This document shows, one piece after another, positions 1 through 64,000 of a DNA stretch of 64,000 nucleotides. This DNA comes from an uncultured Pirellula sp. (lineage in GTDB: Bacteria > Planctomycetota > Planctomycetia > Pirellulales > Pirellulaceae). The DNA is taken from positions 1 through 64,000 of the forward strand of contig CAITIE010000014.1 in NCBI GenBank assembly GCA_903892355.1, read 5' to 3'. Within the stretch, counting starts at the first letter, position 1, and each line of letters opens with the position of its first letter. The position numbers and the translations under genes were made by a program. The notes beneath the pieces were generated by a model that was not told the DNA's origin, ran no database searches, and saw nothing but the letters and a program-made list of their open reading frames with translations.

Positions 1-17
1 CCCCCGCTCCGCCGTTC

Positions 18-114
18 GTAGTGGATCTTGCCAAAGCCCCCCGCTCCGCCGTTCGTAGTGGATCTTGCTAAAGATCCCGCTCCGCCGTTCGTAGTGGATC
101 TTGCTAAAGATCCC
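18..114 (+). repeat. Three plus-oriented REP elements (GTAG type) in a 36-37 bp tandem array
   Basis: Each element starts with GTAG and continues TGGATCTTGCTAAAGATC, a short imperfect palindrome. Copies lie at 18-40 (diverged, GCC in place of GCT), 55-78 and 91-114. The starts are 37 and 36 bp apart because the CCCGCTCCGCCGTTC spacer is duplicated with the element. A 5' GTAG tetranucleotide next to an imperfect hairpin is the hallmark of REP sequences mobilised by RAYT transposases, and a RAYT gene follows at 302-871. Confidence 0.85.
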
Positions 115-219
115 CGGTGCTCATTCCCAATCAAACGTAGCCTTGGTTACCTGATCTCGATTTCCGAGAAGATGAATTATGCGGAGAAATCTTTGTTGGT
201 CGCAATGGGGGGAAAGGTT

Positions 220-318
220 GGGATCTTTAGCAAGATCCACTACCGAGATTGGATGTTGGGATCTTTAGCAAGATCCGCTACTGTTTGATTGGCTGAGATC
301 TTTAGCAAGATCCACTAC
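220..318 (-). repeat. Three minus-oriented REP elements
   Basis: Reverse-complement copies of the same REP (GGATCTTTAGCAAGATCC then CTAC) lie at 220-243, 258-281 and 295-318. They oppose the three plus copies at 18-114, so the left side of the RAYT gene carries inverted groups. The last copy overlaps the 3' end of the RAYT gene and supplies its last codons and stop. Confidence 0.85.
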
Positions 319-871
319 GGGTTAGGCCTTGCTTGCGAAGATAGGAAATGGTTCGATCGAGTTTGTCCCAGGTGTCAGGTTCGAATAGTCGCAACTCAGG
401 ATAGCCTGGCACGATACATCCGGTGTAAGGGTACTCGGCGAAGTGGTCGACTTCAATTAGCCTCGCACGCTCCGGGTTTCTGGCGATGTATTCCAACACA
501 ACATGAAAACCACTTTGATGGCGTTCATCGCTACGTAGCACGTGATCGTACGATTGATCTTGTAGTTCATACCCAATTCGATGCAATGACTCATTGAGTG
601 TCTTGCGAAAATGCTTCATTGCATTTAGTTGATCACTGGAATCAGCAAGTCCCATCCAGAGCATGTGTATATGGTCAGGCATCAGGCAGAAAATTGGGCA
701 GGCAAGAGTGTATCGAAAGCAGGTATGTGTCAGCAATTCCCGAAAACGAAAATAAAAGCAATCACATAACCATCCTTGCTTGCGATCACGGATGGTTAAA
801 CTCCAATGAACGATCGCATCCTCACAGTAGCATGGTCGCTCAAGTCTACGGAGATGCTCATGGTTGCTCAC
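302..871 (-). CDS. REP-associated tyrosine transposase (RAYT), Y1/HUH family
   Basis: A 189-residue single-strand DNA transposase-like protein of the IS200-like Y1 superfamily. The HUH motif is seen as PDHIHML (His67 and His69), and the catalytic Tyr is probably Tyr128 in EYIARNPERARL, which matches the Tyr-Ile-x-x-Asn-Pro pattern of RAYTs. The start is a GTG at 871 preceded by GAGGGA at a suitable distance. An in-frame TGA lies just upstream, so little further extension is possible. Downstream, the coding sequence runs into a REP element: the last codons (Ser-Gly-Ser-Cys-stop) are read from GTAGTGGATCTTGCTAA, so the stop lies inside the repeat. REP copies flank both sides. RAYTs are known to cleave and move REPs and are usually single-copy domesticated genes. 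The HUH pair and Tyr are present and nothing looks broken. Confidence 0.88.
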   Translation of the reverse strand: MSNHEHLRRLERPCYCEDAIVHWSLTIRDRKQGWLCDCFYFRFRELLTHTCFRYTLACPIFCLMPDHIHMLWMGLADSSDQLNAMKHFRKTLNESLHRIGYELQDQSYDHVLRSDERHQSGFHVVLEYIARNPERARLIEVDHFAEYPYTGCIVPGYPELRLFEPDTWDKLDRTISYLRKQGLTRSGSC

Positions 872-924
872 TACCCATCCCTCGCGTCAATCATGATGAT
901 TTTCTACACGAAATATTATATCCC

Positions 925-1194
925 GTAGTGGATCTTGCTAAAGATCCCCGGCCTCGTTCCCTGGTATCCCATGCTTGGCGTTCTTAATCCCGATTTTCCG
1001 GGAGATGAATAGCGAGGAAGAAGGCGGGGAGGTCGGCAAGGGTGGGATCTTTAGCAAGATCCGCTACCGAGATTGGGGGGCTAGAGGGTGGGATCTTTAG
1101 CAAGATCCACTACGGAATGGAGGGTGGGATTTTTGGCAAGATCCACTACGGAGATTGGGATTGGAGAGATAGGATCTTTAGCAAGATCCACTAC
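925..1194. repeat. Right-hand REP cluster (one plus, four minus copies)
   Basis: One plus-oriented REP lies at 925-948. Four minus-oriented copies lie at 1044-1067, 1090-1113, 1126-1149 (degenerate, with TTTTTGGC in the loop region) and 1171-1194. Together with the six left-hand copies this makes eleven elements within 1.2 kb. I saw no further copy elsewhere in the window. Apart from these elements, 872-1294 holds no gene that I can support. Confidence 0.85.
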
Positions 1195-1243
1195 GAGGTG
1201 TAGGCGGGGCCGGCTTTGTTGTAACTTTTGCAACTTTCTGTTA

Positions 1244-1275
1244 TTCTACTGCTGGGACTAAGTCTATTAGTAGAA
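1244..1275. promoter_or_regulatory. Inverted repeat upstream of the IclR gene, candidate operator
   Basis: TTCTACT at 1244-1250 is mirrored by AGTAGAA at 1269-1275 across an 18-bp spacer, ending 19 bp before the IclR start. IclR regulators often bind palindromic sites next to their own gene, so this is a plausible autoregulatory operator. The assignment is by position and symmetry only. Confidence 0.35.
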
Positions 1276-1294
1276 CCAAGAAAGTCTGTCTGTA

Positions 1295-2110
1295 ATGAGT
1301 ACCGGGTCAAAGCTTGCTCTTGTGGATGGGGTGGATACGCTCGCGAGCACTCCGGGATCGGCTCCGGCGCTGGATCGTGCGCTGGATATTCTGGAACTCC
1401 TCAGTCAGTCCCCTGTGGGCATGACGCTATCCGAACTGAGCGAGCAACTTGAACTACCCAAAAACTCGGTATTTCGGATCACGCAGACATTGCTCGCTCG
1501 AGGCTATTTAGATCGAGATTTGGACACGCTCGCCTTTCGACTTACCAGTCGCTTGCTGCGATTGGCTACGCCCCGCTGGGGCAGTGTCAGTTTGTCCGCT
1601 ATCTCCCGTGATTCTATGATCGCCCTTCGCGATCAGACCCGTGAAACCGTGCAACTAGGTGTGCTCAGTGGACTCGAAGGGGTGATCATCGATCAAGTCG
1701 AGGGGCTCGAGCCACTTCGTATTTCCGTCGACTTGGGATTACGGTTTTCGCTTCACAACAATGCACCCGGCAAGCTGCTCCTCGCCTATCTTCCCGCAGA
1801 ACAGCAGAACACGTTGTTGGCAAAAATCAAACTTACCCCTACCACGCCTCGTACCATCAGGAGCAAAAGCGAACTACTGACCGAATGCAGCCGGATTGTC
1901 GAATGCGGTTATGCGGTCGATTTCGCGGAATCCGATGAAGGAATTAATTGCGTTGCTGCTCCGATTGTAAACGCAAACGAATTGGTAGTCGCCGCATTAT
2001 GGATTTCCGGACCGGCAAAGCGATTACCTAGAAGCAAGTTTCGGGAATTGGGTACCATGGTCTGCGTTGCAGCTCGTCGCATCTCGCATAAAGTTGGAGG
2101 CTTGGGATGA
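1295..2110 (+). CDS. IclR-family transcriptional regulator
   Basis: A 271-residue one-component regulator with the usual two-part IclR layout. The N-terminal winged helix-turn-helix (about residues 27-85) contains ALDRALDILELLSQSP and the recognition segment LPKNSVFRITQTLLARGYL. The C-terminal effector domain (about 100-265) contains LHNNAPGKLLLAYLP and the Cys-Gly-Tyr-Ala-Val-Asp plus Glu-Gly-Ile-Asn-Cys-Val-Ala-Ala-Pro segments typical of the family. It is first in a co-directional cassette and its TGA overlaps the ATG of the next gene (ATGA at 2107-2110), so it is probably co-transcribed with, and controls, the PSD/DUF1552/PSCyt genes that follow. Family effectors are usually small carboxylic, aromatic or sugar acids; which one applies here cannot be read from the sequence. 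Confidence 0.93.
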   Translation: MSTGSKLALVDGVDTLASTPGSAPALDRALDILELLSQSPVGMTLSELSEQLELPKNSVFRITQTLLARGYLDRDLDTLAFRLTSRLLRLATPRWGSVSLSAISRDSMIALRDQTRETVQLGVLSGLEGVIIDQVEGLEPLRISVDLGLRFSLHNNAPGKLLLAYLPAEQQNTLLAKIKLTPTTPRTIRSKSELLTECSRIVECGYAVDFAESDEGINCVAAPIVNANELVVAALWISGPAKRLPRSKFRELGTMVCVAARRISHKVGGLG

Positions 2111-5016
2111 ATCGCCTCCTCCTTTTTACATTCCTCATGTCGGCTTTGCTTGCGGCGCAGAGTGCCAGCGCGCAACTACCGGAGCCCAGCCCCAATCGAG
2201 GGACGGAGGTTGAGCATACGCCAGAGTTGCTAGCAAAGCACTGCTTCGATTGTCATTCAGAATCGTCAAAAGAAGGCAACCTCGACCTGACGCAGTTACT
2301 TCGCCGAGACAGTTTTGATGGGACTCTGGTTTTCGAGAACGTCATTACCCAAAGGATGCCCCCTAGCGATGCGGAACAACCAACCGCTACCGAGCGTCAC
2401 ACGATCCTTAATTGGTTATCGACAAAGTCAATTCATCCCAACATCAAGCCTTATCGTCGGATGAGCCGCTTTGAGTTCAACCATAGCGCTAACGATTTAC
2501 TCGGGGTTCAGTTGGATGTGGCCAGTGAGATTCCGGAAGACCGAGGTACGAATGTCTTCGACTCGGACCGCAGAATCATGCTCTCGAAAGAACAGATGAG
2601 CGCCTACTTCGCCGCAGCCGACGATTTGCTCGAGTTTGCTTTGCCCGAAAACGGATTTCCGGTCGAGCAATCATGGACGACCAGCACCATCCAAGACAGT
2701 CATGAGTCCTACAATATCTATGTGCGAGATTACAAGGACGGGCTTCTGTTCTCTTGGACCCGCGCCAACAATGGCAATAACTACTCCTATTTTTACGATC
2801 ACTTTGAGCCCCCCGTCAAAGGTTGGTACGACCTGACTTTTGACGCGGCGAAAGTCGGTGATTTCGGGGAGGACGTGAGTGTTCTCGTCTACGCGGGCAA
2901 GTACTACTATGCAGACGATCGCCCGCAACCACAACGGTTGCTAGGTGTACTCTCACTCGGCAACACGGAACTTAAACCATACACGATTCGAGGCTTTGTC
3001 TACCCCGGAGAGAACATCTCGGTCCATTGCTATTCACGGCACACCTGGCGTCAACAAGGCGGTAATGAGGGTGCTTACATCAAGCAACTCAATATCCGTG
3101 GGCCAGTACTCGATGCGTGGCCGCCAACGACCTATCGCAAGCTTTTCGCCGATCTTCCGATGAGTGTCCCTGATCGCTTGACTCATACCAACCAAACATC
3201 GACGTCAGCCTTGCAACAAATCGGCGGCCGCGTCACTGTGAGCAGCTATCAAGTGGGTATGGAAAAGGAAAAGATGCTGGATCGCTCCAGCAAGACCTTT
3301 TGGCATACGCGCTTCACACCCGACGTCGCGATGCCCCCTCATCACGTCATCCTTGAGAATCCAAAGCAACACGAGATTTTGGGGCTGGTATACTCGACAT
3401 GGTCTGGTGGAAACGGCAACGGGCAAGTCAAAAGGTACGAAGTGGCTCTGTCGGACGATGGCGTGCGTTGGGAGGAACCGATCCAGCAAGGAAGCTTGGA
3501 GGTCATGCACGCGGCTGAACAGGAGATTCTATTCCCCGAAAAAACACGCAAGCCGTTTCTGCGGTTTCTTGTGAAAGAAGCGGTTGAACTCGATGGCAAA
3601 TCACTGGCATCGATCGGTGGATTGGACGTGATTCTCGAACGGCCCGAAACTGCAACCGTGAGCGTTCCGCCCCCGCAAAAGATTTCTACTGGCTCGAACT
3701 CAATACACGATTTGCAGCAAGTCGTTCGACGGTTTGCAAACGAAGCGTTTGCGTCCGAGCTATCCGAAGACGAGTTGGCGCCGTATTACACGGTGAGCCT
3801 GGAATCCTTCCGCGAAGATGGCGATTTTATCAATGCGGCCCGACAGGGGTTCAAGGCAATCCTTTGTTCCCATCGATTCTTGCTGGCACCTGGGTCGTAT
3901 CGCAACGATTCATACCGTATAGCCGCGAGCCTGGCGCGTTGCTTGTGGCTTTCGGTGCCGGATACCAGGTTGATGGAATTAGCCGCAGCGGACGATCTCC
4001 ATGGGGAGTCCATGTCGGCCGAAATCGATCGTATGCTGCGCGATCCTCGGGCTCGACGTATGATCCACTCGTTCTGCGATCAGTGGTTGAATTTGAGATC
4101 GTTCAACAAGGTTTCGCCTTCTCTAAAACTCTATCCAGAGTACAACAACCTGCTGAATTACTACCTCCCGCAGGAGACCGAGGATTTCCTGTTTCACCTC
4201 ATTCAAGAGAACTTGCCAGCTACCCACTTGATCGATTCCGATTTTTCGATGTTGAACCAACGATTGGCGCAGCATTACGGGATCGATGGGGTCATTGGTG
4301 AGGAGATGCGAAAGGTCATGTTGCCATCGGATAGTCCTCGCGGTGGACTGCTCACTATGGGCAGCATCCTCAAGGTCACTTCGGATGGGTTTCAGACCTC
4401 TCCCATTCTGCGAGGAGCGTGGGTTTCCAAGAACATTGCCGGAAACACGCTGTCGCCTCCTCCTGAGACGGTAAAAGCGATTGAACCTAACGCCCGCAGA
4501 GGGACGACACTCAAGGAACAAATCGAGGAACACAAAAACAACGCGACCTGTTTCGCTTGTCACAAAAGCATCGACCCTTACGGATTTGCGCTCGAAAGCT
4601 TTGATGCGACAGGAGAATTTCGTTCCAAGTATCGAGTCGAAGTTCCGCATCAAGGTACATTTATGTACCGGTTGGAAGGTTACTTTCAATGGGGAGGCGA
4701 CGTGGATCCCTCAGGAGACGTTGGGGACTCAGCGTTCGAGGATGTGAATGGACTCAAGAAACTGCTGATCTCCGACCACAAAAAGGTCGCCTACAATTTC
4801 GCAAAGAAATTCTTCGAGTACGCTAATGGTTACGAACCGACGCTCCATCAACGAATCGATCTGTACGGAATGATTGCCGACTCCCCAGAAGATTGCCGAT
4901 TGAAGGACTTGATTGCCAAGGTCATCATGGTTTCGTATAGCGGGGAAAACCGGGACGTTACCGCAAACGATGGAACAACGAACGATGGAACTGCGCACCG
5001 GAGAAACCAGCCATGA
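2107..5016 (+). CDS. Planctomycete PSD-type cytochrome protein (DUF1587-DUF1592-DUF1588-DUF1585)
   Basis: A 969-residue exported protein with a Sec signal peptide (residues 1-22, ending SASA). It has two CXXCH haem sites: CFDCH at 46-50 in the N-terminal PSCyt1-like segment, and CFACH at 815-819 in the segment that continues KSIDPYGFALESFD. Between them come a PSD3/DUF1587 segment (YRRMSRFEFNHSANDLLGV, about 118-136), a discoidin-like middle part, a PSD4/DUF1592 segment (from about residue 540), and a PSCyt3/DUF1588 segment (RGGLLTMGSILKVTSDG, SPILRGAWV). The C-terminal PSD2/DUF1585 part follows the second haem. These architectures are almost confined to planctomycetes and relatives and their biochemical role is not established; electron transfer at the cell surface is the usual suggestion. 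The gene is translationally coupled by ATGA at both ends, to the regulator upstream and the DUF1552 gene downstream. Confidence 0.92.
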   Translation: MNRLLLFTFLMSALLAAQSASAQLPEPSPNRGTEVEHTPELLAKHCFDCHSESSKEGNLDLTQLLRRDSFDGTLVFENVITQRMPPSDAEQPTATERHTILNWLSTKSIHPNIKPYRRMSRFEFNHSANDLLGVQLDVASEIPEDRGTNVFDSDRRIMLSKEQMSAYFAAADDLLEFALPENGFPVEQSWTTSTIQDSHESYNIYVRDYKDGLLFSWTRANNGNNYSYFYDHFEPPVKGWYDLTFDAAKVGDFGEDVSVLVYAGKYYYADDRPQPQRLLGVLSLGNTELKPYTIRGFVYPGENISVHCYSRHTWRQQGGNEGAYIKQLNIRGPVLDAWPPTTYRKLFADLPMSVPDRLTHTNQTSTSALQQIGGRVTVSSYQVGMEKEKMLDRSSKTFWHTRFTPDVAMPPHHVILENPKQHEILGLVYSTWSGGNGNGQVKRYEVALSDDGVRWEEPIQQGSLEVMHAAEQEILFPEKTRKPFLRFLVKEAVELDGKSLASIGGLDVILERPETATVSVPPPQKISTGSNSIHDLQQVVRRFANEAFASELSEDELAPYYTVSLESFREDGDFINAARQGFKAILCSHRFLLAPGSYRNDSYRIAASLARCLWLSVPDTRLMELAAADDLHGESMSAEIDRMLRDPRARRMIHSFCDQWLNLRSFNKVSPSLKLYPEYNNLLNYYLPQETEDFLFHLIQENLPATHLIDSDFSMLNQRLAQHYGIDGVIGEEMRKVMLPSDSPRGGLLTMGSILKVTSDGFQTSPILRGAWVSKNIAGNTLSPPPETVKAIEPNARRGTTLKEQIEEHKNNATCFACHKSIDPYGFALESFDATGEFRSKYRVEVPHQGTFMYRLEGYFQWGGDVDPSGDVGDSAFEDVNGLKKLLISDHKKVAYNFAKKFFEYANGYEPTLHQRIDLYGMIADSPEDCRLKDLIAKVIMVSYSGENRDVTANDGTTNDGTAHRRNQP

Positions 5017-6311
5017 ATCATGACGGTCTGTATCCGCGTCAGGTATTCGATGAGGAGGCTGATACGATTCTCTCGGCCAATAGCTCGCAAAGAGCGAAAT
5101 CGGCTCGGCGATCCTTTTTGAAATTCGGTGCTGCGCTTCCGTTAGCCTTGCACTCGCTGTCGCTCAGGGCTGAGGAAAAGGCAAAGAGTCCGCCGCGGCG
5201 CGTCTTGTTCATCTGCAATTCGCTAGGCTTCCATGCGCCTTACTTTTTTCCGAAGATGTCTGGTGATTTAGGGACATCGGAATACCTGAAAGGGATGAAG
5301 ACGTCCGAGAAGATGACGGTCTTCGGCAATTTCTTTCATCCTGGGATGGCGACCAGCAACCATGATTCTGAAAAATCGTTTTTAACGGGGACGCCCAACC
5401 CGGAAGCTTCTCAATTCATCAATGGGATTTCGCTGGACCAGTTGCTCGCACGAGAGATCGGGTCGGATACGCGTTTCCCATTCCTCAGTTTCAGCATCTA
5501 CAACCGTGGTTGGGGGTGCAGTTGGAACGATCGCGGGGTTGCCATTCCGCCGATGCACGACGAGGAGCAAATTTTTGATCTATTGTTCGGTGAAGAAGAT
5601 ATCCGCGCCAAGCAGCGGCAGCTTGCGAACGACACCAGGGTCCTCGAATGCCTTAGGCGTGATCTTACGGCGCTGCGCGCTTCGGGCGACGACCCATCTA
5701 AGCTCGATATGTACAGCACAGTGATTCGCGAGTTAGAAGCTCAACTGGAGCATGAAAAGTACTGGCTGAATACGAAGAAGCCCGTTGTCGAACGGTCGCT
5801 GAGTTCGGATAGGGAGTTCGAATTCTCCGCCAAAGTGCACAATATGTTCGAACTCGCGAAATTGGCGTTTCGTACCGACTCAACACGGGTGATTACGTTT
5901 TCCATGGATTGGATCTACGGTGCGATCAAGGTTCCGGGGGCGACGGGTGGTTGGCATACCCTGTCCCATCACGGAGGCAATCCCGACGTACTCTCCAGCC
6001 TCAGTTGTGTGGAACGCGATATCCTGAAACACTTCAACCAGTTCCTCTTCGATATGGATCAAATCCCTGAGGGAGATGGAACCTTGCTCGATCACACGAC
6101 GGTGGTGATGGGAAGTAACTTTGGGAACTCCTCCGATCATACTTGCAGCAATCTGCCCATACTCGTGGCAGGTGGGGGATACCAGCACCAAGGTCATCGG
6201 GTGCTGGACCAGCCAACACCTCTGTGCAATCTCTATTTAGAATTGTTGCATCGGCACAATATGGACGTCGGCAAATTCGGTAGTAGTCAAACGGATATGC
6301 GGTTACTCTGA
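5013..6311 (+). CDS. DUF1552 (HXXSHH) protein, Tat-exported
   Basis: A 432-residue protein. The N-terminus carries a twin-arginine signal, ARRSFLKFG followed by a hydrophobic stretch (about residues 27-50), so it is likely exported folded. The HXXSHH motif that names the family is present as HTLSHH at 315-320. DUF1552 proteins are nearly always found beside the PSD-type cytochrome proteins, as here, where the start overlaps the preceding stop (ATGA). The fold resembles DUF1501/alkaline-phosphatase-like proteins, but no reaction has been demonstrated as far as I know. It probably forms a complex or shared pathway with the upstream cytochrome protein. Confidence 0.92.
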   Translation: MNHDGLYPRQVFDEEADTILSANSSQRAKSARRSFLKFGAALPLALHSLSLRAEEKAKSPPRRVLFICNSLGFHAPYFFPKMSGDLGTSEYLKGMKTSEKMTVFGNFFHPGMATSNHDSEKSFLTGTPNPEASQFINGISLDQLLAREIGSDTRFPFLSFSIYNRGWGCSWNDRGVAIPPMHDEEQIFDLLFGEEDIRAKQRQLANDTRVLECLRRDLTALRASGDDPSKLDMYSTVIRELEAQLEHEKYWLNTKKPVVERSLSSDREFEFSAKVHNMFELAKLAFRTDSTRVITFSMDWIYGAIKVPGATGGWHTLSHHGGNPDVLSSLSCVERDILKHFNQFLFDMDQIPEGDGTLLDHTTVVMGSNFGNSSDHTCSNLPILVAGGGYQHQGHRVLDQPTPLCNLYLELLHRHNMDVGKFGSSQTDMRLL

Positions 6312-6371
6312 GTGGAACCGAACTCCAAATTGTTTTCTCGTATTCGAGAGTTTCCTCGACTGAACAAGTTC

Positions 6372-9300
6372 ATGCTAAATACGTTTGTTGTTCGACTGGC
6401 ATTGATTCTCGCTTGTTTCACACTGACGGCGCGTGCCGAGGATGTGTCGTTTAGCCGAGATGTTCGTCCCATCCTGTCGGACATGTGCTTTTCATGCCAT
6501 GGTCCGGACGAAAAAGGCCGCAAGGGAGAATTGCTGCTCAGCGAGTACGAGGCAGCGATCAAGGGTGGGGAGTCGGGCGAGCCTGCGATTGTCCCTGGGA
6601 ATCCGACGCTGAGCGAAATGATTCAACGCGTGCGCTCTGAGGACCTGGATGTGTGCATGCCTCCACCTCACACGAAGAAAAAGCTGACGGAAGAACAGAT
6701 CGCCGTCTTGGAAAAGTGGATTGCGGGTGGGGCTAAGTACGAAAAGCATTGGGCCTTTGAAGCCCCTGTGATGCCGTCGGTCCCTGGATCGGGCCCATCT
6801 GTATCTTCAACGGGGAGTAGGAATCCGATCGATGCGTTTGTGGGTACCGCTCTTGCTCAAAACGGATTATCGCCATCTCCGGAAGCTGACAAAGCAACCT
6901 TGTTTCGGCGTGTCTCGTTCGATTTGATTGGATTGCCACCATCGCCGGATGAACTGGCGATGTATCTGGCCGACACGTCACCTGATGCCTATGAGAAGGC
7001 CGTTGAACGTTTGCTTGATTCGCCGCATTATGGCGAACGCTGGGCGCGAAAATGGCTCGATCTGGCGCGCTACGCGGATACCAACGGTTACGAGAAGGAT
7101 CGAGGGCGGACGATATGGCCCTATCGGGATTGGGTCATCCGAGCCCTCAATGCAGATATGCCCTTCGATCAATTCAGTATTGAACAAATCGCAGGCGATC
7201 TGTTGCCGGGGGCGACGGTCGACCAGCGTATCGCAACGGGATTTCATCGCAACACCATGCTCAACGAAGAAGGGGGCATTGACCCATTAGAATTTCGATT
7301 CAATGCCATGGTGGATCGGATGGCCACCACCGGGGCGACGTGGCTCGGCCTGACGTTGCAATGTTGCCAGTGCCATACCCATAAATACGATCCTATTCCG
7401 CATCGAGAGTATTACGCCATGATGGCGTTTTTGAACAACGCGGACGAACCCGATCTGGAGTTACCGAATCGGGAGCAGGAAAGGGAAGCGGAAAGCCGTT
7501 GGGCACGCGCGGATGAGTTGGTGGAGGCTCTGCCTCGCAAATGGCCACTCCAGTCGCCAGCCGACGATTCCACGATTGCATGGACGGTACCAGCCATCTC
7601 CGTTTCCACGGATCCGTCGGAGAGTACCCGTATTCTTGACGATGGTTCGGTGCTCTTCCCTCCGTCCGGGCCTGCTTCGAGCAATATTGAAATCAAGATG
7701 CCCAGCCTGCGAGGGAAGTTCACTCATATGCGCGTCGAAGCGTTGACGGATGATTCGTTGCCCGGACGAGGACCGGGGCGAACGCCGCACGCCAATTTTG
7801 TGCTCAGCGAAGTGGAAGTTCGCAACAATGGTCAAAAGGTCAAGCTTTCGAACAGCGTCGCGAATGTTGAGCAAATCGGTTATCCGGCGTCAGCAGCTAT
7901 CGATGGAAGGAATGGAACTGGGTGGGCAGTGCATGCCGACGGCAAGGATATCCATAGCGATAAATCCTTAACCCTATCCTTCGATGCACTTATGGATGCG
8001 ACGGGTGACACCCAGGTTTCGCTGCGCCAGCAACACGGTTCGCAACACACCATCGGCCGTCTCAAAATCAGTTTCGGCACCTCCAATACGGACCCTGCGG
8101 AGCTTGAGCAGCAACGACGAGACTCGCTCGAAAAAGCCTTTGCAGGTTGGCTCGACCAGCAAAAAGCAGCGACCGCGAAGTGGCAGGTGGTCGTTCCGGT
8201 GAAGGCGACCTCCAATCTTCCTCTCTTGACCCTTCAACCCGATGCGTCGATCTTCGTATCTGGCGACATTACGAAAGCCGACACATACCAATTGGACCTC
8301 GGTAAGCCTGTCGGCGCGATTACAGCGATCCGTGTGGAAGCATTACCGGATCCACGTTTGCCGGGTCGTGGCCCTGGCATGGCGTACTACGAAGGGCCTA
8401 AGGGGGATTTCTTGATGGGTGAGTTTCAACTCACCGCGGATGGTGAGCCCGTAAAGATTGCGTCGGCTAGCCAAAGTTACGCAAAAAACAATTTCGGCTC
8501 ACAAGCCGAAGCGAGCTACGCCATCGATGGTGATCCAGAAACGGGGTGGAGTTGCGCGCAAGGACAAGGTCGTGCCCATGAAGCCGTATTCCGATTGGAG
8601 AAGCCACTTAACGCGTCTAGCCTGCAATTAACCATGATGTTCGGAAGGCATTACGCGTGCTCCTTGGGGCGTTTCCGTATTTCTGTGACGACGGATTCCG
8701 GAGAAGTGCAAGCCAGTAAGGTGGCGACCGAGGTTCAAGGTTTGTTGCACAAAGCAGATCGGACGGAGTCGGAAACTCAACGATTGAAGAATGAGTTCTT
8801 GCTTCATGCTCCGGAGCTCGCATCGTATCGCGCTGAGATAGAAGAATTGCGACGGCCTCCGGCATCTCTCACATCATTGGTACTTCAGGAACGCCCTGCC
8901 GAAAATCCGCGAGCGACATACATCCACCATCGTGGGGAGTGGACGCAACCTACGGATGCCGTTGAGCCAGCAGTCCTTTCGGTCCTGAACCCCATTCCTA
9001 GTGGAGATTCCCGAAACCGACTTGGTTTCGCGAGATGGCTGGTGAGTCGTTCGAACCCACTAACCTCACGCGTGGTGGTCAATCGAGCGTGGGCTACGTT
9101 CTTTGGCCGTGGGATCGTGAAGACACAAGAGGATTTTGGTTTTCAAGGAAGTCCACCCTCACACCCGCAGCTTCTAGACTGGTTGGCGATTCGCTTTATG
9201 GATGACGGATGGTCTTTTAAAAAGCTGCATCGCCTGATTGTGACCAGCAACACCTACAAGCAATCCAGCAGCTCGAATGCGATCGGCGAGGAAAAAGATC

Positions 9301-9938
9301 CTGAGAATGTACTCCTTTGGCGAGGGCCACGACTGAGGCTCGATGCAGAAGAGGTCCGAGATGCAGCCCTTCGTTATGCCGGTATTTTGTCGGAGAAAAT
9401 GTATGGGCCCAGTGTGTTTCCCCCGCAGCCACCTAGTGTGACCACCGAGGGAACGTATGGTGCGATGACGTGGGCCACGAGCAATGGAGAGGACCGTTAC
9501 CGTCGAAGCCTCTATACATTCACCAAACGCACGGCTCCTTTTGCGTTTGGAAATACGTTTGACGCTCCATCCGGTGAAGCGTGCATCGTTCGTCGGGACC
9601 GATCGAACACACCGCTACAAGCACTCACCATGCTCAATGACGTCACCATCATGGAATCCGCTCAGGCCTTAGGGAAATATTTGGCTGAGTCGAACGGAAG
9701 CACTGAGCAGCGTATTTCCGACGCATTTGTGCGTTGCTTTTCCCGTCCCCCGGATCCAGAGGAGGCGTCAGCGGTTCTCGGATTTATCCAAAAGCAATGG
9801 CAGCGATTTGCAGCAGCACCCGAATCCGCTCTATCGCTTGCTGGGGTCGGTCCCATCGAAACCGTGGTGGCCCGTGCAGCCTGGACCGCAGCAGCCCGTG
9901 CATTGATGAATATGGACGAGTTCGTCACTAAGAGGTAA
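6372..9938 (+). CDS. PSCyt1-DUF1549-DUF1553 planctomycete cytochrome protein
   Basis: About 1188 residues from the ATG at 6372. I prefer this start to the GTG at 6312 because it gives a clean signal peptide ending TLTARA. CFSCH (39-43) opens the PSCyt1 domain, which continues through MPPPHTKKKLTEEQIAVLEKW. PSCyt2/DUF1549 follows (IDAFVGTALAQNGLSPSPEA to about residue 370) with a second haem-like motif, CCQCH, at 331-335 followed by THKYDPI. The C-terminal third is PSD1/DUF1553 (NRLGFARWLVSRSNPLTSRV, VNRAWATFFGRGIVKTQEDFG, RRDRSNTPLQALTMLND). The middle holds two similar carbohydrate-binding-like modules, each opening RVEAL, LPGRGPG and a VLSE or LMGE step. This family is typically paired with a DUF1501 protein, which is the next gene. 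It is probably an exported electron-transfer partner of DUF1501; the substrate is unknown. Confidence 0.92.
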   Translation: MLNTFVVRLALILACFTLTARAEDVSFSRDVRPILSDMCFSCHGPDEKGRKGELLLSEYEAAIKGGESGEPAIVPGNPTLSEMIQRVRSEDLDVCMPPPHTKKKLTEEQIAVLEKWIAGGAKYEKHWAFEAPVMPSVPGSGPSVSSTGSRNPIDAFVGTALAQNGLSPSPEADKATLFRRVSFDLIGLPPSPDELAMYLADTSPDAYEKAVERLLDSPHYGERWARKWLDLARYADTNGYEKDRGRTIWPYRDWVIRALNADMPFDQFSIEQIAGDLLPGATVDQRIATGFHRNTMLNEEGGIDPLEFRFNAMVDRMATTGATWLGLTLQCCQCHTHKYDPIPHREYYAMMAFLNNADEPDLELPNREQEREAESRWARADELVEALPRKWPLQSPADDSTIAWTVPAISVSTDPSESTRILDDGSVLFPPSGPASSNIEIKMPSLRGKFTHMRVEALTDDSLPGRGPGRTPHANFVLSEVEVRNNGQKVKLSNSVANVEQIGYPASAAIDGRNGTGWAVHADGKDIHSDKSLTLSFDALMDATGDTQVSLRQQHGSQHTIGRLKISFGTSNTDPAELEQQRRDSLEKAFAGWLDQQKAATAKWQVVVPVKATSNLPLLTLQPDASIFVSGDITKADTYQLDLGKPVGAITAIRVEALPDPRLPGRGPGMAYYEGPKGDFLMGEFQLTADGEPVKIASASQSYAKNNFGSQAEASYAIDGDPETGWSCAQGQGRAHEAVFRLEKPLNASSLQLTMMFGRHYACSLGRFRISVTTDSGEVQASKVATEVQGLLHKADRTESETQRLKNEFLLHAPELASYRAEIEELRRPPASLTSLVLQERPAENPRATYIHHRGEWTQPTDAVEPAVLSVLNPIPSGDSRNRLGFARWLVSRSNPLTSRVVVNRAWATFFGRGIVKTQEDFGFQGSPPSHPQLLDWLAIRFMDDGWSFKKLHRLIVTSNTYKQSSSSNAIGEEKDPENVLLWRGPRLRLDAEEVRDAALRYAGILSEKMYGPSVFPPQPPSVTTEGTYGAMTWATSNGEDRYRRSLYTFTKRTAPFAFGNTFDAPSGEACIVRRDRSNTPLQALTMLNDVTIMESAQALGKYLAESNGSTEQRISDAFVRCFSRPPDPEEASAVLGFIQKQWQRFAAAPESALSLAGVGPIETVVARAAWTAAARALMNMDEFVTKR

Positions 9939-9946
9939 TCATTTTT

Positions 9947-11383
9947 ATGGATCCGATTCAACGAAGCAGTCTTGATGTGACCCGCCGCCATTTTCTGCGT
10001 GATTGCGGCGTCGGGGTTGGAAAGATGGCCTTGGCCGGATTGCTCGCAGAAGAACTATGCGCACAGCCGCCTGGGACGTACGTCGACCCATTGGCACCTC
10101 GTCCGCCTCACTTTCCGGGTAAAGCCAAGGCCGTTATCCATTTGTTCATGGCGGGAGCTCCAAGCCATCTCGAACTGTTCGACTTCAAGCCTGCGCTTTC
10201 CGAGATGGATGGCAAGCCTTTGCCCGCGTCGGTCACCGAAGGCCAACGCCTTGCGTTTATTCGCTCCGATGCGGCGGTGATGGGGCCGCAGTTCAAATTC
10301 GCAAGGCACGGTCAATCGGGGATGGAGATATCCGAGGCGTTGCCTTACCTATCCAAGATTGTCGATGACATATGCCTAGTTCGTTCATGCCACACCGATC
10401 AATTCAATCATGCTCCGGCACAAACCTTTTTTCAAACAGGATTTGCCGTACCCGGCCGACCCAGTTTTGGGTCGTGGGTGACGTACGGATTGGGGTGTGT
10501 AACGAGAGATCTTCCCGCCTTTGTGGTGCTCAGCACCGGCAGTGGGATCAGTGGCGGTAGCGGACTGTGGTCGAGTGGATTTCTGCCGAGCATCTACACC
10601 GGCGTTCGATTCCGCAATCAAGGCGATCCGATTTTGAATGTGACGAACCCGGCTGGGGTCGATGCAACATTGCAAAGAGATACGATCGATCTAGTGAGCG
10701 ATTTGAGTCGCAAGCGACTAGAAGAAACCGGAGATGCCGAGATTTCAACGCGGCTCGCCAATTATGAGATGGCCTTTCGGATGCAAACGTCGGCTCCGGA
10801 ATTGATGGACTTAAGCGGGGAGAGCAAGGAAACCTTGGATCTATACGGATGCGATCCTGCGGTCCCTTCATTCGCACGAGCGTGTCTCTTAGCACGCCGA
10901 ATGATTGAACGCGGAGTGCGTTTTGTGAATATCTTCCATGAAGGATGGGACGCGCACAGCGATGTTGTTGGGAATCACCGCGGCAACTGCAAAACGACCG
11001 ATCAAGCGAGCGCGGCGTTGATCATCGACTTGAAAAATCGCGGACTACTCGATGAAACGCTCGTGGTTTGGGGTGGAGAATTCGGACGGACTCCAATGGT
11101 TGAGAGCAATGCAGCCTTGGGGCGATCACGTGGTCGGGATCACCACCCAAAAGCCTACAGCATGTGGATGGCGGGTGGCGGTATCCGGGCCGGTTGGACG
11201 CATGGAACCACAGACGAATTAGGCTACAACATCGTTCAAGATCCCGTGCATGTTCATGATATTCAAGCGACGCTACTGCATTGCCTCGGCTTTGATCATG
11301 AGCGACTCACTTATCGGGCCCAAGGCCGCGATTATCGACTGACCGATGTTCATGGACACGTCGTTCAATCGATTCTGGCCTGA
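9947..11383 (+). CDS. DUF1501 protein, Tat-exported
   Basis: A 478-residue sulfatase/phosphatase-fold protein. The twin-arginine signal TRRHFLRDCGVG is at the N-terminus. Family landmarks include HLFMAGAPSHLELFD, the VRSCHTDQFNHAPAQ segment, the VFVNIFHEGWDAH-type segment and VVWGGEFGRTPMVE near residue 370, followed by GRDHHPKAYSMWMAGGGI. It starts 8 bp after the PSCyt1-DUF1553 gene ends, the standard planctomycete pair. The fold belongs to the alkaline phosphatase superfamily, but whether this protein hydrolyses anything is not known. Confidence 0.93.
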   Translation: MDPIQRSSLDVTRRHFLRDCGVGVGKMALAGLLAEELCAQPPGTYVDPLAPRPPHFPGKAKAVIHLFMAGAPSHLELFDFKPALSEMDGKPLPASVTEGQRLAFIRSDAAVMGPQFKFARHGQSGMEISEALPYLSKIVDDICLVRSCHTDQFNHAPAQTFFQTGFAVPGRPSFGSWVTYGLGCVTRDLPAFVVLSTGSGISGGSGLWSSGFLPSIYTGVRFRNQGDPILNVTNPAGVDATLQRDTIDLVSDLSRKRLEETGDAEISTRLANYEMAFRMQTSAPELMDLSGESKETLDLYGCDPAVPSFARACLLARRMIERGVRFVNIFHEGWDAHSDVVGNHRGNCKTTDQASAALIIDLKNRGLLDETLVVWGGEFGRTPMVESNAALGRSRGRDHHPKAYSMWMAGGGIRAGWTHGTTDELGYNIVQDPVHVHDIQATLLHCLGFDHERLTYRAQGRDYRLTDVHGHVVQSILA

Positions 11384-11422
11384 TTTCTCGTTCGATGATG
11401 AATCCCTTCAAATAGCGAGAAA
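11384..11422 (+). promoter_or_regulatory. Inverted repeat overlapping the Shine-Dalgarno of the beta-helix gene
   Basis: TTTCTCG at 11384-11390 is complementary to CGAGAAA at 11416-11422. The right arm contains the purine-rich GAGAAAG that serves as the ribosome-binding site for the start at 11429. Pairing in the mRNA would hide that site. The loop is 25 nt, so the structure is only moderately stable. Confidence 0.3.
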
Positions 11423-11428
11423 GACGAC

Positions 11429-13840
11429 ATGTCCCGCTTTGGTAGTTACTTGGTGCTTGCGATCACTTGTTCGTTGGTGATGGTTGTGTCGATGAAGGCC
11501 GCATTGTCGGCCGACGAAGTGCGTGGGGTGAGCTTTTACGTCTCGCCGACTGGGAGCGACATGAACTCTGGATCCGCGACGGAGCCGTTTGCCACTCTTG
11601 GTGCCGCGCAGCGAGCTGTGCGTCGGTTCGCAGGTCGAGAACCCGTCACGGTTTGGTTGAGTGAGGGGACTTATTATCTGCCAGAGACATTGCGATTCAC
11701 GGCCGAGGATTCAGGTTCGGCGAAGGGGCCAACTGTCTATGCTGCGATGCCCGGTGAGCGACCAATCATCAGTGGCGGGATGCGATTGGTTCTGGATTGG
11801 AAACCCTCAGGCGGTGGGATCTACGAAGCGAAAACGCCTGCTGGGTTGACGATGGATCAAATGTTTGTGGACGGAAATCGGCAGCATATGGCGCGCTATC
11901 CCAACTATGACCCAACGGCGCGACAGTTTAATGGAGCCGCAGCGGATGCGATTTCACCTGAACGCGTGGCGAGGTGGGGTGAGGATCCTGCGGGCGGATA
12001 TATCCATGCCATGCACACAGCTCTCTGGGGCGACATGCATTGGCGAATCCTCAGCAAGAAACCCGATAACACGCTCGAAATGGAAGGTGGTTGGCAAAAC
12101 AATCGCCCTAGTCCGATGCATCCCGATTTTCGGTTCGTCGAAAACATTCGCGAAGAACTCGATGCGCCGGGGGAATGGTTTCATGATTTCAAAAAAGGCG
12201 TACTGTACTTTTATCCACCCACCGGATTGGATCTAAAGTCCGCCGCGGTCGATGTGGTTCGCTTGCGACACCTGATCGAATGGAATGGATCCCCCCATGA
12301 TCCCGTTCGGTTTGTCACGCTGCGAGGCATCACGTTCAAGCATGCCGCTCGGACTTTTATGGAAAACCGCGAACCTTTATTGCGTTCCGATTGGACGACC
12401 TACCGCGGCGGAGCATTGACGTTCCATGGTGCCGAAGACATAGCAATCGAAGATTGCGATTTTGATCAACTCGGTGGTAACACAGTCTTTGTGAATAATT
12501 ACAACCGAAGGATCACCGTACGAGGATGCTTGATCCGCGAAAGTGGCGCCAATGGCGTTGCTTTTGTTGGAGATCCGCAGGCCGTTCGTAATCCGTTGTA
12601 CAACTACAATCAAGTCGCAGATTATGCCGCGTTGGATCGGAATCCGGGGCCACTATCGGAGAATTATCCGAGCGACTGCGTCGTCGAGGATTGCTTGATC
12701 ACCCGCAGCGGACGGTTTGAAAAGCAAACCGCACCCGTGCAGATTGCGATGGCGCGAGGCATTACCGTGCGCAGCTGTTCGATCTACGATGTGCCACGCG
12801 CAGGGATCAACATCGGTGATGGGTGCTGGGGTGGGCATCTCATCGAACACTGCGATGTATTCGACACCGTGCTGGAGACGGGAGACCATGGCAGCTTCAA
12901 TTCATGGGGACGCGATCGGTATTGGAAGCCGGGGCGAGAACCTGTGGAAGAGGCGGTTGCCGCCGACCCCAACCTGCCCTTTTTAGATATGGTCCAGCAA
13001 AGTGTGCTGCGCAACAATCGATGGCGATGCGACCATGGTTGGGATGTGGATTTGGACGATGGTTCCAGCCGATATGCCATTTACGAAAATTTATTCTTGA
13101 ATGGAGGTTTGAAACTCCGCGAAGGGTACGATCGGATCGCTACCAATAACATCATCGTGAACAACGGCCTCCATCCCCATGTTTGGTACGACAACAGTGG
13201 CGATGTCATCGCGAGGAATATCGTGATGCACGCTCCTCAACCGGCGATCATGAAGGACTCCAAATGGGGCAAGCAAGTGGATTTCAATCTCTACACGACA
13301 ACCGACGCAGATCGAATTGCATTTGCGGGTCAAGGGTGCGATGCGCATTCAACTGTGGGGGATCCGCTTTTTATCGATGCGGAGCGTGGGGATTTTCGAG
13401 TGCAACAAGGCTCGCCGGCATTGGAGCTCGGGTTTGTGAATTTTCAAATGGACCAGTTCGGTGTTCGATCACCGAGACTGAAAGCCATGGCCCGCACGCC
13501 GGAGATTCCTACAGTGAAAATTGTTGCTCGTACGGCTGATTCATCCAAGGATGGGATCGAGTGGCAAGGTGCAAGACTGCGATCACTTGTGGATCAAGAG
13601 TTTTCCGCGATCGGCGTAGCAGCCGATGCGAAGGGGGTACTCATCGTCGATTTGGCCGAAGAGTCAATTCTTTTCAAAGCTGGTTTGCGTCGAGGGGATT
13701 TCATACAGCGCGCCCGTCGCCAACAAATCCAAACGCCGGACGAGTTCCTTGCTGAGGTAATGTCTGCGACTAGTGATGAGTTGATCGAGATCGTTTTCCT
13801 GCGAAATCAAACCACTCAATCGATCAAGTTCCAAAAATGA
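11429..13840 (+). CDS. Secreted right-handed beta-helix protein with C-terminal PDZ domain
   Basis: An 803-residue exported protein with a signal peptide ending ALSADE. After it comes FYVSPTGSDMNSGSATEPFA, the entry motif of many parallel beta-helix carbohydrate-active proteins. Residues of roughly 290-640 show short repeats of the right-handed helix type (VEDCLITRSG, ITVRGCLIRESGANGV, ITVRSCSIYDVPRAGINIGD). The last ~95 residues (IGVAADAKGVLIVDLAEESI, FKAGLRRGDFIQRA) form a PDZ domain, as in HtrA-type proteases but without a protease. Beta-helix proteins of this type are often polysaccharide lyases, epimerases or glycosidases; the exact activity is not recognisable. It ends the IclR cassette, which suggests a polysaccharide-linked role for the whole set. 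Confidence 0.85.
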   Translation: MSRFGSYLVLAITCSLVMVVSMKAALSADEVRGVSFYVSPTGSDMNSGSATEPFATLGAAQRAVRRFAGREPVTVWLSEGTYYLPETLRFTAEDSGSAKGPTVYAAMPGERPIISGGMRLVLDWKPSGGGIYEAKTPAGLTMDQMFVDGNRQHMARYPNYDPTARQFNGAAADAISPERVARWGEDPAGGYIHAMHTALWGDMHWRILSKKPDNTLEMEGGWQNNRPSPMHPDFRFVENIREELDAPGEWFHDFKKGVLYFYPPTGLDLKSAAVDVVRLRHLIEWNGSPHDPVRFVTLRGITFKHAARTFMENREPLLRSDWTTYRGGALTFHGAEDIAIEDCDFDQLGGNTVFVNNYNRRITVRGCLIRESGANGVAFVGDPQAVRNPLYNYNQVADYAALDRNPGPLSENYPSDCVVEDCLITRSGRFEKQTAPVQIAMARGITVRSCSIYDVPRAGINIGDGCWGGHLIEHCDVFDTVLETGDHGSFNSWGRDRYWKPGREPVEEAVAADPNLPFLDMVQQSVLRNNRWRCDHGWDVDLDDGSSRYAIYENLFLNGGLKLREGYDRIATNNIIVNNGLHPHVWYDNSGDVIARNIVMHAPQPAIMKDSKWGKQVDFNLYTTTDADRIAFAGQGCDAHSTVGDPLFIDAERGDFRVQQGSPALELGFVNFQMDQFGVRSPRLKAMARTPEIPTVKIVARTADSSKDGIEWQGARLRSLVDQEFSAIGVAADAKGVLIVDLAEESILFKAGLRRGDFIQRARRQQIQTPDEFLAEVMSATSDELIEIVFLRNQTTQSIKFQK

Positions 13841-14249
13841 AACGAAACGTTAAGTGTTGATTGAGACGGGCAGGTAAGGCGCAATAGTCACCAAGCTTGA
13901 GGGCATAGCCCCCGTGAATGAAAGGATTGCCCAAACGCCCCAGGCTAATGGTGCGTTTAGTAAGGTGTTAGGTCGCGTGTGAAAATACTTGGAAGGGCCG
14001 ATTGTCGATCGGACCCGATGCTCCGCCAGCGGATTTCTAAGCGATGCCTCACGGTCGCTTTTGGGACGTTTTCCTTGTATATCTGGATTTTGTGGTGTCG
14101 GTAGGTCGCTGGACATCGGTTTTCACCAGTGAAATACTTGACAGTGGTGTATCGTCCAATACGGTTAATCGGAAGGTTGCTCGACAACTTTATCGTGCCA
14201 CACTCGCGTGCCACGACTGCATCGCCATCGTTTTGAAACAGCTCGCATC
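13841..14249. other. Intergenic region with a possible promoter
   Basis: 409 bp without a convincing gene. A perfect TTGACA lies at 14138-14143, with TACGGT 16 bp further on as a poor -10; it could drive the deiodinase-like gene. A short inverted repeat CCGAT/ATCGG with a 5-nt spacer sits near 14000. I see no RNA gene and no clear terminator. Confidence 0.4.
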
Positions 14250-16742
14250 ATGAACATAGTTAGTATTAAATCCGCTGCCGTTGCATGGATGGTGTTGGTG
14301 TCGATAGCATTCAACGCTTTCGGCCAGGTGCCGGTGGAGGAATCCTTGAAGAAAGAGGTTTCTCCGAAGGAGGTCGCTCAGTATTTGGAGGGTGTGTACA
14401 AGGACTCGTTACCACCTGAAGGGGCCAAGATGCTGATGGCGATTGTTCAAGGCTCACAGATGCGTTCGGGGGAGGGGTGGTTTGGTCCTGCCCAGAGCCG
14501 ATTCGATTACGCTTGGTTGTGCAAAAAGTGCACTGTCGAGGAGGATCAAAAAGGGATCGCTCGTTCTCGGTTTCCCGGTCCAGATGCGTTGTTCTCGGTT
14601 CTGGACCGCAATCGCGATGGAATGATTCAAGCGGCCGATTTGGATTGGTCGGAATCGAATCCGTACGTCGAACAAGCGTATATGTTGAATCGGATTTTTC
14701 GCAAGCTCGACAAAAAGGGAGATGGTGCGATCACCCGAGAGGAGTGGTTGAAGGTCTTTGAGGATATGGCACAATCGGATGATGAGTTGACGGCTGAGGA
14801 TTTTTCAGGAGCTTTGCTCGCAGGTTTCACTGGGTCGTTTTCTCCCGGGGACCGACCCGACACGGCGCAATTGATTCGAGGTTTATTCGCAGGCGAAATC
14901 GGTTCGATGCTGGAAGGGCCCAAGATTGGTCAGCAGGCTCCTCTGTTTCGTCTCAAACGCGCACAGCAAGAGGGCTTCATCGATTTGTCCGAAATGATTG
15001 GAGACAAACCGTTGGTTCTCGTTTTCGGAAATTTTACCTGCGGCCCCTTTCGCGCATTTTACCCAGCGGTAGATCGGCTTTACGAAAAGTATCGAGACCG
15101 GGCGAATTTTCTGATGGTCTATGTTCGGGAAGCGCATCCAAGCGATGGATGGAAAATGGAATCGAACACCAAGTTGGGCGTTGAATTCTCGCAGCCGAAG
15201 TCGTTCGATGAACGCATCGGTGTAGCGAACCAATTTTGCACCAAGCTCAATCCAAAGATGCCGGTCGTTGTCGATGAACTGAGCGATCCGGCTGGACATG
15301 CGTATAGCGGAATGCCAGCGAGGCTCTATGTGATCGATACCCAGGGCAAGGTGGCTTTCAAAAGTGGCCGTGGACCCTTCGGATTCAGTCCACCCGAATT
15401 AGAACAAGCGTTAGCAATGAGTTTACTGGAATCGCAACCCGCAGTTGCGGCTGTTGGCCGATCCAACACTTCAGGAGGTCTCGATCCTATGAGCGACGAT
15501 GAAACATGGAAACGCATGCCACCGGCGGTTGCGCATGGGGATACGCCGTTGCCCAACTGGGCAAAGATTATGGCAAAGCAACTGCCGCGGACTACGGCCG
15601 CGATGTTGCAATTGGATTACATCCATCGCACCCAAAGCCCGCTCGACCCGAAGCTTCGAGCCAAAATGCGTTTGGTGATCGCGATGGCGAATCGCTGCGA
15701 GTATTCGAAAAATACGGCGATTGCGGATTTGGTTCGGGCTGGCGGTAATGAGCATGAGGTCGAGCAAGTCGTCAACGGGCCGGATAGCTGGTCGCAAGAA
15801 GATCGGTCTGCACTTCGTTTCGCCCAACTCCATACCTTGCAAGCCCCAGCGATCGAGGATTCCCTCTTTGAAGAGTTGCGGGACCGCTATGGCGTCAAGC
15901 AAGTGGCTGCGATGGTGCTGCTTGGGGCCTATGGAAACTTCCAAGATCGCGTACTGTTGGGCTTGAATGTCCAGCAAGAAGGCAATGAGCCACTCCCTCC
16001 CTTGCAGGTAACGTTCGCGCCGGATGCCTTTCAAAATCGTCCAGTACTGCCCGCCAACCTGCCTGTTCCTGAGCTGATTTCAGGGGGCAAGGATGTGGTT
16101 GATGAAGATGGAGATTGGGGGGCGATTCGATTCGAGGACTTGAAGGCGAGGGTCAAGGGGCAATTGTCGCGCAAGCAGCGACTGCCGACGCCGACATGGG
16201 AGGAAGTCGCAAAACTTCTACCTGCGGATTTCAACGCAAAGCCGACGCGTATTGTATGGAATCTCGTATGTATGGGTTATGTTCCGGAGTTGGCGTTGCC
16301 GTGGTCGACGACGACTCGGACGATGTGGGTTGAAGCTCCTCAGGACCGAACGTTGGAAGAGAGTCTGTTTTGGGTCCAAACCCGAGCTATTGAATGCAAT
16401 TACTGCATGGGGCACTGCGAGATGCTCTTGGAAGTTGCCGGGCACAACCCATCGCAAATCGATGAACGCTTGCGACGATTGGCGAGCAACGATTGGTCTG
16501 CGTTTCCGGAGAAGGAGCAACGGGCCTATGCGTTTGCACGCAAGCTAACTAAGACGCCTTGGACGATGAAGCCAGAGGACTTTGTGGGGCTCGAGAAAGA
16601 CTATGGCGAGCGCGACGCAATGGCGATCTTTTTTTGGCTTTGCCGAGGATTGTACATGACCCGAGTTTCAGACGGGTTTGCATTGCAATTGGAGTCGGAT
16701 AATGTGTTTGCAGATTTTGCCAAGCAAGCCGAATCCAAATGA
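14250..16742 (+). CDS. EF-hand / deiodinase-like thioredoxin-fold / double AhpD-like fusion protein
   Basis: 830 residues from the ATG at 14250, chosen over the upstream GTG at 14208 because it gives a signal peptide ending NAFGQ. Domain order: two EF-hand loops, DRNRDGMIQAAD (about 119-130) and DKKGDGAITREE (about 154-165); then a thioredoxin-fold domain strikingly like iodothyronine deiodinase, with FGNFTCGPFRAF (Cys264 where animal enzymes have selenocysteine) and the near-diagnostic EAHPSDGW (295-302); then two carboxymuconolactone-decarboxylase/AhpD-like domains. The first AhpD-like domain is degenerate (CEYS at 483-486), the second has a redox-type CNYCMGH (Cys716, Cys719, His722). In context it heads a co-directional set with a five-heme cytochrome. 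A calcium-regulated periplasmic redox or dehalogenase-like role is an inference; the substrate is unknown. Confidence 0.82.
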   Translation: MNIVSIKSAAVAWMVLVSIAFNAFGQVPVEESLKKEVSPKEVAQYLEGVYKDSLPPEGAKMLMAIVQGSQMRSGEGWFGPAQSRFDYAWLCKKCTVEEDQKGIARSRFPGPDALFSVLDRNRDGMIQAADLDWSESNPYVEQAYMLNRIFRKLDKKGDGAITREEWLKVFEDMAQSDDELTAEDFSGALLAGFTGSFSPGDRPDTAQLIRGLFAGEIGSMLEGPKIGQQAPLFRLKRAQQEGFIDLSEMIGDKPLVLVFGNFTCGPFRAFYPAVDRLYEKYRDRANFLMVYVREAHPSDGWKMESNTKLGVEFSQPKSFDERIGVANQFCTKLNPKMPVVVDELSDPAGHAYSGMPARLYVIDTQGKVAFKSGRGPFGFSPPELEQALAMSLLESQPAVAAVGRSNTSGGLDPMSDDETWKRMPPAVAHGDTPLPNWAKIMAKQLPRTTAAMLQLDYIHRTQSPLDPKLRAKMRLVIAMANRCEYSKNTAIADLVRAGGNEHEVEQVVNGPDSWSQEDRSALRFAQLHTLQAPAIEDSLFEELRDRYGVKQVAAMVLLGAYGNFQDRVLLGLNVQQEGNEPLPPLQVTFAPDAFQNRPVLPANLPVPELISGGKDVVDEDGDWGAIRFEDLKARVKGQLSRKQRLPTPTWEEVAKLLPADFNAKPTRIVWNLVCMGYVPELALPWSTTTRTMWVEAPQDRTLEESLFWVQTRAIECNYCMGHCEMLLEVAGHNPSQIDERLRRLASNDWSAFPEKEQRAYAFARKLTKTPWTMKPEDFVGLEKDYGERDAMAIFFWLCRGLYMTRVSDGFALQLESDNVFADFAKQAESK

Positions 16743-16776
16743 TGGATGGATGGATGGATGGATGGATGGATGGATG
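16741..16776. repeat. GATG tetranucleotide microsatellite, nine units
   Basis: Nine perfect GATG units (36 bp) begin at the stop codon of the deiodinase-like gene and lie about 160 bp upstream of the five-heme cytochrome gene. Long perfect tetranucleotide runs are rare in non-pathogen bacterial genomes and are prone to slippage. The run is outside any coding frame that I support, so length changes would alter the intergenic distance only. Confidence 0.95.
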
Positions 16777-16936
16777 GCGATGTTTGCATCGATGTCTAGT
16801 GGAAACATCGAATGGGGCGATTTTTTCGGTGGACTTGGTGTATCATTTGGGGAGCAATCACCGTCATTGCAGACTCGAGAAATTCTGCGGTCTAGACACC
16901 ATATTGTTCGAAATCAAATAGAAGGTCATCGGCGGG

Positions 16937-19387
16937 ATGAAGGTAGAACCAGCAATGCGATTAGTTTCCAAGGGCTTGCTGATCGCATCGGCTTTGTGGA
17001 GCCTGGGGTGTTGCGGTTGGATGGCCGAGTGCCACGGGGATATCCTTGTTCCCGGGTTATCGAGTCGGCATCCATTGAAGGAGTCGCAAATAGGGGCGCT
17101 GCTTCGATCGGAGCTTCGCTGTGCCGCGTGCCACCTGCAAGGTGACGGGGAGAAGGATGGGGATGGGGGAAGGGTGCTCGAAAAATCGGCTCCGGACTTG
17201 GCCGGCGTCGGAGGGCGGATCGACCCGGAGTACCTAAAACGGTTTCTCCAGTCGCCGAGTGCCGTTCATCCAGGCACCACCATGCCCGACATGTTGGTGT
17301 CGCGTTCGCCAGCGGACCGCGAATCGATCGCGACGGCATTGACTCATTTTTTAGTGGCGCAGTCGCCGGAAATCTTTCAAGCAGAACCGGTGTTGAGCGA
17401 GGGCATCGAGGAAGGTAGTTCGCTGTTTCATTCCGTAGGTTGTGTCGCTTGTCACGAGCCCAAGATCGCCTTGGTTCAAGAAGTCGATGAAGATGACGAC
17501 GAACAGGTCCGAAAGCGCGATCAATCCGTGGCGGGACCGACGCGTGGAATTTCGTTGGAGCATTTGCCAGGCAAATACAGCAAGGGTTCCTTGAGCGCGT
17601 TTCTATACCGACCGCTCAAGGTTCGAGCGTCTGGACGCATGCCCGATATGAAACTGACACCTGCTGAATCGGAGGCGATCGCATCGTATTTGATTCACCA
17701 GGGAGATGTGGCCACTCAAGGTCGGATAGCCTTGACGGTCCAGCAGGAACTCGTCGAGAGTGGAAAAAAATACTTTGAAGAACTGAACTGCGCGGCCTGT
17801 CATGAGTTGCCCGGGATCGCCCCTGGAAAAAAGGTAGCTGCGATCCAACAGAGTGCCCTCGTGCAAGGTTGCGTTTCCAATGAACCCGGCAAGGGGCCTC
17901 GTTTCTCGGTGGATCAAAGGCAATTTGCGGCGATCCGTGCGTCGTTGCCAGCGGAGGGTGACGTGAACCCAAAAATGGAGCTTCAAAATGAGCTTGATCA
18001 AATCGCGATGACGTTGACTGCGTTCAATTGCATCGCCTGCCATGTTCGCGATTCGTATGGAGGGGTTCCCGAGGATAGGAATTTGTATTTTCGTGGTACG
18101 GAGATGAATCTCGGGGATGATGGGAGAATTCCGCCGCCGTTAACCTTGTTGGGAGCCAAACTTCAGCCGGCATGGCTTAAGCGGGTTCTGTTTGATGGTG
18201 AGAGTGTTCGCCCGTACATCACGACGCGCATGCCGCAGTATGGAAGCGAGAACCTTCATCATTTCACGGAGTTGGTGGCACAGACCGACACGCTGGACGG
18301 GGTGGAGTTGCGAACACCGAGCCCTGAGAGTCGATCGGACGAGGAGAAGGCGCTCGAGCGACGATTGCGTCCTGCAGCTCAAGAACTGCTCGGCGACAAG
18401 GGGCTCAATTGCATCGCTTGTCACAATTTCAATGGAAAGCCCTCGCCGCTGAACAAAGGAATCGATTTGATGACCACGCGTGAGCGGCTGCAACCGGCGT
18501 GGTTCGATCGTTTTTTGAGGAACCCTGGGGCTTATCGGCCTCGCATCATCATGCCGTACTCGTGGCCTGATGGGGTTGCTGCGTACAAGAACATACTCGA
18601 TGGGGATACGGAACTCCAAATTGAAGCGATCTGGTATTACCTGTCGCTCGGAACATCAGCGGCCGATCCGTCTGGGATTCGGCGGCCAGAAATGAAACTG
18701 AGTGTTGCCGACAAGGTACGAACCTATCGCGGTCGAAGTGGCATCTCTGGTTTCAGGGGGATAGCGGTCGGTTTCCCTGAGCGGCTCAATTATTCCTTCA
18801 ACGCGGAGACTGGGACACTGACGGGCATTTGGAAAGGGGATTACATCCGTGTGGATCGTGGTGGTCAAGGCTCCGGGAATTTCAACCCCGCTGCGAATCC
18901 CGTGACCTTAGCACAAGACACATCGTTCATCGCTGATTGGGATCCGACCGCACCATGGCCGTTGCGGCCGGTAATGACGAAAGAAGCCCCAGCAAACCCG
19001 AATCCTCTTTATCCAAAGAATTTGGGGTATCAATTCCGCGGATACTATTTGGGTGAGTTAAACACTCCAACCTTCATGTACAGTTCGGGCGAGATCCAAA
19101 TCGAGGACCGCTCGGAAGTGATTGTCGAGGATAATCGCATCATGCTCCAGCGCAGGATCGCGTTTCAGTCCCCGTCGGACCAGTCCCGCTGGTTTCGTGC
19201 GTTGACTGGAGATATCGCACAAGGCGCTCCGCAGGTGTACGTGGGCAAGAATATGTCGCTGACGGTTCCCGCGGTGCAAGCACTGCTGCGCGTGGACCCA
19301 TGCGTCGCTGAGTCCAAAGAGTTGCTCCTGAAGCTGGAGATTCCTCAAGGTTCCTCGCAGATAGAATTGATCTATGAATTGCAATAA
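16937..19387 (+). CDS. Secreted pentaheme c-type cytochrome
   Basis: An 816-residue exported protein; the start could also be the ATG at 16955, and either gives a hydrophobic signal ending near ECHGD. Five CXXCH sites are visible: CAACH 62-66, CVACH 169-173, CAACH 285-289, CIACH 365-369 and CIACH 492-496. Most are followed after 50-70 residues by a Met-Pro motif (MPDML, MPDMK, RMPQY, IMPYS) typical of the distal ligand of class I mono-heme domains, so this looks like a string of fused cytochrome c domains. The C-terminal ~230 residues lack haem motifs and look beta-rich. The stop overlaps the start of the propeller protein by 14 bp, so the two are probably translated together; the cytochrome is a natural electron acceptor for that partner. 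Confidence 0.88.
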   Translation: MKVEPAMRLVSKGLLIASALWSLGCCGWMAECHGDILVPGLSSRHPLKESQIGALLRSELRCAACHLQGDGEKDGDGGRVLEKSAPDLAGVGGRIDPEYLKRFLQSPSAVHPGTTMPDMLVSRSPADRESIATALTHFLVAQSPEIFQAEPVLSEGIEEGSSLFHSVGCVACHEPKIALVQEVDEDDDEQVRKRDQSVAGPTRGISLEHLPGKYSKGSLSAFLYRPLKVRASGRMPDMKLTPAESEAIASYLIHQGDVATQGRIALTVQQELVESGKKYFEELNCAACHELPGIAPGKKVAAIQQSALVQGCVSNEPGKGPRFSVDQRQFAAIRASLPAEGDVNPKMELQNELDQIAMTLTAFNCIACHVRDSYGGVPEDRNLYFRGTEMNLGDDGRIPPPLTLLGAKLQPAWLKRVLFDGESVRPYITTRMPQYGSENLHHFTELVAQTDTLDGVELRTPSPESRSDEEKALERRLRPAAQELLGDKGLNCIACHNFNGKPSPLNKGIDLMTTRERLQPAWFDRFLRNPGAYRPRIIMPYSWPDGVAAYKNILDGDTELQIEAIWYYLSLGTSAADPSGIRRPEMKLSVADKVRTYRGRSGISGFRGIAVGFPERLNYSFNAETGTLTGIWKGDYIRVDRGGQGSGNFNPAANPVTLAQDTSFIADWDPTAPWPLRPVMTKEAPANPNPLYPKNLGYQFRGYYLGELNTPTFMYSSGEIQIEDRSEVIVEDNRIMLQRRIAFQSPSDQSRWFRALTGDIAQGAPQVYVGKNMSLTVPAVQALLRVDPCVAESKELLLKLEIPQGSSQIELIYELQ

Positions 19388-20927
19388 GAATCGCATGTAC
19401 CCTTCGGGCAATCCTTGGAACTCGAGTGTTTTTTGGGCCAACGTATTCTCTTTGTGGGTTGCGAGTTTCTGGGTGGTTGCTGCCCTGGGGGGACGCATCA
19501 ACGCAGAGGAAGTAGGGCAGCGCTGGGGAACAGAGCTGCGCGAACGCGAGTACTATCCGATCGTGAACATACCTATCCCCAAGGAATTGGTCATCGAAGC
19601 GGGAGCGTTTGAGGTGCTGCCTGATAAGAGGGTGGCGGTTGCTACTCGGCATGGAGAGATTTATCTGATCTCAGGTTTGGATGAGCCCAAGCCGAATCCG
19701 AGCTACCATCTGTTCGCGACAGGTCTCGATGAAATTTTCGGGTTATCGTATCGGGATGGAGTTTTTTACGTGACACAGAGTTGTGAAGTGACGCGAGTCA
19801 TCGATAGCGATCAAGATGGGACCGCAGATCGCTTTGAAACGCTGTCCGATGGATGGGGGTATGCCAATTATCACGAGTACGCCTTCGGCTCAAAAATGGA
19901 CGCTGCGGGAAACTTGTTCGTAACGTTGGGCTTATCCAATTCTTATGATTCCTTTGCGTTGTTTCGTGGGTTTGTGATGCATGTGACGCCCAGCGGGACG
20001 ACATCCGCATTCGCGAGCGGATTGCGCAGTCCCGCTGGCATCGGGACCGACGAACATGGTGCGTTGTTCTATATCGAGAGCCAGGGGCCTTGGAATTGTT
20101 CATGCAGTTTGAAAGCGGTGTCGCAGGGTAGTTTTCATGGTCATCCAGCCAGTTTCAACTGGTACCCCTATGCACCCGAGTTGGGACCAACGCCAGAGCA
20201 ACCCAAGTCTGGTTCACGAACGATTGTCGAGCGGGAGAGAGTGAAGCAGTTGGTGCCGTACGCCGTGGTTTTTCCTTACATCCGTATGGGGCGTTCCATC
20301 ACCGGCTTTACCGTCAATCGTACGGGCGGGAAATTTGGGCCCTTCGAGAATCAACTATTCCTCGGGGATTATACGCAGTCGATTTTGATGCGAGCGACGA
20401 CAGAACAAGTCAACGGTGTCTGGCAAGGTGCTTGCTATCCATTTCGCGAAGGGTTGTCGACCGGTATTCTCAATGTCGAATTCACCCCCGAGGGAAACCT
20501 GTTGTGCGGTGGAACGAACCGAGGTTGGCCGGTGAGAGGGATCAAGCCATTCGCGTTGGAACGGGTGGAGTGGAATGGCAAAATGCCTTTTGAGATCGAG
20601 CGGATTACCGTTCAGCCAGACGGCTTCAAGATCGCGTTCACGAAATCGGTAGAGCCCAGCTTCGGCAGCAAGCCTGAAAACTATCGAGTCACAAACTTCA
20701 CTCATCCCTATCATGCCGGCTATGGAGGGCCTGAGATTCAGCGATCAACTCCGGAGGTCCGTACGGTCGAGTTGGCGGAGGACTGCATGTCGGCGACGAT
20801 ATCGCTCGACGCGATGAGCCGCGGCTTTGTGTATGAGTTCGATTTAGGACTGCTGCGATCGCAGGATGGTGAAGAGCTGCTTCATAAAAATGCGTATTAC
20901 ACAGTGAATGAGATTCCTAACCGATAA
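19374..20927 (+). CDS. Exported beta-propeller protein, PQQ-sugar-dehydrogenase-like
   Basis: 517 residues; the start overlaps the cytochrome gene by 14 bp (a second ATG at 19395 is possible). The signal peptide contains VFSLWVASFWVVAALGG. The body has repeated blade-like segments (VATRHGEIYLISGLDEP, GLSYRDGVFYVTQSCEVTRV, ASGLRSPAGIGTDEHGALFY) and the DSDQDGTADRFETLSDGWG calcium-loop-like stretch. These match the soluble glucose-dehydrogenase/PVC-type propeller families found beside cytochromes in planctomycetes. I infer a periplasmic dehydrogenase or sugar-binding role passing electrons to the pentaheme protein. PQQ ligands cannot be assigned with certainty. Confidence 0.75.
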   Translation: MNCNKNRMYPSGNPWNSSVFWANVFSLWVASFWVVAALGGRINAEEVGQRWGTELREREYYPIVNIPIPKELVIEAGAFEVLPDKRVAVATRHGEIYLISGLDEPKPNPSYHLFATGLDEIFGLSYRDGVFYVTQSCEVTRVIDSDQDGTADRFETLSDGWGYANYHEYAFGSKMDAAGNLFVTLGLSNSYDSFALFRGFVMHVTPSGTTSAFASGLRSPAGIGTDEHGALFYIESQGPWNCSCSLKAVSQGSFHGHPASFNWYPYAPELGPTPEQPKSGSRTIVERERVKQLVPYAVVFPYIRMGRSITGFTVNRTGGKFGPFENQLFLGDYTQSILMRATTEQVNGVWQGACYPFREGLSTGILNVEFTPEGNLLCGGTNRGWPVRGIKPFALERVEWNGKMPFEIERITVQPDGFKIAFTKSVEPSFGSKPENYRVTNFTHPYHAGYGGPEIQRSTPEVRTVELAEDCMSATISLDAMSRGFVYEFDLGLLRSQDGEELLHKNAYYTVNEIPNR

Positions 20928-20988
20928 CGGTTTTAAGGCGATGATAATGGTGATGGCAAGAGATGCAGGCGTACGTAGGATTGGACGT

Positions 20989-22032
20989 ATGAGTGCGCGT
21001 TGGAGATTTGTAGTGATCGCGATGGCCGTAGGTGCGTTATGGCCGTCCATGACGCGATTGAAAGCCGATGATCCGCTCGTGACCGAGAATTCGCGTTGGC
21101 TAACCTACCGTGGAGAAGGTGGTCCTGGGAAAGGGAAGCACGTTGTTTTCATCGCTGCAGACCAGGAGTATCGGAGCGAGCATTCGTTGCCGATGCTCGC
21201 TAAGATGCTCTCCAAGCATCATGGCTTTGATTGCACCGTCCTCTTTGCCGTGAATGCGAAGGACGAAGTGGATCCGACCCAGAAGATTCGCTGGGAAGAT
21301 AAAACCATCACGCATCGCATCCCTGGATTGGAGCAACTCGAAAGTTGCGATCTGTTGGTTTTGTTTAGCCGACTCATCACGTTGGAGCCGAGCCAATTCG
21401 AAGTTATCTATCGGTACTTGGACTCCGGCAAACCGATCATCGGTATTCGGACCGCAAATCATGGCTTCATCGGTTTTGAGTACAAAAAGGATGGCAAGCG
21501 GATTGATTTTGGGGAGGATGTTTTGGGAGGCGCGTTTCGGAACCATCATGGACGCTGGCAGCAGGATTCGACCCGAGGGATCCTGGTGGAGGAAAACAAG
21601 AGTCATCCGGTGCTTGCGGGTGTTCGTGATATTTGGGGAACGTCGGATGTGTATCGAACTTACAAAGAGGGTGGGGCCTTGCCCGCCGATTGCACTCCGC
21701 TGGTGTTCGGGCAGCCGCTCATGGGCCGCAAGTCTGACGATGCCATCAATCCGGAGTTGATCCCATTGCCTGTAGCGTGGGTGAAGAACTGGACCGGGAA
21801 TACCGGTCAGACATCCAGAGTGTTTCATGTGACCATGGGAAGTGCTCAGGATTTCAAGAGTGAAGGATTGCGCCGATTGACGGCGAACGCAGTCTATTGG
21901 TGCCTGCAGATAGACCATCGAATCGATCCAGCGTCGTGCGTCGATATTGTTGGCGAGTACAATCCGCCCGATAGCGGATTTGATTATAAAAAGCTTCAAG
22001 TAGTGCCGAAAAAGGTAAGTGACTATCGGTAG
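20989..22032 (+). CDS. ThuA-like domain protein, exported
   Basis: About 347 residues from the ATG at 20989, which has AGGA nine bases upstream and gives a signal peptide ending MTRLKA; in-frame starts at 20908 and 20941 are also possible. The body is a ThuA-like (class I glutamine-amidotransferase-like) domain: HVVFIAADQEYRSEHSLPML, LESCDLLVLFSRL, YLDSGKPIIGIRTANHGF and VLGGAFRNHHGRW are typical. ThuA proteins are linked to trehalose and other sugar oxidation. It is the last gene of the co-directional set with the propeller and pentaheme proteins, which supports a sugar-oxidation module. No catalytic Cys of the amidotransferase type is seen in the ThuA elbow. Confidence 0.85.
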   Translation: MSARWRFVVIAMAVGALWPSMTRLKADDPLVTENSRWLTYRGEGGPGKGKHVVFIAADQEYRSEHSLPMLAKMLSKHHGFDCTVLFAVNAKDEVDPTQKIRWEDKTITHRIPGLEQLESCDLLVLFSRLITLEPSQFEVIYRYLDSGKPIIGIRTANHGFIGFEYKKDGKRIDFGEDVLGGAFRNHHGRWQQDSTRGILVEENKSHPVLAGVRDIWGTSDVYRTYKEGGALPADCTPLVFGQPLMGRKSDDAINPELIPLPVAWVKNWTGNTGQTSRVFHVTMGSAQDFKSEGLRRLTANAVYWCLQIDHRIDPASCVDIVGEYNPPDSGFDYKKLQVVPKKVSDYR

Positions 22033-22102
22033 CAACTCGCACAATCAACCATTTGGTGGGTTGCGGGTGTAGCGAGCGAGACGAGAGTGAGGATCGCGGA
22101 AG

Positions 22103-22864
22103 ATGAATGAATTGAAGGCATGTCGCTATGGCCGGATGCTGTTCAATCGATTTGACATGTACATCGGACGTTCGCTGCAGGTTTACGGCGAGTTCTCGGA
22201 GGGGGAATGTGAGGTATTTCGGCAGGTTGTCCGAAATGGTAGTACCGTTCTCGAAGTGGGTGCCAATATCGGGGCTCACACAGTCCCGATCGCCCAATGG
22301 GCAGGCCCAGATGGCCGTGTGATCGCGTTTGAGCCGCAACGGATCGTTTATCAAACTCTCTGTGCAAACATCGCCTTAAACTCCTTGCTCAATGTTCACT
22401 GCGTGCAGCAAGCGGTCGGTTCTGAGCCCGGTTCGATCGTGGTGCCGCATTTGAACTATCAAGCTGAGAACAATTTCGGCGGGTTGTCCTTGGGCGGCTT
22501 TACGAATGGAGAGCGAGTTCCCTTGGTCACGATCGATTCACTCCAACTGCAGTCATGCGATTTCATCAAGCTAGACGTGGAGGGGATGGAACGCGAAGCG
22601 ATCTTGGGGGGGCGGGCAACGCTCGAGAAATTCAAACCGATGCTGTATGTCGAAAATGATCGGGAAGAGCGTTCTGCCGATTTGGTGCGCACGTTGGATG
22701 GGCTTGGGTACGCTATGTACTGGCATTATCCTCATCTTTTCAATCCAAAAAACTTCGCTGGGCAAACAGAAAATATTTTTGAGAATATAGTTTCAAAGAA
22801 CATGATTTGTGTTCATCAAAGTCGACCTCACACTATTGATTCTGAACGTGTGTTGGTTCCCTGA
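22103..22864 (+). CDS. FkbM-family SAM-dependent methyltransferase
   Basis: 253 residues. SAM-binding motif I is VLEVGANIGAHT (49-60), followed by VIAFEPQR as the acidic loop, and the FkbM signature FIKLDVEGMEREAILGG (154-170). The family methylates sugars or small molecules, often in exopolysaccharide or lipopolysaccharide loci. No signal peptide is present, so it acts in the cytoplasm. The gap of 70 bp from the ThuA gene contains a weak CAACC/GGTTG hairpin, so it may be separately expressed. The substrate cannot be told. Confidence 0.88.
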   Translation: MNELKACRYGRMLFNRFDMYIGRSLQVYGEFSEGECEVFRQVVRNGSTVLEVGANIGAHTVPIAQWAGPDGRVIAFEPQRIVYQTLCANIALNSLLNVHCVQQAVGSEPGSIVVPHLNYQAENNFGGLSLGGFTNGERVPLVTIDSLQLQSCDFIKLDVEGMEREAILGGRATLEKFKPMLYVENDREERSADLVRTLDGLGYAMYWHYPHLFNPKNFAGQTENIFENIVSKNMICVHQSRPHTIDSERVLVP

Positions 22865-22931
22865 TCTCGTGGTGGGACGATGCTGAATCGCCCGGCAACG
22901 CCGATTATTCTCTCCTCAATGAAAGTGGTTC

Positions 22932-23657
22932 ATGAAGATCGATAAATCAGAAATCGAATTCCTCGAGGGGCGGCAGTCCCGTTTCCGGGAGTTTTATTTT
23001 ACGTTGAAGGTGGTATGGGAGTTTGTCAAAGGGTTTCGTACGCTGCACTTTGTTGGCCCGTGTATCACTATCTTTGGATCGGCTAGACTTCATGAGGGGG
23101 ATCCCGACTACGAGAGGACGCGTGAGATTTCTGGCAGGATTGCCAAGCTCGGCTTTACGATCATGACCGGCGGTGGCCCTGGGATCATGGAAGCTGCCAA
23201 TCGCGGGGCACGTGAGGTTGGGGGCCGAACTGTTGGTGTGAATATCGAATTGCCTTTTGAACAACAACCGAATCCCTATCTCGATCGCTCGATCGATATT
23301 CGGTATTTTTTCGTGCGCAAGGTTTTGATGCTGAAGTATTCGTACGGATTCGTGATCATGCCGGGGGGGTATGGTACGCTCGACGAGTTCTTTGAAACGA
23401 TGACCTTGATTCAAACCAAGAAAATTGACAAGTTCCCAGTGGTGGTGATGAACCAAGCGTACCACACTCGGCTGATGGAATATATCGATACGATGATCGA
23501 GCGAGGGACGCTTTCCTCGGACGACAAAAAGTTGTTCCTATACACCGATTCCATCGACGAAGCGGTTGAGTATTTGCACAGAAACACGGTTGATCCCTTT
23601 CAGCTCAAGAAGGAGTCGAAGTCGTGGCGGCCTTTCCGATGGTTGTTTGAAGGCTGA
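22932..23657 (+). CDS. LOG-family (TIGR00730) nucleotide phosphoribohydrolase-like protein
   Basis: 241 residues. The two signature motifs of the LOG family are intact: GGGPGIMEAAN at 80-90 and PGGYGTLDE at 144-152. LOG proteins release cytokinin-type bases, or cleave purine nucleoside 5'-monophosphates to base and ribose 5-phosphate. The length is slightly above the family norm because of an N-terminal extension of about 40 residues. No signal peptide is present. It is likely a cytoplasmic nucleotide salvage enzyme; whether it makes cytokinins here is unknown. Confidence 0.9.
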   Translation: MKIDKSEIEFLEGRQSRFREFYFTLKVVWEFVKGFRTLHFVGPCITIFGSARLHEGDPDYERTREISGRIAKLGFTIMTGGGPGIMEAANRGAREVGGRTVGVNIELPFEQQPNPYLDRSIDIRYFFVRKVLMLKYSYGFVIMPGGYGTLDEFFETMTLIQTKKIDKFPVVVMNQAYHTRLMEYIDTMIERGTLSSDDKKLFLYTDSIDEAVEYLHRNTVDPFQLKKESKSWRPFRWLFEG

Positions 23658-23733
23658 TGGTCGAATGGTTTTTGGCAACGCGTTTTTTTGCGGTGCCGAT
23701 TTGGGTAAGGACTCTGCGTAAACGACTAGCCTT

Positions 23734-24438
23734 ATGAAAATACTATTCCTTCATGGTTGGATGTCCGTTCCAGGGGGCGTGAAGCCGTCGTTTCTGCGCG
23801 ACCGAGGGAACGATGTCATCAACCCAAAGCTTGACGATGATGAATTTGAACTGGCGATCAACCAGGCGCAGCAGCAATTCGACTTGCATCATCCCGATAT
23901 TGTCGTCGGATCGTCGCGCGGTGGCGCACTAGCGATGAATCTGGAGCTGGGAGGAGTTCCTCGGGTCTTATTATGTCCGGCGTGGAAGAAATGGGGGCGA
24001 ATAAAGACCGTTCCCAGCAATGCGTTGGTCCTTCATTCCCGCGCGGATGAGATTATCCCGTTTGAGGACTCCGAAGAGCTCATTCGACGCAGTGGTTTGT
24101 CGAATGATAATTTGATTGAGGTAGGTCGCGACCATCGGCTGGCGGATAGCGATTCGCTCGCGACCATGTGGTGGGCTTGCCAATTGCTTCAGTCGGGGGA
24201 GGTATTGCCTCAAGGGGATGAGCCGTCGGGGCATGTCGCAGGTGCGCACGAGGAGGCAAATTATATTTGCGACTCGTGTGGGGAGGAGATCATCGTTCCG
24301 TTGGATATGAGCGAGGGGGCTCTGCAGCGTTACGTCGAAGATTGCCCCGTTTGCTGCAATCCCAATGTCATACATGTGCGCGTCGACGATGATGGGATAG
24401 TGACACTCTGGTCGGAACCGGAGCAGGATCACGAATAA
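23734..24438 (+). CDS. Alpha/beta hydrolase fused to a CPXCG-type zinc domain
   Basis: 234 residues in two parts. Residues 1-155 are a small alpha/beta hydrolase: the oxyanion segment FLHGW, the nucleophile elbow GSSRGG (Ser61), an Asp in HSRADEIIP (Asp105) and a His in GRDHRLAD (His134) make a plausible triad. Residues 176-215 are a Cys-rich CPXCG-like domain: C179-x2-C182 and C204-x2-C207, with CPVCC in place of the usual CPXCG, enough for one zinc ion. In other bacteria the CPXCG domain is normally a stand-alone protein of about 60-70 residues. The role of the fusion is unknown; a cytoplasmic esterase or thioesterase is the simplest guess. Confidence 0.8.
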   Translation: MKILFLHGWMSVPGGVKPSFLRDRGNDVINPKLDDDEFELAINQAQQQFDLHHPDIVVGSSRGGALAMNLELGGVPRVLLCPAWKKWGRIKTVPSNALVLHSRADEIIPFEDSEELIRRSGLSNDNLIEVGRDHRLADSDSLATMWWACQLLQSGEVLPQGDEPSGHVAGAHEEANYICDSCGEEIIVPLDMSEGALQRYVEDCPVCCNPNVIHVRVDDDGIVTLWSEPEQDHE

Positions 24439-24506
24439 TCATTAGCGCCTTGCGGCTCGCAGTTGCCCTGCTGAGTGCTGAACTTCTAGCTGCGGTAACG
24501 AGAGTG

Positions 24507-24959
24507 CTACTTCGATTTCCCGAGAGTCAGTTCCAGTTTGTTGCTTCCGGTTTGGAAGGTGTGGATTTGGTTGTTACCTTCCGCGTTGGCTGCGATTAAA
24601 TCGGCGGGATCGATCAAGCCTACGATTCCTTCTTGCGCGGCGGGGCTCTGCGCCATTTGAGCCATTTCTTCCGAGCTGCGAGCAAAGGTGACTTGTTTGA
24701 CCGCTGTCACGAGAAGAACGTTGCGGCCAGGAGCGACACCTTTGGCGTAGAATTTTCCACTCTTGATCTCGCATCCGACGACCGAGCCTGATCCATCGGC
24801 GGGGGTGAAGGTAATCATTCCCTTGTCGACGTCTTGACCTTCGTAAGTGACCGTTCCGTTGATCGTAGCCGTGGTGCTGCTACAACCTACGGATGCAATG
24901 ATCGCTGCGCAGAGGAACGCAGTGAAGATTTTGGAGATGGAATGGGTTCTATGTCTCAT
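24507..24959 (-). CDS. Small lipoprotein with transthyretin/carboxypeptidase-regulatory-like fold
   Basis: 150 residues from the ATG at 24959; a longer in-frame form would start at 25010 but would bury the signal peptide. IFTAFLCAAIIASVGC ends in a lipobox-like Cys. The rest contains INGTVTYEGQDVDKGMITFT, the opening of many planctomycete lipoproteins with a beta-sandwich of the carboxypeptidase regulatory type. Such proteins are usually found directly downstream of a DUF1559 gene, exactly as here (gap 66 bp on the minus strand). Function unknown; outer-membrane or periplasmic. Confidence 0.85.
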   Translation of the reverse strand: MRHRTHSISKIFTAFLCAAIIASVGCSSTTATINGTVTYEGQDVDKGMITFTPADGSGSVVGCEIKSGKFYAKGVAPGRNVLLVTAVKQVTFARSSEEMAQMAQSPAAQEGIVGLIDPADLIAANAEGNNQIHTFQTGSNKLELTLGKSK

Positions 24960-25025
24960 GATCACCGTGGGCGTAGGTGTTTTATAAAATCTAAATGGTT
25001 GAGCGACCATCGACGCGATTTCGCG

Positions 25026-26051
25026 TTACTCTTCGTAGATCACTTTTTCAGCGTTGTTTCTGGTCGACAACGCGCGCCAGACAAACAGGTCGACGCTATT
25101 TGGAACGAAGCGAGTAGAGCCATCTCCGAAAGCGGTGGTGACGCCGCTACCGTGCAAGCTTCTTGCAGCGGCGTGTGCGAGTTGTCCGGAGCGCGTCCAC
25201 CAAGCGACACCACCAAGGCTTAAGCATGGAGCCTTGTATCGTGAGTCGGATTGGTCTTGTGGGCACGGTCCCAGGATTCGGTCGGGTGCTGAGGAATTGG
25301 GTGTCAAGGTTGCCGAGAACAGGGACCCACCCATATTGCCGTAGTACATTTCACCCATGGCCCCACCCCACCATGTTGTGTTCGCCATCAATCCTTCTGA
25401 CATAAAGATCGTGTTCGTGAGACCGTCAAGAACATCGCGCGATTTGGTATAGGCCGGTTTGATTTGGGCATTGTCATCAAAGCTCTGTGTTGGAATCACC
25501 ATAAACATGCCGTCGCCCCAAGGCCCCGAGGTTGTATCGGTGGCCGTGCCATACATGTCTCCTGGTCCGACGCAGGCTCGATAACTACCTCGCACAAAAC
25601 CGTAGGCCTTGGTAGTCATTTCGTTTTCAGGCTGTTTCGAATCGCTGGGGCACAGAAACAGTGGGATGCGAGCATGGCGAGCATCGCGCAGTCGTTGATC
25701 ATCCCCAATCGGCCCGTTGGGCCCTGGATAGGACGCTACATAACCGCCCAAGTTGAGATTGTAGAATCCTTGGAAGACTGCCTGCTGTTCGATGTATGGC
25801 AGGATCAGGGCCGACCACGAGTAACTGTCCCAGATATCGTACTTCCGCGCGTAAGGGTACTTGCGATTGCCACTTTCAAAATTCACGCACGCAAGTGTTA
25901 ATTGGCGAATGCTGCTCGAGCATTGAGTCCTTCGTGCAGCTTCTCGCGCGGATTGAACCGCAGGGAGCAATAATCCCACGAGGACGCCAATAATCGCTAT
26001 CACCACAAGCAACTCGACGAGGGTGAATCCAGGGCGTTTTTGTCGGAGCAT
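25026..26051 (-). CDS. DUF1559 prepilin-type N-terminal methylation protein
   Basis: 341 residues. The N-terminus RPGFTLVELLVVIAIIGVLV is a textbook type IV prepilin signal (cleavage after Gly8, Glu at +5), so it should be processed by a prepilin peptidase. The rest is DUF1559 (SBP_bac_10-like), with the typical EAARRTQCSSSIRQL, CPSD and GDGSTRF segments. Planctomycete genomes encode large families of these pseudopilin-like proteins, often paired with a transthyretin-like lipoprotein as here. They are assumed to be exported pseudopilins; the role is not established. Confidence 0.95.
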   Translation of the reverse strand: MLRQKRPGFTLVELLVVIAIIGVLVGLLLPAVQSAREAARRTQCSSSIRQLTLACVNFESGNRKYPYARKYDIWDSYSWSALILPYIEQQAVFQGFYNLNLGGYVASYPGPNGPIGDDQRLRDARHARIPLFLCPSDSKQPENEMTTKAYGFVRGSYRACVGPGDMYGTATDTTSGPWGDGMFMVIPTQSFDDNAQIKPAYTKSRDVLDGLTNTIFMSEGLMANTTWWGGAMGEMYYGNMGGSLFSATLTPNSSAPDRILGPCPQDQSDSRYKAPCLSLGGVAWWTRSGQLAHAAARSLHGSGVTTAFGDGSTRFVPNSVDLFVWRALSTRNNAEKVIYEE

Positions 26052-26474
26052 GATTTCAAAGCCAAATAGATCGATGAGGAGTGCTGCTTGTGTGTGCTCA
26101 AGCCAAAAGGATCGCGGTAAAGGACTTTTTGTCAGCAGTAACGCTCCCTCTAAGGGGTAATGCTAGGCTCTAGCTCTCCTTAAAGCAATGTCGCCCGATA
26201 CCCTATAACATGCTTTCACAAAAACAGCTTGATAAAGCCGAAGCTCAGTCCTTGAGTCCGATGCGGGAACAGCAAAGTATCCAAAAACCAAAGAAAACAT
26301 AGTTCGTGAATCGATTGCGATTCGAATTCGGTTGATCTAACTGGTCGCTCTAAGGGTATATGGCTACCTTAGAAGGGTCGAATGTGACGATTAAAGGTGT
26401 GACACACCCCTTTGAGGTTATTTTACATGCGAGGATGGAGTTGAAGGATTGCACCAGTATCGGCTCTAGAACGC
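26052..26474. other. Intergenic region, with a possible YceI-like coding remnant
   Basis: 423 bp between two minus-strand genes. Inverted repeats are visible: GAATCG/CGATTC at 26308-26323 and TCTAAGG/CCTTAGA at 26349-26373. A plus-strand stretch from 26360 reads NVTIKGVTHPFEVIL, which resembles the conserved core of YceI-family lipocalin-like proteins, but it has a TAA immediately upstream and loses similarity within 20 codons. I regard it as a possible relic, not a gene. The DUF1559 promoter should lie at the left end. Confidence 0.35.
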
Positions 26475-27938
26475 TTACTCTGGAAGAGGTTTGTTTCGGG
26501 TCTCAGGCAGGAACAGGAGAGCAATCAGCCCTACGAGAAAAAAGAAGCTCATGTAGGTGCACGCATCGCGGAATGCTTGGAGTTTCATTTCGAGCGGTGC
26601 ATCTTTCGGGGCTAATAATTTAGCCAACTCTCCGAGGGTGATCGGTCCTGTGGCTGCTACGTAGCGTCCTACGTTGTAGCAAAAGCTCGTTCCCGTACTC
26701 CTCAATCGTGTAGGAAATAGTTCGGGTAAATAGACTGCGAATCCGGCAAACAATGCCAATTGGCAGAAGCCCATGACACCGCTGAGCCAAATGGTGGAGA
26801 TGCCATTAAAGGTTCTGAAGAACGTGATGGTTGCTACCATGGCCGCTATAAAGCCGATGGCGAAGGCTTTCTTGCGTCCTATTCGTTGGCATAGGTACGT
26901 GAATGCGATCATTCCAAAGAACGCGCCGGTGTTCTGAATGATCCCATTGTATCCCCGCCACGTAGACTGCGTTGCTTTGATTGTTTCGACGGAGACGTTC
27001 GGGTCGTCCTTTTTCAACTGCAATTCGATCACGCCATTGATCAACTCGGGGCTGAAAAAGCCGATGCCCCAAACACCGATGACTCCGGCGACGCATAGAA
27101 GCAGTCCACCAATGGCGGACTTGCTCCATCGCGCATCGCCGAGCAACGTCGAGTACGATCCGAACTTGACACCGGTCAGTTTCCCTTCCCGGCGTGCATT
27201 AACCCATTTTTCGGGTTCTTTAAGTCGCCATTGGATGAATACGCAAAGGAATGCGGGCAATGCACCGAAGAGGAACATGATCTTCCAGCCGATGTTCGGG
27301 CTGATGGTTCCCGCTGCTCCCAGTTTCCCTACCACGATGCTCATAATCCCTGCGGTGATATTGCCGATCGCTGATAAGGCTTGGAGTAGCCCCAGAGCGG
27401 GTGTGCGCGACCGGTCTGGCAAGCTATCTGCGACCAGAGCTACTGCGAGTCCGAACACACCACCCACACCCATTCCAGTGATGAATCGGTAAATAAAGAA
27501 GTCGAGCCAACCGGTCGAGAACGCGCTGAGACCTGTACAGAGGGAGTACATCAAGACTGTGATGGCCAACGTCTTGGCTCGCCCAATACGATCGCCAATC
27601 GAACCGAAAATAAGGCCACCGGTTGCCCAACCGATCATGAAGATCGAAGTGGAGTATCCGGCGTATTGATTGATCACTGGCCCGTCCGTTCCCGGAGGTA
27701 GAAGCGCTTTGAGCGCTTCGCCACGAGCGAGGATGAAGACTTGTTGGTCCAAGCAATCGAAGACCCAGGCCATCGAGGCCATGGCAAAGACGAACCAATG
27801 GTAGGACGTTAAGCCTTGCCACCATCGCAGTCCTGCCGACTCGTCTACAGTTCGATCGGCCGCGGCTCCTTCATCAGGATCTGCGTTCTTTACATCACGC
27901 GAGGAGGGGTGGTAGGGATTGTTTTTATCGATCGTCAT
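26475..27938 (-). CDS. MFS transporter, sugar-porter-like
   Basis: 487 residues with about 12 membrane segments after a polar 45-residue N-terminal tail. The family loop motif is present as GSIGDRIGRAKTL after TM2, with PELFPTRLRSTGTSFCYNVGR in the second half and PETRNKPLPE at the C-terminus, as in sugar (and other) transporters. TM1 reads WVFDCLDQQVF, with an Asp common in metabolite:H+ symporters. The substrate is not readable. A strong hairpin lies upstream at 28001-28046, so it is probably a separate unit from the DUF4332 gene. Confidence 0.88.
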   Translation of the reverse strand: MTIDKNNPYHPSSRDVKNADPDEGAAADRTVDESAGLRWWQGLTSYHWFVFAMASMAWVFDCLDQQVFILARGEALKALLPPGTDGPVINQYAGYSTSIFMIGWATGGLIFGSIGDRIGRAKTLAITVLMYSLCTGLSAFSTGWLDFFIYRFITGMGVGGVFGLAVALVADSLPDRSRTPALGLLQALSAIGNITAGIMSIVVGKLGAAGTISPNIGWKIMFLFGALPAFLCVFIQWRLKEPEKWVNARREGKLTGVKFGSYSTLLGDARWSKSAIGGLLLCVAGVIGVWGIGFFSPELINGVIELQLKKDDPNVSVETIKATQSTWRGYNGIIQNTGAFFGMIAFTYLCQRIGRKKAFAIGFIAAMVATITFFRTFNGISTIWLSGVMGFCQLALFAGFAVYLPELFPTRLRSTGTSFCYNVGRYVAATGPITLGELAKLLAPKDAPLEMKLQAFRDACTYMSFFFLVGLIALLFLPETRNKPLPE

Positions 27939-28000
27939 GGGATTGGAGGCTTAGAGCTCGGCGAGGGAGACCACAGCGAGCGAAACTGCGGTATGGGAAA

Positions 28001-28046
28001 ATCCGAAGGGGCTATAGAGTTGTCACCCAGTATAGCCCCTTCGGAT
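28001..28046 (-). terminator. Perfect 16-bp inverted repeat, probable intrinsic terminator
   Basis: ATCCGAAGGGGCTATA (28001-28016) and its exact reverse complement (28031-28046) flank a 14-nt loop. Read on the minus strand, the hairpin follows the end of the DUF4332-type gene at 28111 by about 65 nt and is followed by TTTTCCC. It probably ends that transcript before the MFS gene. The T-run is short, so attenuation or mRNA protection is also possible. Confidence 0.7.
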
Positions 28047-28110
28047 CGCGTTGTGTCGCAGGTTATCGTGGTGCAACCGCTCCCACGACAAAATCCTTAT
28101 TCCCTAGAAT

Positions 28111-31080
28111 TTATGCAGCTCGGACGGCTCGGCTGTTTTGAGCCCACTCGATCCAGTGCTCAATGCGTTGACGGTCGGGAGCGTTTCCGCCACGCAGGAA
28201 CCGTTGGCCTTGTTTGCTCGATGCGACCGATGTGATTGCGGCCTGCAGCGATGCTGCATTCATCGACGCGACTGCTTCTGCCGTCGTGCAGCCGGAGGCA
28301 ACAAGCAGTTGGGCATCTGTCCCTCGAAGGTTAGGAATCCTGCACACCAACATGGCTTGCTGTTGCCATTGGCCGACAACATCTTTGTTGACACCCTTTT
28401 CAGCGAGTGCGTCGGCAATTTCTGACTCGTCGGCGGCGACCAAATCTCCGACGGTCTTGATATTGATGGCGTGCAGTTTTTCCGCCATCTTTGGTCCAAT
28501 GGTTGGTGCGTCCACGACAGGGCTAGCGAGTTCCAGGTAGAACTTCCAATGGGATTCGACGGGAACTTTCTTGATGGGCGATTGCGCTACCGGTCTACCA
28601 GCATCTTCTGCAACTTCAGGGCGTGCCCAACGTCGCTTCATCCGTCGGCGCAACCGTCGTTCACTTCGAGGTGTCTCGTTGACTTCGTCGACGTTCGCCG
28701 TTGTGGCATTCGCAGTTGCAAGGGTGGCTCTCTGACCTCGCACATGCGAGATCCAATTCTGGATCCGTGCAATTTCAGCTTCAGTAGCCGTGCGCATCAA
28801 TCCTCGTCCTGCGTCGGTGGCTAGGAAATTCTGAACTCGCTCCGCAATCTCGTGCGACCGAGCTTGGGCAAGCTGTGTCGCGCGAGTGATTCCGCAGCAG
28901 ACCAAGACGCGGGCATCAAAGGCCTTCATTTGGGGCGCATGGCACATCAGATCGACAACGCTCAAGATGCGTTGAATGGTGCGAGGCTCCGTTGCGAGAA
29001 CGGCTGCTACGCGTTCGAGCGGTGCATGGATCAGGTCCACCACTCGATGAATCCCAACCGATCGGAGCTTGCGAGCTGACTCGACGCCGAAGCTGGGAAC
29101 ATGCTCGACGGGGCTGTCTGGTGACAAGTAATACGTTTTTCCATGAACCGTGTAGACCAGCGGTTGCGAAGCAGCCGCAGCAGGAATTTGTTTGCGGATC
29201 GCCGGTGACCACCACGCCGCGGTCTGCTCTTCCGTTGCAATGCCATCGAGCAGTCGGTTGACCTCATTCAATTCCGGATAAGCCGCTCGGGGAGATACCG
29301 ATGGGTAAGCTTCCTGCGCTCGGTAGGAATCCGCCGCCGGAATGCCTGCTTGAAGGCCAGCACCATAACTGACGACTGGAGCGCGATCGAGGATCGGGTG
29401 GACACCTAAATCGGTATCGGTATCGATCACATAGTGGGGCTTTGCGTAGCGGAGGTTTTCGTGAACTCTCGCAACGGACCCTCCATGGGCGGCGATTCGT
29501 CGCGCAACGAACTCATCGCCGGTGGTGACGAGGATCTGTCGACCATCGCGCGAAACACGAGCCAGGACGTGCAGCAATTGCTCGAGCGGCTCATCGCGGA
29601 ATCCATCGATCGAATGCTCGAGAATCATAGGAATTCGTCCGATGCGAGTCGACGCAGTGGTGGCAATCGCCAATCGTATTGCGAGATCGACCAAACGCCG
29701 TTGCCGTGTATTGGGTGCAGGCACGGTCTTATCGAGCCATGCATCCCGTTCCACCGTTTGGTTCGAATAACCACCGACTCGGGCATCGGATGGCCCATAG
29801 ATCGACTCAGCGTTGGTGTAAGACGCTTCGATCGCCCAAGGGGGCAACTGGCGGACCGCGCCCGCCGTCAACTCCCGCAGGAACTTCTCAGCGGTTGGGA
29901 TCAATGATCCTTCAGAGGTCCGTCGGTATGGCGAACGAGTTCGTAAGTGCGATTGGACTTCCGCGAGTCGACGATGTGATCCTTCGCGACGGTCCCATCG
30001 GCGAATCATCTCTTCGGCGTGGGTCAATTGCTGACGCAACTGGCTGTCGTCCCATTGAGGAGCGGTCCACGGCGAGACGGGAACACTTCCCGCGGCGAGA
30101 TGCTGCCGAATCTGACCTTCGATGGTTGCTTGATCGGCCGCCAATCGATCGATTCGGGTTTGGATTGCGAGGCGTTCGGCACTCGCATCAACACGGTCGG
30201 TCGGTCGCACTTTCGGCGTCTGAAGCGATCCGAAATTCTGAGAGCTTCGATGATCGTCGCGGCGATCGGGCCGACGGGTTGCGTCTGCCCATTTGTCGGA
30301 TTCGGTAACGGATTGTTCCTGAAGTGCAGCCCGCTCTTTTGCGAGTTCAAGCTTGATCGCTGCAAGCCGGGCTTCTAGGTTTTCGCAAGATGGCGCTCGC
30401 GATGCGGCGCGTTGCTGGTTGGAGTGCGCGACGTGGGTGAGTTCCGCATGAATACGATCCCTTTCGAGCACCCACCATGATCGATCATGATCGACCGCAT
30501 CGGAATGGCGAAGTCGGTCCAGAAGTTCACGCTCTTCGTTTTTCAAGCGCTCGTAACCTTCATCGAGCTCGGTCCGGGCCGCCGCATGGACCCCCAAGCG
30601 GCTCGCTGCCCACCATAGTTTCTCCGGGGATACCGAACCGAGTGGGCTGCAGAATACCATCGAAAGAATATCGCTGCGCATGTCATCCCAGCGTCCATCT
30701 TCCTCGTCACCCTCCCAAAACAAATTGCCGACACCGCGGATCCGCGCTGCGTCGTCTTCGTAGATGGGTTGGTCGGACGGATGGAGCGGCGAGTGGACGT
30801 AGCGCGACGGAATGACCGGTGCTCCGCCTGCGCATGAAATCATTCGCAAATGGCCCGAAGCGTCCACCCAGGTAAGCGATCCATCGACCGCTTCAAAGTC
30901 GGCGTCTTCCAAATCGGTCAACGATTGGCCGTGAAATAATACGTTGCGGACAAACCGGCTTAGCAACGCGCTCGCTGCGGGGATCGGCGAGTAAACAGCA
31001 TTCAACCCGCCACCCAAGGGGCCAACTTGAAACTGAGATGCTGTGTTTTTCTTGTCGATGTCCAATCGAACCAAATGCAT
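28111..31080 (-). CDS. YhaN/SMC-like protein with lost ATPase motifs and tandem DUF4332 domains
   Basis: 989 residues, cytoplasmic, with GGAGAGGGAGG as ribosome-binding site. The N-terminus follows the YhaN/SMC pattern (LxIxxF, then GxGLNxIYGPNEAGKSTL), but the Walker A loop reads SPIPAASALL at 31-40: glycine, lysine and serine/threonine are all gone. Residues of about 180-400 are polar, Arg/Glu-rich and coiled-coil-like. The second half-site (RQRRLVDLAIRLAI, then MILEHSIDGFRDEPLEQLL, then GRQILVTTGDE) aligns with the signature, Walker B and D-loop region of ABC-type ATPases, with EHS where the catalytic Asp-Asp/Glu should be. The C-terminal third carries two DUF4332 helix-hairpin-helix-like units, starting VPSFGVESARKLRSVGIHRV and APTIGPKMAEKLHAINIKTV. 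It therefore looks like a non-hydrolysing structural DNA-binding relative. It is probably expressed on its own. Confidence 0.75.
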   Translation of the reverse strand: MHLVRLDIDKKNTASQFQVGPLGGGLNAVYSPIPAASALLSRFVRNVLFHGQSLTDLEDADFEAVDGSLTWVDASGHLRMISCAGGAPVIPSRYVHSPLHPSDQPIYEDDAARIRGVGNLFWEGDEEDGRWDDMRSDILSMVFCSPLGSVSPEKLWWAASRLGVHAAARTELDEGYERLKNEERELLDRLRHSDAVDHDRSWWVLERDRIHAELTHVAHSNQQRAASRAPSCENLEARLAAIKLELAKERAALQEQSVTESDKWADATRRPDRRDDHRSSQNFGSLQTPKVRPTDRVDASAERLAIQTRIDRLAADQATIEGQIRQHLAAGSVPVSPWTAPQWDDSQLRQQLTHAEEMIRRWDRREGSHRRLAEVQSHLRTRSPYRRTSEGSLIPTAEKFLRELTAGAVRQLPPWAIEASYTNAESIYGPSDARVGGYSNQTVERDAWLDKTVPAPNTRQRRLVDLAIRLAIATTASTRIGRIPMILEHSIDGFRDEPLEQLLHVLARVSRDGRQILVTTGDEFVARRIAAHGGSVARVHENLRYAKPHYVIDTDTDLGVHPILDRAPVVSYGAGLQAGIPAADSYRAQEAYPSVSPRAAYPELNEVNRLLDGIATEEQTAAWWSPAIRKQIPAAAASQPLVYTVHGKTYYLSPDSPVEHVPSFGVESARKLRSVGIHRVVDLIHAPLERVAAVLATEPRTIQRILSVVDLMCHAPQMKAFDARVLVCCGITRATQLAQARSHEIAERVQNFLATDAGRGLMRTATEAEIARIQNWISHVRGQRATLATANATTANVDEVNETPRSERRLRRRMKRRWARPEVAEDAGRPVAQSPIKKVPVESHWKFYLELASPVVDAPTIGPKMAEKLHAINIKTVGDLVAADESEIADALAEKGVNKDVVGQWQQQAMLVCRIPNLRGTDAQLLVASGCTTAEAVASMNAASLQAAITSVASSKQGQRFLRGGNAPDRQRIEHWIEWAQNSRAVRAA

Positions 31081-31116
31081 AGCTAGGGCTCCTCCCTCTC
31101 CGAAATCCTTCCGAAC

Positions 31117-31139
31117 GGTGAGTGATCCATCGACTCACC
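31117..31139 (-). promoter_or_regulatory. Hairpin in the leader of the DUF4332-type gene
   Basis: GGTGAGT (31117-31123) and ACTCACC (31133-31139) pair across 9 nt, just upstream of the ribosome-binding site at about 31090-31100 of the minus-strand gene starting at 31080. It could be an operator or a leader hairpin. No ligand-binding structure is recognisable. Confidence 0.3.
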
Positions 31140-31255
31140 CTGGGTCAATCGCCCACGATAGCACATCTGCGCAGAATGGGTAAAGACCAGAAAAGGTGGT
31201 GTTATTGGAGGTTCTGGGGCAAATACCCAAATCGCAGAGACTCGACAAGCCAATG

Positions 31256-32236
31256 CTAGCTTTGCTTGCTTCGGAGCGAGTCGATGAGGACGGCGAAGAT
31301 AATGACCAAGCCGGTGACGATCCGCTTCATCGGATCGGAGGCGCCCATCTGTGCGAGTCCCGATTGAAGTACCGAAACGATCAGGACGCCGAAAAAGGTG
31401 TTGATGACCGATCCGCTTCCACCTCGGAGGCTTGTGCCGCCGATAACGCATGCTGCGATCGCAGCCAATTCCAAACCAGCCCCCGAGTTGGGATCTGCGG
31501 TTGATAGCCTGGATGTTTGGATTAAGGCAGCGATTCCGCAGAGGGCTCCGCACAGTGTGTAGATCGACAGCAAAGTAGGAAGGGTGCGGATACCAGACAT
31601 ACGCACCGTTTCAGCATTGGTACCGATCGCGACCGTCATCCGCCCCAACACCGTCTGGTGGAGCATCCACTGTCCTGCGAGAACAACGAGCACTGAAAAG
31701 AGGAAGGCAGGGGATACTGCGAGATTGGTGATCGGTTCGGTAGCCCACTCGATGCTACTACCGACGTACTTGGTCTCGGAGTTGGTGACTAAATACGCAC
31801 CACCTCTCGCGATTTCCAACATCCCCAATGTCACAATGAACGCTGGAATGCGGTATTGAGCACTGACAAAGCCGTTGATCCCACCGCAAATGCCTCCGCA
31901 GAGCACGGCAATAATGCCCGCCCCCCAAAGGGGCCAATGCCAGTCGATGAGCAGTATTGCGAAAATCGACGAAGCCAATGCCAACACCGAGCCAACTGAA
32001 AGATCGATCCCTCCCACGATGAGGACGAACGTCATGCCGACCGCAACAATGGTGAGGTCAGGGATCGAGTTGGCGATGGTGGTGAACGTGGCGGCGCTGA
32101 AAAATGTTTTCGATTTTATGGAAAAGACGGTGACAAGCACGATCAGGGCGAGCGCCATGCCAGCGTATTGCAGTAGCACTTGCTGCCAAGCCCGGCTGTT
32201 GTTTGCAGACGTTTCACGTACTGTATTTGCACTCAC
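31256..32236 (-). CDS. rbsC: Ribose-type ABC transporter permease (RbsC-like)
   Basis: 326 residues with 8-10 membrane segments. The permease family signature is VGMTFVLIVGGIDLSVGSVL, followed by the conserved cytoplasmic loop GRMTVAIGTNAETVRMSGI and later ACVIGGTSLRGGSGSVINTF, all typical of BPD_transp_2 sugar permeases (RbsC/XylH). The start is GTG at 32236 and overlaps the TGA of rbsA by four bases (GTGA), so translation is coupled. It is the last gene of the nucleoside/ribose operon. Ribose as substrate is inferred from the neighbouring ribokinase and nucleoside hydrolase. Confidence 0.9.
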   Translation of the reverse strand: MSANTVRETSANNSRAWQQVLLQYAGMALALIVLVTVFSIKSKTFFSAATFTTIANSIPDLTIVAVGMTFVLIVGGIDLSVGSVLALASSIFAILLIDWHWPLWGAGIIAVLCGGICGGINGFVSAQYRIPAFIVTLGMLEIARGGAYLVTNSETKYVGSSIEWATEPITNLAVSPAFLFSVLVVLAGQWMLHQTVLGRMTVAIGTNAETVRMSGIRTLPTLLSIYTLCGALCGIAALIQTSRLSTADPNSGAGLELAAIAACVIGGTSLRGGSGSVINTFFGVLIVSVLQSGLAQMGASDPMKRIVTGLVIIFAVLIDSLRSKQS

Positions 32237-33846
32237 TGCAAGACCTCATTTTTCCTGACGATGGCTTTCCCTTGATTCTGGTACCCTTCGAACATCTCGG
32301 CAACGATTTCCTCGCGACAGAAGTCGGGGCCTTGAAAATCCTTCATCCATCGCCCGTTGGAAATCACCCCGATTCGATGCGATATCTTGAGGAGTTCCTC
32401 GAGGTCGCTGCTGACGACGACCAGACCTTTGCCGCGTTGGCATAGATCGCGCATCACCTGGTAGACGATTTCCCGAGCCGCGGCATCGATGCCGCGAGTC
32501 GGCTCATCGAATAAAAAAACCTTACCATCGCGATTCAGCCATTTGGCGAGAACGACCTTCTGCTGATTGCCACCGCTCAATGCCTGGCAAATGTGTTGGG
32601 TATTGTCGCAACGAATCGCAAGCGACCGGCGGAACGTTTCGGCTGTGCTGTTTGCATGACGACTCCAAAACGGTCGTAACAGTTCGACGAAGCTACCTCG
32701 AAACTTCGACCATGCAATATTGGACGCGATCGACTGAGGTAACCAAAGTCCGTCGGACTTGCGGTCTTCGCTGATCATAACGATCCCGCGTTCGACGGCG
32801 TGTGCAGGGGTCCGTGGAAGTGGAGCTAGGCCATGTCGGGGTGTAGAGTTCGCGGAAGGCTCGGTGGATCGAATCTCCATTTCGCCCTGATCGGCGCGAT
32901 CCGCACCGAAGATCAAACGAAGCAATTCCGTGCGCCCCGAACCTACCAAGCCTGCGATGCCCAGGATTTCGCCGGCTGCGACTTCGAAAGACACGCTTTG
33001 AACTCGTGGCCGACGACTCACGCGATGGACAATCAATAACGGACCGTCTTTTTTTGGGGAATGCGAATCGCGACGTTCAACTTCGGTTGGCTGTTGCGGA
33101 GTAGGCACTCCAGTGGACGAGCCCTCAGGACGGTCTTTGCCGTAGGTCATGAACGATACCATTTCCGATTGGCTCAACGTGTTTTGGGGCCAGGTACCCA
33201 CTAGTTTCCCGTCTCGCAGAATCGAAATGCGATCCGCGATCTGTTCAACCTCGTCCAGGCGATGGCTGATGTAAAGGATCGAGACTCCTTTGCGTTTCGC
33301 ATCGTAAAGATGCTGCATTAAGAGTTCCGTTTCGGATAGCGAGAGAGCTGCCGTCGGTTCGTCCAGAATTAGGATGCGGCATTCGCGGCTGAGATTGGCC
33401 GCGATCTCTACCATCTGCCGTTCACCGACCCCCAGTTCGGATACATGATCGCAAGGATCGATCGAGTGCAAGCCGAAGTCGCGAAGTAGTTGGCGAGCGT
33501 TTTCGAGAAGTCGACGTGTCCTTAGAACTCCCCATCGATGTGGCAAAATCGACAGGAATAGATTCTCCGCCACGCTGAGAGACGGTACCAAGTTCAGCTC
33601 TTGTTGAACGATTTGGACACCAGACCGCTCGGCCTCCTCCTTGCCGCGCGGGGAGTAACTACGTCCAGCGAGGGTCATGCTGCCGCTGGTCGGGCGAACC
33701 AACCCCGCAATCATTTTGCAGAGGGTACTTTTCCCCGCCCCGTTGGCACCGAGCAAGGCATGGATTTCCCCTGGCTGAAATTCGAGAGAGACGGAATCCA
33801 CAGCGCGCGTCGCGTAGTCTTTGGTAAGCTCATGGGTCGTCAGCAC
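32233..33846 (-). CDS. rbsA: Ribose-type ABC transporter ATP-binding protein (RbsA-like)
   Basis: 537 residues with two nucleotide-binding domains in tandem. The first has Walker A GANGAGKSTL, signature ELGVGERQMVEIA and Walker B ILILDEPTAAL. The second has the degenerate Walker A GLVGSGRTELLRLIFG, signature LSGGNQQKVVLAKWL and FLFDEPTRGID. The degenerate second P-loop is normal for RbsA/MglA. The two halves are joined by a long polar linker (about residues 235-275), and the second domain carries an extra Ser/Pro-rich insert, which makes the protein somewhat longer than E. coli RbsA (501). Coupled to rbsC by a 4-bp overlap. Confidence 0.93.
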   Translation of the reverse strand: MLTTHELTKDYATRAVDSVSLEFQPGEIHALLGANGAGKSTLCKMIAGLVRPTSGSMTLAGRSYSPRGKEEAERSGVQIVQQELNLVPSLSVAENLFLSILPHRWGVLRTRRLLENARQLLRDFGLHSIDPCDHVSELGVGERQMVEIAANLSRECRILILDEPTAALSLSETELLMQHLYDAKRKGVSILYISHRLDEVEQIADRISILRDGKLVGTWPQNTLSQSEMVSFMTYGKDRPEGSSTGVPTPQQPTEVERRDSHSPKKDGPLLIVHRVSRRPRVQSVSFEVAAGEILGIAGLVGSGRTELLRLIFGADRADQGEMEIRSTEPSANSTPRHGLAPLPRTPAHAVERGIVMISEDRKSDGLWLPQSIASNIAWSKFRGSFVELLRPFWSRHANSTAETFRRSLAIRCDNTQHICQALSGGNQQKVVLAKWLNRDGKVFLFDEPTRGIDAAAREIVYQVMRDLCQRGKGLVVVSSDLEELLKISHRIGVISNGRWMKDFQGPDFCREEIVAEMFEGYQNQGKAIVRKNEVLQ

Positions 33847-33926
33847 GTTTTGCGAGCACCTAAATACCTGATGAAATTACGAGTGGCGATGCGCTACCGG
33901 ACGGGATAATACGCGTCGAGCCGAGG

Positions 33927-34982
33927 CTATGGTTGGTTAGCCAGTTCGTTGGCCGTGATTAGATCGACAGGCGTTTCACGATCGGAAACATCACCGTTTG
34001 GGTTTTGAAGCAGTTGCATCGCGACGTCGATGCCGAATACGGCCAATTGGTCTCCATGCTGATCGGCAGTGGCTAGTATCTTACCTTCGCGGATCGCTTG
34101 TTGGACGGCGCTGATGTTGTCGAAGCCAACGACTTGGACTTGTTCTGTTTTATTCGCCGCTTTGATGGCCGCCATGGCACCGAGCGCCATGGAGTCATTG
34201 GCTGCGAGGATGGCTTTGAGATTGGGGTGTTCGTTCAGTATCGATGCGGCGATCGTATTGGCTTGGTTCACTTCCCACTGAGCGCTTTGACTATCGACGA
34301 TCTCGATCTTTGCCTCCTTCATGGCTTGTTCGAATCCCAGTCGCCGCTGAGTAGCGTTGAAACTGGTACGGATGCCTTCGAGTACAGCGACCTGGTCCCC
34401 GGCCTGCAGTTTAGATGCAAGGAAATCACCGACAGCTTTGGCTCCGGTCAAATTATTGGGGCCGACAAAGGGGATCGATACCTTTTCCTGCTTTAAAACA
34501 TCTTCGTCTAATTTATTGTCGATATTGACCACGACGACCCCAGCTTTTTTGGCGCGCCGTAACGCTGGGATCAGTGCTTTGGAGTCTGCGGGTGCAATGA
34601 CGATGGCTTTCGCGCCCGCAGCGACCATTTCATCGACGAGGGCGGATTGCCGAGCTAGATCGCGTTCGTCCTTGATTCCATTGACGACGAGTTCGTACTT
34701 CGCTGTATTCTCGGATTGGTGCTTCTTTGCACCCTCTGCCATGGTGGAGAAAAACTCATTGGCGAGTGACTTCATCACGAGTGCGATTTTGGGTTTGTCG
34801 GTTGCTGGCTGCGAGGATTTTGCTCCAGCTTCGCCCGATGCAGAGGCAGACCCAGTCGCAGAGGCAGACCCAGTGCCCGGTGCATTGCGTTTTTTGCTTT
34901 CGCTCGGACTGTCGCATCCGATGGTCAGGAGTAAAACGCTTAGGGCCATGGCGCCGTTCATTGCCCGTCGTGGCAATTGCAT
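33927..34982 (-). CDS. rbsB: Ribose-type periplasmic binding lipoprotein (RbsB-like)
   Basis: 351 residues from the ATG at 34982; the longer form from 35027 would displace the signal. MNGAMALSVLLLTIGC is a lipoprotein signal, so the protein is probably membrane-anchored as in Gram-positive systems. A Gly/Ser/Ala-rich linker (GTGSASATGSASASGEAGA) precedes the Peripla_BP_4 domain, which opens KIALVMKSLANEFFSTMAEG and contains IVIAPADSKAL, AANDSMALGAMAAIKAA and VVGFDNISAVQQAI. This is the substrate receptor for RbsAC. The linker DNA holds an 18-bp direct duplication at about 34840-34875. Confidence 0.92.
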   Translation of the reverse strand: MQLPRRAMNGAMALSVLLLTIGCDSPSESKKRNAPGTGSASATGSASASGEAGAKSSQPATDKPKIALVMKSLANEFFSTMAEGAKKHQSENTAKYELVVNGIKDERDLARQSALVDEMVAAGAKAIVIAPADSKALIPALRRAKKAGVVVVNIDNKLDEDVLKQEKVSIPFVGPNNLTGAKAVGDFLASKLQAGDQVAVLEGIRTSFNATQRRLGFEQAMKEAKIEIVDSQSAQWEVNQANTIAASILNEHPNLKAILAANDSMALGAMAAIKAANKTEQVQVVGFDNISAVQQAIREGKILATADQHGDQLAVFGIDVAMQLLQNPNGDVSDRETPVDLITANELANQP

Positions 34983-35047
34983 GGTGGATAAGCAACGTTT
35001 GCGATGGAGAGGGGGTGTCGGAGTCATTTAGGTGATGGTCTCTTGGA

Positions 35048-36010
35048 TCAAAGATTTTTCGGGTTGGATTTGCAATTTTCAGACAGGATCGCGAGGACTT
35101 GTTCGTGGGTCGGCAGAGACGGCTGGGCGCCGGCGATCGTTACGGCGTGGGCTGCAGCGGCGGCAGCATACGAGCACGCTTCGACGAGTGAGGAGCCTTG
35201 GGCAAGTTGGGTTACCATAGCACCGATGAATGCGTCGCCAGCGGCAGTCGTGTCCACGGCAGTCACGCGGACAGGGGGGATCCATGTGGTCGTGTCCATG
35301 GACCCATCGCCGTTAGTAGCGATGGCCCCTTGATTTCCGAGGGTGATGACGACGTGTGTCGCCCCTCGTTTTTGTAGGGTTAACGCAGCAACTCGCGCGT
35401 CTTCGATGGTTTCTATTTTGATCCCCAGGAGCGACTCCGCTTCCGTTTGGTTCGGGCACAGCACATCCACATGGAATAGCGATGGATCGAAAATCGGTGG
35501 GCATGGAGCTGGATTGAGGATGACACGTTTCCCGAAGTCTCTTGCGCGGGTGATGGCATGTTTGACCGAAGCGATCGGTATCTCAAGTTGGAGAACGACC
35601 CAATCCGCATCCTGTAATGCCTGAATCGATTCGTCGATCTGAGATGGATTTAGCAATCCGTTAGCCCCGGGTACCACCATGATCGAGTTTTCACCTGCAT
35701 CATCGACCGCGACGATCGCAACACCGCTGGGTCCGGGTACACTTCGAATCCAAGTGGTATCGATGGTTTCGTGGGCGAGATTGGACTTGAGAGTTGTTGC
35801 GAAGCCATCGCTACCCACACAACCCAGCATGCGGACATTTGCCCCCAATCGGGCCGCGGCGACCGCTTGGTTGGCTCCCTTGCCTCCGGAAACCTCTTCC
35901 AAAGAATGGGCCATCCTCGTTTGCCCGGGCGTAGGGAGTTCGGCGGTCCGGACCACCAAATCCATATTGATCGAGCCGCAAATCAGGACGCGAGGGTTTT
36001 CGGTCATCAC
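35048..36010 (-). CDS. rbsK: Ribokinase
   Basis: 320 residues of the PfkB family. It opens VLICGSINMDLVVRTAELP, with the substrate motif GGKGANQAVAAARLG (42-56) and the ATP/anion-hole motif DTTAAGDAFIGA (253-264), in which Asp259 is the catalytic base. It phosphorylates ribose at O-5 using ATP. Size and motifs match E. coli RbsK. It sits between the nucleoside hydrolase and rbsB in the same orientation. A second in-frame ATG at 36007 is equally plausible as start. Confidence 0.95.
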   Translation of the reverse strand: MMTENPRVLICGSINMDLVVRTAELPTPGQTRMAHSLEEVSGGKGANQAVAAARLGANVRMLGCVGSDGFATTLKSNLAHETIDTTWIRSVPGPSGVAIVAVDDAGENSIMVVPGANGLLNPSQIDESIQALQDADWVVLQLEIPIASVKHAITRARDFGKRVILNPAPCPPIFDPSLFHVDVLCPNQTEAESLLGIKIETIEDARVAALTLQKRGATHVVITLGNQGAIATNGDGSMDTTTWIPPVRVTAVDTTAAGDAFIGAMVTQLAQGSSLVEACSYAAAAAAHAVTIAGAQPSLPTHEQVLAILSENCKSNPKNL

Positions 36011-36057
36011 GCGATCTCTGGATGAAATGGGGTCGGTTGGTGAAAGAAAGAGGTGGG

Positions 36058-37107
36058 CTATCGACTCGGAGGTTGGCTGGCCAATTGAACAAGAGCTTCG
36101 CGGGATCGTTCTAACATCGCAGGATTGAGGATCAAGTAGCGATGCTTTCCGTTGGTGGATTCCTCAAATGTCGTTACAGCATTGTCCGCGATGCGAACGG
36201 TGCCAGGCTTGGAGACTTCGAAGTAGCCACGGTCAGGTCGCACAGCGGCGAGTACGCTGGTTAAATCCCACGAGGGGCGGTCGTGTGGTGGAGGGATGTA
36301 GGCGATATACGCTTCCGGAAGTGGATGGTGAGGTGTGTAGCGGAAGTCGTTGAGAATGCTTTGATGGGGATAGGTGAGTGCCAATCCAATTTCGAAACCG
36401 CTCCAAAGAATGGGCGCGTCGCAATCCTTGACCATGGATTGAATCGATGCGATGTCTTCGGCAACGTTGTACTCCCGATGTTCGGTTAGCTCCCCTTTCT
36501 CGTTGGGGATTTTGATGAACGCGCCCGCCATGATCGAAACAAGTCTAATTTTCTTGGCAACCATGTCTCGTCCATTGAGAGGGCTGATCGCATCGGCGGG
36601 GGATTTCAAAAGATTGGCTAAATTGGTTGAGAAGCCGACTTGGACGAATACCACCGAGTTATCGGTGGCCTTTGCTAATACCTTGCGAAGCACCTCCACC
36701 GCGGTGGGAGCATCATTGCCCGACATGAGATCGTGAGGGAATCGGAGTAGATCTCCGTCTCGGATTTTTGCGACTTGATTGTACTTGCCAGCATCGGGTG
36801 TTTTGCCTGAGCCACGGCAAACGCCGACAGGGATATTACCTCGGCCGTAATACGTATTGACGCAATCGACAAACGGAGCCGCCAGTTCATGGTCTTTAGT
36901 GATGGTTACGGCGAGAAGTTCGCATTCACCTCGGGATTGCAGCGCATGAATCACACCGAGTGCCAATGCATCGTCGCAATCGTTCCCCATATCGGTGTCG
37001 AAAATAACGGGGACTTTGTCGGCAGCCAACGACCTTGAGGCGGTCTGGTGCATGAACGCGACGGTGGCAAATGCAGCGCAGAGCCAGGATAGGAGCAATC
37101 GATTCAT
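36058..37107 (-). CDS. Exported inosine/uridine-preferring nucleoside hydrolase family protein
   Basis: 349 residues with a Sec signal peptide (ending SRSLAAD). The calcium-binding signature of the family is DTDMGNDCDDALAL at 37-50. The family hydrolyses N-glycosidic bonds of nucleosides to free base and ribose. The signal places it outside the cytoplasmic membrane, so ribose would be released where RbsB can capture it. It is the first gene of the operon iunH-like, rbsK, rbsB, rbsA, rbsC (gaps 47, 65 and 80 bp, then an overlap). Base preference cannot be read from the sequence. Confidence 0.9.
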   Translation of the reverse strand: MNRLLLSWLCAAFATVAFMHQTASRSLAADKVPVIFDTDMGNDCDDALALGVIHALQSRGECELLAVTITKDHELAAPFVDCVNTYYGRGNIPVGVCRGSGKTPDAGKYNQVAKIRDGDLLRFPHDLMSGNDAPTAVEVLRKVLAKATDNSVVFVQVGFSTNLANLLKSPADAISPLNGRDMVAKKIRLVSIMAGAFIKIPNEKGELTEHREYNVAEDIASIQSMVKDCDAPILWSGFEIGLALTYPHQSILNDFRYTPHHPLPEAYIAYIPPPHDRPSWDLTSVLAAVRPDRGYFEVSKPGTVRIADNAVTTFEESTNGKHRYLILNPAMLERSREALVQLASQPPSR

Positions 37108-37287
37108 GGTAGCTTGGTATGCGTGTTGGAGGGAGGGCTTGGAAGACGCGATGGAGACTGTCGCAACCGCTAGCGGAAGTCCAATGTGCCCAGTTTTGAG
37201 TCCGTGGATTGTAATCCAATGGAAAACGGATGACGAGCGGTAGGGTGGACGATCGATTTTCGAGGGCGATCGATTTGCGCAGTCAAT

Positions 37288-37317
37288 AACTATTCAGAAC
37301 TATTCAAAAACTATTCA
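37288..37317. repeat. Three direct repeats of AACTATTCA spaced 10-11 bp apart
   Basis: Copies lie at 37288-37296, 37298-37306 and 37309-37317. The last covers the stop codon of the MFS gene. The start-to-start distance of 10-11 bp equals one helical turn, so all copies face the same side. They lie about 180-210 bp upstream of the nucleoside hydrolase start and could be a regulator site, or could reflect slippage. Confidence 0.6.
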
Positions 37318-38672
37318 GCGTAGGGTGATGTTCCATCGCTGCGGTTTTTTCCAAAAGCTGCGCGAGGCAATGTGATAGGCTCGGAAGCATCGATCCCAAA
37401 GGTAGCAGCGCAGGCGAGGAAGAAGAATCCGCTGCAGACGGTGAAGACGATCAGTTGGCCATTGCCGCTAGATTCACCAAGCTTCATCAGTTGGGGGACC
37501 ATGAACGCGCTGAGGGAGGCGCCGAGGTTCCCCCACATGTTGGCCCAACCGTAGACAGTCGCTGTGTTGCGTCCTCCGATGTCTTGCATGAACGCCCAGA
37601 AGGATGGATTTCCAAAATCGGTCATCATGGAAACGATTCCGCAGCAAGCGACGATTAGCCAGACGGAGTTGAGCCACGGACACAGGAGATACGCGGTACC
37701 GGCAATGGCGGTAGCGGCAGTGAGCGAGGCAATCCGACCACGGCGCAGCCCCCACCGCGAGACCGCTTTGTCGCTGGCCCATCCGCCCAGGAGCATGCCC
37801 GGGAGCCCACAGGCTAGGACGCAGGTAACCATCGCCGCACCGGTTACTTGCGAGACCCCTTGTTGATCGACAAGGTACGATGGAAGCCAAGTGATCAAAA
37901 AAGCCCAACCTGCGTTGATGCAAAACTGTGCCAGCGAACTGAGCCAAAGCGATCGATTGGTCAAGCAACTGAGCAGGATCCAACCTAGTTCGAATCGTAC
38001 GGGCGGGGATGCCGCGTTGGCAACTTGGTGTAAATAGGAGCCGATCTCGTGCTGTTCCTCATCATTCACGCGTGGATGTAGATCCGGTGTGTCTCTCACG
38101 ATCCACCAGTAGTAGGCCGCGACGAAGATACCGACGACACCGTAAATCATCAGAACGGTGCGCCAAGAGCCTATTTGAATACTGACTATGGCGAGTACCA
38201 GCAAGGTTGTGATGGTGGGTGCCAGCATTCCGCCGACGCGTCCACCGAAACTGACCCAAGAGCTTGCGGTGCCACGCATGTGCAACGGGAACCAGCGACG
38301 AATAACGCCACCGGAGGTCGGGTACGCGCCAGCTTGTGCGATCCCGCATGCGAGCCGTGCGAGCAGCAAACCGGTCAGCGACGTGACCAATCCGGTCAGC
38401 GCTGTCATCACGGACCAACCGACGATATAGAGGGTGAGCATTTTGCGGGCCCCCCAGCGGTCACTGGCCCATCCCGCTGGGATCTGAGCGAGCGCGTAAG
38501 AAAAGAAAAAGGCGCCGAGGACTTTACCTATCTGTTCCTTCGGGACATCAAAATCGGATCGGAACGATTCGCTCTTGACGATTTCACCGAGGCAGACGCG
38601 ATCCAGATAGAGCATGAACGCCATGAGCACGCTCGCGAAGGCAACTTCATATCGAACGGCGGATGGTTTCAT
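37311..38672 (-). CDS. MFS transporter, ACS (anion:cation symporter)-like
   Basis: About 453 residues from the ATG at 38672; an in-frame start at 38768 adds a polar 32-residue tail and cannot be excluded. There are about 12 membrane segments. YLDRVCLGEIVKSESF in TM1, QIPAGWASDRWGARKML after TM2, GIAQAGAYPTSGGVIRRWFP in TM4-5 and the central cytoplasmic loop match the ACS family (hexuronate, glucarate, glycerate and phthalate-type anions). It is divergent from the dipeptidase gene. The substrate is unknown; a sugar acid or nucleoside-derived metabolite would fit the neighbours. Confidence 0.88.
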   Translation of the reverse strand: MKPSAVRYEVAFASVLMAFMLYLDRVCLGEIVKSESFRSDFDVPKEQIGKVLGAFFFSYALAQIPAGWASDRWGARKMLTLYIVGWSVMTALTGLVTSLTGLLLARLACGIAQAGAYPTSGGVIRRWFPLHMRGTASSWVSFGGRVGGMLAPTITTLLVLAIVSIQIGSWRTVLMIYGVVGIFVAAYYWWIVRDTPDLHPRVNDEEQHEIGSYLHQVANAASPPVRFELGWILLSCLTNRSLWLSSLAQFCINAGWAFLITWLPSYLVDQQGVSQVTGAAMVTCVLACGLPGMLLGGWASDKAVSRWGLRRGRIASLTAATAIAGTAYLLCPWLNSVWLIVACCGIVSMMTDFGNPSFWAFMQDIGGRNTATVYGWANMWGNLGASLSAFMVPQLMKLGESSGNGQLIVFTVCSGFFFLACAATFGIDASEPITLPRAAFGKNRSDGTSPYAE

Positions 38673-38861
38673 AGAATCGATTCCAGATATGGGTCGACGT
38701 GAACGACGATAGGTGGGAGGGAACAGTGTAGCTGCTTTTGGGGCTGGACTGTGCACGACTCGCAGCATTTTGAGCTATGATGGGATCGCTAGGCAATGCG
38801 AATTGAAGCTGCGAACGGAATCGTTGTGTCCGCAGGGCGCCTTGTAAGATACGCATTTGGT

Positions 38862-38889
38862 GTGTTTGTACTATTGTGTTTGGACTATT
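38862..38889. repeat. 14-bp tandem repeat in the dipeptidase promoter region
   Basis: GTGTTTGTACTATT (38862-38875) is followed directly by GTGTTTGGACTATT (38876-38889), 13 of 14 bases identical, ending 20 bp before the start at 38910. It could be a duplicated operator or a replication slip. Confidence 0.55.
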
Positions 38890-38909
38890 GGGATTGAGGG
38901 GGATTGGGG

Positions 38910-39977
38910 ATGTGGATTTTCGATGCGCATTTGGATTTGGCGCTCAACGGGGTCGATTGGAATCGGGATCTTCGGCAAAGCGTCGACGATATTCGGGCTC
39001 AAGAGATCACGCTGCAGATGACTGAGCCTGGCCGTCAGAAAAACACCTTGAGCTTTCCCGAGCTCCGTGAATCGCAGGTGGGGATTTGTTTGACGACATT
39101 GTTGGCTCGCCAAGAGCAGCCGATCAACCATTCGTTTGGATGGACATCGCCTCAGACTTGCTACGCGATGGCGCACGCGCATTTGGCGTACTATCGCGCA
39201 ATGGAGCGGGACGGGTATTTGAAGATGTTGCGCACGCGACAGGATCTTAACAATCATTGGTGGCAGTACCAACGCGAACCTCAGACCACTCCGCTGGGTT
39301 TTGTCTTGACCATGGAGGGAGCCGACCCGATCCTTACACCTGAGACGGTCTACGAGTTCCACGAAGCGGGATTGCGAGCGCTCGGGCTGACTCATTACGG
39401 CACCAATCGATACGGGGGTGGGACGCGGAGCGAAGTTGGGTTGTCGTTGACCGCTATCGACTTGCTCAAGCATTGTGAAAAGCTTGGCATTACCATCGAC
39501 GTCACCCATCTCTCCGATGTAGCGTTTTGGCAAGTAGTCAAGCACTTTCAGGGGCGTATCCATGCAAGCCATCAAAACGCGAGGGCAATCTGCAACTGGC
39601 AGCGGCAATTCAGCGACGATCAAATTCGTGTTGTGATCGAACGCGATGGCGTGTTGGGAGTATCGATGGATGTGATCATGTTGCAGGAGGGATATGTTCG
39701 CGGCGTCAGTCCCAACATCGCCACCTTGGAACGAGCGGTCGATCAGATCGAACACGTTCAGAGTTTGTCAGGTGGTGCACTGCGTTATGTCGGGCTCGGC
39801 ACGGATTTGGATGGTGGTTATGGGTGCGAGCAAACACCGGCAGACTTGGACCGATACCGCGATTTGCAGAAGCTAGTAGGTCTGATGCAGCGACGCGGGT
39901 ATTCCGACGCGGATATCGAAGGCGTATTCCACGGCAATTGGATGCGATTCTTCGGGGAAATCCTTCCTGAAAGCTGA
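38910..39977 (+). CDS. Membrane-dipeptidase family protein (peptidase M19)
   Basis: About 355 residues from the ATG at 38910 (a TTG two codons upstream is in frame). The zinc-binding His-x-Asp is in FDAHLDLALNG. EGADPI, GLTHYGTNRYGGG, DVTHLSD, HASHQNAR and GTDLDGGYG follow the order of M19 metallopeptidases, which hydrolyse dipeptides, some with D-amino acids. There is no signal peptide, so a cytoplasmic role is likely. The length is in the normal range. The remains of an L-lactate permease gene begin 19 bp beyond its stop on the opposite strand. Confidence 0.9.
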   Translation: MWIFDAHLDLALNGVDWNRDLRQSVDDIRAQEITLQMTEPGRQKNTLSFPELRESQVGICLTTLLARQEQPINHSFGWTSPQTCYAMAHAHLAYYRAMERDGYLKMLRTRQDLNNHWWQYQREPQTTPLGFVLTMEGADPILTPETVYEFHEAGLRALGLTHYGTNRYGGGTRSEVGLSLTAIDLLKHCEKLGITIDVTHLSDVAFWQVVKHFQGRIHASHQNARAICNWQRQFSDDQIRVVIERDGVLGVSMDVIMLQEGYVRGVSPNIATLERAVDQIEHVQSLSGGALRYVGLGTDLDGGYGCEQTPADLDRYRDLQKLVGLMQRRGYSDADIEGVFHGNWMRFFGEILPES

Positions 39978-39995
39978 TATGAGGTGCAGCGTCAC

Positions 39996-40397
39996 TGCGG
40001 CTCCCTCGATAAATGCTCCAAAACTGAATGCGATGAGCAGTGTTTAGATTCTGCGGTCGGAAGCTAAATTTGCAATTGATTTTTTGACGACATCGAAGTC
40101 GCCCGATGCTACGTTGAGATCTTAGATAAAGATGGCGTTGAGAACGATCCAGCCGATCGGCAGCAGGCCATAGAACGCGTCATGAAGTGCGGCCATGCAC
40201 GCGAGGTCGACTGGCATTTAATAGATACGGATCGCGACGAGCAATGCGGTAACGAGTCCGAACAGAGCGGAAACGTGTGCCTTGATTTTAGTAAACGCAA
40301 TGAGACCGAGCAGGACACCCACTGGTAAGCTTGCCAAGAGGGCCGAAAGCCAGAGGTTCTCCAGGAAGGGTGTATAAACTTGGGGCCATGTAGGCAT
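39996..40397 (-). pseudogene. L-lactate permease (LctP/LldP) N-terminal relic with three in-frame TAA stops
   Basis: Read on the minus strand from 40397 in one frame, the sequence gives the N-terminus of an L-lactate permease: MPTWPQVYTPFLENLWLSAL, then LLASLPVGVLLGLIAF, MPVDLACMAALHDAFYGLLP, IGWIVLNAIF, ASGDFDVVKKSIANLASDRR and TLLIAFSFGAFIEGAA. Three TAA codons interrupt the frame at codons 60, 92 and 118, at positions where intact members carry Lys, Tyr and Gln. After codon 134 the similarity stops, inside the conserved EGAAGFG motif, close to the end of the dipeptidase gene. Intact members are about 550 residues, so roughly three quarters is deleted. Frame and spacing are otherwise perfect, so loss looks recent. 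Confidence 0.85.
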
Positions 40398-40631
40398 GTT
40401 GAATACCCGTATTACAAATTAGGCTGCTCGGATCAAAAGCATTCAAGCCAATGGCGAGGCAAAGCGGGACAAACCGACAACCACAAGGATTGACTCTATA
40501 AAGGGAACTGATTTGATTCGCGACACGAAATAGGGTTCGGCCATAACTAGCGCCGCAAGCAATCGGGTTACAGTCTCCAGTCGCCACTTGCTCACACGCG
40601 TGGCGCGGAAACGATGACGAACCATTCGTTT

Positions 40632-40660
40632 TTGGATGGAGGCTTGGTTTCTGGTATAGT
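40632..40660 (+). promoter_or_regulatory. Sigma-70-like promoter for the TraB-like gene
   Basis: TTGGAT (40632-40637) and TATAGT (40655-40660) are separated by 17 bp. The -10 matches five of six consensus bases and the -35 three of six. It lies about 70 bp upstream of the start at 40733. Confidence 0.5.
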
Positions 40661-40732
40661 GAGTGGTCGCTCGGTTTTGTCCCTTCGTGTTATTGGTGTG
40701 ATTGCGTCGATTTTTTCCCGATGGAACTCTAA

Positions 40733-43300
40733 ATGAACTCCCACTGGCGATATTTGGTTCGCGATTTTTTCTGGCGATTGGGTTTCCTCGCATGCGTTGC
40801 TTCACCCCTTCACGTTTGGCATCGAGCGAGCGGTCAATCACCGGACGGTAAATCCTTTGAACGCATTGTGGTGGATCAAGATTCAGGGCGTATTGTTTTG
40901 CAGTTTCCTGTTCGTCGCTTCGAACGCAAAGATCCACCAGGACCCGTCATCACGACCCATGGCATGGTGCATGTCGCCGATCGTCAGTTTTACGAGGCGC
41001 ATCAAGCATTGCTCGATCCGCTGGATGTCGTCTTGTTTGAGATGGTCCTCCCGACCGGTACCGGCCGTCCTGAATACGCGCTTCAGGATACCGATTCCCC
41101 GGAATGGAAAATTGCTACCACGAAACTGAGGATGCAATCCTTGGCGGCGATCTGCAATTCGTACGCCAGACTCCAAGGCAAGCAACCGACGAGTTTTCGC
41201 GAACTCCAGGAATGGGATCCCAACCTGAAAGCGATTGCAGACCGACTCGCAAAGGATTGCTGGGGGAATGATTTCCATCTGGCCCCGAGGGGTACCAATG
41301 ATTTGGGAGTCGATGAACCAAGTGCAAACGACCGGAAAACGGGGACCCTCGAGATCGTTTCGTGGGGCGAGGATAACGCCGAGGGTGGTACCGGCGAATC
41401 CGCTGATATTTACCTCTCGGAGCAAGGATCAATACCGTTTGGGACGAGCGAGCAAAACAGCATGCTCCGCATGGCAAGAACGTTGGGCTTGGTCTTTCAG
41501 GGAGAGATTGAAAAGCATGATCGTCCGAATTTTCGAAGTTGCGATCTTTCTGATGATCAAGTTGGTGAACGCCTGTTGAAGCAAGGTGAAGCCAACGTCG
41601 AAAAAAAGAACGCGAATGCTTGGATGCCGCTGCGTGTTTTGGAAACCATCGCCGAACTATCCCAAGCGATGCCGGGACTCAAGAACGGTGGGAAGCAGTT
41701 CTTCGTGGATGTGCTCGCGGAATCCTCGATTCAAACGCAGGTGGAAAGACCTGATGCATTCACTAAAGTAATCCTCGATGATCGCAATCAGGTAGTTCTC
41801 GACGACGTTACCGCCATCCTCGAGAAGGAGCCTAACGTAAGAAGCATCGGTATCATTTACGGCGCAGCCCATATGCCGGGTATCGAGTCAAAACTGATCG
41901 AAATGGGTTATGAGGAGATCAACGTCGATTGGGTCGATGCCATTACGGTGGAGCAACCGCAAAGCCCTCTGGAAAAAAAGCAACTGGAGTCGTCCCGAAA
42001 GATTGTCCGCTCCATGGGCTTGCTAGGAGGTGAGGATACGCCTGGCGAGACGAAGCGAAAGCGATGGCGACGGTCCAACACGTCGGAAGATGCGCTGGCC
42101 CAGAACTATCGCAAGGAGATCATGAGGGAGTGGATTGGCGAATTGGCCATCATGCTCGATGCTGATCGCGAGGCAGAGCGGGATCGGGCCGAGGGGGACT
42201 TGATGAAGTTGGGGTCGGCGGCTCTCCCGTATTTACCTGCCAGCAACGAAGATGACTCCGACGAATTCCGAATCAGGATAGAACGCATTCGCGGCACCTT
42301 GCTCGATAGGGATGAGGAGAAACTCTCAACGCCATCGCGTGTGACGTTGAGTGGTCCCATGTCTGGACGCCAAGCCCTTGAGTCTCTCGCGGAGCAATCA
42401 GGAAACCAGATACCTCTCAACCATTTGGATGGCATCAACCAAAAAATCGATATCGACATCAAAGAGTCGTTGTTCTGGGAGACCTTGGATGAACTGCTTG
42501 ATAAGCTCAGGATGACGATCAAGCCCGACGAGAGCGAAGGATTGCAAATCGTTTCGCGAAGCGAGTTCATGCCGCAACGTTTTGCGAATGCGGGTTATTC
42601 CGGTAGCTTTCGAATCGAACCGGTTGCTATCACGAAAACGCAATCACTGTATGAACCCGAGATGAATGCGACCAGCATTGAGTTGGCGCTCTCCTGGGAG
42701 CCGCGGCTCAATCCGGTCTTTGTCCGCTATGAATTGGAGGGGTTGGAACTCAAATGCGACAACGGTGAAGTCCTGCGGCCCAAGCCCAATCAGGGGATGG
42801 ATTTCACCCCGAGCGGCTCTCATCTCCTTTCCACCATCGAGTTTGATCGCCCCACCCGCGCTGCGAGAGAGATTGTCGAATGGAAGGGAAGCTTCTTCTG
42901 TGCTATCCCAGGAAAACCTGTCGCTGTTAGCTTCAAGGACCTTGAAAACGCTCGCAATAACACTGCCAGCAACGGGGATCTCAAGGTCACTCTCGAGCGA
43001 ACTCGAAAGAATCGCGATCTGCACGAAGTCCTGTTAGGGATCTCGATCCAAGGTGACAAAAACACAGACTCGATCCAAGGCTGGACATCGATGCTCGACG
43101 CCTACCTTGAGGATTCCGACGGGAATCGCATGGAGCATGCTGGATGGTCGACGACGCGACTCACCGGGCGAGACATCGGGTTGTCGTTCCTATTCGAGGC
43201 GGAGGAATCCCTCGAGGGGTACCGGTTTGTTTTCGTGGCGCCGCAGTCGATCATGCAGCAAACGGTGGAGTACACACTCGGCGGTATCCCTCTGCCGTGA
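40733..43300 (+). CDS. TraB/GumN-like protein with inserted GspG-like module
   Basis: 855 residues with a signal-like N-terminus (FFWRLGFLACVASPLHVWH). The TraB/PrgY/GumN fold is marked by GMVH (77-80) followed by VVLFEMVLP (Glu103), by Arg351-Asn352 and by the second GxxH, GAAHMPG (377-383). Between its first strands and the rest, residues of about 130-228 read as the C-terminal core of a type II secretion pseudopilin GspG: SYARLQGKQPTSFRELQEW, then KDCWGNDFHLAPR, then VSWGEDNAEGGTGESADIYL, the calcium-loop signature. The pilin-type N-terminal helix is absent. Further on, about residues 540-612 (ALESLAEQSGNQIPLNHLDG and following) resemble an STN/secretin-type small domain, followed by a long beta-rich C-terminus. 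TraB relatives are thought to be metal-dependent proteases of the Tiki type. Probably periplasmic. Confidence 0.75.
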   Translation: MNSHWRYLVRDFFWRLGFLACVASPLHVWHRASGQSPDGKSFERIVVDQDSGRIVLQFPVRRFERKDPPGPVITTHGMVHVADRQFYEAHQALLDPLDVVLFEMVLPTGTGRPEYALQDTDSPEWKIATTKLRMQSLAAICNSYARLQGKQPTSFRELQEWDPNLKAIADRLAKDCWGNDFHLAPRGTNDLGVDEPSANDRKTGTLEIVSWGEDNAEGGTGESADIYLSEQGSIPFGTSEQNSMLRMARTLGLVFQGEIEKHDRPNFRSCDLSDDQVGERLLKQGEANVEKKNANAWMPLRVLETIAELSQAMPGLKNGGKQFFVDVLAESSIQTQVERPDAFTKVILDDRNQVVLDDVTAILEKEPNVRSIGIIYGAAHMPGIESKLIEMGYEEINVDWVDAITVEQPQSPLEKKQLESSRKIVRSMGLLGGEDTPGETKRKRWRRSNTSEDALAQNYRKEIMREWIGELAIMLDADREAERDRAEGDLMKLGSAALPYLPASNEDDSDEFRIRIERIRGTLLDRDEEKLSTPSRVTLSGPMSGRQALESLAEQSGNQIPLNHLDGINQKIDIDIKESLFWETLDELLDKLRMTIKPDESEGLQIVSRSEFMPQRFANAGYSGSFRIEPVAITKTQSLYEPEMNATSIELALSWEPRLNPVFVRYELEGLELKCDNGEVLRPKPNQGMDFTPSGSHLLSTIEFDRPTRAAREIVEWKGSFFCAIPGKPVAVSFKDLENARNNTASNGDLKVTLERTRKNRDLHEVLLGISIQGDKNTDSIQGWTSMLDAYLEDSDGNRMEHAGWSTTRLTGRDIGLSFLFEAEESLEGYRFVFVAPQSIMQQTVEYTLGGIPLP

Positions 43301-43331
43301 TCCAATGCGTGACGAATTGAGATCGAAGAGC

Positions 43332-44168
43332 CTAAAACGCCAGTTCGTCCGGAAGATACTTGGCAATCAAATCCTCGTAATACGGACGTAGCTGCTTCCA
43401 GTCAGGTGGTGTGGGGGATTTGGAATACAAATCGTACGGATTGAATTTGCGTACCCAGGGAAGCATCGCTCGGTCGTGGTCATCGCATAGCCAGTCGTAC
43501 TGCTCCTCGCGATGCCATGCGTAGAATGAATGGTACCGGATCATGTACAACGCTGGCTCTGGCAGATACGGTTTCATCACGTGAAAGAGATATTCGTCAT
43601 GTCCCCACGACATCAAGATGTTGCGCAATCCGCATCCGGGGCGATAGATGCCAGGTTCGCTGTTGAGTCCAGGGTCGTGAATATCTGGGTTTTCGGCGAA
43701 GAACTCGCTGTACACAATCCGCTCGCTAAACCGGCAGCCTACGGGAAAGGTATCTCCGACGACGGCCCATTGGGGTTGCCCCCACAAGCAAAGTACTTTG
43801 CCCAAGTCATGCAGCAGCCCCGTGAGCACGAACCAGTCTTCATGCCCATCGGCGCGGATCGCCTCGGCGCATTGGAGCAAGTGCTGCAACTGATCTAGTT
43901 CTATATCCGGATCGGAATCGTCGATGAGCGTATTGAGAAAATCGAGGGCTGCGAAGGGGCTCATCCGTTGGCGATTCAGTTCCAGGAACTCAGCCCGCTT
44001 CGCGCGAACGAAAGCAAGCGTCTGATGCTTGTGGTTTTCTCGATAGAACTCGCGGACGGTTTCCCGTCCAGGATTGTCATAATTGCGGTAATCGCTTTGC
44101 GCTTTTTGACCTGGTTGCGGGTACACCTGTTTCTCGATGAAATCCTCGACCGCGTCTATATCGTTCAT
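43332..44168 (-). CDS. Myo-inositol oxygenase (MIOX) family protein
   Basis: 278 residues, very close to animal MIOX. Visible di-iron ligands correspond to His96 (QHLLQCAE), His120-Asp121 (LLHDLGKV), His190 (SWGHDEYL), His213 (RYHSFYAWH) and Asp246 (NPYDLYSK). The blocks WGQPQWAVVGDTFPVGCRFS and LRPYYEDLIAKY are almost identical to the vertebrate enzyme. The reaction is oxygen-dependent ring cleavage of myo-inositol to D-glucuronate. There is no signal peptide. Neighbours do not form an obvious inositol pathway, although the ACS-type transporter at 37311-38672 could in principle carry uronates. MIOX is best known from eukaryotes, so horizontal acquisition is possible. Confidence 0.93.
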   Translation of the reverse strand: MNDIDAVEDFIEKQVYPQPGQKAQSDYRNYDNPGRETVREFYRENHKHQTLAFVRAKRAEFLELNRQRMSPFAALDFLNTLIDDSDPDIELDQLQHLLQCAEAIRADGHEDWFVLTGLLHDLGKVLCLWGQPQWAVVGDTFPVGCRFSERIVYSEFFAENPDIHDPGLNSEPGIYRPGCGLRNILMSWGHDEYLFHVMKPYLPEPALYMIRYHSFYAWHREEQYDWLCDDHDRAMLPWVRKFNPYDLYSKSPTPPDWKQLRPYYEDLIAKYLPDELAF

Positions 44169-44290
44169 GCTCTAACACTCCGCAGTTTCCCTCAACCCAA
44201 CCGCTGCGTTCATAACTTGGCAGCGATATAACTAGATCCGCGAGAGCATTTTACAAGCAAAATCGTTGGCAACGGAATAGCACACGGAGC

Positions 44291-45241
44291 CTAAGCGGCT
44301 TGGTTTTGGAAGAACATCTGGTGAACCGAGTCCCCGATGTCATTGAGTTTGCCTTGGAAGGAGTCGATGAAGCCGTGAAGGCCTTCGTTCATGACCTCTT
44401 CGATGTCCAGAAACTCGAATTCGGCCCGCAGTCGGCCGAGGAGTTGTTCCGGGCGATTGCTGAAGTTTCCGGACGAACCGCCGGTGATCGATAGCAATGA
44501 ACGTTCGGCCAACGAGACACAGAAGCGGACGGCGCGCGGGAAGTCCCGATCGAGGAGGAGGAAGGCGGCGACGAGTTTGGGGGAGAGTCGACCGAACCGT
44601 CGGCGGTACATTTCCAAGGCGCTAGCGCTTTTAAGAAGCATCCCCCATTGGCTGATATCGATCGATGTACCAACGTCAGCGATGTTAGGTAGGAGCAAAA
44701 AGTACTTCACGTCGAGGATCCGTGAGGTTTTATCGGCGCGCTCGAGCATGGCTCCTAGCCGGCCAAAATTCCAGGCTTCGCCGTGCGACATGGTTCCCGA
44801 AACAACACCATCGATCAGGAACCCGAATTGCCGAACTCGGGTAAAGAAATCAAACGGCGAATCGATCGCTCGCGGATCGTTGCGGCTGTCTCGGACGAAG
44901 AGATAGAACTTGTTCAGTTCCTCCCACATTTGGCTGCTGAGCATCTCGCGGCTCTGTCTCGCATTCTCGCGAGCGTATTGCAAGCACGACAGAATCGAGT
45001 TGGGATTGCTCTCGTCAAACGTGAGAAAGCGGATCACGTTCTCTTGCGATACGTGCTTGTACGACTCTGAAAACAGGAGTTGATCCCCGGTGGTGTAGAC
45101 GAGCGCTTCCCATTGGTGCTCGAGATGGTCACCCAAGCCCAACGTCAAATTCAGGGTAACATCGATAAATCGCGCGACGTTTTCCGCGCGCTCGGTGTAT
45201 CGACGCATCCAAAAAATAGAATCGGCAACTCTCGATAGCAT
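44291..45241 (-). CDS. Alpha-E domain protein (DUF403)
   Basis: 316 residues, almost entirely helical. The opening MLSRVADSIFWMRRYTERAE is the family signature. The protein is the downstream member of a pair with the circularly permuted ATP-grasp gene (28-bp gap). In other bacteria the pair is often accompanied by a transglutaminase-like protease and a proteasome-type protein and is suspected of making or ligating a peptide; those partners are not present here. Cytoplasmic. Confidence 0.92.
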   Translation of the reverse strand: MLSRVADSIFWMRRYTERAENVARFIDVTLNLTLGLGDHLEHQWEALVYTTGDQLLFSESYKHVSQENVIRFLTFDESNPNSILSCLQYARENARQSREMLSSQMWEELNKFYLFVRDSRNDPRAIDSPFDFFTRVRQFGFLIDGVVSGTMSHGEAWNFGRLGAMLERADKTSRILDVKYFLLLPNIADVGTSIDISQWGMLLKSASALEMYRRRFGRLSPKLVAAFLLLDRDFPRAVRFCVSLAERSLLSITGGSSGNFSNRPEQLLGRLRAEFEFLDIEEVMNEGLHGFIDSFQGKLNDIGDSVHQMFFQNQAA

Positions 45242-45269
45242 GGTTTCAAAGCATTCGTTGGAATCGTTG

Positions 45270-46766
45270 TTAGTTTTCGTCTCGCAGTACCCAAGTATCC
45301 TTACTGCCGCCCCCTTGGGAGGAGTTCACGACGAGTGAGCCTTTGACAAGAGCCACTCGGGTCAATCCGCCTGGAACGATATAGATGTCTTCGCCGTACA
45401 GGATGTAAGGTCGCAAATCAACGTGTCGCCCTTCCAGCGAGTCACCGCAAAGGGTTGGGACGGTCGATAGAGCGAGCATCGGTTGAGCCACATAGTTTCG
45501 CGGATTCGACTCGATGAGTTGTCGATACTTCTCGTGTTGGTCCTTGGTGGCACGAGGCCCCAGCATGATGCCGTATCCTCCCGACTCATTAGCCGGTTTG
45601 ATCACCAGTTCATGGATGTGTTCGAGAACGTACTTGCGATCTTGATCGTCCGCGCACATGTAGGTTGGAACGTTGGGCAAGATCATTTCTTCCGAAAGGT
45701 AGTACTGAATCATCTTTGGGACATAGGCGTAGACCGCTTTGTCGTCGGCAACCCCCGTTCCTGGAGCGTTGACCAGTGCGACTTTGCCTGCACGGTAGAC
45801 GTCCATTAATCCGCGAACGCCGAGGGTTGAGTCGGGGCGTAATACATCTGGGTCGAGGAAATCGTCGTCGATGCGGCGATAGATAACATCGACCCGTTTG
45901 AGTCCTCGGGTGGTACGCATGCAGACATAACCATCGCTGACGACCAAATCGGAGCCTTGAACGAGTTCCACTCCCATTTGCTGCGCGAGGAAGCAGTGCT
46001 CGAAATAAGCCGAGTTGTAGATCCCCGGGGTAAGCACCACGACATTTGGATCGCGAGAGGATGCTGGAGCGACGTACTGCAGCATCTTAAGAAGCTGCTC
46101 AGGGTACGTTTCGACGGGCAGGATGTTGTGACCTTCGAAGAGTTGGGGGAAGGTCCGTTTCATCACTTCCCTATTCTCGATCACATAGGAAACCCCGGAA
46201 GGGCATCGCAGGTTATCCTCGAGCACATAGATCTGGCCATCGTCTCCACGCACCAAATCGGTACCTGTGATGTGGCACCAGATTCCTCTCGAGGGATTCA
46301 TGCCTTGAAGTTGTTTCAGGTAGCCTTTGCTCGTTGCGATCATGTACTCAGGAAGGACTTTATCGCGAATGATCCGTTGGTCATGGTACATGTCATCGAT
46401 GAACATGTTCAGCGCTCGGATCCGTTGCTTGAGCCCAGCTTCGACGTATCGCCATTCTTTCTCTAACAGCACCCGGGGGATTAGGTCGAAGGGCCAAATC
46501 TTTTCGGTGCCAGCAGCATGGCCGTAGACATTGAAGGTGATCCCCATGTTGAGCAGTTCGTGGTCGGCGGCTCGTTGGCGGCGTTGCAATTCCCCCAGGG
46601 GCAAGCTTTCCAGTCGGTCCACGAGGAACTCAACGCCGGGTCTTGGTTGCCCACTTGCGGTGAACATCTCATCGAAAAACCCTTTGGTGTCGTACGATCC
46701 AATCGAAAGAGGGTCGCCATTCGAAAAGGCGTTGGAGGTGCGGATGGATACTTGTTCGCTACTCAT
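45270..46766 (-). CDS. Circularly permuted type 2 ATP-grasp protein (DUF404/DUF407)
   Basis: 498 residues. Typical blocks are [99 protein letters not shown], and [16 protein letters not shown] near the C-terminus, which is the ATP-grasp loop. The family is predicted to form amide bonds by acyl-phosphate chemistry. It is first in the two-gene operon with the alpha-E gene. Length and motifs are complete. Confidence 0.93.
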
Positions 46767-47217
46767 CGCGGAGAGGTCCGTGGGATTGACGGTTGCTAGT
46801 CATGGTTCACACTGGCTTTTTAACGTTCGCACTGAATCGCTGGGATACTGAATCGCTGGGATGCGGTGAAGCGTGATACGGTGGGACTCAGCCGGCTTAT
46901 TTGTACCTGCGGAGAAGCTTCAGAATCCAGTGGAATTGTTTACGTGCTTGTTGTTGGTGGGGGTGGAATGCTGAAAATCAAGGCTACCCTGGGACGCTTG
47001 ATGCACTAAACGCGGGCATCCCATCAAGCAAGCGGCAATGGTTTTCTTGCAAATTACCGAGGAACTCGGACAGTCAGCCGATAGGAAAGGCCCCCCCGAA
47101 TGGGACGACCGAGAGATAGCAAATGCCGAGCCAATCGATCTAGGTGCACTGGCTGACGGATCTGAGCGTGTGGGGGATAAGGGCTCGATGCGATTGTGGG
47201 ACAGTGCGCGATGGGGC
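46767..47217. other. Intergenic region
   Basis: 451 bp holding no gene that I can support. The left end should carry the promoter of the ATP-grasp operon and contains the 16-bp duplication noted separately. The right part lies beyond the 3' end of the barrel-protein gene; I see no terminator there. Confidence 0.5.
46831..46862. repeat. Perfect 16-bp tandem duplication upstream of the ATP-grasp gene
   Basis: ACTGAATCGCTGGGAT occurs twice in direct succession (46831-46846, 46847-46862), 65-96 bp upstream of the minus-strand start at 46766, that is, in promoter range. The perfect identity suggests a recent slip or duplicated operator. Confidence 0.85.
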
Positions 47218-49440
47218 TTAGAACTTCCAGCGTAGTTCGGATCGCATTCCGTAGATATCGGGAGCGTCATCGAGCCATCCGTTCATGGCATCCAATCGGA
47301 GGATGGTCCAGTTGTTTAGGGCTTTTTGGTAGCGGGCACCAACGGCATATTGAGGTCCGGCAGCGCGGCCAAAGGTATTTCCGCCATACGGATCTAGGGC
47401 TGCGAACTCGAGGACGAGTTGTTTGCGGAAATCGGCGGAGAGCATATTGATCCCGGTCGCACCGCCATAGGCGTTAGCGCCGGTAGCGTTGAGAGTGGGG
47501 TAGTTGGTAAGCCCGTCGGTTTCGAAGTTGATCCCTGTGTTCCGAAGGATTCCGCCGGCGCCTGCGGCTCGTGCGACACTTTGCGGGCTTCCCGAGCCTA
47601 CAAACAAATTCCAGTAGGGGACGAAGGTCGATGGGTGGGAACTGATCCAGCTGTTCTCAAAAAGGAGCAATGCACCATCGGCGGTGCGGTCTCGTCTGGC
47701 GAAATTTTGGCCGCTGTTACCGATGAGCCTTACGGAATTGGAGACGCGTCCAAAGTACCTTCGCGTGTAGGCGATCGCAGCATTGTGGTAGGAAAAACTG
47801 GAGTCGTCGATGTCGTTTAGGTAGGCGTAGTCCGCTTCGATGTAGCCGTTGTAGGCTTCGATGAACCACGCGGTGCCGTAGACTTGGGCTGCGTTATTGT
47901 TGTTGAGGAATGCAGGGCTAGTGACTTGGTTGAAACCTGCGAAGAAGGTTGCTTCGTAGTTGGCCCAGTTCAGTTGCCGTTGTTGTCGCCATGGTGCGCC
48001 AAATGCAAAGCCCGCGACGGCATCTTCCATCCAAATCCCATTCTGATACAGAAGCGGCACTAGCCCACAGGTGAACGGAAGGTCGAACGGAGCGTCATCA
48101 CCGATCCAGCCACCGGTCATCGCACCGAGGTCCCCTTCAAAGAACGCAGTGTCGGGTTGGAAATCAAGTTCATCCTCAAACCTCGCCGTACCATCACTAA
48201 AATCAACTCGGGTGAATTGCCCATTGTTGTCGAGTGGTCCGGTGAACATGTGGAAGCGTTCGGTCGCGGTGAACCGCATGTCCATATCGAGGTTGAGTCG
48301 GTTCGCCCATGAACGGGCAGGTTGTCCGCCTACACGGTTGATGCCAATCGCGCTGCGAAAGTCCCCGTAGATTAAGAACGAAGGTTGCAGCAGATTCACA
48401 TCGCTAAAAACCGGGATACCTGGTTCGTACATCCCTCCGGTGTAAAACGGACGCCACCATTCCACCCAAGGCCTTTGCACCGGCATTGACGTCTTGCCGT
48501 TGTAAGTAGCGATCTCATTGCATGGATCTAAAGGCTTGAGAGTAACAGGTTCGGGTAGAAAGTCGGAGTTTTGGAATGGCACGCTCGTTGCGCAACCATC
48601 TCGAAGCGATTCACCTCCCACTGCAGACCAATTGCTCAGATTCTGACCGATGCGCGTGTGATAACTTCCCGGCAATCCAATTCCGTTGTCGACGGGCGCC
48701 ATTGCATAAGGGATCGACGAGAACCCATCGAACGCGGAAGGGGGCAAGAGGAACTGCTCTCCTGCCGATGTGGTTGGCAAGATAGTTTGACCGGACTGGT
48801 ATGCCCCATCTTGCAAGGCCAGAGGATCGAGATGCGGCTGCAGATTGGTGTGCGGTGCCGATCCGCTTTGTAGCACCAGTGGCGGAACGGCTTCGCCTGC
48901 AAGCGATGGTGCGGGAAGCGGCTGTACCAAAAGGTTATCGTCGGATCCTGTCGGGGGCTGGGATGATGTGGTGGCGTAGCTGGTTGCCCCCGCTGCGATG
49001 GTATTAATACTGCTTTGTAATGGATTCGTGGTGTGGTGTGGGAGCGAGGTGCCGGGTTGAACTGGCGGGGGGGAAGTTGTTAGTGGGTTTGGCCTCGCTA
49101 AGGTCGGCGTTGTTGCCATGGGCAGTGGAGGGATATAGATCGAAGTGCTAGGTTTTGAAAGATGTCCTAGTGGTTTCACGCCCGAAGCGACAATGCCTTT
49201 TGCGGAAGCACTTTGAAAGTTAGCGACACTGGGGGCTGTTGGGGTGGGGAGTAGGAATGACTCAGGGCTTTGCGCCTCGACTCTCCCCAATGCGAAGTTG
49301 CCGGCGAACAAGGCTGCGAGCAGGAGTTGGGTTTGCCTCCTGCGATTATTGTGGATGGATCCGCGATCGACGCGGAGGCACTTTTTTTCGCGCGCCAGTT
49401 GTCGCTGGTTATTGGTTGATGGTGGGTTCGATGATCTCAT
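47218..49440 (-). CDS. Outer-membrane beta-barrel protein with disordered N-terminal region
   Basis: 740 residues. A long basic n-region precedes a signal ending RVEAQS. Residues of about 60-250 are Pro/Thr/Ser/Gln-rich and probably disordered. From about residue 330 to the end the sequence alternates polar and aromatic residues as in a porin (for example GTAWFIEAYNGYIEADYAYL, AIAYTRRYFGRVSNSVRLIG, YAVGARYQKALNNWTILRLD), and it ends ELRWKF with the C-terminal Phe typical of barrel insertion signals. Its ATG overlaps the stop of the five-heme cytochrome gene (TAATG at 49438-49442), so the two are co-translated. It is likely a porin or part of a porin-cytochrome unit. I do not recognise the exact family. 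Confidence 0.75.
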   Translation of the reverse strand: MRSSNPPSTNNQRQLAREKKCLRVDRGSIHNNRRRQTQLLLAALFAGNFALGRVEAQSPESFLLPTPTAPSVANFQSASAKGIVASGVKPLGHLSKPSTSIYIPPLPMATTPTLARPNPLTTSPPPVQPGTSLPHHTTNPLQSSINTIAAGATSYATTSSQPPTGSDDNLLVQPLPAPSLAGEAVPPLVLQSGSAPHTNLQPHLDPLALQDGAYQSGQTILPTTSAGEQFLLPPSAFDGFSSIPYAMAPVDNGIGLPGSYHTRIGQNLSNWSAVGGESLRDGCATSVPFQNSDFLPEPVTLKPLDPCNEIATYNGKTSMPVQRPWVEWWRPFYTGGMYEPGIPVFSDVNLLQPSFLIYGDFRSAIGINRVGGQPARSWANRLNLDMDMRFTATERFHMFTGPLDNNGQFTRVDFSDGTARFEDELDFQPDTAFFEGDLGAMTGGWIGDDAPFDLPFTCGLVPLLYQNGIWMEDAVAGFAFGAPWRQQRQLNWANYEATFFAGFNQVTSPAFLNNNNAAQVYGTAWFIEAYNGYIEADYAYLNDIDDSSFSYHNAAIAYTRRYFGRVSNSVRLIGNSGQNFARRDRTADGALLLFENSWISSHPSTFVPYWNLFVGSGSPQSVARAAGAGGILRNTGINFETDGLTNYPTLNATGANAYGGATGINMLSADFRKQLVLEFAALDPYGGNTFGRAAGPQYAVGARYQKALNNWTILRLDAMNGWLDDAPDIYGMRSELRWKF

Positions 49441-51878
49441 TATTTCACCACGAACTCCACGGAGTAAGGATGCACATCAAGAATCGATTCATTCAGATTC
49501 TGGAGCATCTCCGGAGTGCCTTGGCAAAATATCATGAAGTACGGGGGTTCCACTCGGCTGCGCATGCGTACGCTCAATCGGTACTTTCCAGGCTTGCAGA
49601 GCAGTTCGCCTGGGATTTTGTAGTGCGCCGTTCTGGAGTCGAGCGGTGGAATGCTATGAGCTTCCATGCGCACAAAGGGTGGGTGATTGAGAACCGTATA
49701 TGGGACAGTACCAGGTCGGAAGAAAGGGAGTGGATCGATGTCTACATTGACAGGCAGATACATCTCACGTTCCGTTCCTTTGACATTGGTAATTAGGAAC
49801 TTGGTTTGGAAATTTACCAGCTGGGTATCTCGAGGTATTTTGCCGGCTCGTACATCGAGTGAGTGCCAATCGCGGAGATCGCCGTTGCTGTCGAGATGCC
49901 CTGATTCCCAAAGCCGTTGGCCGTCGGGTCCGACCAGTGCGGCGTTAAGCCAAAGCTGCGGTTGGGCGCCGAGGGAGCCGCTGGGCATATTGTGCCCTTC
50001 GCTTGTATTCGAAACGACATAGTGAAGCTTTAGGTCTTCACCAACGTGAGGTGAGTTATCGAAGAACGGGCCATCGATGCGGCTACCGTTTTCGAGGACT
50101 CGGACTGCGGATCCTCGTTTCACCGCGACGAGACCTTGGTTTTCCTGAATGACCTTTCGGGCATCGCGGCGTTCTTGCGCGGAACTCCATGCGGGTGGAA
50201 ATACGAATCCTTGAGGGTTGCGAGCGACCGAGGCTTCGAATGTTTCTTCGCCCCATCCGGCGCGATGATCGAATTGCAACCATTGCTCAATGGTCCAACG
50301 CAAGGATTTTTCGTTGTGAGGAAATAGGCCGGGGTGGGCGAGAGGTACGCTCGGTCCCCAGAAGATGTGGTTGGAGTGCTTGCGATTCGTGTTCACCGAT
50401 TTTCCCGATATCTCCGCTGCGGCTCCGACCGGGTACCCCAATGGTTTACCAGGCTCTATGCCCATGTGGCAGTCTTGGCAAGAGATTCCCTTCTTGCATG
50501 CGGGCCCGGATCGGTATTGCTGGTAGACGATTTCTAGAGCGATACCTGGTTGCACGAGGACTTGGTGGCAACCTGCGCAGAACGAGCTATCCGACAGTTG
50601 TTCAAACTTGATAGCCGCTTGGTGAAGGGATTGATGGGGGCGTTTGTCGTTGGGATCGATTTTGACCTTGTAGTTATCTGCATCGGCGATAGCAGCGGCG
50701 ATACCATCCCCACCGATATTCCCAACGACGGGGTCGTAGACACTGCCTGGTTCGATGCGGCGTTCACCGTTGACTCGACCGTAGCGTTCAACCACTCGGT
50801 GGCACGCGATGCACGTGATCCCTTCGCGGAATACGACGGGGCCTTGGAATATAGGGGCATTTCGGGGGTGATCGGTTTGGGTGGCGACAGGAGCATGGCA
50901 TCGCACGCAGAACGTGCCTGAAGTTCCTCGTGTCAGCTCAAAGACTGCTTGTTCGAAGCGCTGAAACATCGGTGAGATTGCCGAATACGCGTGACCGCTG
51001 ACTCGCCATTCATCGTAGATTTTCTGGTGGCATTTGGCGCAGGTGAGCGCGCTCGGATACTTTTCGTTTGCGTAGACTTCTAGATGCGGATCGATCGCGG
51101 CTGGTTGTGATTGCTGCGGGTCGAGTCGGCGTTCATCGCGTTGTTTTTCGCGAGCTGCTTCCGGGCCCATGGAGGAGAGCGGGTCGTTTTGACTTGGATC
51201 GATTTGATGGAGAGGGCTGTTTGCTGGGGGGGCATTTGGGGCCCCTAATAAGTCATCGTCTCCGCCGTTGCTGATCGGAGTCTGTGCCCGTGGAGCCAGA
51301 AGAGTATCGCTAGGGCTTGCAGGTGCCAGAAGCAGGTCGTCATCCTGAAGTCGATTCATGGACCGAAGCGACGGAGTTGATCGAGCATTGCTTGCCGTTC
51401 TTAAAGCGGTTGGTGGGGAGATCACCGACCGCGGTGGGACAGTGGACGGGGTGGGGGTGTCGGCTACCGAATGAGGAGCGTAACGATTTACGCTTTTCGA
51501 AACTGTTGGAGGGCGTTTGGTAATCGCGTTGGAACTTGGCTGTGGATTTCGGACAAAGCCGCCTTGTGCCTTCGATTGCGATAACGCCTGCTGCTGAGCA
51601 GTCTGCTGTGCAGTCTTCTGTGCAGCTTCCTCGGCTTGTATCTTTCTCTCCCACTCGAGAATAGCTTCGATTTGCTGCGCGGATAAAAGCAGCGGTCTTT
51701 CGGGACTAAATCGCTCGCTGTCTCGAACGACGTCCATGGGCCATGCAGTCCCCTCCCCCTGAATGCAAACCCCTGGTACTTGAGCATCAACCACCCCAGG
51801 ACTCGCAGAAATAGCCATTACGACCGCGAGGACCATGTTGCGGATCGAGAGCGCGGGAAATCGCGAGCGACAGGACAT
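49440..51878 (-). CDS. Exported five-heme cytochrome c (cytochrome c554-like)
   Basis: About 812 residues from the ATG at 51878, preferred over 51929 because it has GGAAAG at a suitable distance and a compact signal ending GVVDAQ. Residues of about 80-260 form a Gln/Pro/Ser-rich linker. Five CXXCH sites follow (numbered from this start): CAKCH 280-284, CVRCH 324-328, CIACH 356-360, CAGCH 434-438 and CQDCH 467-471, spaced as in c554/NapC-type multiheme proteins. The last ~300 residues are beta-rich and lack haem sites, though several extra His could serve as distal ligands. It is immediately upstream of, and coupled to, an outer-membrane barrel gene. A periplasmic or surface electron-transfer role is inferred. 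Confidence 0.87.
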   Translation of the reverse strand: MSCRSRFPALSIRNMVLAVVMAISASPGVVDAQVPGVCIQGEGTAWPMDVVRDSERFSPERPLLLSAQQIEAILEWERKIQAEEAAQKTAQQTAQQQALSQSKAQGGFVRNPQPSSNAITKRPPTVSKSVNRYAPHSVADTPTPSTVPPRSVISPPTALRTASNARSTPSLRSMNRLQDDDLLLAPASPSDTLLAPRAQTPISNGGDDDLLGAPNAPPANSPLHQIDPSQNDPLSSMGPEAAREKQRDERRLDPQQSQPAAIDPHLEVYANEKYPSALTCAKCHQKIYDEWRVSGHAYSAISPMFQRFEQAVFELTRGTSGTFCVRCHAPVATQTDHPRNAPIFQGPVVFREGITCIACHRVVERYGRVNGERRIEPGSVYDPVVGNIGGDGIAAAIADADNYKVKIDPNDKRPHQSLHQAAIKFEQLSDSSFCAGCHQVLVQPGIALEIVYQQYRSGPACKKGISCQDCHMGIEPGKPLGYPVGAAAEISGKSVNTNRKHSNHIFWGPSVPLAHPGLFPHNEKSLRWTIEQWLQFDHRAGWGEETFEASVARNPQGFVFPPAWSSAQERRDARKVIQENQGLVAVKRGSAVRVLENGSRIDGPFFDNSPHVGEDLKLHYVVSNTSEGHNMPSGSLGAQPQLWLNAALVGPDGQRLWESGHLDSNGDLRDWHSLDVRAGKIPRDTQLVNFQTKFLITNVKGTEREMYLPVNVDIDPLPFFRPGTVPYTVLNHPPFVRMEAHSIPPLDSRTAHYKIPGELLCKPGKYRLSVRMRSRVEPPYFMIFCQGTPEMLQNLNESILDVHPYSVEFVVK

Positions 51879-52350
51879 TTCAAGAGTCTTTCCGCAATGA
51901 AGGTAACCGATCACTTGGGCACGTCGCATGCGAATGGGTCGTTAGGGAAGCCGATGGGACTGGATCGCTAGCGGGTGTAGGATTGACGTGATGGAAACCA
52001 ACGAGCAAGCACGATTGGGTTCGTAGGAATTGCCGAGTCAATTGCTGTCATTTGCGCATCCCGGACAAGCGTAACTATTCCCTCGAGAGGATCGACCGCT
52101 ACGTTGGCCCGAAATTGAAAAAGCTTTCGGCTTCGTTAGCGCTCATGAAACCGGGGACTTCTGCGCAATTGGCATCATCGATTTAATCGTTACGGGTTAA
52201 CCCAATAGCCTGTCCAGCAGGTAGAAAAAACGGTCCGTGATCCAGCAAACCCGACGATTCCGCCCTACGTTGCACTCAACAAAGGAACCCGAGGAGCGCC
52301 CGCCCGGAGAAACGATTCGAGATTGACCATCGAAAACTGGGCGTCTTACC
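51879..52350. other. Divergent intergenic region
   Basis: 472 bp between the minus-strand cytochrome and a plus-strand small membrane protein. It must hold both promoters. The only symmetric element that I see is a perfect 10-bp palindrome GGGTTAACCC at 52194-52203. No RNA gene or further coding region is convincing. Confidence 0.5.
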
Positions 52351-52839
52351 ATGAGTTCAACAAACCTTGCCCGTATTGCTGTAGTCGAAGGCTATCAGCG
52401 CGGTTCCTTTAAGCTAGGTTGGGGCTGGTATTCGGTGCGTATCACTCAGATGAACAGCGTTTCGTTCACGGCACAAATCGAGCCGAAGATCGCGGCGAAG
52501 TTTCAAGTATCGAAAGTTGGGCTTCTTCGCTTTCAGGATGCCGATTGGCGGGTTTCCATAATCAGCAAGTGGGTCCGCGAGGACGGCTTGATCGAGCTGG
52601 AATTGCAACTTATTGAAGAACTCTTCAAGCAGCAGGTTGAAAAAGCGTCTTTGCTCGCCAAAAACCGTGAACGGAATTTGATCCTAAGCGATCCACTGCT
52701 CCCACTGGTAATCTTCTTCGGGATCTTCATCACGTTTTTAGTGATGCCTGGATTCGGCGGGCGATGGGGCACCTCAAATTTAATTGTGCAGTGGGTAGAG
52801 GACTGCTTCGGAGCTATTCGGACCGTGTTCCGAGGTTGA
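52351..52839 (+). CDS. Small membrane protein of unknown function
   Basis: 162 residues. The first ~90 residues look like a compact beta-rich domain (FKLGWGWYSVRITQMNSVSF, VSKVGLLRFQDADWRVSII), then a charged helix (EELFKQQVEKASLLAKNRER), then one membrane segment (PLLPLVIFFGIFITFLVMPG) and a short tail. I do not recognise the family. It is separated from its neighbours by more than 100 bp on each side and is likely a single-gene unit. Confidence 0.6.
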   Translation: MSSTNLARIAVVEGYQRGSFKLGWGWYSVRITQMNSVSFTAQIEPKIAAKFQVSKVGLLRFQDADWRVSIISKWVREDGLIELELQLIEELFKQQVEKASLLAKNRERNLILSDPLLPLVIFFGIFITFLVMPGFGGRWGTSNLIVQWVEDCFGAIRTVFRG

Positions 52840-52951
52840 AGCATCGCGACTGTTACAGTCTATAGGGCTGACTATGCTTTCGCGCCCTGCGCGGCGACAA
52901 GGAGCGATTCTCGGTTAGGATTCCGAGAAACCGATTCGATCCGTTTCCCAA

Positions 52952-54646
52952 TCAGTATCCAACACCGAGTCGGAATACGAGGCTGTCGGTCATGTCCAAG
53001 GTCCCATCGGGTAGATTTCGGTAGACCAACTGCCGATCCCAAGCGTATCCGATCTCTCCAAAGAAGCTTCTGAATCCCTGGCGGAGCAAGTCCGACCGTC
53101 CAAACTCGAAGCCGACTAAGGCGCGAAGGTCGTCGATATCAACTTCGTCGGTTGCGTCATTAGCATCTTTGACCGTCCACGTGCCGCCACCGTAATAGCC
53201 GGTGATGTACCACCAAATGTCGGTATTTCCGCAGGTGGTCAGGTAGTGGGAGAATTTCGGTTCCGGAAAGAAAATATCCCAACGCGTGTCTTGATTCGGG
53301 ACCCAAAGCACGCCGAACGCAGGGAGCAGTTTGATTTTCACGCGGTCGATGTAATAGACACCTGCACGAAGCGTCGAGTTGGGGGTACAACGCAGCCTCG
53401 CCAAGGCCTTGGTTTGGACACGAACACTATTCGAACTCACAGCATCGAACGCGGAGAAGACCCCGACTCGCCAACCTAACTCTGCCCCAAGTGTTTGCAA
53501 TGGGTCCGATTCCCAAGAACTATCTAGGAATGCGCTGAATGCAGCGCCGGGCATATCGTAGCCCGGCGTGGATGGGCCTTCCCAAACGTGTTGCGCATAC
53601 GATGGCATCAAGTACCAGGGTTGTGAGTGCCCAAAAAACTTGGGGATCGCAAAGACCATGGAGATTTCTCCATCGTTGCTTTCGAGCGCGTTGGGTTCAA
53701 GAGTACTAAAGTCGGTGTTGCCTGGCATGTAGGTGTAGCGCAACCGAACGCCTTGGCACAGTCGCATCGTTTGCGCTGTTTGTGTTTGGACTGCGGTTGT
53801 TGTTCCCGTCCACCAGCTGTTCCATCCGCTATTGGGATACGTTCCCGGCGGATAGCTTCCATAAGGATTGGGGCCGTAGCCAGGGAACATCACAGGTGGT
53901 TGCTGGTTGGGGTAAACGCTCGACGGATATGCTGGAGATGAAAAGGTGCTCGGCGGAAGGGCGCCTGGTGGGAACGCACCTGGTGGATACGTGCCGGGTG
54001 GATACGTGCCGGGTGGATACGTGCCGGGTGGATACGTGCCGGGTGCAACCGGCGCACCAAAGGTGGCTGCCGGAGGCGCCGTTGGATAACCCATGGTTGG
54101 GAACGAACTGGTCGGCATACTCCCCACCGGGTAACTCGGATACGCCGGGGCACCGGTAGGCATAGTCCCCATAGGCACAGTGCCCATAGGTACAGCCCCT
54201 GCCGGCATGGCTCCAGTAGGTTGTCCGAAGCCCGTGGGCATCGCAGGTGGTTGCCCGAAGGAAGTCGAGGGGGGAGGATTGCCGGAAAGCCAATTGATCC
54301 ACGAGTTGAGATAATTCGTCCCTGTGGTCGGCGCGGTGCTCGGGCGAAACGTGGGTGCGTATGGGTTGTAGGTACTGCCACTCGGGTAGGAGGTCGTTGG
54401 CGGAAGAACGCTGGACGTTGGAGCGGGAGAGGTTGCCCACGGATTGGAGCCTGGAACGCTCGAACTGGGGACCGCCGTTCCAGTCGGGGGATAGCCTGGG
54501 GTTGGTGACGAGTACGTCGGACTGGTCGATGGAAACTGCACGACCGGTTGGGCGATTACCAAATGGCACAAAACTACGCAAAACCAAACCATCGCGTAGG
54601 CGGCAAGTGCCGAGTGGGTTAGTACCGGACGAAACAAGTAGGGCAT
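52952..54646 (-). CDS. Proline/glycine/tyrosine-rich exported protein with outer-membrane domain
   Basis: About 564 residues from the ATG at 54646; an in-frame start at 54745 would put 33 charged residues before the signal. The signal peptide ends CHLVIAQP. Residues of about 20-290 are low-complexity Pro/Gly/Thr/Tyr, including PGTYPPGTYPPGTYPPG repeats. The C-terminal ~270 residues (QGVRLRYTYMPGNTDFSTLE to FRLGVGY) look like a beta-barrel or beta-sheet outer-membrane domain ending with an aromatic residue. Similar outer-membrane-like proteins occur in planctomycetes; the function is unknown. The repeat DNA is listed separately. Confidence 0.7.
   Translation of the reverse strand: MPYLFRPVLTHSALAAYAMVWFCVVLCHLVIAQPVVQFPSTSPTYSSPTPGYPPTGTAVPSSSVPGSNPWATSPAPTSSVLPPTTSYPSGSTYNPYAPTFRPSTAPTTGTNYLNSWINWLSGNPPPSTSFGQPPAMPTGFGQPTGAMPAGAVPMGTVPMGTMPTGAPAYPSYPVGSMPTSSFPTMGYPTAPPAATFGAPVAPGTYPPGTYPPGTYPPGTYPPGAFPPGALPPSTFSSPAYPSSVYPNQQPPVMFPGYGPNPYGSYPPGTYPNSGWNSWWTGTTTAVQTQTAQTMRLCQGVRLRYTYMPGNTDFSTLEPNALESNDGEISMVFAIPKFFGHSQPWYLMPSYAQHVWEGPSTPGYDMPGAAFSAFLDSSWESDPLQTLGAELGWRVGVFSAFDAVSSNSVRVQTKALARLRCTPNSTLRAGVYYIDRVKIKLLPAFGVLWVPNQDTRWDIFFPEPKFSHYLTTCGNTDIWWYITGYYGGGTWTVKDANDATDEVDIDDLRALVGFEFGRSDLLRQGFRSFFGEIGYAWDRQLVYRNLPDGTLDMTDSLVFRLGVGY
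53976..54050. repeat. Five-unit 15-bp coding tandem repeat
   Basis: Units of GTGCCGGGTGGATAC (three perfect at 53991-54035, flanked by a diverged copy on each side) encode the PGTYP repeats of the proline-rich protein on the opposite strand. The near-identity at DNA level indicates recent expansion. Confidence 0.9.
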
Positions 54647-54745
54647 CCTGGCTCTGACGTTGCGTGATCGTGACTGCGGTAGTTGTGGGCCGAGACGAAG
54701 TCGACCCAGAGGGGAAAGATCCTGCCGAGGGCTAAGGAACTCCAA

Positions 54746-55069
54746 AAATCAACCTAGATTTTTGGTCCCTTCGACACTCGTCCGCACCTTCTCCCCCCAT
54801 GGGGAATACTGTCCACGCTGGTTCGCCGTCAAGTTATCTTGAGTCAATCTGGCGAATTGGCCCCTTTTTCCGTAATTTTCCTCCTAAACCAAATAAGCTA
54901 TTTTCTCCATTTTTCGCAAGTTGTTGATATCGCTCGTCCCAGCAACTATCCTTGAGGGAGACCGTGAGCCGGGGTGGATCGAACTTCCTGGCGAACGAGA
55001 TGGCCTTTCAGCCAAGTTGCATCCTTTTCGTCGGATTTCCCTTCGATGGCATTTTCGAGGCGTTCCCTA
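54746..55069. other. Intergenic region with a promoter
   Basis: 324 bp upstream of the DUF1598 gene and beyond the longest possible start of the minus-strand proline-rich gene. Apart from the promoter at 54924-54952 no feature stands out. The right end is in frame with the DUF1598 gene from a GTG at 54974, but I regard that as 5' leader. Confidence 0.5.
54924..54952 (+). promoter_or_regulatory. Sigma-70-like promoter for the DUF1598 gene
   Basis: TTGATA (54924-54929, five of six -35 bases) and TATCCT (54947-54952, four of six -10 bases) are separated by 17 bp. The 5' leader would be about 110 nt. Confidence 0.5.
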
Positions 55070-56491
55070 ATGCATTCCATGAATCTTCTTCGCAGTTTGA
55101 CTCGAGGCTTTGTCGCCAGCGCGGCCGTCTTGGCGTTCGCTTCCCAGGGCCTCTCCCAAGGGAACAACAACGGCGGTAACAACAACGGTGGCGGTGGAAA
55201 CAACGTCAACATCAACACCGGGGTTGCTGGTATCGATATCGACGCACAAGGTGTCTTGCGAGTTTCGGAAATCGACGCCAGCGTGGCGATGGAGCAACGG
55301 CTCGCGACGTTGCAGTCGGAGCGATCGGGTGTTTCGGTCGTTTCACCGATGCGAAAAATCTCGCTGAATCGACTTGAAAAATACGTAGCACAGTGTGTCG
55401 ATCAAGACCAACAAGTCGACGATGAAGCGCTCGGTTTGGCTGGAATGACTCGCATCGAATACGTGTTCTTCCTGCCCGATTCCAATGACATTGTCGTTGC
55501 TGGCCCCGCAGAAAAGATTCACGTCACCTCCGACAACCGCTGGGTAGGTCTGAAGTCAGGTAAGTCGGTGTTGCGACTGACCGATTTGGTCGTTGCCCTC
55601 CGCGCGTTCGCACCAGGCCAAGGTGCAACGGCATCGATCGGTTGTTCGATCGATCCGACTCAGGAAGGTATCAAGCGGATGAATCAGTACCATTCGCAAT
55701 TCCAAGGCCAAGCCGACCGCGTCAATGTTCAGCAACTGATGATGGGGATGAAACAAGCCCTCGGATACCAAACAGTTTCGATTCGAGGAGTTCCGCGCGA
55801 CACCCACTTCGCTCAAGTTCTCGTTGAGGCAGACTATCGGATGAAGTTGATCGGAATCGGTTTGGAGAACCCGATGATCGAAATGACTCCATGGATTGCA
55901 CGGACCCAACCAGGTGCCAATGCCAATGCTCTCCAACGTTGGTATTTCGAAGCGGACTACAGCTCGGTAGCTACCAACGAAGACAAAACCGCACTTCGAT
56001 TGCAGGGTCGCGGTGTTAAGCTGACCGGCGAGAAGGAGTTTGTGGCAAAGAATGGTAAGCGAAGCCGGGGAGCAGGCGCTGGTGATGCTGCGAGCCGCGG
56101 TTTCACCCAAGAGTTCACCGAGAAATTTGAAGCCCTGGGTGAGGCCATCCCCGTGTTTAGCGAACTTCGAAGCCTCTTCGATATGAGCATCGCAGCCGCG
56201 TTCATCCAGGAAAACGAGTTCTACGACAAGTCAGGCTGGAACCTCGGGGTTTTTGCCGACGAATCGAAGTTGAGTGTCAGCTCGAACCCAACCATCACTC
56301 AAGTGGAATCGGCCGTGAACGCCGTTTGGAAGGATGGTCAATTGGTCACCCCGATCGGAGGTGGTGTTCATATCGCCGCACGAAAACTGATCTCGGACGA
56401 AAATGTATCGGTCGATCGAAAAATCGATTATGAAAAAGAAAAACTAGCAGCACCCGCCGATCTTCGCGAAGGCCAATGGTGGTGGGACTGA
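55070..56491 (+). CDS. DUF1598 protein, exported
   Basis: About 473 residues from the ATG at 55070 (a second ATG at 55079 is as good). The signal reads SLTRGFVASAAVLAFASQGL. A Gly/Asn-rich linker (GNNNGGNNNGGGGNNVNINT) precedes the DUF1598 domain, with VSPMRKISLNRLEKYVAQCV, RIEYVFFLPDSNDIVVAGPA and IGCSIDPTQEGIKRM. DUF1598 proteins are found mainly in planctomycetes, usually periplasmic, with no assigned activity. A promoter lies upstream and a strong terminator downstream, so this is probably a single-gene unit. Confidence 0.88.
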   Translation: MHSMNLLRSLTRGFVASAAVLAFASQGLSQGNNNGGNNNGGGGNNVNINTGVAGIDIDAQGVLRVSEIDASVAMEQRLATLQSERSGVSVVSPMRKISLNRLEKYVAQCVDQDQQVDDEALGLAGMTRIEYVFFLPDSNDIVVAGPAEKIHVTSDNRWVGLKSGKSVLRLTDLVVALRAFAPGQGATASIGCSIDPTQEGIKRMNQYHSQFQGQADRVNVQQLMMGMKQALGYQTVSIRGVPRDTHFAQVLVEADYRMKLIGIGLENPMIEMTPWIARTQPGANANALQRWYFEADYSSVATNEDKTALRLQGRGVKLTGEKEFVAKNGKRSRGAGAGDAASRGFTQEFTEKFEALGEAIPVFSELRSLFDMSIAAAFIQENEFYDKSGWNLGVFADESKLSVSSNPTITQVESAVNAVWKDGQLVTPIGGGVHIAARKLISDENVSVDRKIDYEKEKLAAPADLREGQWWWD

Positions 56492-56590
56492 TCTGGTGGT
56501 GGGACTGATCTGGTAATGGGACTGATCGGGATACCCTCGATCGGGAACCCACTGCGGTCTCGGGTTGCGGCGCTCCCCTGGAAAATGTTA

Positions 56591-56624
56591 AGCAACCGCT
56601 ATCACGCGGTTGCTTTCGTTTTTT
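56591..56624 (+). terminator. Intrinsic terminator after the DUF1598 gene
   Basis: A perfect 9-bp stem, AGCAACCGC (56591-56599) against GCGGTTGCT (56606-56614), with a 6-nt loop, is followed by TTCGTTTTTT. It is a classic rho-independent terminator, about 100 bp after the DUF1598 stop and before the VanZ-like gene. Confidence 0.92.
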
Positions 56625-56687
56625 GGGGCCCTAATTTTCGCGATCCGTTTCATCGCAACTAGGTTTTCCGGGAGTGCATTAGGTTTT

Positions 56688-57080
56688 ATGCGGGCAACTA
56701 TCCGTGGAGTTCGAATCGCGTTGCTCGTTCTGGGCTTGTATTGGCTAGCACTGGTTGTCGCAACGCATGTGCCTGCCCAAGCGATCCAGCAGGTAAAGGT
56801 AAACGACAAAGTTGCGCATAATATCGCGTATTCGGGGCTCGCATTTCTATTGGCTTGGGCGATCCCAACCAATCCGAAACGGCTTAGCCAAAACGTGGTG
56901 ATCGCGACCGTGGTCGGTACTGTCTACGCAGGGGTGGATGAATTAACGCAGATTCCCGTCGGCAGAACTGCGGACTGGGGGGACTTCTCTGCAGATTTGT
57001 TTGGTATCTTGATCGGAATAATCGTCTACGTGGTGATGCGTGGCATCATTCTCAAAACTCCGTTCCGACTCGAAGCCTGA
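56688..57080 (+). CDS. VanZ-like membrane protein
   Basis: 130 residues from the ATG at 56688. An in-frame TTG at 56610 would start inside the terminator stem and is unlikely. The family landmarks are VNDKVAHNIAYSGLAFLLAW and GVDELTQIPVGRTADWGDFSADLFGILIGI, with about four membrane segments. VanZ-like proteins lie in the cytoplasmic membrane and in most bacteria have no link to glycopeptide resistance. It is followed after 3 bp by a GT2 glycosyltransferase, so the two form an operon, perhaps in cell-surface glycan assembly. Confidence 0.88.
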   Translation: MRATIRGVRIALLVLGLYWLALVVATHVPAQAIQQVKVNDKVAHNIAYSGLAFLLAWAIPTNPKRLSQNVVIATVVGTVYAGVDELTQIPVGRTADWGDFSADLFGILIGIIVYVVMRGIILKTPFRLEA

Positions 57081-57083
57081 CCT

Positions 57084-58154
57084 ATGATGCTATCGGTTGT
57101 CATACCTCTCCTCAACGAACGGGAATCGTTGGAGGAACTGGTTTCAAAAATCCTCGAAGTCAACCGATTGCAACGGAATCACGCTCCCGTCGAAATCCTT
57201 TTGATCGATGACGGCTCGAGAGATGGAAGTTGGGATGTTATTGAGTCTTTAGCGGGCAAGTATCCGGAGGTCATGGGGCTTCGGTTCCGTCGCAATTTTG
57301 GCAAGGCCGCCGCGCTTTCGGCTGGCTTTGGCAATGCACGAGGAGAGCTATTGGTCACGATGGACGCGGATTTGCAAGACGATCCTAATGAGATTCCTCG
57401 GTTGTTGGGCAAGCTAGACGAGGGATTCGATGTGGTTAGTGGATGGAAGCAGACGCGATACGATCCATGGCACAAGCGTTGGCCCTCGCTCGTCTTCAAT
57501 GCAATTCTGAGATCCTTCACCAAACTAGAACTCCACGATTTCAACTGCGGGCTGAAAGCGTACCGGCGTGAGGTGGTTGAGGAGATCGATTTGTTTGGCG
57601 AGATGCACCGCTTCATACCGGTCCTTGCTGCGGCCCGAGGGTTTCGGGTTGCTGAGCTACCGGTACAGCATCATGCGAGGGTGCACGGATCTTCCAAATA
57701 CGGCTGGTCTCGAATCCCGAAGGGGTTCATGGATCTGCTTACTGTAGTTTTTTTAACGAGGTTTCGGTATCGACCACAGCATTTGCTCGGAGGATTGGGA
57801 GGAGCTGCGTGTGCCATCGGCGCGGTGCTGCTGGTCCTATTGAGTGCAGCTTGGGTATGGACCCGCCTGCTTGAGTACGAGCAGCCCATCCACCTTCATG
57901 AACGCGCGCTTTTTTACTTTTCCATTTTGCTGCTGCTCGTTGGACTGCAACTCATGGGGGTTGGGTTGCTCGCAGAATTGGTTGTTGCCAATTCGACAAT
58001 GCGTCGCCCACCCTACTCGATATCAGGAACAACATCTCGACTTGGGGAAAGTCGGATCGGGAGCGAAGCTTCCATTGCGGAACAACACCTCCATACGGCT
58101 AAGTACAGGAACCATCATCCCACGCGAGGAACTGCTGATGAGACATCAAACTGA
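57084..58154 (+). CDS. GT2 glycosyltransferase, DPM1/polyprenol-phosphate type
   Basis: 356 residues. The N-terminal GT-A domain reads VVIPLLNERESLEELV, ILLIDDGSRDGSWDVIESL and LLVTMDADLQDDPNEIPRLL (the metal-binding DxD region is DADLQDD), with VHGSSKYGWSRI as the acceptor-side motif. Two C-terminal membrane segments (LGGLGGAACAIGAVLLVLLS and YFSILLLLVGLQLMGVGLLA) follow, as in polyprenol-phosphate mannosyl/glucosyl transferases that charge a lipid carrier at the cytoplasmic face. It overlaps the next gene by 17 bp. The next gene is GT-C-like and could be the enzyme that uses the carrier-linked sugar. Confidence 0.9.
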   Translation: MMLSVVIPLLNERESLEELVSKILEVNRLQRNHAPVEILLIDDGSRDGSWDVIESLAGKYPEVMGLRFRRNFGKAAALSAGFGNARGELLVTMDADLQDDPNEIPRLLGKLDEGFDVVSGWKQTRYDPWHKRWPSLVFNAILRSFTKLELHDFNCGLKAYRREVVEEIDLFGEMHRFIPVLAAARGFRVAELPVQHHARVHGSSKYGWSRIPKGFMDLLTVVFLTRFRYRPQHLLGGLGGAACAIGAVLLVLLSAAWVWTRLLEYEQPIHLHERALFYFSILLLLVGLQLMGVGLLAELVVANSTMRRPPYSISGTTSRLGESRIGSEASIAEQHLHTAKYRNHHPTRGTADETSN

Positions 58155-59922
58155 ATCGTATCGAGCTGGGGTTCAAGCTCCTGCGGGTGAAGGTTCGAGT
58201 GGATCGGTTGCGATCGACTCTCGTTTTCTCGGTTGGTTTATGATCGCCTTGGCGACGATCATGCAGTTGTCTCGCATTGTCAGCGTTACAGCACCGCATG
58301 GCGAATTGCCGTTTCTGAGCGCGAATGATCGCTCACGTTGGTGCGCGATCGCTGCGCTCACGCAAGAAGGCCGATGGGAGATCGATAAGTACCTAGAAAT
58401 CCTCGATAGCAAAGGGAAGTCAAAAATTTGGAACACCATCGATATGGTTCGTCATCGAGGAGACGATGGTGTTGAGCATAGTTATTCCAGCAAACCGCCG
58501 TTGTTGACACTGATGTATGCAGCCATCTGCAAGCCGATCACGATCGTTTGCGGAAAGACACTCACCGACGATCCGTTCCTCATCGGCAGATTGACGATGA
58601 TCGTCGCAAACCTAGTTCCATTAGTCTTGTGGTGGTTATGGCTGCAGCGATGGATCGAGCGGAATGTTGTGGATGCATGGGTGCGCTGGATCGTGTTGAA
58701 TATGGCCCTGTGGGGGACGTTTCTGACGTCGTTTGTGGCGACCCTCAACAACCATCTTCATGGTGCGATTTTGTTCACGATCAGCCTAGCGCTGGCATGG
58801 GAAATCGTCCAGAACTCGCAACGGGGAAGGACAACCTCGTGGTCGGTTTGGTTGAGCGTTGGGATCAGCGCCGCGTTGACGGTCGCGTGCGAACTGCCAG
58901 CCTTAGCCTGGGCAGCCGCGTTAGGTGGAATTTTGCTATTCGCCGATTGGAAGCGAATGCTAATCGGTTTTGGGATCGGTTCTGCCGCGGTGGCATTGGC
59001 ATTTCTGGGAACCAACGTTTGGGCGCACGGCGATTGGAGGCCTCCTTACTCGCACCGGGGACTCGGCCCGTTGATCGCGAACATTCGGACCAGTGCTCAA
59101 TCAGGGACAAACGGCTCATCGGAGGTGCCGGCGGTGGCGGGGCAGACGGTGGAGGGGCCAGCATTAGAGGTGCCAGCAGTTGCCGATGTGATTGCAGCGA
59201 TTGATACGGCAGTGCATCCCAATCTAAAACTCGGTGAAAAATCGATCGTGACCGCGGCGCGGCTTGATGGTGTCAAGCAGATTCTCGATGAAGCGACTGG
59301 GGTTCGGGTGGCTGCGACTCAAACACCGGACGGCTGGAACATCCATGCGTGGGACGACTGGTACGATTACCCAAAGTCGTACTGGCTTCCGGAAAACAAA
59401 AAGGGAGTGGATCGTGGCGAGCCCAATCGATGGTCGTACTTGATGCATTTCACGGTCGGGCATCACGGTGTCTTTTCGTTAACTCCACTTTGGCTGTGGA
59501 GCATGATCGGGGGTGTCATGTGGGTTCGGAGCGGCAGCAGGGCATTGGTCAAGCATGTTGCGGATGCGCCGTCGGCGGCTAATTCGTTTCGGGGGTGGGT
59601 GCTTAGCGAGCAAGGAATTGCAACGGCACTTATGGCGGTAACGTTGGTTTGTGTCGTGTTTTACACATCCCGAGACGTGGTGGATCGGAATTATGCAGGC
59701 GTCTGCAGCGGTTTCCGATGGTTGTTTTGGTTGATTCCCGCGTGGCTATGGCTCGCGGTCCCAGCCATTGAGGGGAGCGCAAAATCGAGGGCTCTACGGA
59801 GTTTGGTGTATGTCGCATTGGGGATAAGCGTACTTTCAGCAACGTTGCCTTGGCCGAATCCATGGTCTCATCCTTGGCCGTATCGCTTGCTGATGTGGAT
59901 GTATCCCGCAACGTATCAGTGA
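58138..59922 (+). CDS. Multi-pass membrane protein, GT-C (PMT/ArnT)-like
   Basis: 594 residues from the ATG at 58138, which overlaps the GT2 stop by 17 bp. About ten membrane segments are visible. After TM1 the extracytoplasmic loop has FLSANDRSRWCAIAALTQEG and then HSYSSKPPLLTLMYA, the SSKPPL motif seen in dolichyl/polyprenyl-phosphate sugar transferases of the GT39/GT83 type. Coupling to a polyprenol-phosphate GT2 supports a role in transferring a lipid-linked sugar to a periplasmic acceptor. A central hydrophilic domain (about residues 300-430) is larger than usual. The acceptor and sugar are unknown. Confidence 0.7.
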   Translation: MRHQTESYRAGVQAPAGEGSSGSVAIDSRFLGWFMIALATIMQLSRIVSVTAPHGELPFLSANDRSRWCAIAALTQEGRWEIDKYLEILDSKGKSKIWNTIDMVRHRGDDGVEHSYSSKPPLLTLMYAAICKPITIVCGKTLTDDPFLIGRLTMIVANLVPLVLWWLWLQRWIERNVVDAWVRWIVLNMALWGTFLTSFVATLNNHLHGAILFTISLALAWEIVQNSQRGRTTSWSVWLSVGISAALTVACELPALAWAAALGGILLFADWKRMLIGFGIGSAAVALAFLGTNVWAHGDWRPPYSHRGLGPLIANIRTSAQSGTNGSSEVPAVAGQTVEGPALEVPAVADVIAAIDTAVHPNLKLGEKSIVTAARLDGVKQILDEATGVRVAATQTPDGWNIHAWDDWYDYPKSYWLPENKKGVDRGEPNRWSYLMHFTVGHHGVFSLTPLWLWSMIGGVMWVRSGSRALVKHVADAPSAANSFRGWVLSEQGIATALMAVTLVCVVFYTSRDVVDRNYAGVCSGFRWLFWLIPAWLWLAVPAIEGSAKSRALRSLVYVALGISVLSATLPWPNPWSHPWPYRLLMWMYPATYQ

Positions 59923-59992
59923 TCAATCCATAAACTGAATCCGTCGTTCCTAGTCACGCGGTTTCAAGCGTCAGTATTAGGACGAAATTGGG

Positions 59993-60033
59993 ACGCCCGA
60001 AGAGGCTCCTCCGGCGTGGTACGTTCTTTTTTT
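59993..60033 (+). terminator. Weak hairpin and T-run after the GT-C-like gene
   Basis: ACGCC (59993-59997) pairs with GGCGT (60013-60017), with further internal pairing, and a run of seven T lies at 60027-60033. The T-run is about nine bases away from the stem, so this is an uncertain terminator for the VanZ/GT2/GT-C operon. Confidence 0.35.
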
Positions 60034-60213
60034 GCCTTGCAAAGTCAACGTATCTGGTAACGTCGTCGCAAACTCCGTCGCAGTGCGACCCGTGCCACTC
60101 GTTTAATCTTCCGATACGGCTTGGAATTTTGCCGCGAATGCTGAAAATAGCGGTCATCTGGTTCAGTGATGACTACTCCTTTGACTTCGCAACAATTCCT
60201 GGCGGCGGATTTT

Positions 60214-61611
60214 ATGACAACTCAGTGGATTTCGGTAACAGAAGCTCGGAAAACAGACTCCATTGGACGGACCGTCCAAGTGCGCGGTTGGGTGCGCACG
60301 CGGCGGGACAGCAAAGGTGGATTCAGCTTTATTGAGGTTAACGATGGTAGTTCTTTCGGGAACCTACAGGTCATCGCCGATGGTCAACTCACGAATTACG
60401 AGGCGGATGTACTGACGTTGACCGTGGGTAGCAGCGTGGTTGTCGAGGGGGAGATCAAGGGGAGTACAGGCCAAGGTCAGGTGACCGAGATGGCTGCGAA
60501 ATCGCTTCGGGTTATGGGACTCGCCAGTGCGACCGACTACCCACTGCAAAAGAAACAGCATACGTTTGAGAAGTTACGTGAATGGGCGCATCTGCGTCCG
60601 CGTACCAATACATTTGGAGCTGTGACCCGCGTCCGGGATCGGCTCAGTTACGCAACCCACCAGTTCTTCCAAGGAGAGGGGTTTGTGATTGTCCACACCC
60701 CGCTGATCACCGCCAGCGATTGCGAGGGTGCGGGGCAGATGTTCCGCGTGACAACGTTGCCCCTGGACAAAATCCCGATGGTGGAAGGCAAGCCGGATGT
60801 CAGTAAGGATTTTTTTGGCAAGTCATCGTACTTGACCGTCAGCGGCCAATTGGAAGGCGAAGCGTATGCGTGCGCGCTCGGCAAAATCTACACCTTTGGG
60901 CCGACGTTCCGCGCTGAAAACTCGAATACGTCGAGGCACTTGTCTGAGTTTTGGATGATCGAGCCAGAGGCTGCGTTTTTTGAACTTATCGACAACATGC
61001 AACTCGCCGAGCGCTATCTCAAGTTCATGATTTCTGAGACGCTCAAGCACTGTGCGGAGGATATGGATTTCTTTGAGAAGAGAATCCAGCCTGGTTTATT
61101 AGCAGCCTTGCAATTGGTGCTCGATAAGCCATTTGTGCACATGTCGTACACCGAGGCGGTCGAGATCTTGCAAAAGAGCGGAGAAAAATTCGATTATCCG
61201 GTCGCTTGGGGCGTCGACTTGCAATCGGAGCACGAGCGTTACTTGACCGAAAAGCATGTCCAAGGCCCCGTGATCCTTTACAACTACCCGAAGGACATCA
61301 AGTCTTTTTACATGCGGCTTAATGATGACGGGAAGACCGTGGCCGCGATGGACGTATTGGTGCCTGGGGTGGGTGAGATCATCGGCGGTAGCCAGCGTGA
61401 GGAGCGGCTCGACATTTTGATCAGTCGAATGGAAGCGGTCGGGCTCAAACCCGAGGATTATTGGTGGTATTTAGATCTTCGACGCTTCGGCTCGGTGCCG
61501 CATGCCGGGTTCGGACTGGGGCTGGAGCGAATGGTCCAGTACACGACAGGCATGGCGAATATCCGCGATGTGATACCGTTCCCCCGCACTCCAGGGAACT
61601 GCGATTTTTAA
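60214..61611 (+). CDS. asnS: Asparaginyl-tRNA synthetase
   Basis: 465 residues from the ATG at 60214, which fits the E. coli enzyme (466) and starts the OB-fold at the right place; in-frame starts at 60166 and 60169 are possible. The N-terminal anticodon-binding OB-fold reads [20 protein letters not shown]. The class II catalytic core has [20 protein letters not shown] (motif 2 region) and [20 protein letters not shown] with the C-terminal [10 protein letters not shown] (motif 3 region). It charges tRNA-Asn with asparagine in the cytoplasm. The Asn rather than Asp specificity is supported by that C-terminal block. Confidence 0.96.
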
Positions 61612-61759
61612 TAACTCAGTTCCACGCTGCGTCCCCCTGATCGATTCAGCCGCAACCGATTCAGCCAACAACGTTTTATCGTCGAACTATTTACTAGGCG
61701 CGCATCGATGCGTACCGAATGGTTCGACCGCCGGACATTAACGAACCAGCAGACATTTT

Positions 61760-63397
61760 ATGGATTCCCTTTTTCGTCGCGCTAGTGGTCAGTTGCTTCA
61801 TGTCACCTCGTTGCCAGCGCGATTGCGAGGTCATTCCCATGCAGACCACATGCCAGGGACCGATGGACCATGGAGCATCGGTGATTTAGGAGCCGGGGAT
61901 ATTGGCCCGTCTGCCTATGAGTTTGTGCGATTTCTGCACCAGAGCAAACAGCGTTGGTGGCAAATCCTGCCGACAAGTCCTGTGGGGTATGGCTTTTCAC
62001 CGTACCAGTCACCATCTTCCTTTGCCGGAAACGCCTTGCTCATCAGTCCCGCACTATTGGTGCGCGATGGTTTGCTCAAGCAAGAGGATTGGGACGCTGC
62101 TGTTTCTCATTTTCACGAAAACGACGCTCACAAGGTTCACTTTGAAAAGAGCTCGAGCCAGCGAATGGAGTTGCTGCGCATGGCGTTTCGCCGATTTCAG
62201 CAATCCCGACATGAACTCCATGGTGGCGAACTGAATAGCGTCTTCGAGCAATTTCGGCATGACCAGTCGCATTGGTTGGATGAGCACTGTTTGTTCACTG
62301 CGAGCAAGTCCTATCACTCGGACAAACCTTGGTATGAGTGGGAACCATCTCTGGCCCGGCGCGAGCCCAGCGCGCTTGCCCATTGGTACGACAAGTTGCG
62401 AATTGCTTGTGATTTCGAGGCCTTCATCCAGTTCCTTTTCGAACGCCAATGGGCTGAGTTGCGTCGCTACGCTGCCGAGTTGGGAGTGGGAATTATCGGT
62501 GATATCCCGATCTTTGTTTCGATGGATAGCTCGGATGTGTGGTCCGGACAACATTTGTTCGAACTCGATTCGAATGGGCGGCCGACTGTGGTTGCTGGGG
62601 TTCCACCTGACTATTTTTCGGTGACAGGGCAGCGTTGGGGGAATCCTCTTTACCTTTGGGATGCACATCGACAAAGCCAATACGATTGGTGGATTCGAAG
62701 ATTCAAGCGGATCCTTCAGTTGTGCGATTTGATTCGTATCGACCATTTCCGAGGATTTGAATCGTACTGGGAGATACCAGCGAACCACCCGGATGCGAGG
62801 ATCGGCGAATGGAAGCCTGGTCCAAGGCACGAGTTTTTTCATGCGATTCGGCATGGGCTAGGCCATGGTCAAGATGGAGAACTACCGGTGATTGCAGAAG
62901 ACCTGGGGTTCATTACCCCCGAGGTGCACGCACTCCGAGATGCATTCCATTTTCCAGGAATGCGTATTGTTCAATTTGGTTTTGGAGGAGGCGTTTCAAC
63001 ATCGCTCGACTTGCCACACAACTATCCAGTCCACTGCATCGCTTACACCGGTACGCACGATAATGATACCGTGGTAGGTTGGTACCAAAGCGTCGCGGGG
63101 GAAGGAAGCACCAGAACTCAAGCGGAGATCGATGCGGAAAAAAGATTCGCCTTGCAATATTTGGGATGTGCGCCGAGCGAGATCCATCGAGGAATGATGC
63201 GGGCGATTTGGAGCTCGGTGGCGGCGATCGCTATCTCACCAATCCAGGATTTGTTGGGGTTGCCCGCCGACGCGAGAATGAACACCCCGGGAACTTCGAC
63301 CGGAAACTGGACATGGCGGTGTCCACCTCGGAAGTTGGATTCAATCCAGGCAGAGTGGTTGGGCGAGTTCACCTGCACGTATGGACGCGCACGGTAG
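61760..63397 (+). CDS. malQ: 4-alpha-glucanotransferase (amylomaltase)
   Basis: 545 residues of family GH77. The catalytic residues are visible: Asp328 in RIDHFRGFESYWEIPA (nucleophile), Glu380 in VIAEDLGF (acid/base) and Asp434 in TGTHDNDTVVGWYQ. Further family blocks are QILPTSPVGYGFSPYQSPSS and IIGDIPIFVSMDSSDVWSGQ. It disproportionates alpha-1,4-glucans in glycogen or maltodextrin metabolism. The length matches bacterial type I amylomaltases (about 500-550). It follows asnS by 148 bp; a shared function is not implied. Confidence 0.95.
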   Translation: MDSLFRRASGQLLHVTSLPARLRGHSHADHMPGTDGPWSIGDLGAGDIGPSAYEFVRFLHQSKQRWWQILPTSPVGYGFSPYQSPSSFAGNALLISPALLVRDGLLKQEDWDAAVSHFHENDAHKVHFEKSSSQRMELLRMAFRRFQQSRHELHGGELNSVFEQFRHDQSHWLDEHCLFTASKSYHSDKPWYEWEPSLARREPSALAHWYDKLRIACDFEAFIQFLFERQWAELRRYAAELGVGIIGDIPIFVSMDSSDVWSGQHLFELDSNGRPTVVAGVPPDYFSVTGQRWGNPLYLWDAHRQSQYDWWIRRFKRILQLCDLIRIDHFRGFESYWEIPANHPDARIGEWKPGPRHEFFHAIRHGLGHGQDGELPVIAEDLGFITPEVHALRDAFHFPGMRIVQFGFGGGVSTSLDLPHNYPVHCIAYTGTHDNDTVVGWYQSVAGEGSTRTQAEIDAEKRFALQYLGCAPSEIHRGMMRAIWSSVAAIAISPIQDLLGLPADARMNTPGTSTGNWTWRCPPRKLDSIQAEWLGEFTCTYGRAR

Positions 63398-63649
63398 GCA
63401 ATCGGCGGCTCATCCTGGGTTGGCCGTTGCTCTCTGCGGCAGTTTTTTCACGGGGCCTTAACCGTTCGACAGAAGGCGATTTCCCTTGGAAATCTGCGAG
63501 ATCGAAGGTCGATCCAATGCGGGCCGCCCCACTTCTAGAAACGTGGGATCGACGGTAAAACAATGGGCTGATCGAAAGCCGAGTTGAGGCATTCTCGCCA
63601 TCAACGGGTCGGCATACTTTGCGGTTTCAACATCCGAGGGCTTTGGTTT

Positions 63650-64000
63650 ATGAAAATCGTTTGCAAGCGAGACAAGTTTCTTGGGGCGTTCCAAATCGCA
63701 TCAGCACTCGTCCCCACGCGAAGCCCGAAAGATGTTCTGATGAACGTCAAGGTGGAAGCGGACGAAGACCGAGTTATCTTGATGGCGACCGACCAAGAAG
63801 CTGGAGTTCGGCTTGAGGTGGAGGACGTGGAGATCCAATCGCCTGGGAAAGCCTTGCTGAGTGTCGGGCGGGTAGGGAACATCCTTCGAGAGACGAGCGA
63901 TGAGCAATTGACGATTGAGACGACCGGAAATTCTCTCGATATCTCAGGTCAGAACTCCGAGTTTCATTTGCCTCTCACGAACGCGGATGAGTTCCCGAGT
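63650..64000 (+). CDS. dnaN: DNA polymerase III beta sliding clamp, N-terminal part (runs off the window)
   Basis: 117 codons from the ATG at 63650 to the window end, with no stop. The reading MKIVCKRDKFLGAFQIASAL, VPTRSPKDVLMNVKVEADED, VILMATDQEAGVRLEV, LLSVGRVGNILRETSDEQLT and SEFHLPLTNADEFPS is the first domain of a beta clamp (family total about 370 residues). The clamp encircles DNA and tethers the replicase. No DnaA gene or DnaA-box cluster is visible in the 250 bp upstream (63398-63649), so the origin is not within this window on that side. malQ precedes it by 252 bp. Confidence 0.92.
   Translation, partial: MKIVCKRDKFLGAFQIASALVPTRSPKDVLMNVKVEADEDRVILMATDQEAGVRLEVEDVEIQSPGKALLSVGRVGNILRETSDEQLTIETTGNSLDISGQNSEFHLPLTNADEFPS

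Follow-up and report, generated by a model that had tools for sequence, protein, structure and literature searches.

The stretch of DNA analysed here, referred to as the window, comprises 64,000 nucleotides of a contig from an uncultured Pirellula sp. and includes a 989-aa ORF that is open at 28111-31080 on the minus strand, as seen in the ORF list and the translation of the window. The upstream neighbor, on the same strand, encodes a BPD_transp_2 permease and the downstream neighbor a sugar transporter. A Pfam search with the 989-aa protein reported DUF4332 and HHH_5, both over cut-off, and no ATPase family. A second full copy was absent from the window's assembly, which contains just one further match, to a small DUF4332 protein of 139 aa. 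The genome (G000) also codes for an ordinary SMC protein (contig C106) with both SMC_N parts over cut-off. At other loci of the genus a small conserved gene immediately follows the orthologous gene on the same strand (for example locus L103, 6188-6901, minus strand); this gene (cluster C1), which presumably resembles DUF4254 at L103 and the 12 other loci, was seen at 13 genus loci representing 12 distinct genomes and is missing from the window's locus. The features discussed below, in which the head and motif assignments are predictions, are as follows.

28111..31080, minus strand: whole gene, predicted ATPase-dead YhaN/Rad50-like protein with two DUF4332 units
30361..31080, minus strand: N-terminal half of the former ATPase head, residues 1-240
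30964..30990, minus strand: former Walker A (P-loop), residues 31-39, SPIPAASAL, placed by motif columns
30055..30360, minus strand: variable stretch between the head halves, a putative arm remnant, residues 241-342
29356..29898, minus strand: C-terminal half of the former head, residues about 395-575
29701..29715, minus strand: former ABC signature, residues 456-460, PNTRQ (LSSGT in relative L064), placed by motif columns
29611..29625, minus strand: former Walker B, residues 486-490, ILEHS (ILDDV in L064), placed by motif columns
28726..29133, minus strand: first DUF4332 unit, residues about 650-785, one of two Pfam DUF4332 stretches
28138..28503, minus strand: second DUF4332 unit, residues 860-981, with a helix-hairpin-helix match at 858-908

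A first-pass annotation of this DNA had pointed to recognisable flanks of both halves of an ATPase site, and these are indeed all present: GLNAVY (residues 25-30), RQRRLVDLAIRLAI (residues 459-472) and QILVTTGDE (residues 515-523). The profile-profile comparison with YhaN that it suggested for both half-sites gives clear matches. With a genus profile of 26 rows, window included, and 12 plain YhaN proteins, hhalign places columns 1-49 of the N-terminal half on YhaN columns 1-49, in register (E 3.4e-7), and aligns 73 columns of the C-terminal half, also in register (E 1.6e-9). The same genus profile matches the f4 relatives with E values of 5e-11 and 6e-10, and residues 1-570 of 19 genus rows compared with 12 whole YhaN proteins yield a single match at residues 459-531 (E 1.2e-6). 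In each of six comparisons, none of 60 column-shuffled profiles reached the real score, and the resemblance of the head to YhaN is thus beyond chance. Intact or nearly intact relatives match AAA_27 in Pfam (L064, 2.6e-15; L139, 9.2e-8). Against solved structures, a family profile that includes relatives with intact motifs (A3) matched Rad50, SbcC and SMC chains; these include the Rad50 chain 3qf7_A (1.6e-12, best stretch in the C-terminal half) and the SMC chain 1e69_A, matched at profile positions 1-67 (1.3e-7). The other 403 sequences matched by A3 include many coiled-coil proteins, myosin for example, and coiled coil therefore accounts for a share of the A3 scores, but the best stretches of 3qf7_A and 1e69_A fall within the head. 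Neither the genus-only profile (A5) nor the single window protein matched a head among the solved structures, and the link to these structures therefore runs through intermediates. Taken on its sequence, the window protein is almost certainly a descendant of a YhaN/Rad50-type ATPase that has lost its ATPase motifs, which agrees with the descent proposed in the first-pass annotation. The middle part, annotated at first as a coiled coil, is short and partly missing: the distance from the start of the N-terminal half to the start of the C-terminal half is 301-427 residues in the genus vs. 901-1019 in plain YhaN, and residues about 241-342 are largely absent from 6 of the 19 aligned orthologues.

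The motif positions were read from the columns of intact relatives, and at these positions the window protein lacks all three motifs, namely Walker A (GxxxxGK[ST]), the signature glycine (LS-x-G) and Walker B (D[DE]). Among the 26 rows of the window's genus (g1), GK[ST] is found in none, the signature, counted as the glycine in one column only, in none and D[DE] in nine, with 17 rows carrying none of the three. Walker A had been described as replaced, and this holds for the whole genus; replacement of the Walker B acid, claimed in the same place, is correct for the window, which together with its near relatives reads E-H or E-N, and does not extend to the nine genus rows that keep D plus D/E. 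The 26 rows come from different assemblies (two are cut by contig ends), and since GK[ST] is absent from every one of them, sequencing error is ruled out as the cause of the P-loop loss.

Beyond the genus, the three motifs are together intact in 0 of 61 compared proteins of the window's family (f1). The 33 other f1 rows, which were picked by hand from the listed matches to span genera and are not a random sample, include none with all three motifs, 21 with GK[ST], six with the signature glycine, five with Walker B and ten with none. Both proteins of genus g299 keep the P-loop (GARGAGKS) and Walker B (LDD) and have lost the signature, leaving all three intact in 0/2. The same 88-row head alignment shows the full set of three motifs intact in 9/9 f4, 6/6 g10 and 12/12 plain YhaN proteins, the last set being 12 partners from 15 YhaO-like loci (partners at L211, L214 and L215 were left out). 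Three near-intact f1 proteins (L132, L139 and L152) have both Walker A and the signature glycine in place and differ only by N for the first Walker B acid; given these and the nine genus rows with D[DE], some kin may still bind ATP. Of the 12 plain YhaN rows, eight are from f1 genomes, including that of the window, and the motif loss thus belongs to the protein lineage, not to the organisms.

A scan of 84,980 species genomes, reaching close relatives only, returned six loci, all titled Pirellula or Planctomycetota. Matches were found in 46 of 392 genomes of the phylum and 206 of 241 genomes of the family, many of them to other DUF4332 proteins. The relatives were found with a query that itself contains DUF4332, so the observation that members carry this domain is partly by construction. 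A 76-row alignment leaves out the repeat contig records L033-L036, the gene pieces L032 and L037 of genome G488, the protein L046 that is cut by a contig end, the short DUF4332 proteins L070-L073 and 15 phospholipase-like DUF4332 proteins. A tree computed with the motif columns excluded groups the 26 genus rows in one clade (SH-aLRT 99) with g299 as its sister (94), and places both within a 70-row DUF4332 clade (98). As read from the tree, the signature would have been lost before g1 and g299 split and the P-loop thereafter in g1, with the Walker B acids partly remaining. Over the whole tree the P-loop state changes at least nine times, a rough figure because this is a quick tree with long branches that meet.

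Matches to the gene occur in 27/27 genomes of the genus, and the best match of each is free of inner stops. Compared with the orthologue in G469, which is 89% identical, the two head halves have the lowest dN/dS in the protein (0.039 for the N-terminal half; 0.022 for the C-terminal half, residues 343-575), with the middle at 0.073. The linkers reach 0.153 and 0.164, the ratios in the DUF4332 units are 0.080 and 0.047, and the protein as a whole has 0.063. The head halves are 95%–96% identical at the amino-acid level between the window and G469, compared with 69% for the neighboring MFS gene, whose synonymous sites are saturated, and 94% for a second neighbor; saturation also affects several regions in the comparison with G478. 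Relative to the closer G488, the first 233 residues are identical; the C-terminal part holds few changes, with dN/dS of 0.083 for the C-terminal head half, 0.165 and 0.041 for the DUF4332 units and 0.111 overall, and at this low divergence the second DUF4332 unit is more constrained than the C-terminal head half. The dead head is under purifying selection in this genus. Mean column identity over 19 genus rows is 0.87 before the former P-loop, 0.50 in residues 31-41 and 0.77 after it, and five of 190 windows of the N-terminal half in all are as low as the former P-loop, the others starting at 51-54. Such a dip is the pattern expected if the fold was kept and the nucleotide site released. Synonymous divergence from G488 is 0.04–0.12 over residues 1-645 and 0.37–0.55 over residues 646-989 (28111-29145, compared with L032), which looks like an exchange of the DUF4332 end through recombination.

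The protein scores 102.8 bits with PF14229 (DUF4332; cut-off 23.2) in two stretches. Residues 650-788, covering the first unit, match other DUF4332 proteins by BLAST, and in several orthologues the hairpin of this unit looks eroded by eye. HHH_5 (1.5e-8) exceeds its cut-off in the second unit only, an overlap that fits DNA binding. The first-pass annotation had proposed a structural or nucleoid-organising protein special to planctomycetes; the protein may have such a role, for which the HHH_5 similarity is the one hint in the sequence, in a genome that also codes for an ordinary SMC. The f4 relatives, in which all three motifs are intact (9/9), also match the DUF4332 region (Pfam on L044 gives two stretches), and the fusion is therefore older than the motif loss. 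The view that DUF4332 units were gained together with or after the loss of the ATPase motifs, as had been annotated, does not survive this comparison, and a gain within the window's own lineage is ruled out. DUF4332 is also present in the g10 YhaN group elsewhere on the tree; since the g10 proteins group with three plain f4 YhaN proteins (SH-aLRT 99), the domain was fused on no fewer than two occasions, or else it was lost or exchanged. Stand-alone DUF4332 proteins of 135-139 aa exist, as do other carriers. At L042 (5955-7922, minus strand), a zinc-dependent phospholipase-C-like domain is fused to a C-terminal DUF4332, and its HHKLA/HHRLA motif is common to 14 further DUF4332 proteins among the fetched loci. 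At L225 (G000:C32:120000-131240), a three-gene run at 1976-7576 on the plus strand, coding for 494, 227 and 1148 aa, closes with a gene whose product matches AAA_29 and SbcC_Walker_B, and a stand-alone DUF4332 gene converges on it; we take this run to look like a Wadjet-type operon.

A YhaO/SbcD-like gene lies just upstream on the same strand at 7/9 f4 and 6/6 g10 loci. Pfam gave weak matches only for five of these 13 YhaO-like proteins, and a profile of these proteins finds Metallophos-matching proteins (L202, 1.1e-5; L215, 4.8e-14). The profile finds matches in 229 of 241 f1 genomes, and none among the ORFs of at least 100 aa at 60 f1 loci outside the window; 53 of these loci have at least 1.5 kb of upstream sequence, and a YhaO-like ORF is absent from all 53. 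In the window's genome the match lies on C64 and overlaps a plain YhaN with intact motifs, and a move of the window protein's nuclease partner to another place in the genome was rejected on this ground. This overlapping YhaO-like/YhaN pair occupies 6806-11853 on the plus strand of L202 (G000:C64:209000-225000), and its YhaO-like protein is without GNHD. Two copies that we call canonical here (L214 and L215) keep D-x-H, GD-x-x-D and GNHD, which we take to be the YhaO metal-site motifs. GNHD is kept by none of 13 other YhaO-like copies outside DUF4332 loci, and the metal sites of the 13 DUF4332-associated copies are degraded further, with single residues persisting (e.g., H-D in three). In this class, YhaO-like subunits that lack nuclease activity may be widespread.

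We consider it fairly probable that the window protein is a pseudo-ATPase derived from an accessory Mre11-Rad50-like (YhaO-YhaN-like) planctomycete system and now serves as a passive clamp or adaptor on DNA. The ancestor would have been a Rad50/YhaN-type subunit already carrying C-terminal DUF4332 units. The window protein would no longer run the ATP cycle, its head halves would provide a fixed base, independent of nucleotide, on which dimers form or partners bind, and DNA would be held by the DUF4332 units, so that the whole protein may be a passive clamp or adaptor and not a motor. A static scaffold is probable because the parts that bind ATP were lost while the dead motor domain stayed strongly conserved; to the passive DNA-scaffold mechanism itself we give about an even chance. 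A wider scenario, on which we can only speculate, is that Pirellula-family planctomycetes converted an entire Mre11-Rad50-type machine into a DNA architecture protein with no enzymatic activity. In it, a nuclease-like subunit would have lost its metal ligands and been dropped, the signature and Walker B and then the P-loop would have been lost separately in several genera, and the dead head with its helix-hairpin-helix units would clamp DNA and help to fold the condensed nucleoid.

A static clamp or adaptor appears to be the simplest reading of these sequences, and its main rival is a brake on the intact YhaN. In that case the protein would be an inactive partner of the YhaO-YhaN pair on C64, its dead head pairing with an active YhaN head to block or gate it. 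The same genome does keep that pair with the YhaN motifs intact, and the head halves are the parts most constrained relative to G469, as an interface would be. An ABC head dimer builds an ATP site by joining Walker A from one head with the signature from its partner, so pairing of the window head, which has neither, with an intact YhaN should give no working ATP site. The absence of a YhaO-like ORF from 53 of 53 f1 loci gives no sign of an operon link, and plain YhaN is longer by about 500 residues between the head halves, which makes matched rods unlikely; we regard a brake as improbable. A comparably low probability is given to a head that binds another ligand or partner, neither ATP nor DNA, with the DUF4332 units serving protein contacts and the DNA work abandoned. 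The fusion of DUF4332 to a phospholipase-C-like domain (L042) and the unrelated small gene of cluster C1 directly after the pseudo-ATPase gene would suit such a role, whereas the helix-hairpin-helix match over cut-off in the second DUF4332 unit and the Rad50/YhaN-like nature of the closest full-length kin speak for DNA. Motifs missing from many family members could also be taken for a pseudogene midway through decay, a reading with hardly any probability left: conservation across all 27 genus genomes without inner stops in the best matches, and overall dN/dS of 0.063 relative to G469 and 0.111 relative to the C-terminal part of G488, rule it out, and an assembly error likewise.

Head engagement driven by ATP is viewed as the core property of SMC and Rad50 proteins. 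Relatives that lack the signature, Walker B or the P-loop, together with a dead head under selection, thus offer a natural experiment on the function of the head in the absence of ATP, and the family provides a testable setting for DUF4332, a domain of unknown function. Among the matches listed in our literature search, no title or abstract opening describes such a motif-loss series or family, and none is on the topic of YhaN with YhaO; the sole mention of DUF4332 found is in a passage worded like a figure legend (PMC9769723).

Like YhaN (AAA_27, PF13514; partner YhaO), the window protein has a split ABC-type head with homologous halves; unlike YhaN, it is without the P-loop, signature and Walker B, has less than half the spacing between the head halves, bears two C-terminal DUF4332 units and has no YhaO-like neighbor. 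Rad50 and SbcC are the best matches of the family profile among solved structures; a passage of PMC4494100 states that Rad50 function depends on ATP binding and hydrolysis, and the motifs for both have been lost here. With SMC it shares the profile match to the head of 1e69_A, yet it differs in lacking the motifs, and the genome has an SMC of its own. The two DUF4332 stretches, scoring over the gathering cut-off, place it beside other DUF4332 (PF14229) and HHH_5 proteins, from which, whether stand-alone or fused to other carriers, it differs in that its DUF4332 sits on a dead ATPase head. Since the features that define the ATPase family are lacking, the window protein would appear to be built from a Rad50/YhaN head and not to be a member of that family in function.
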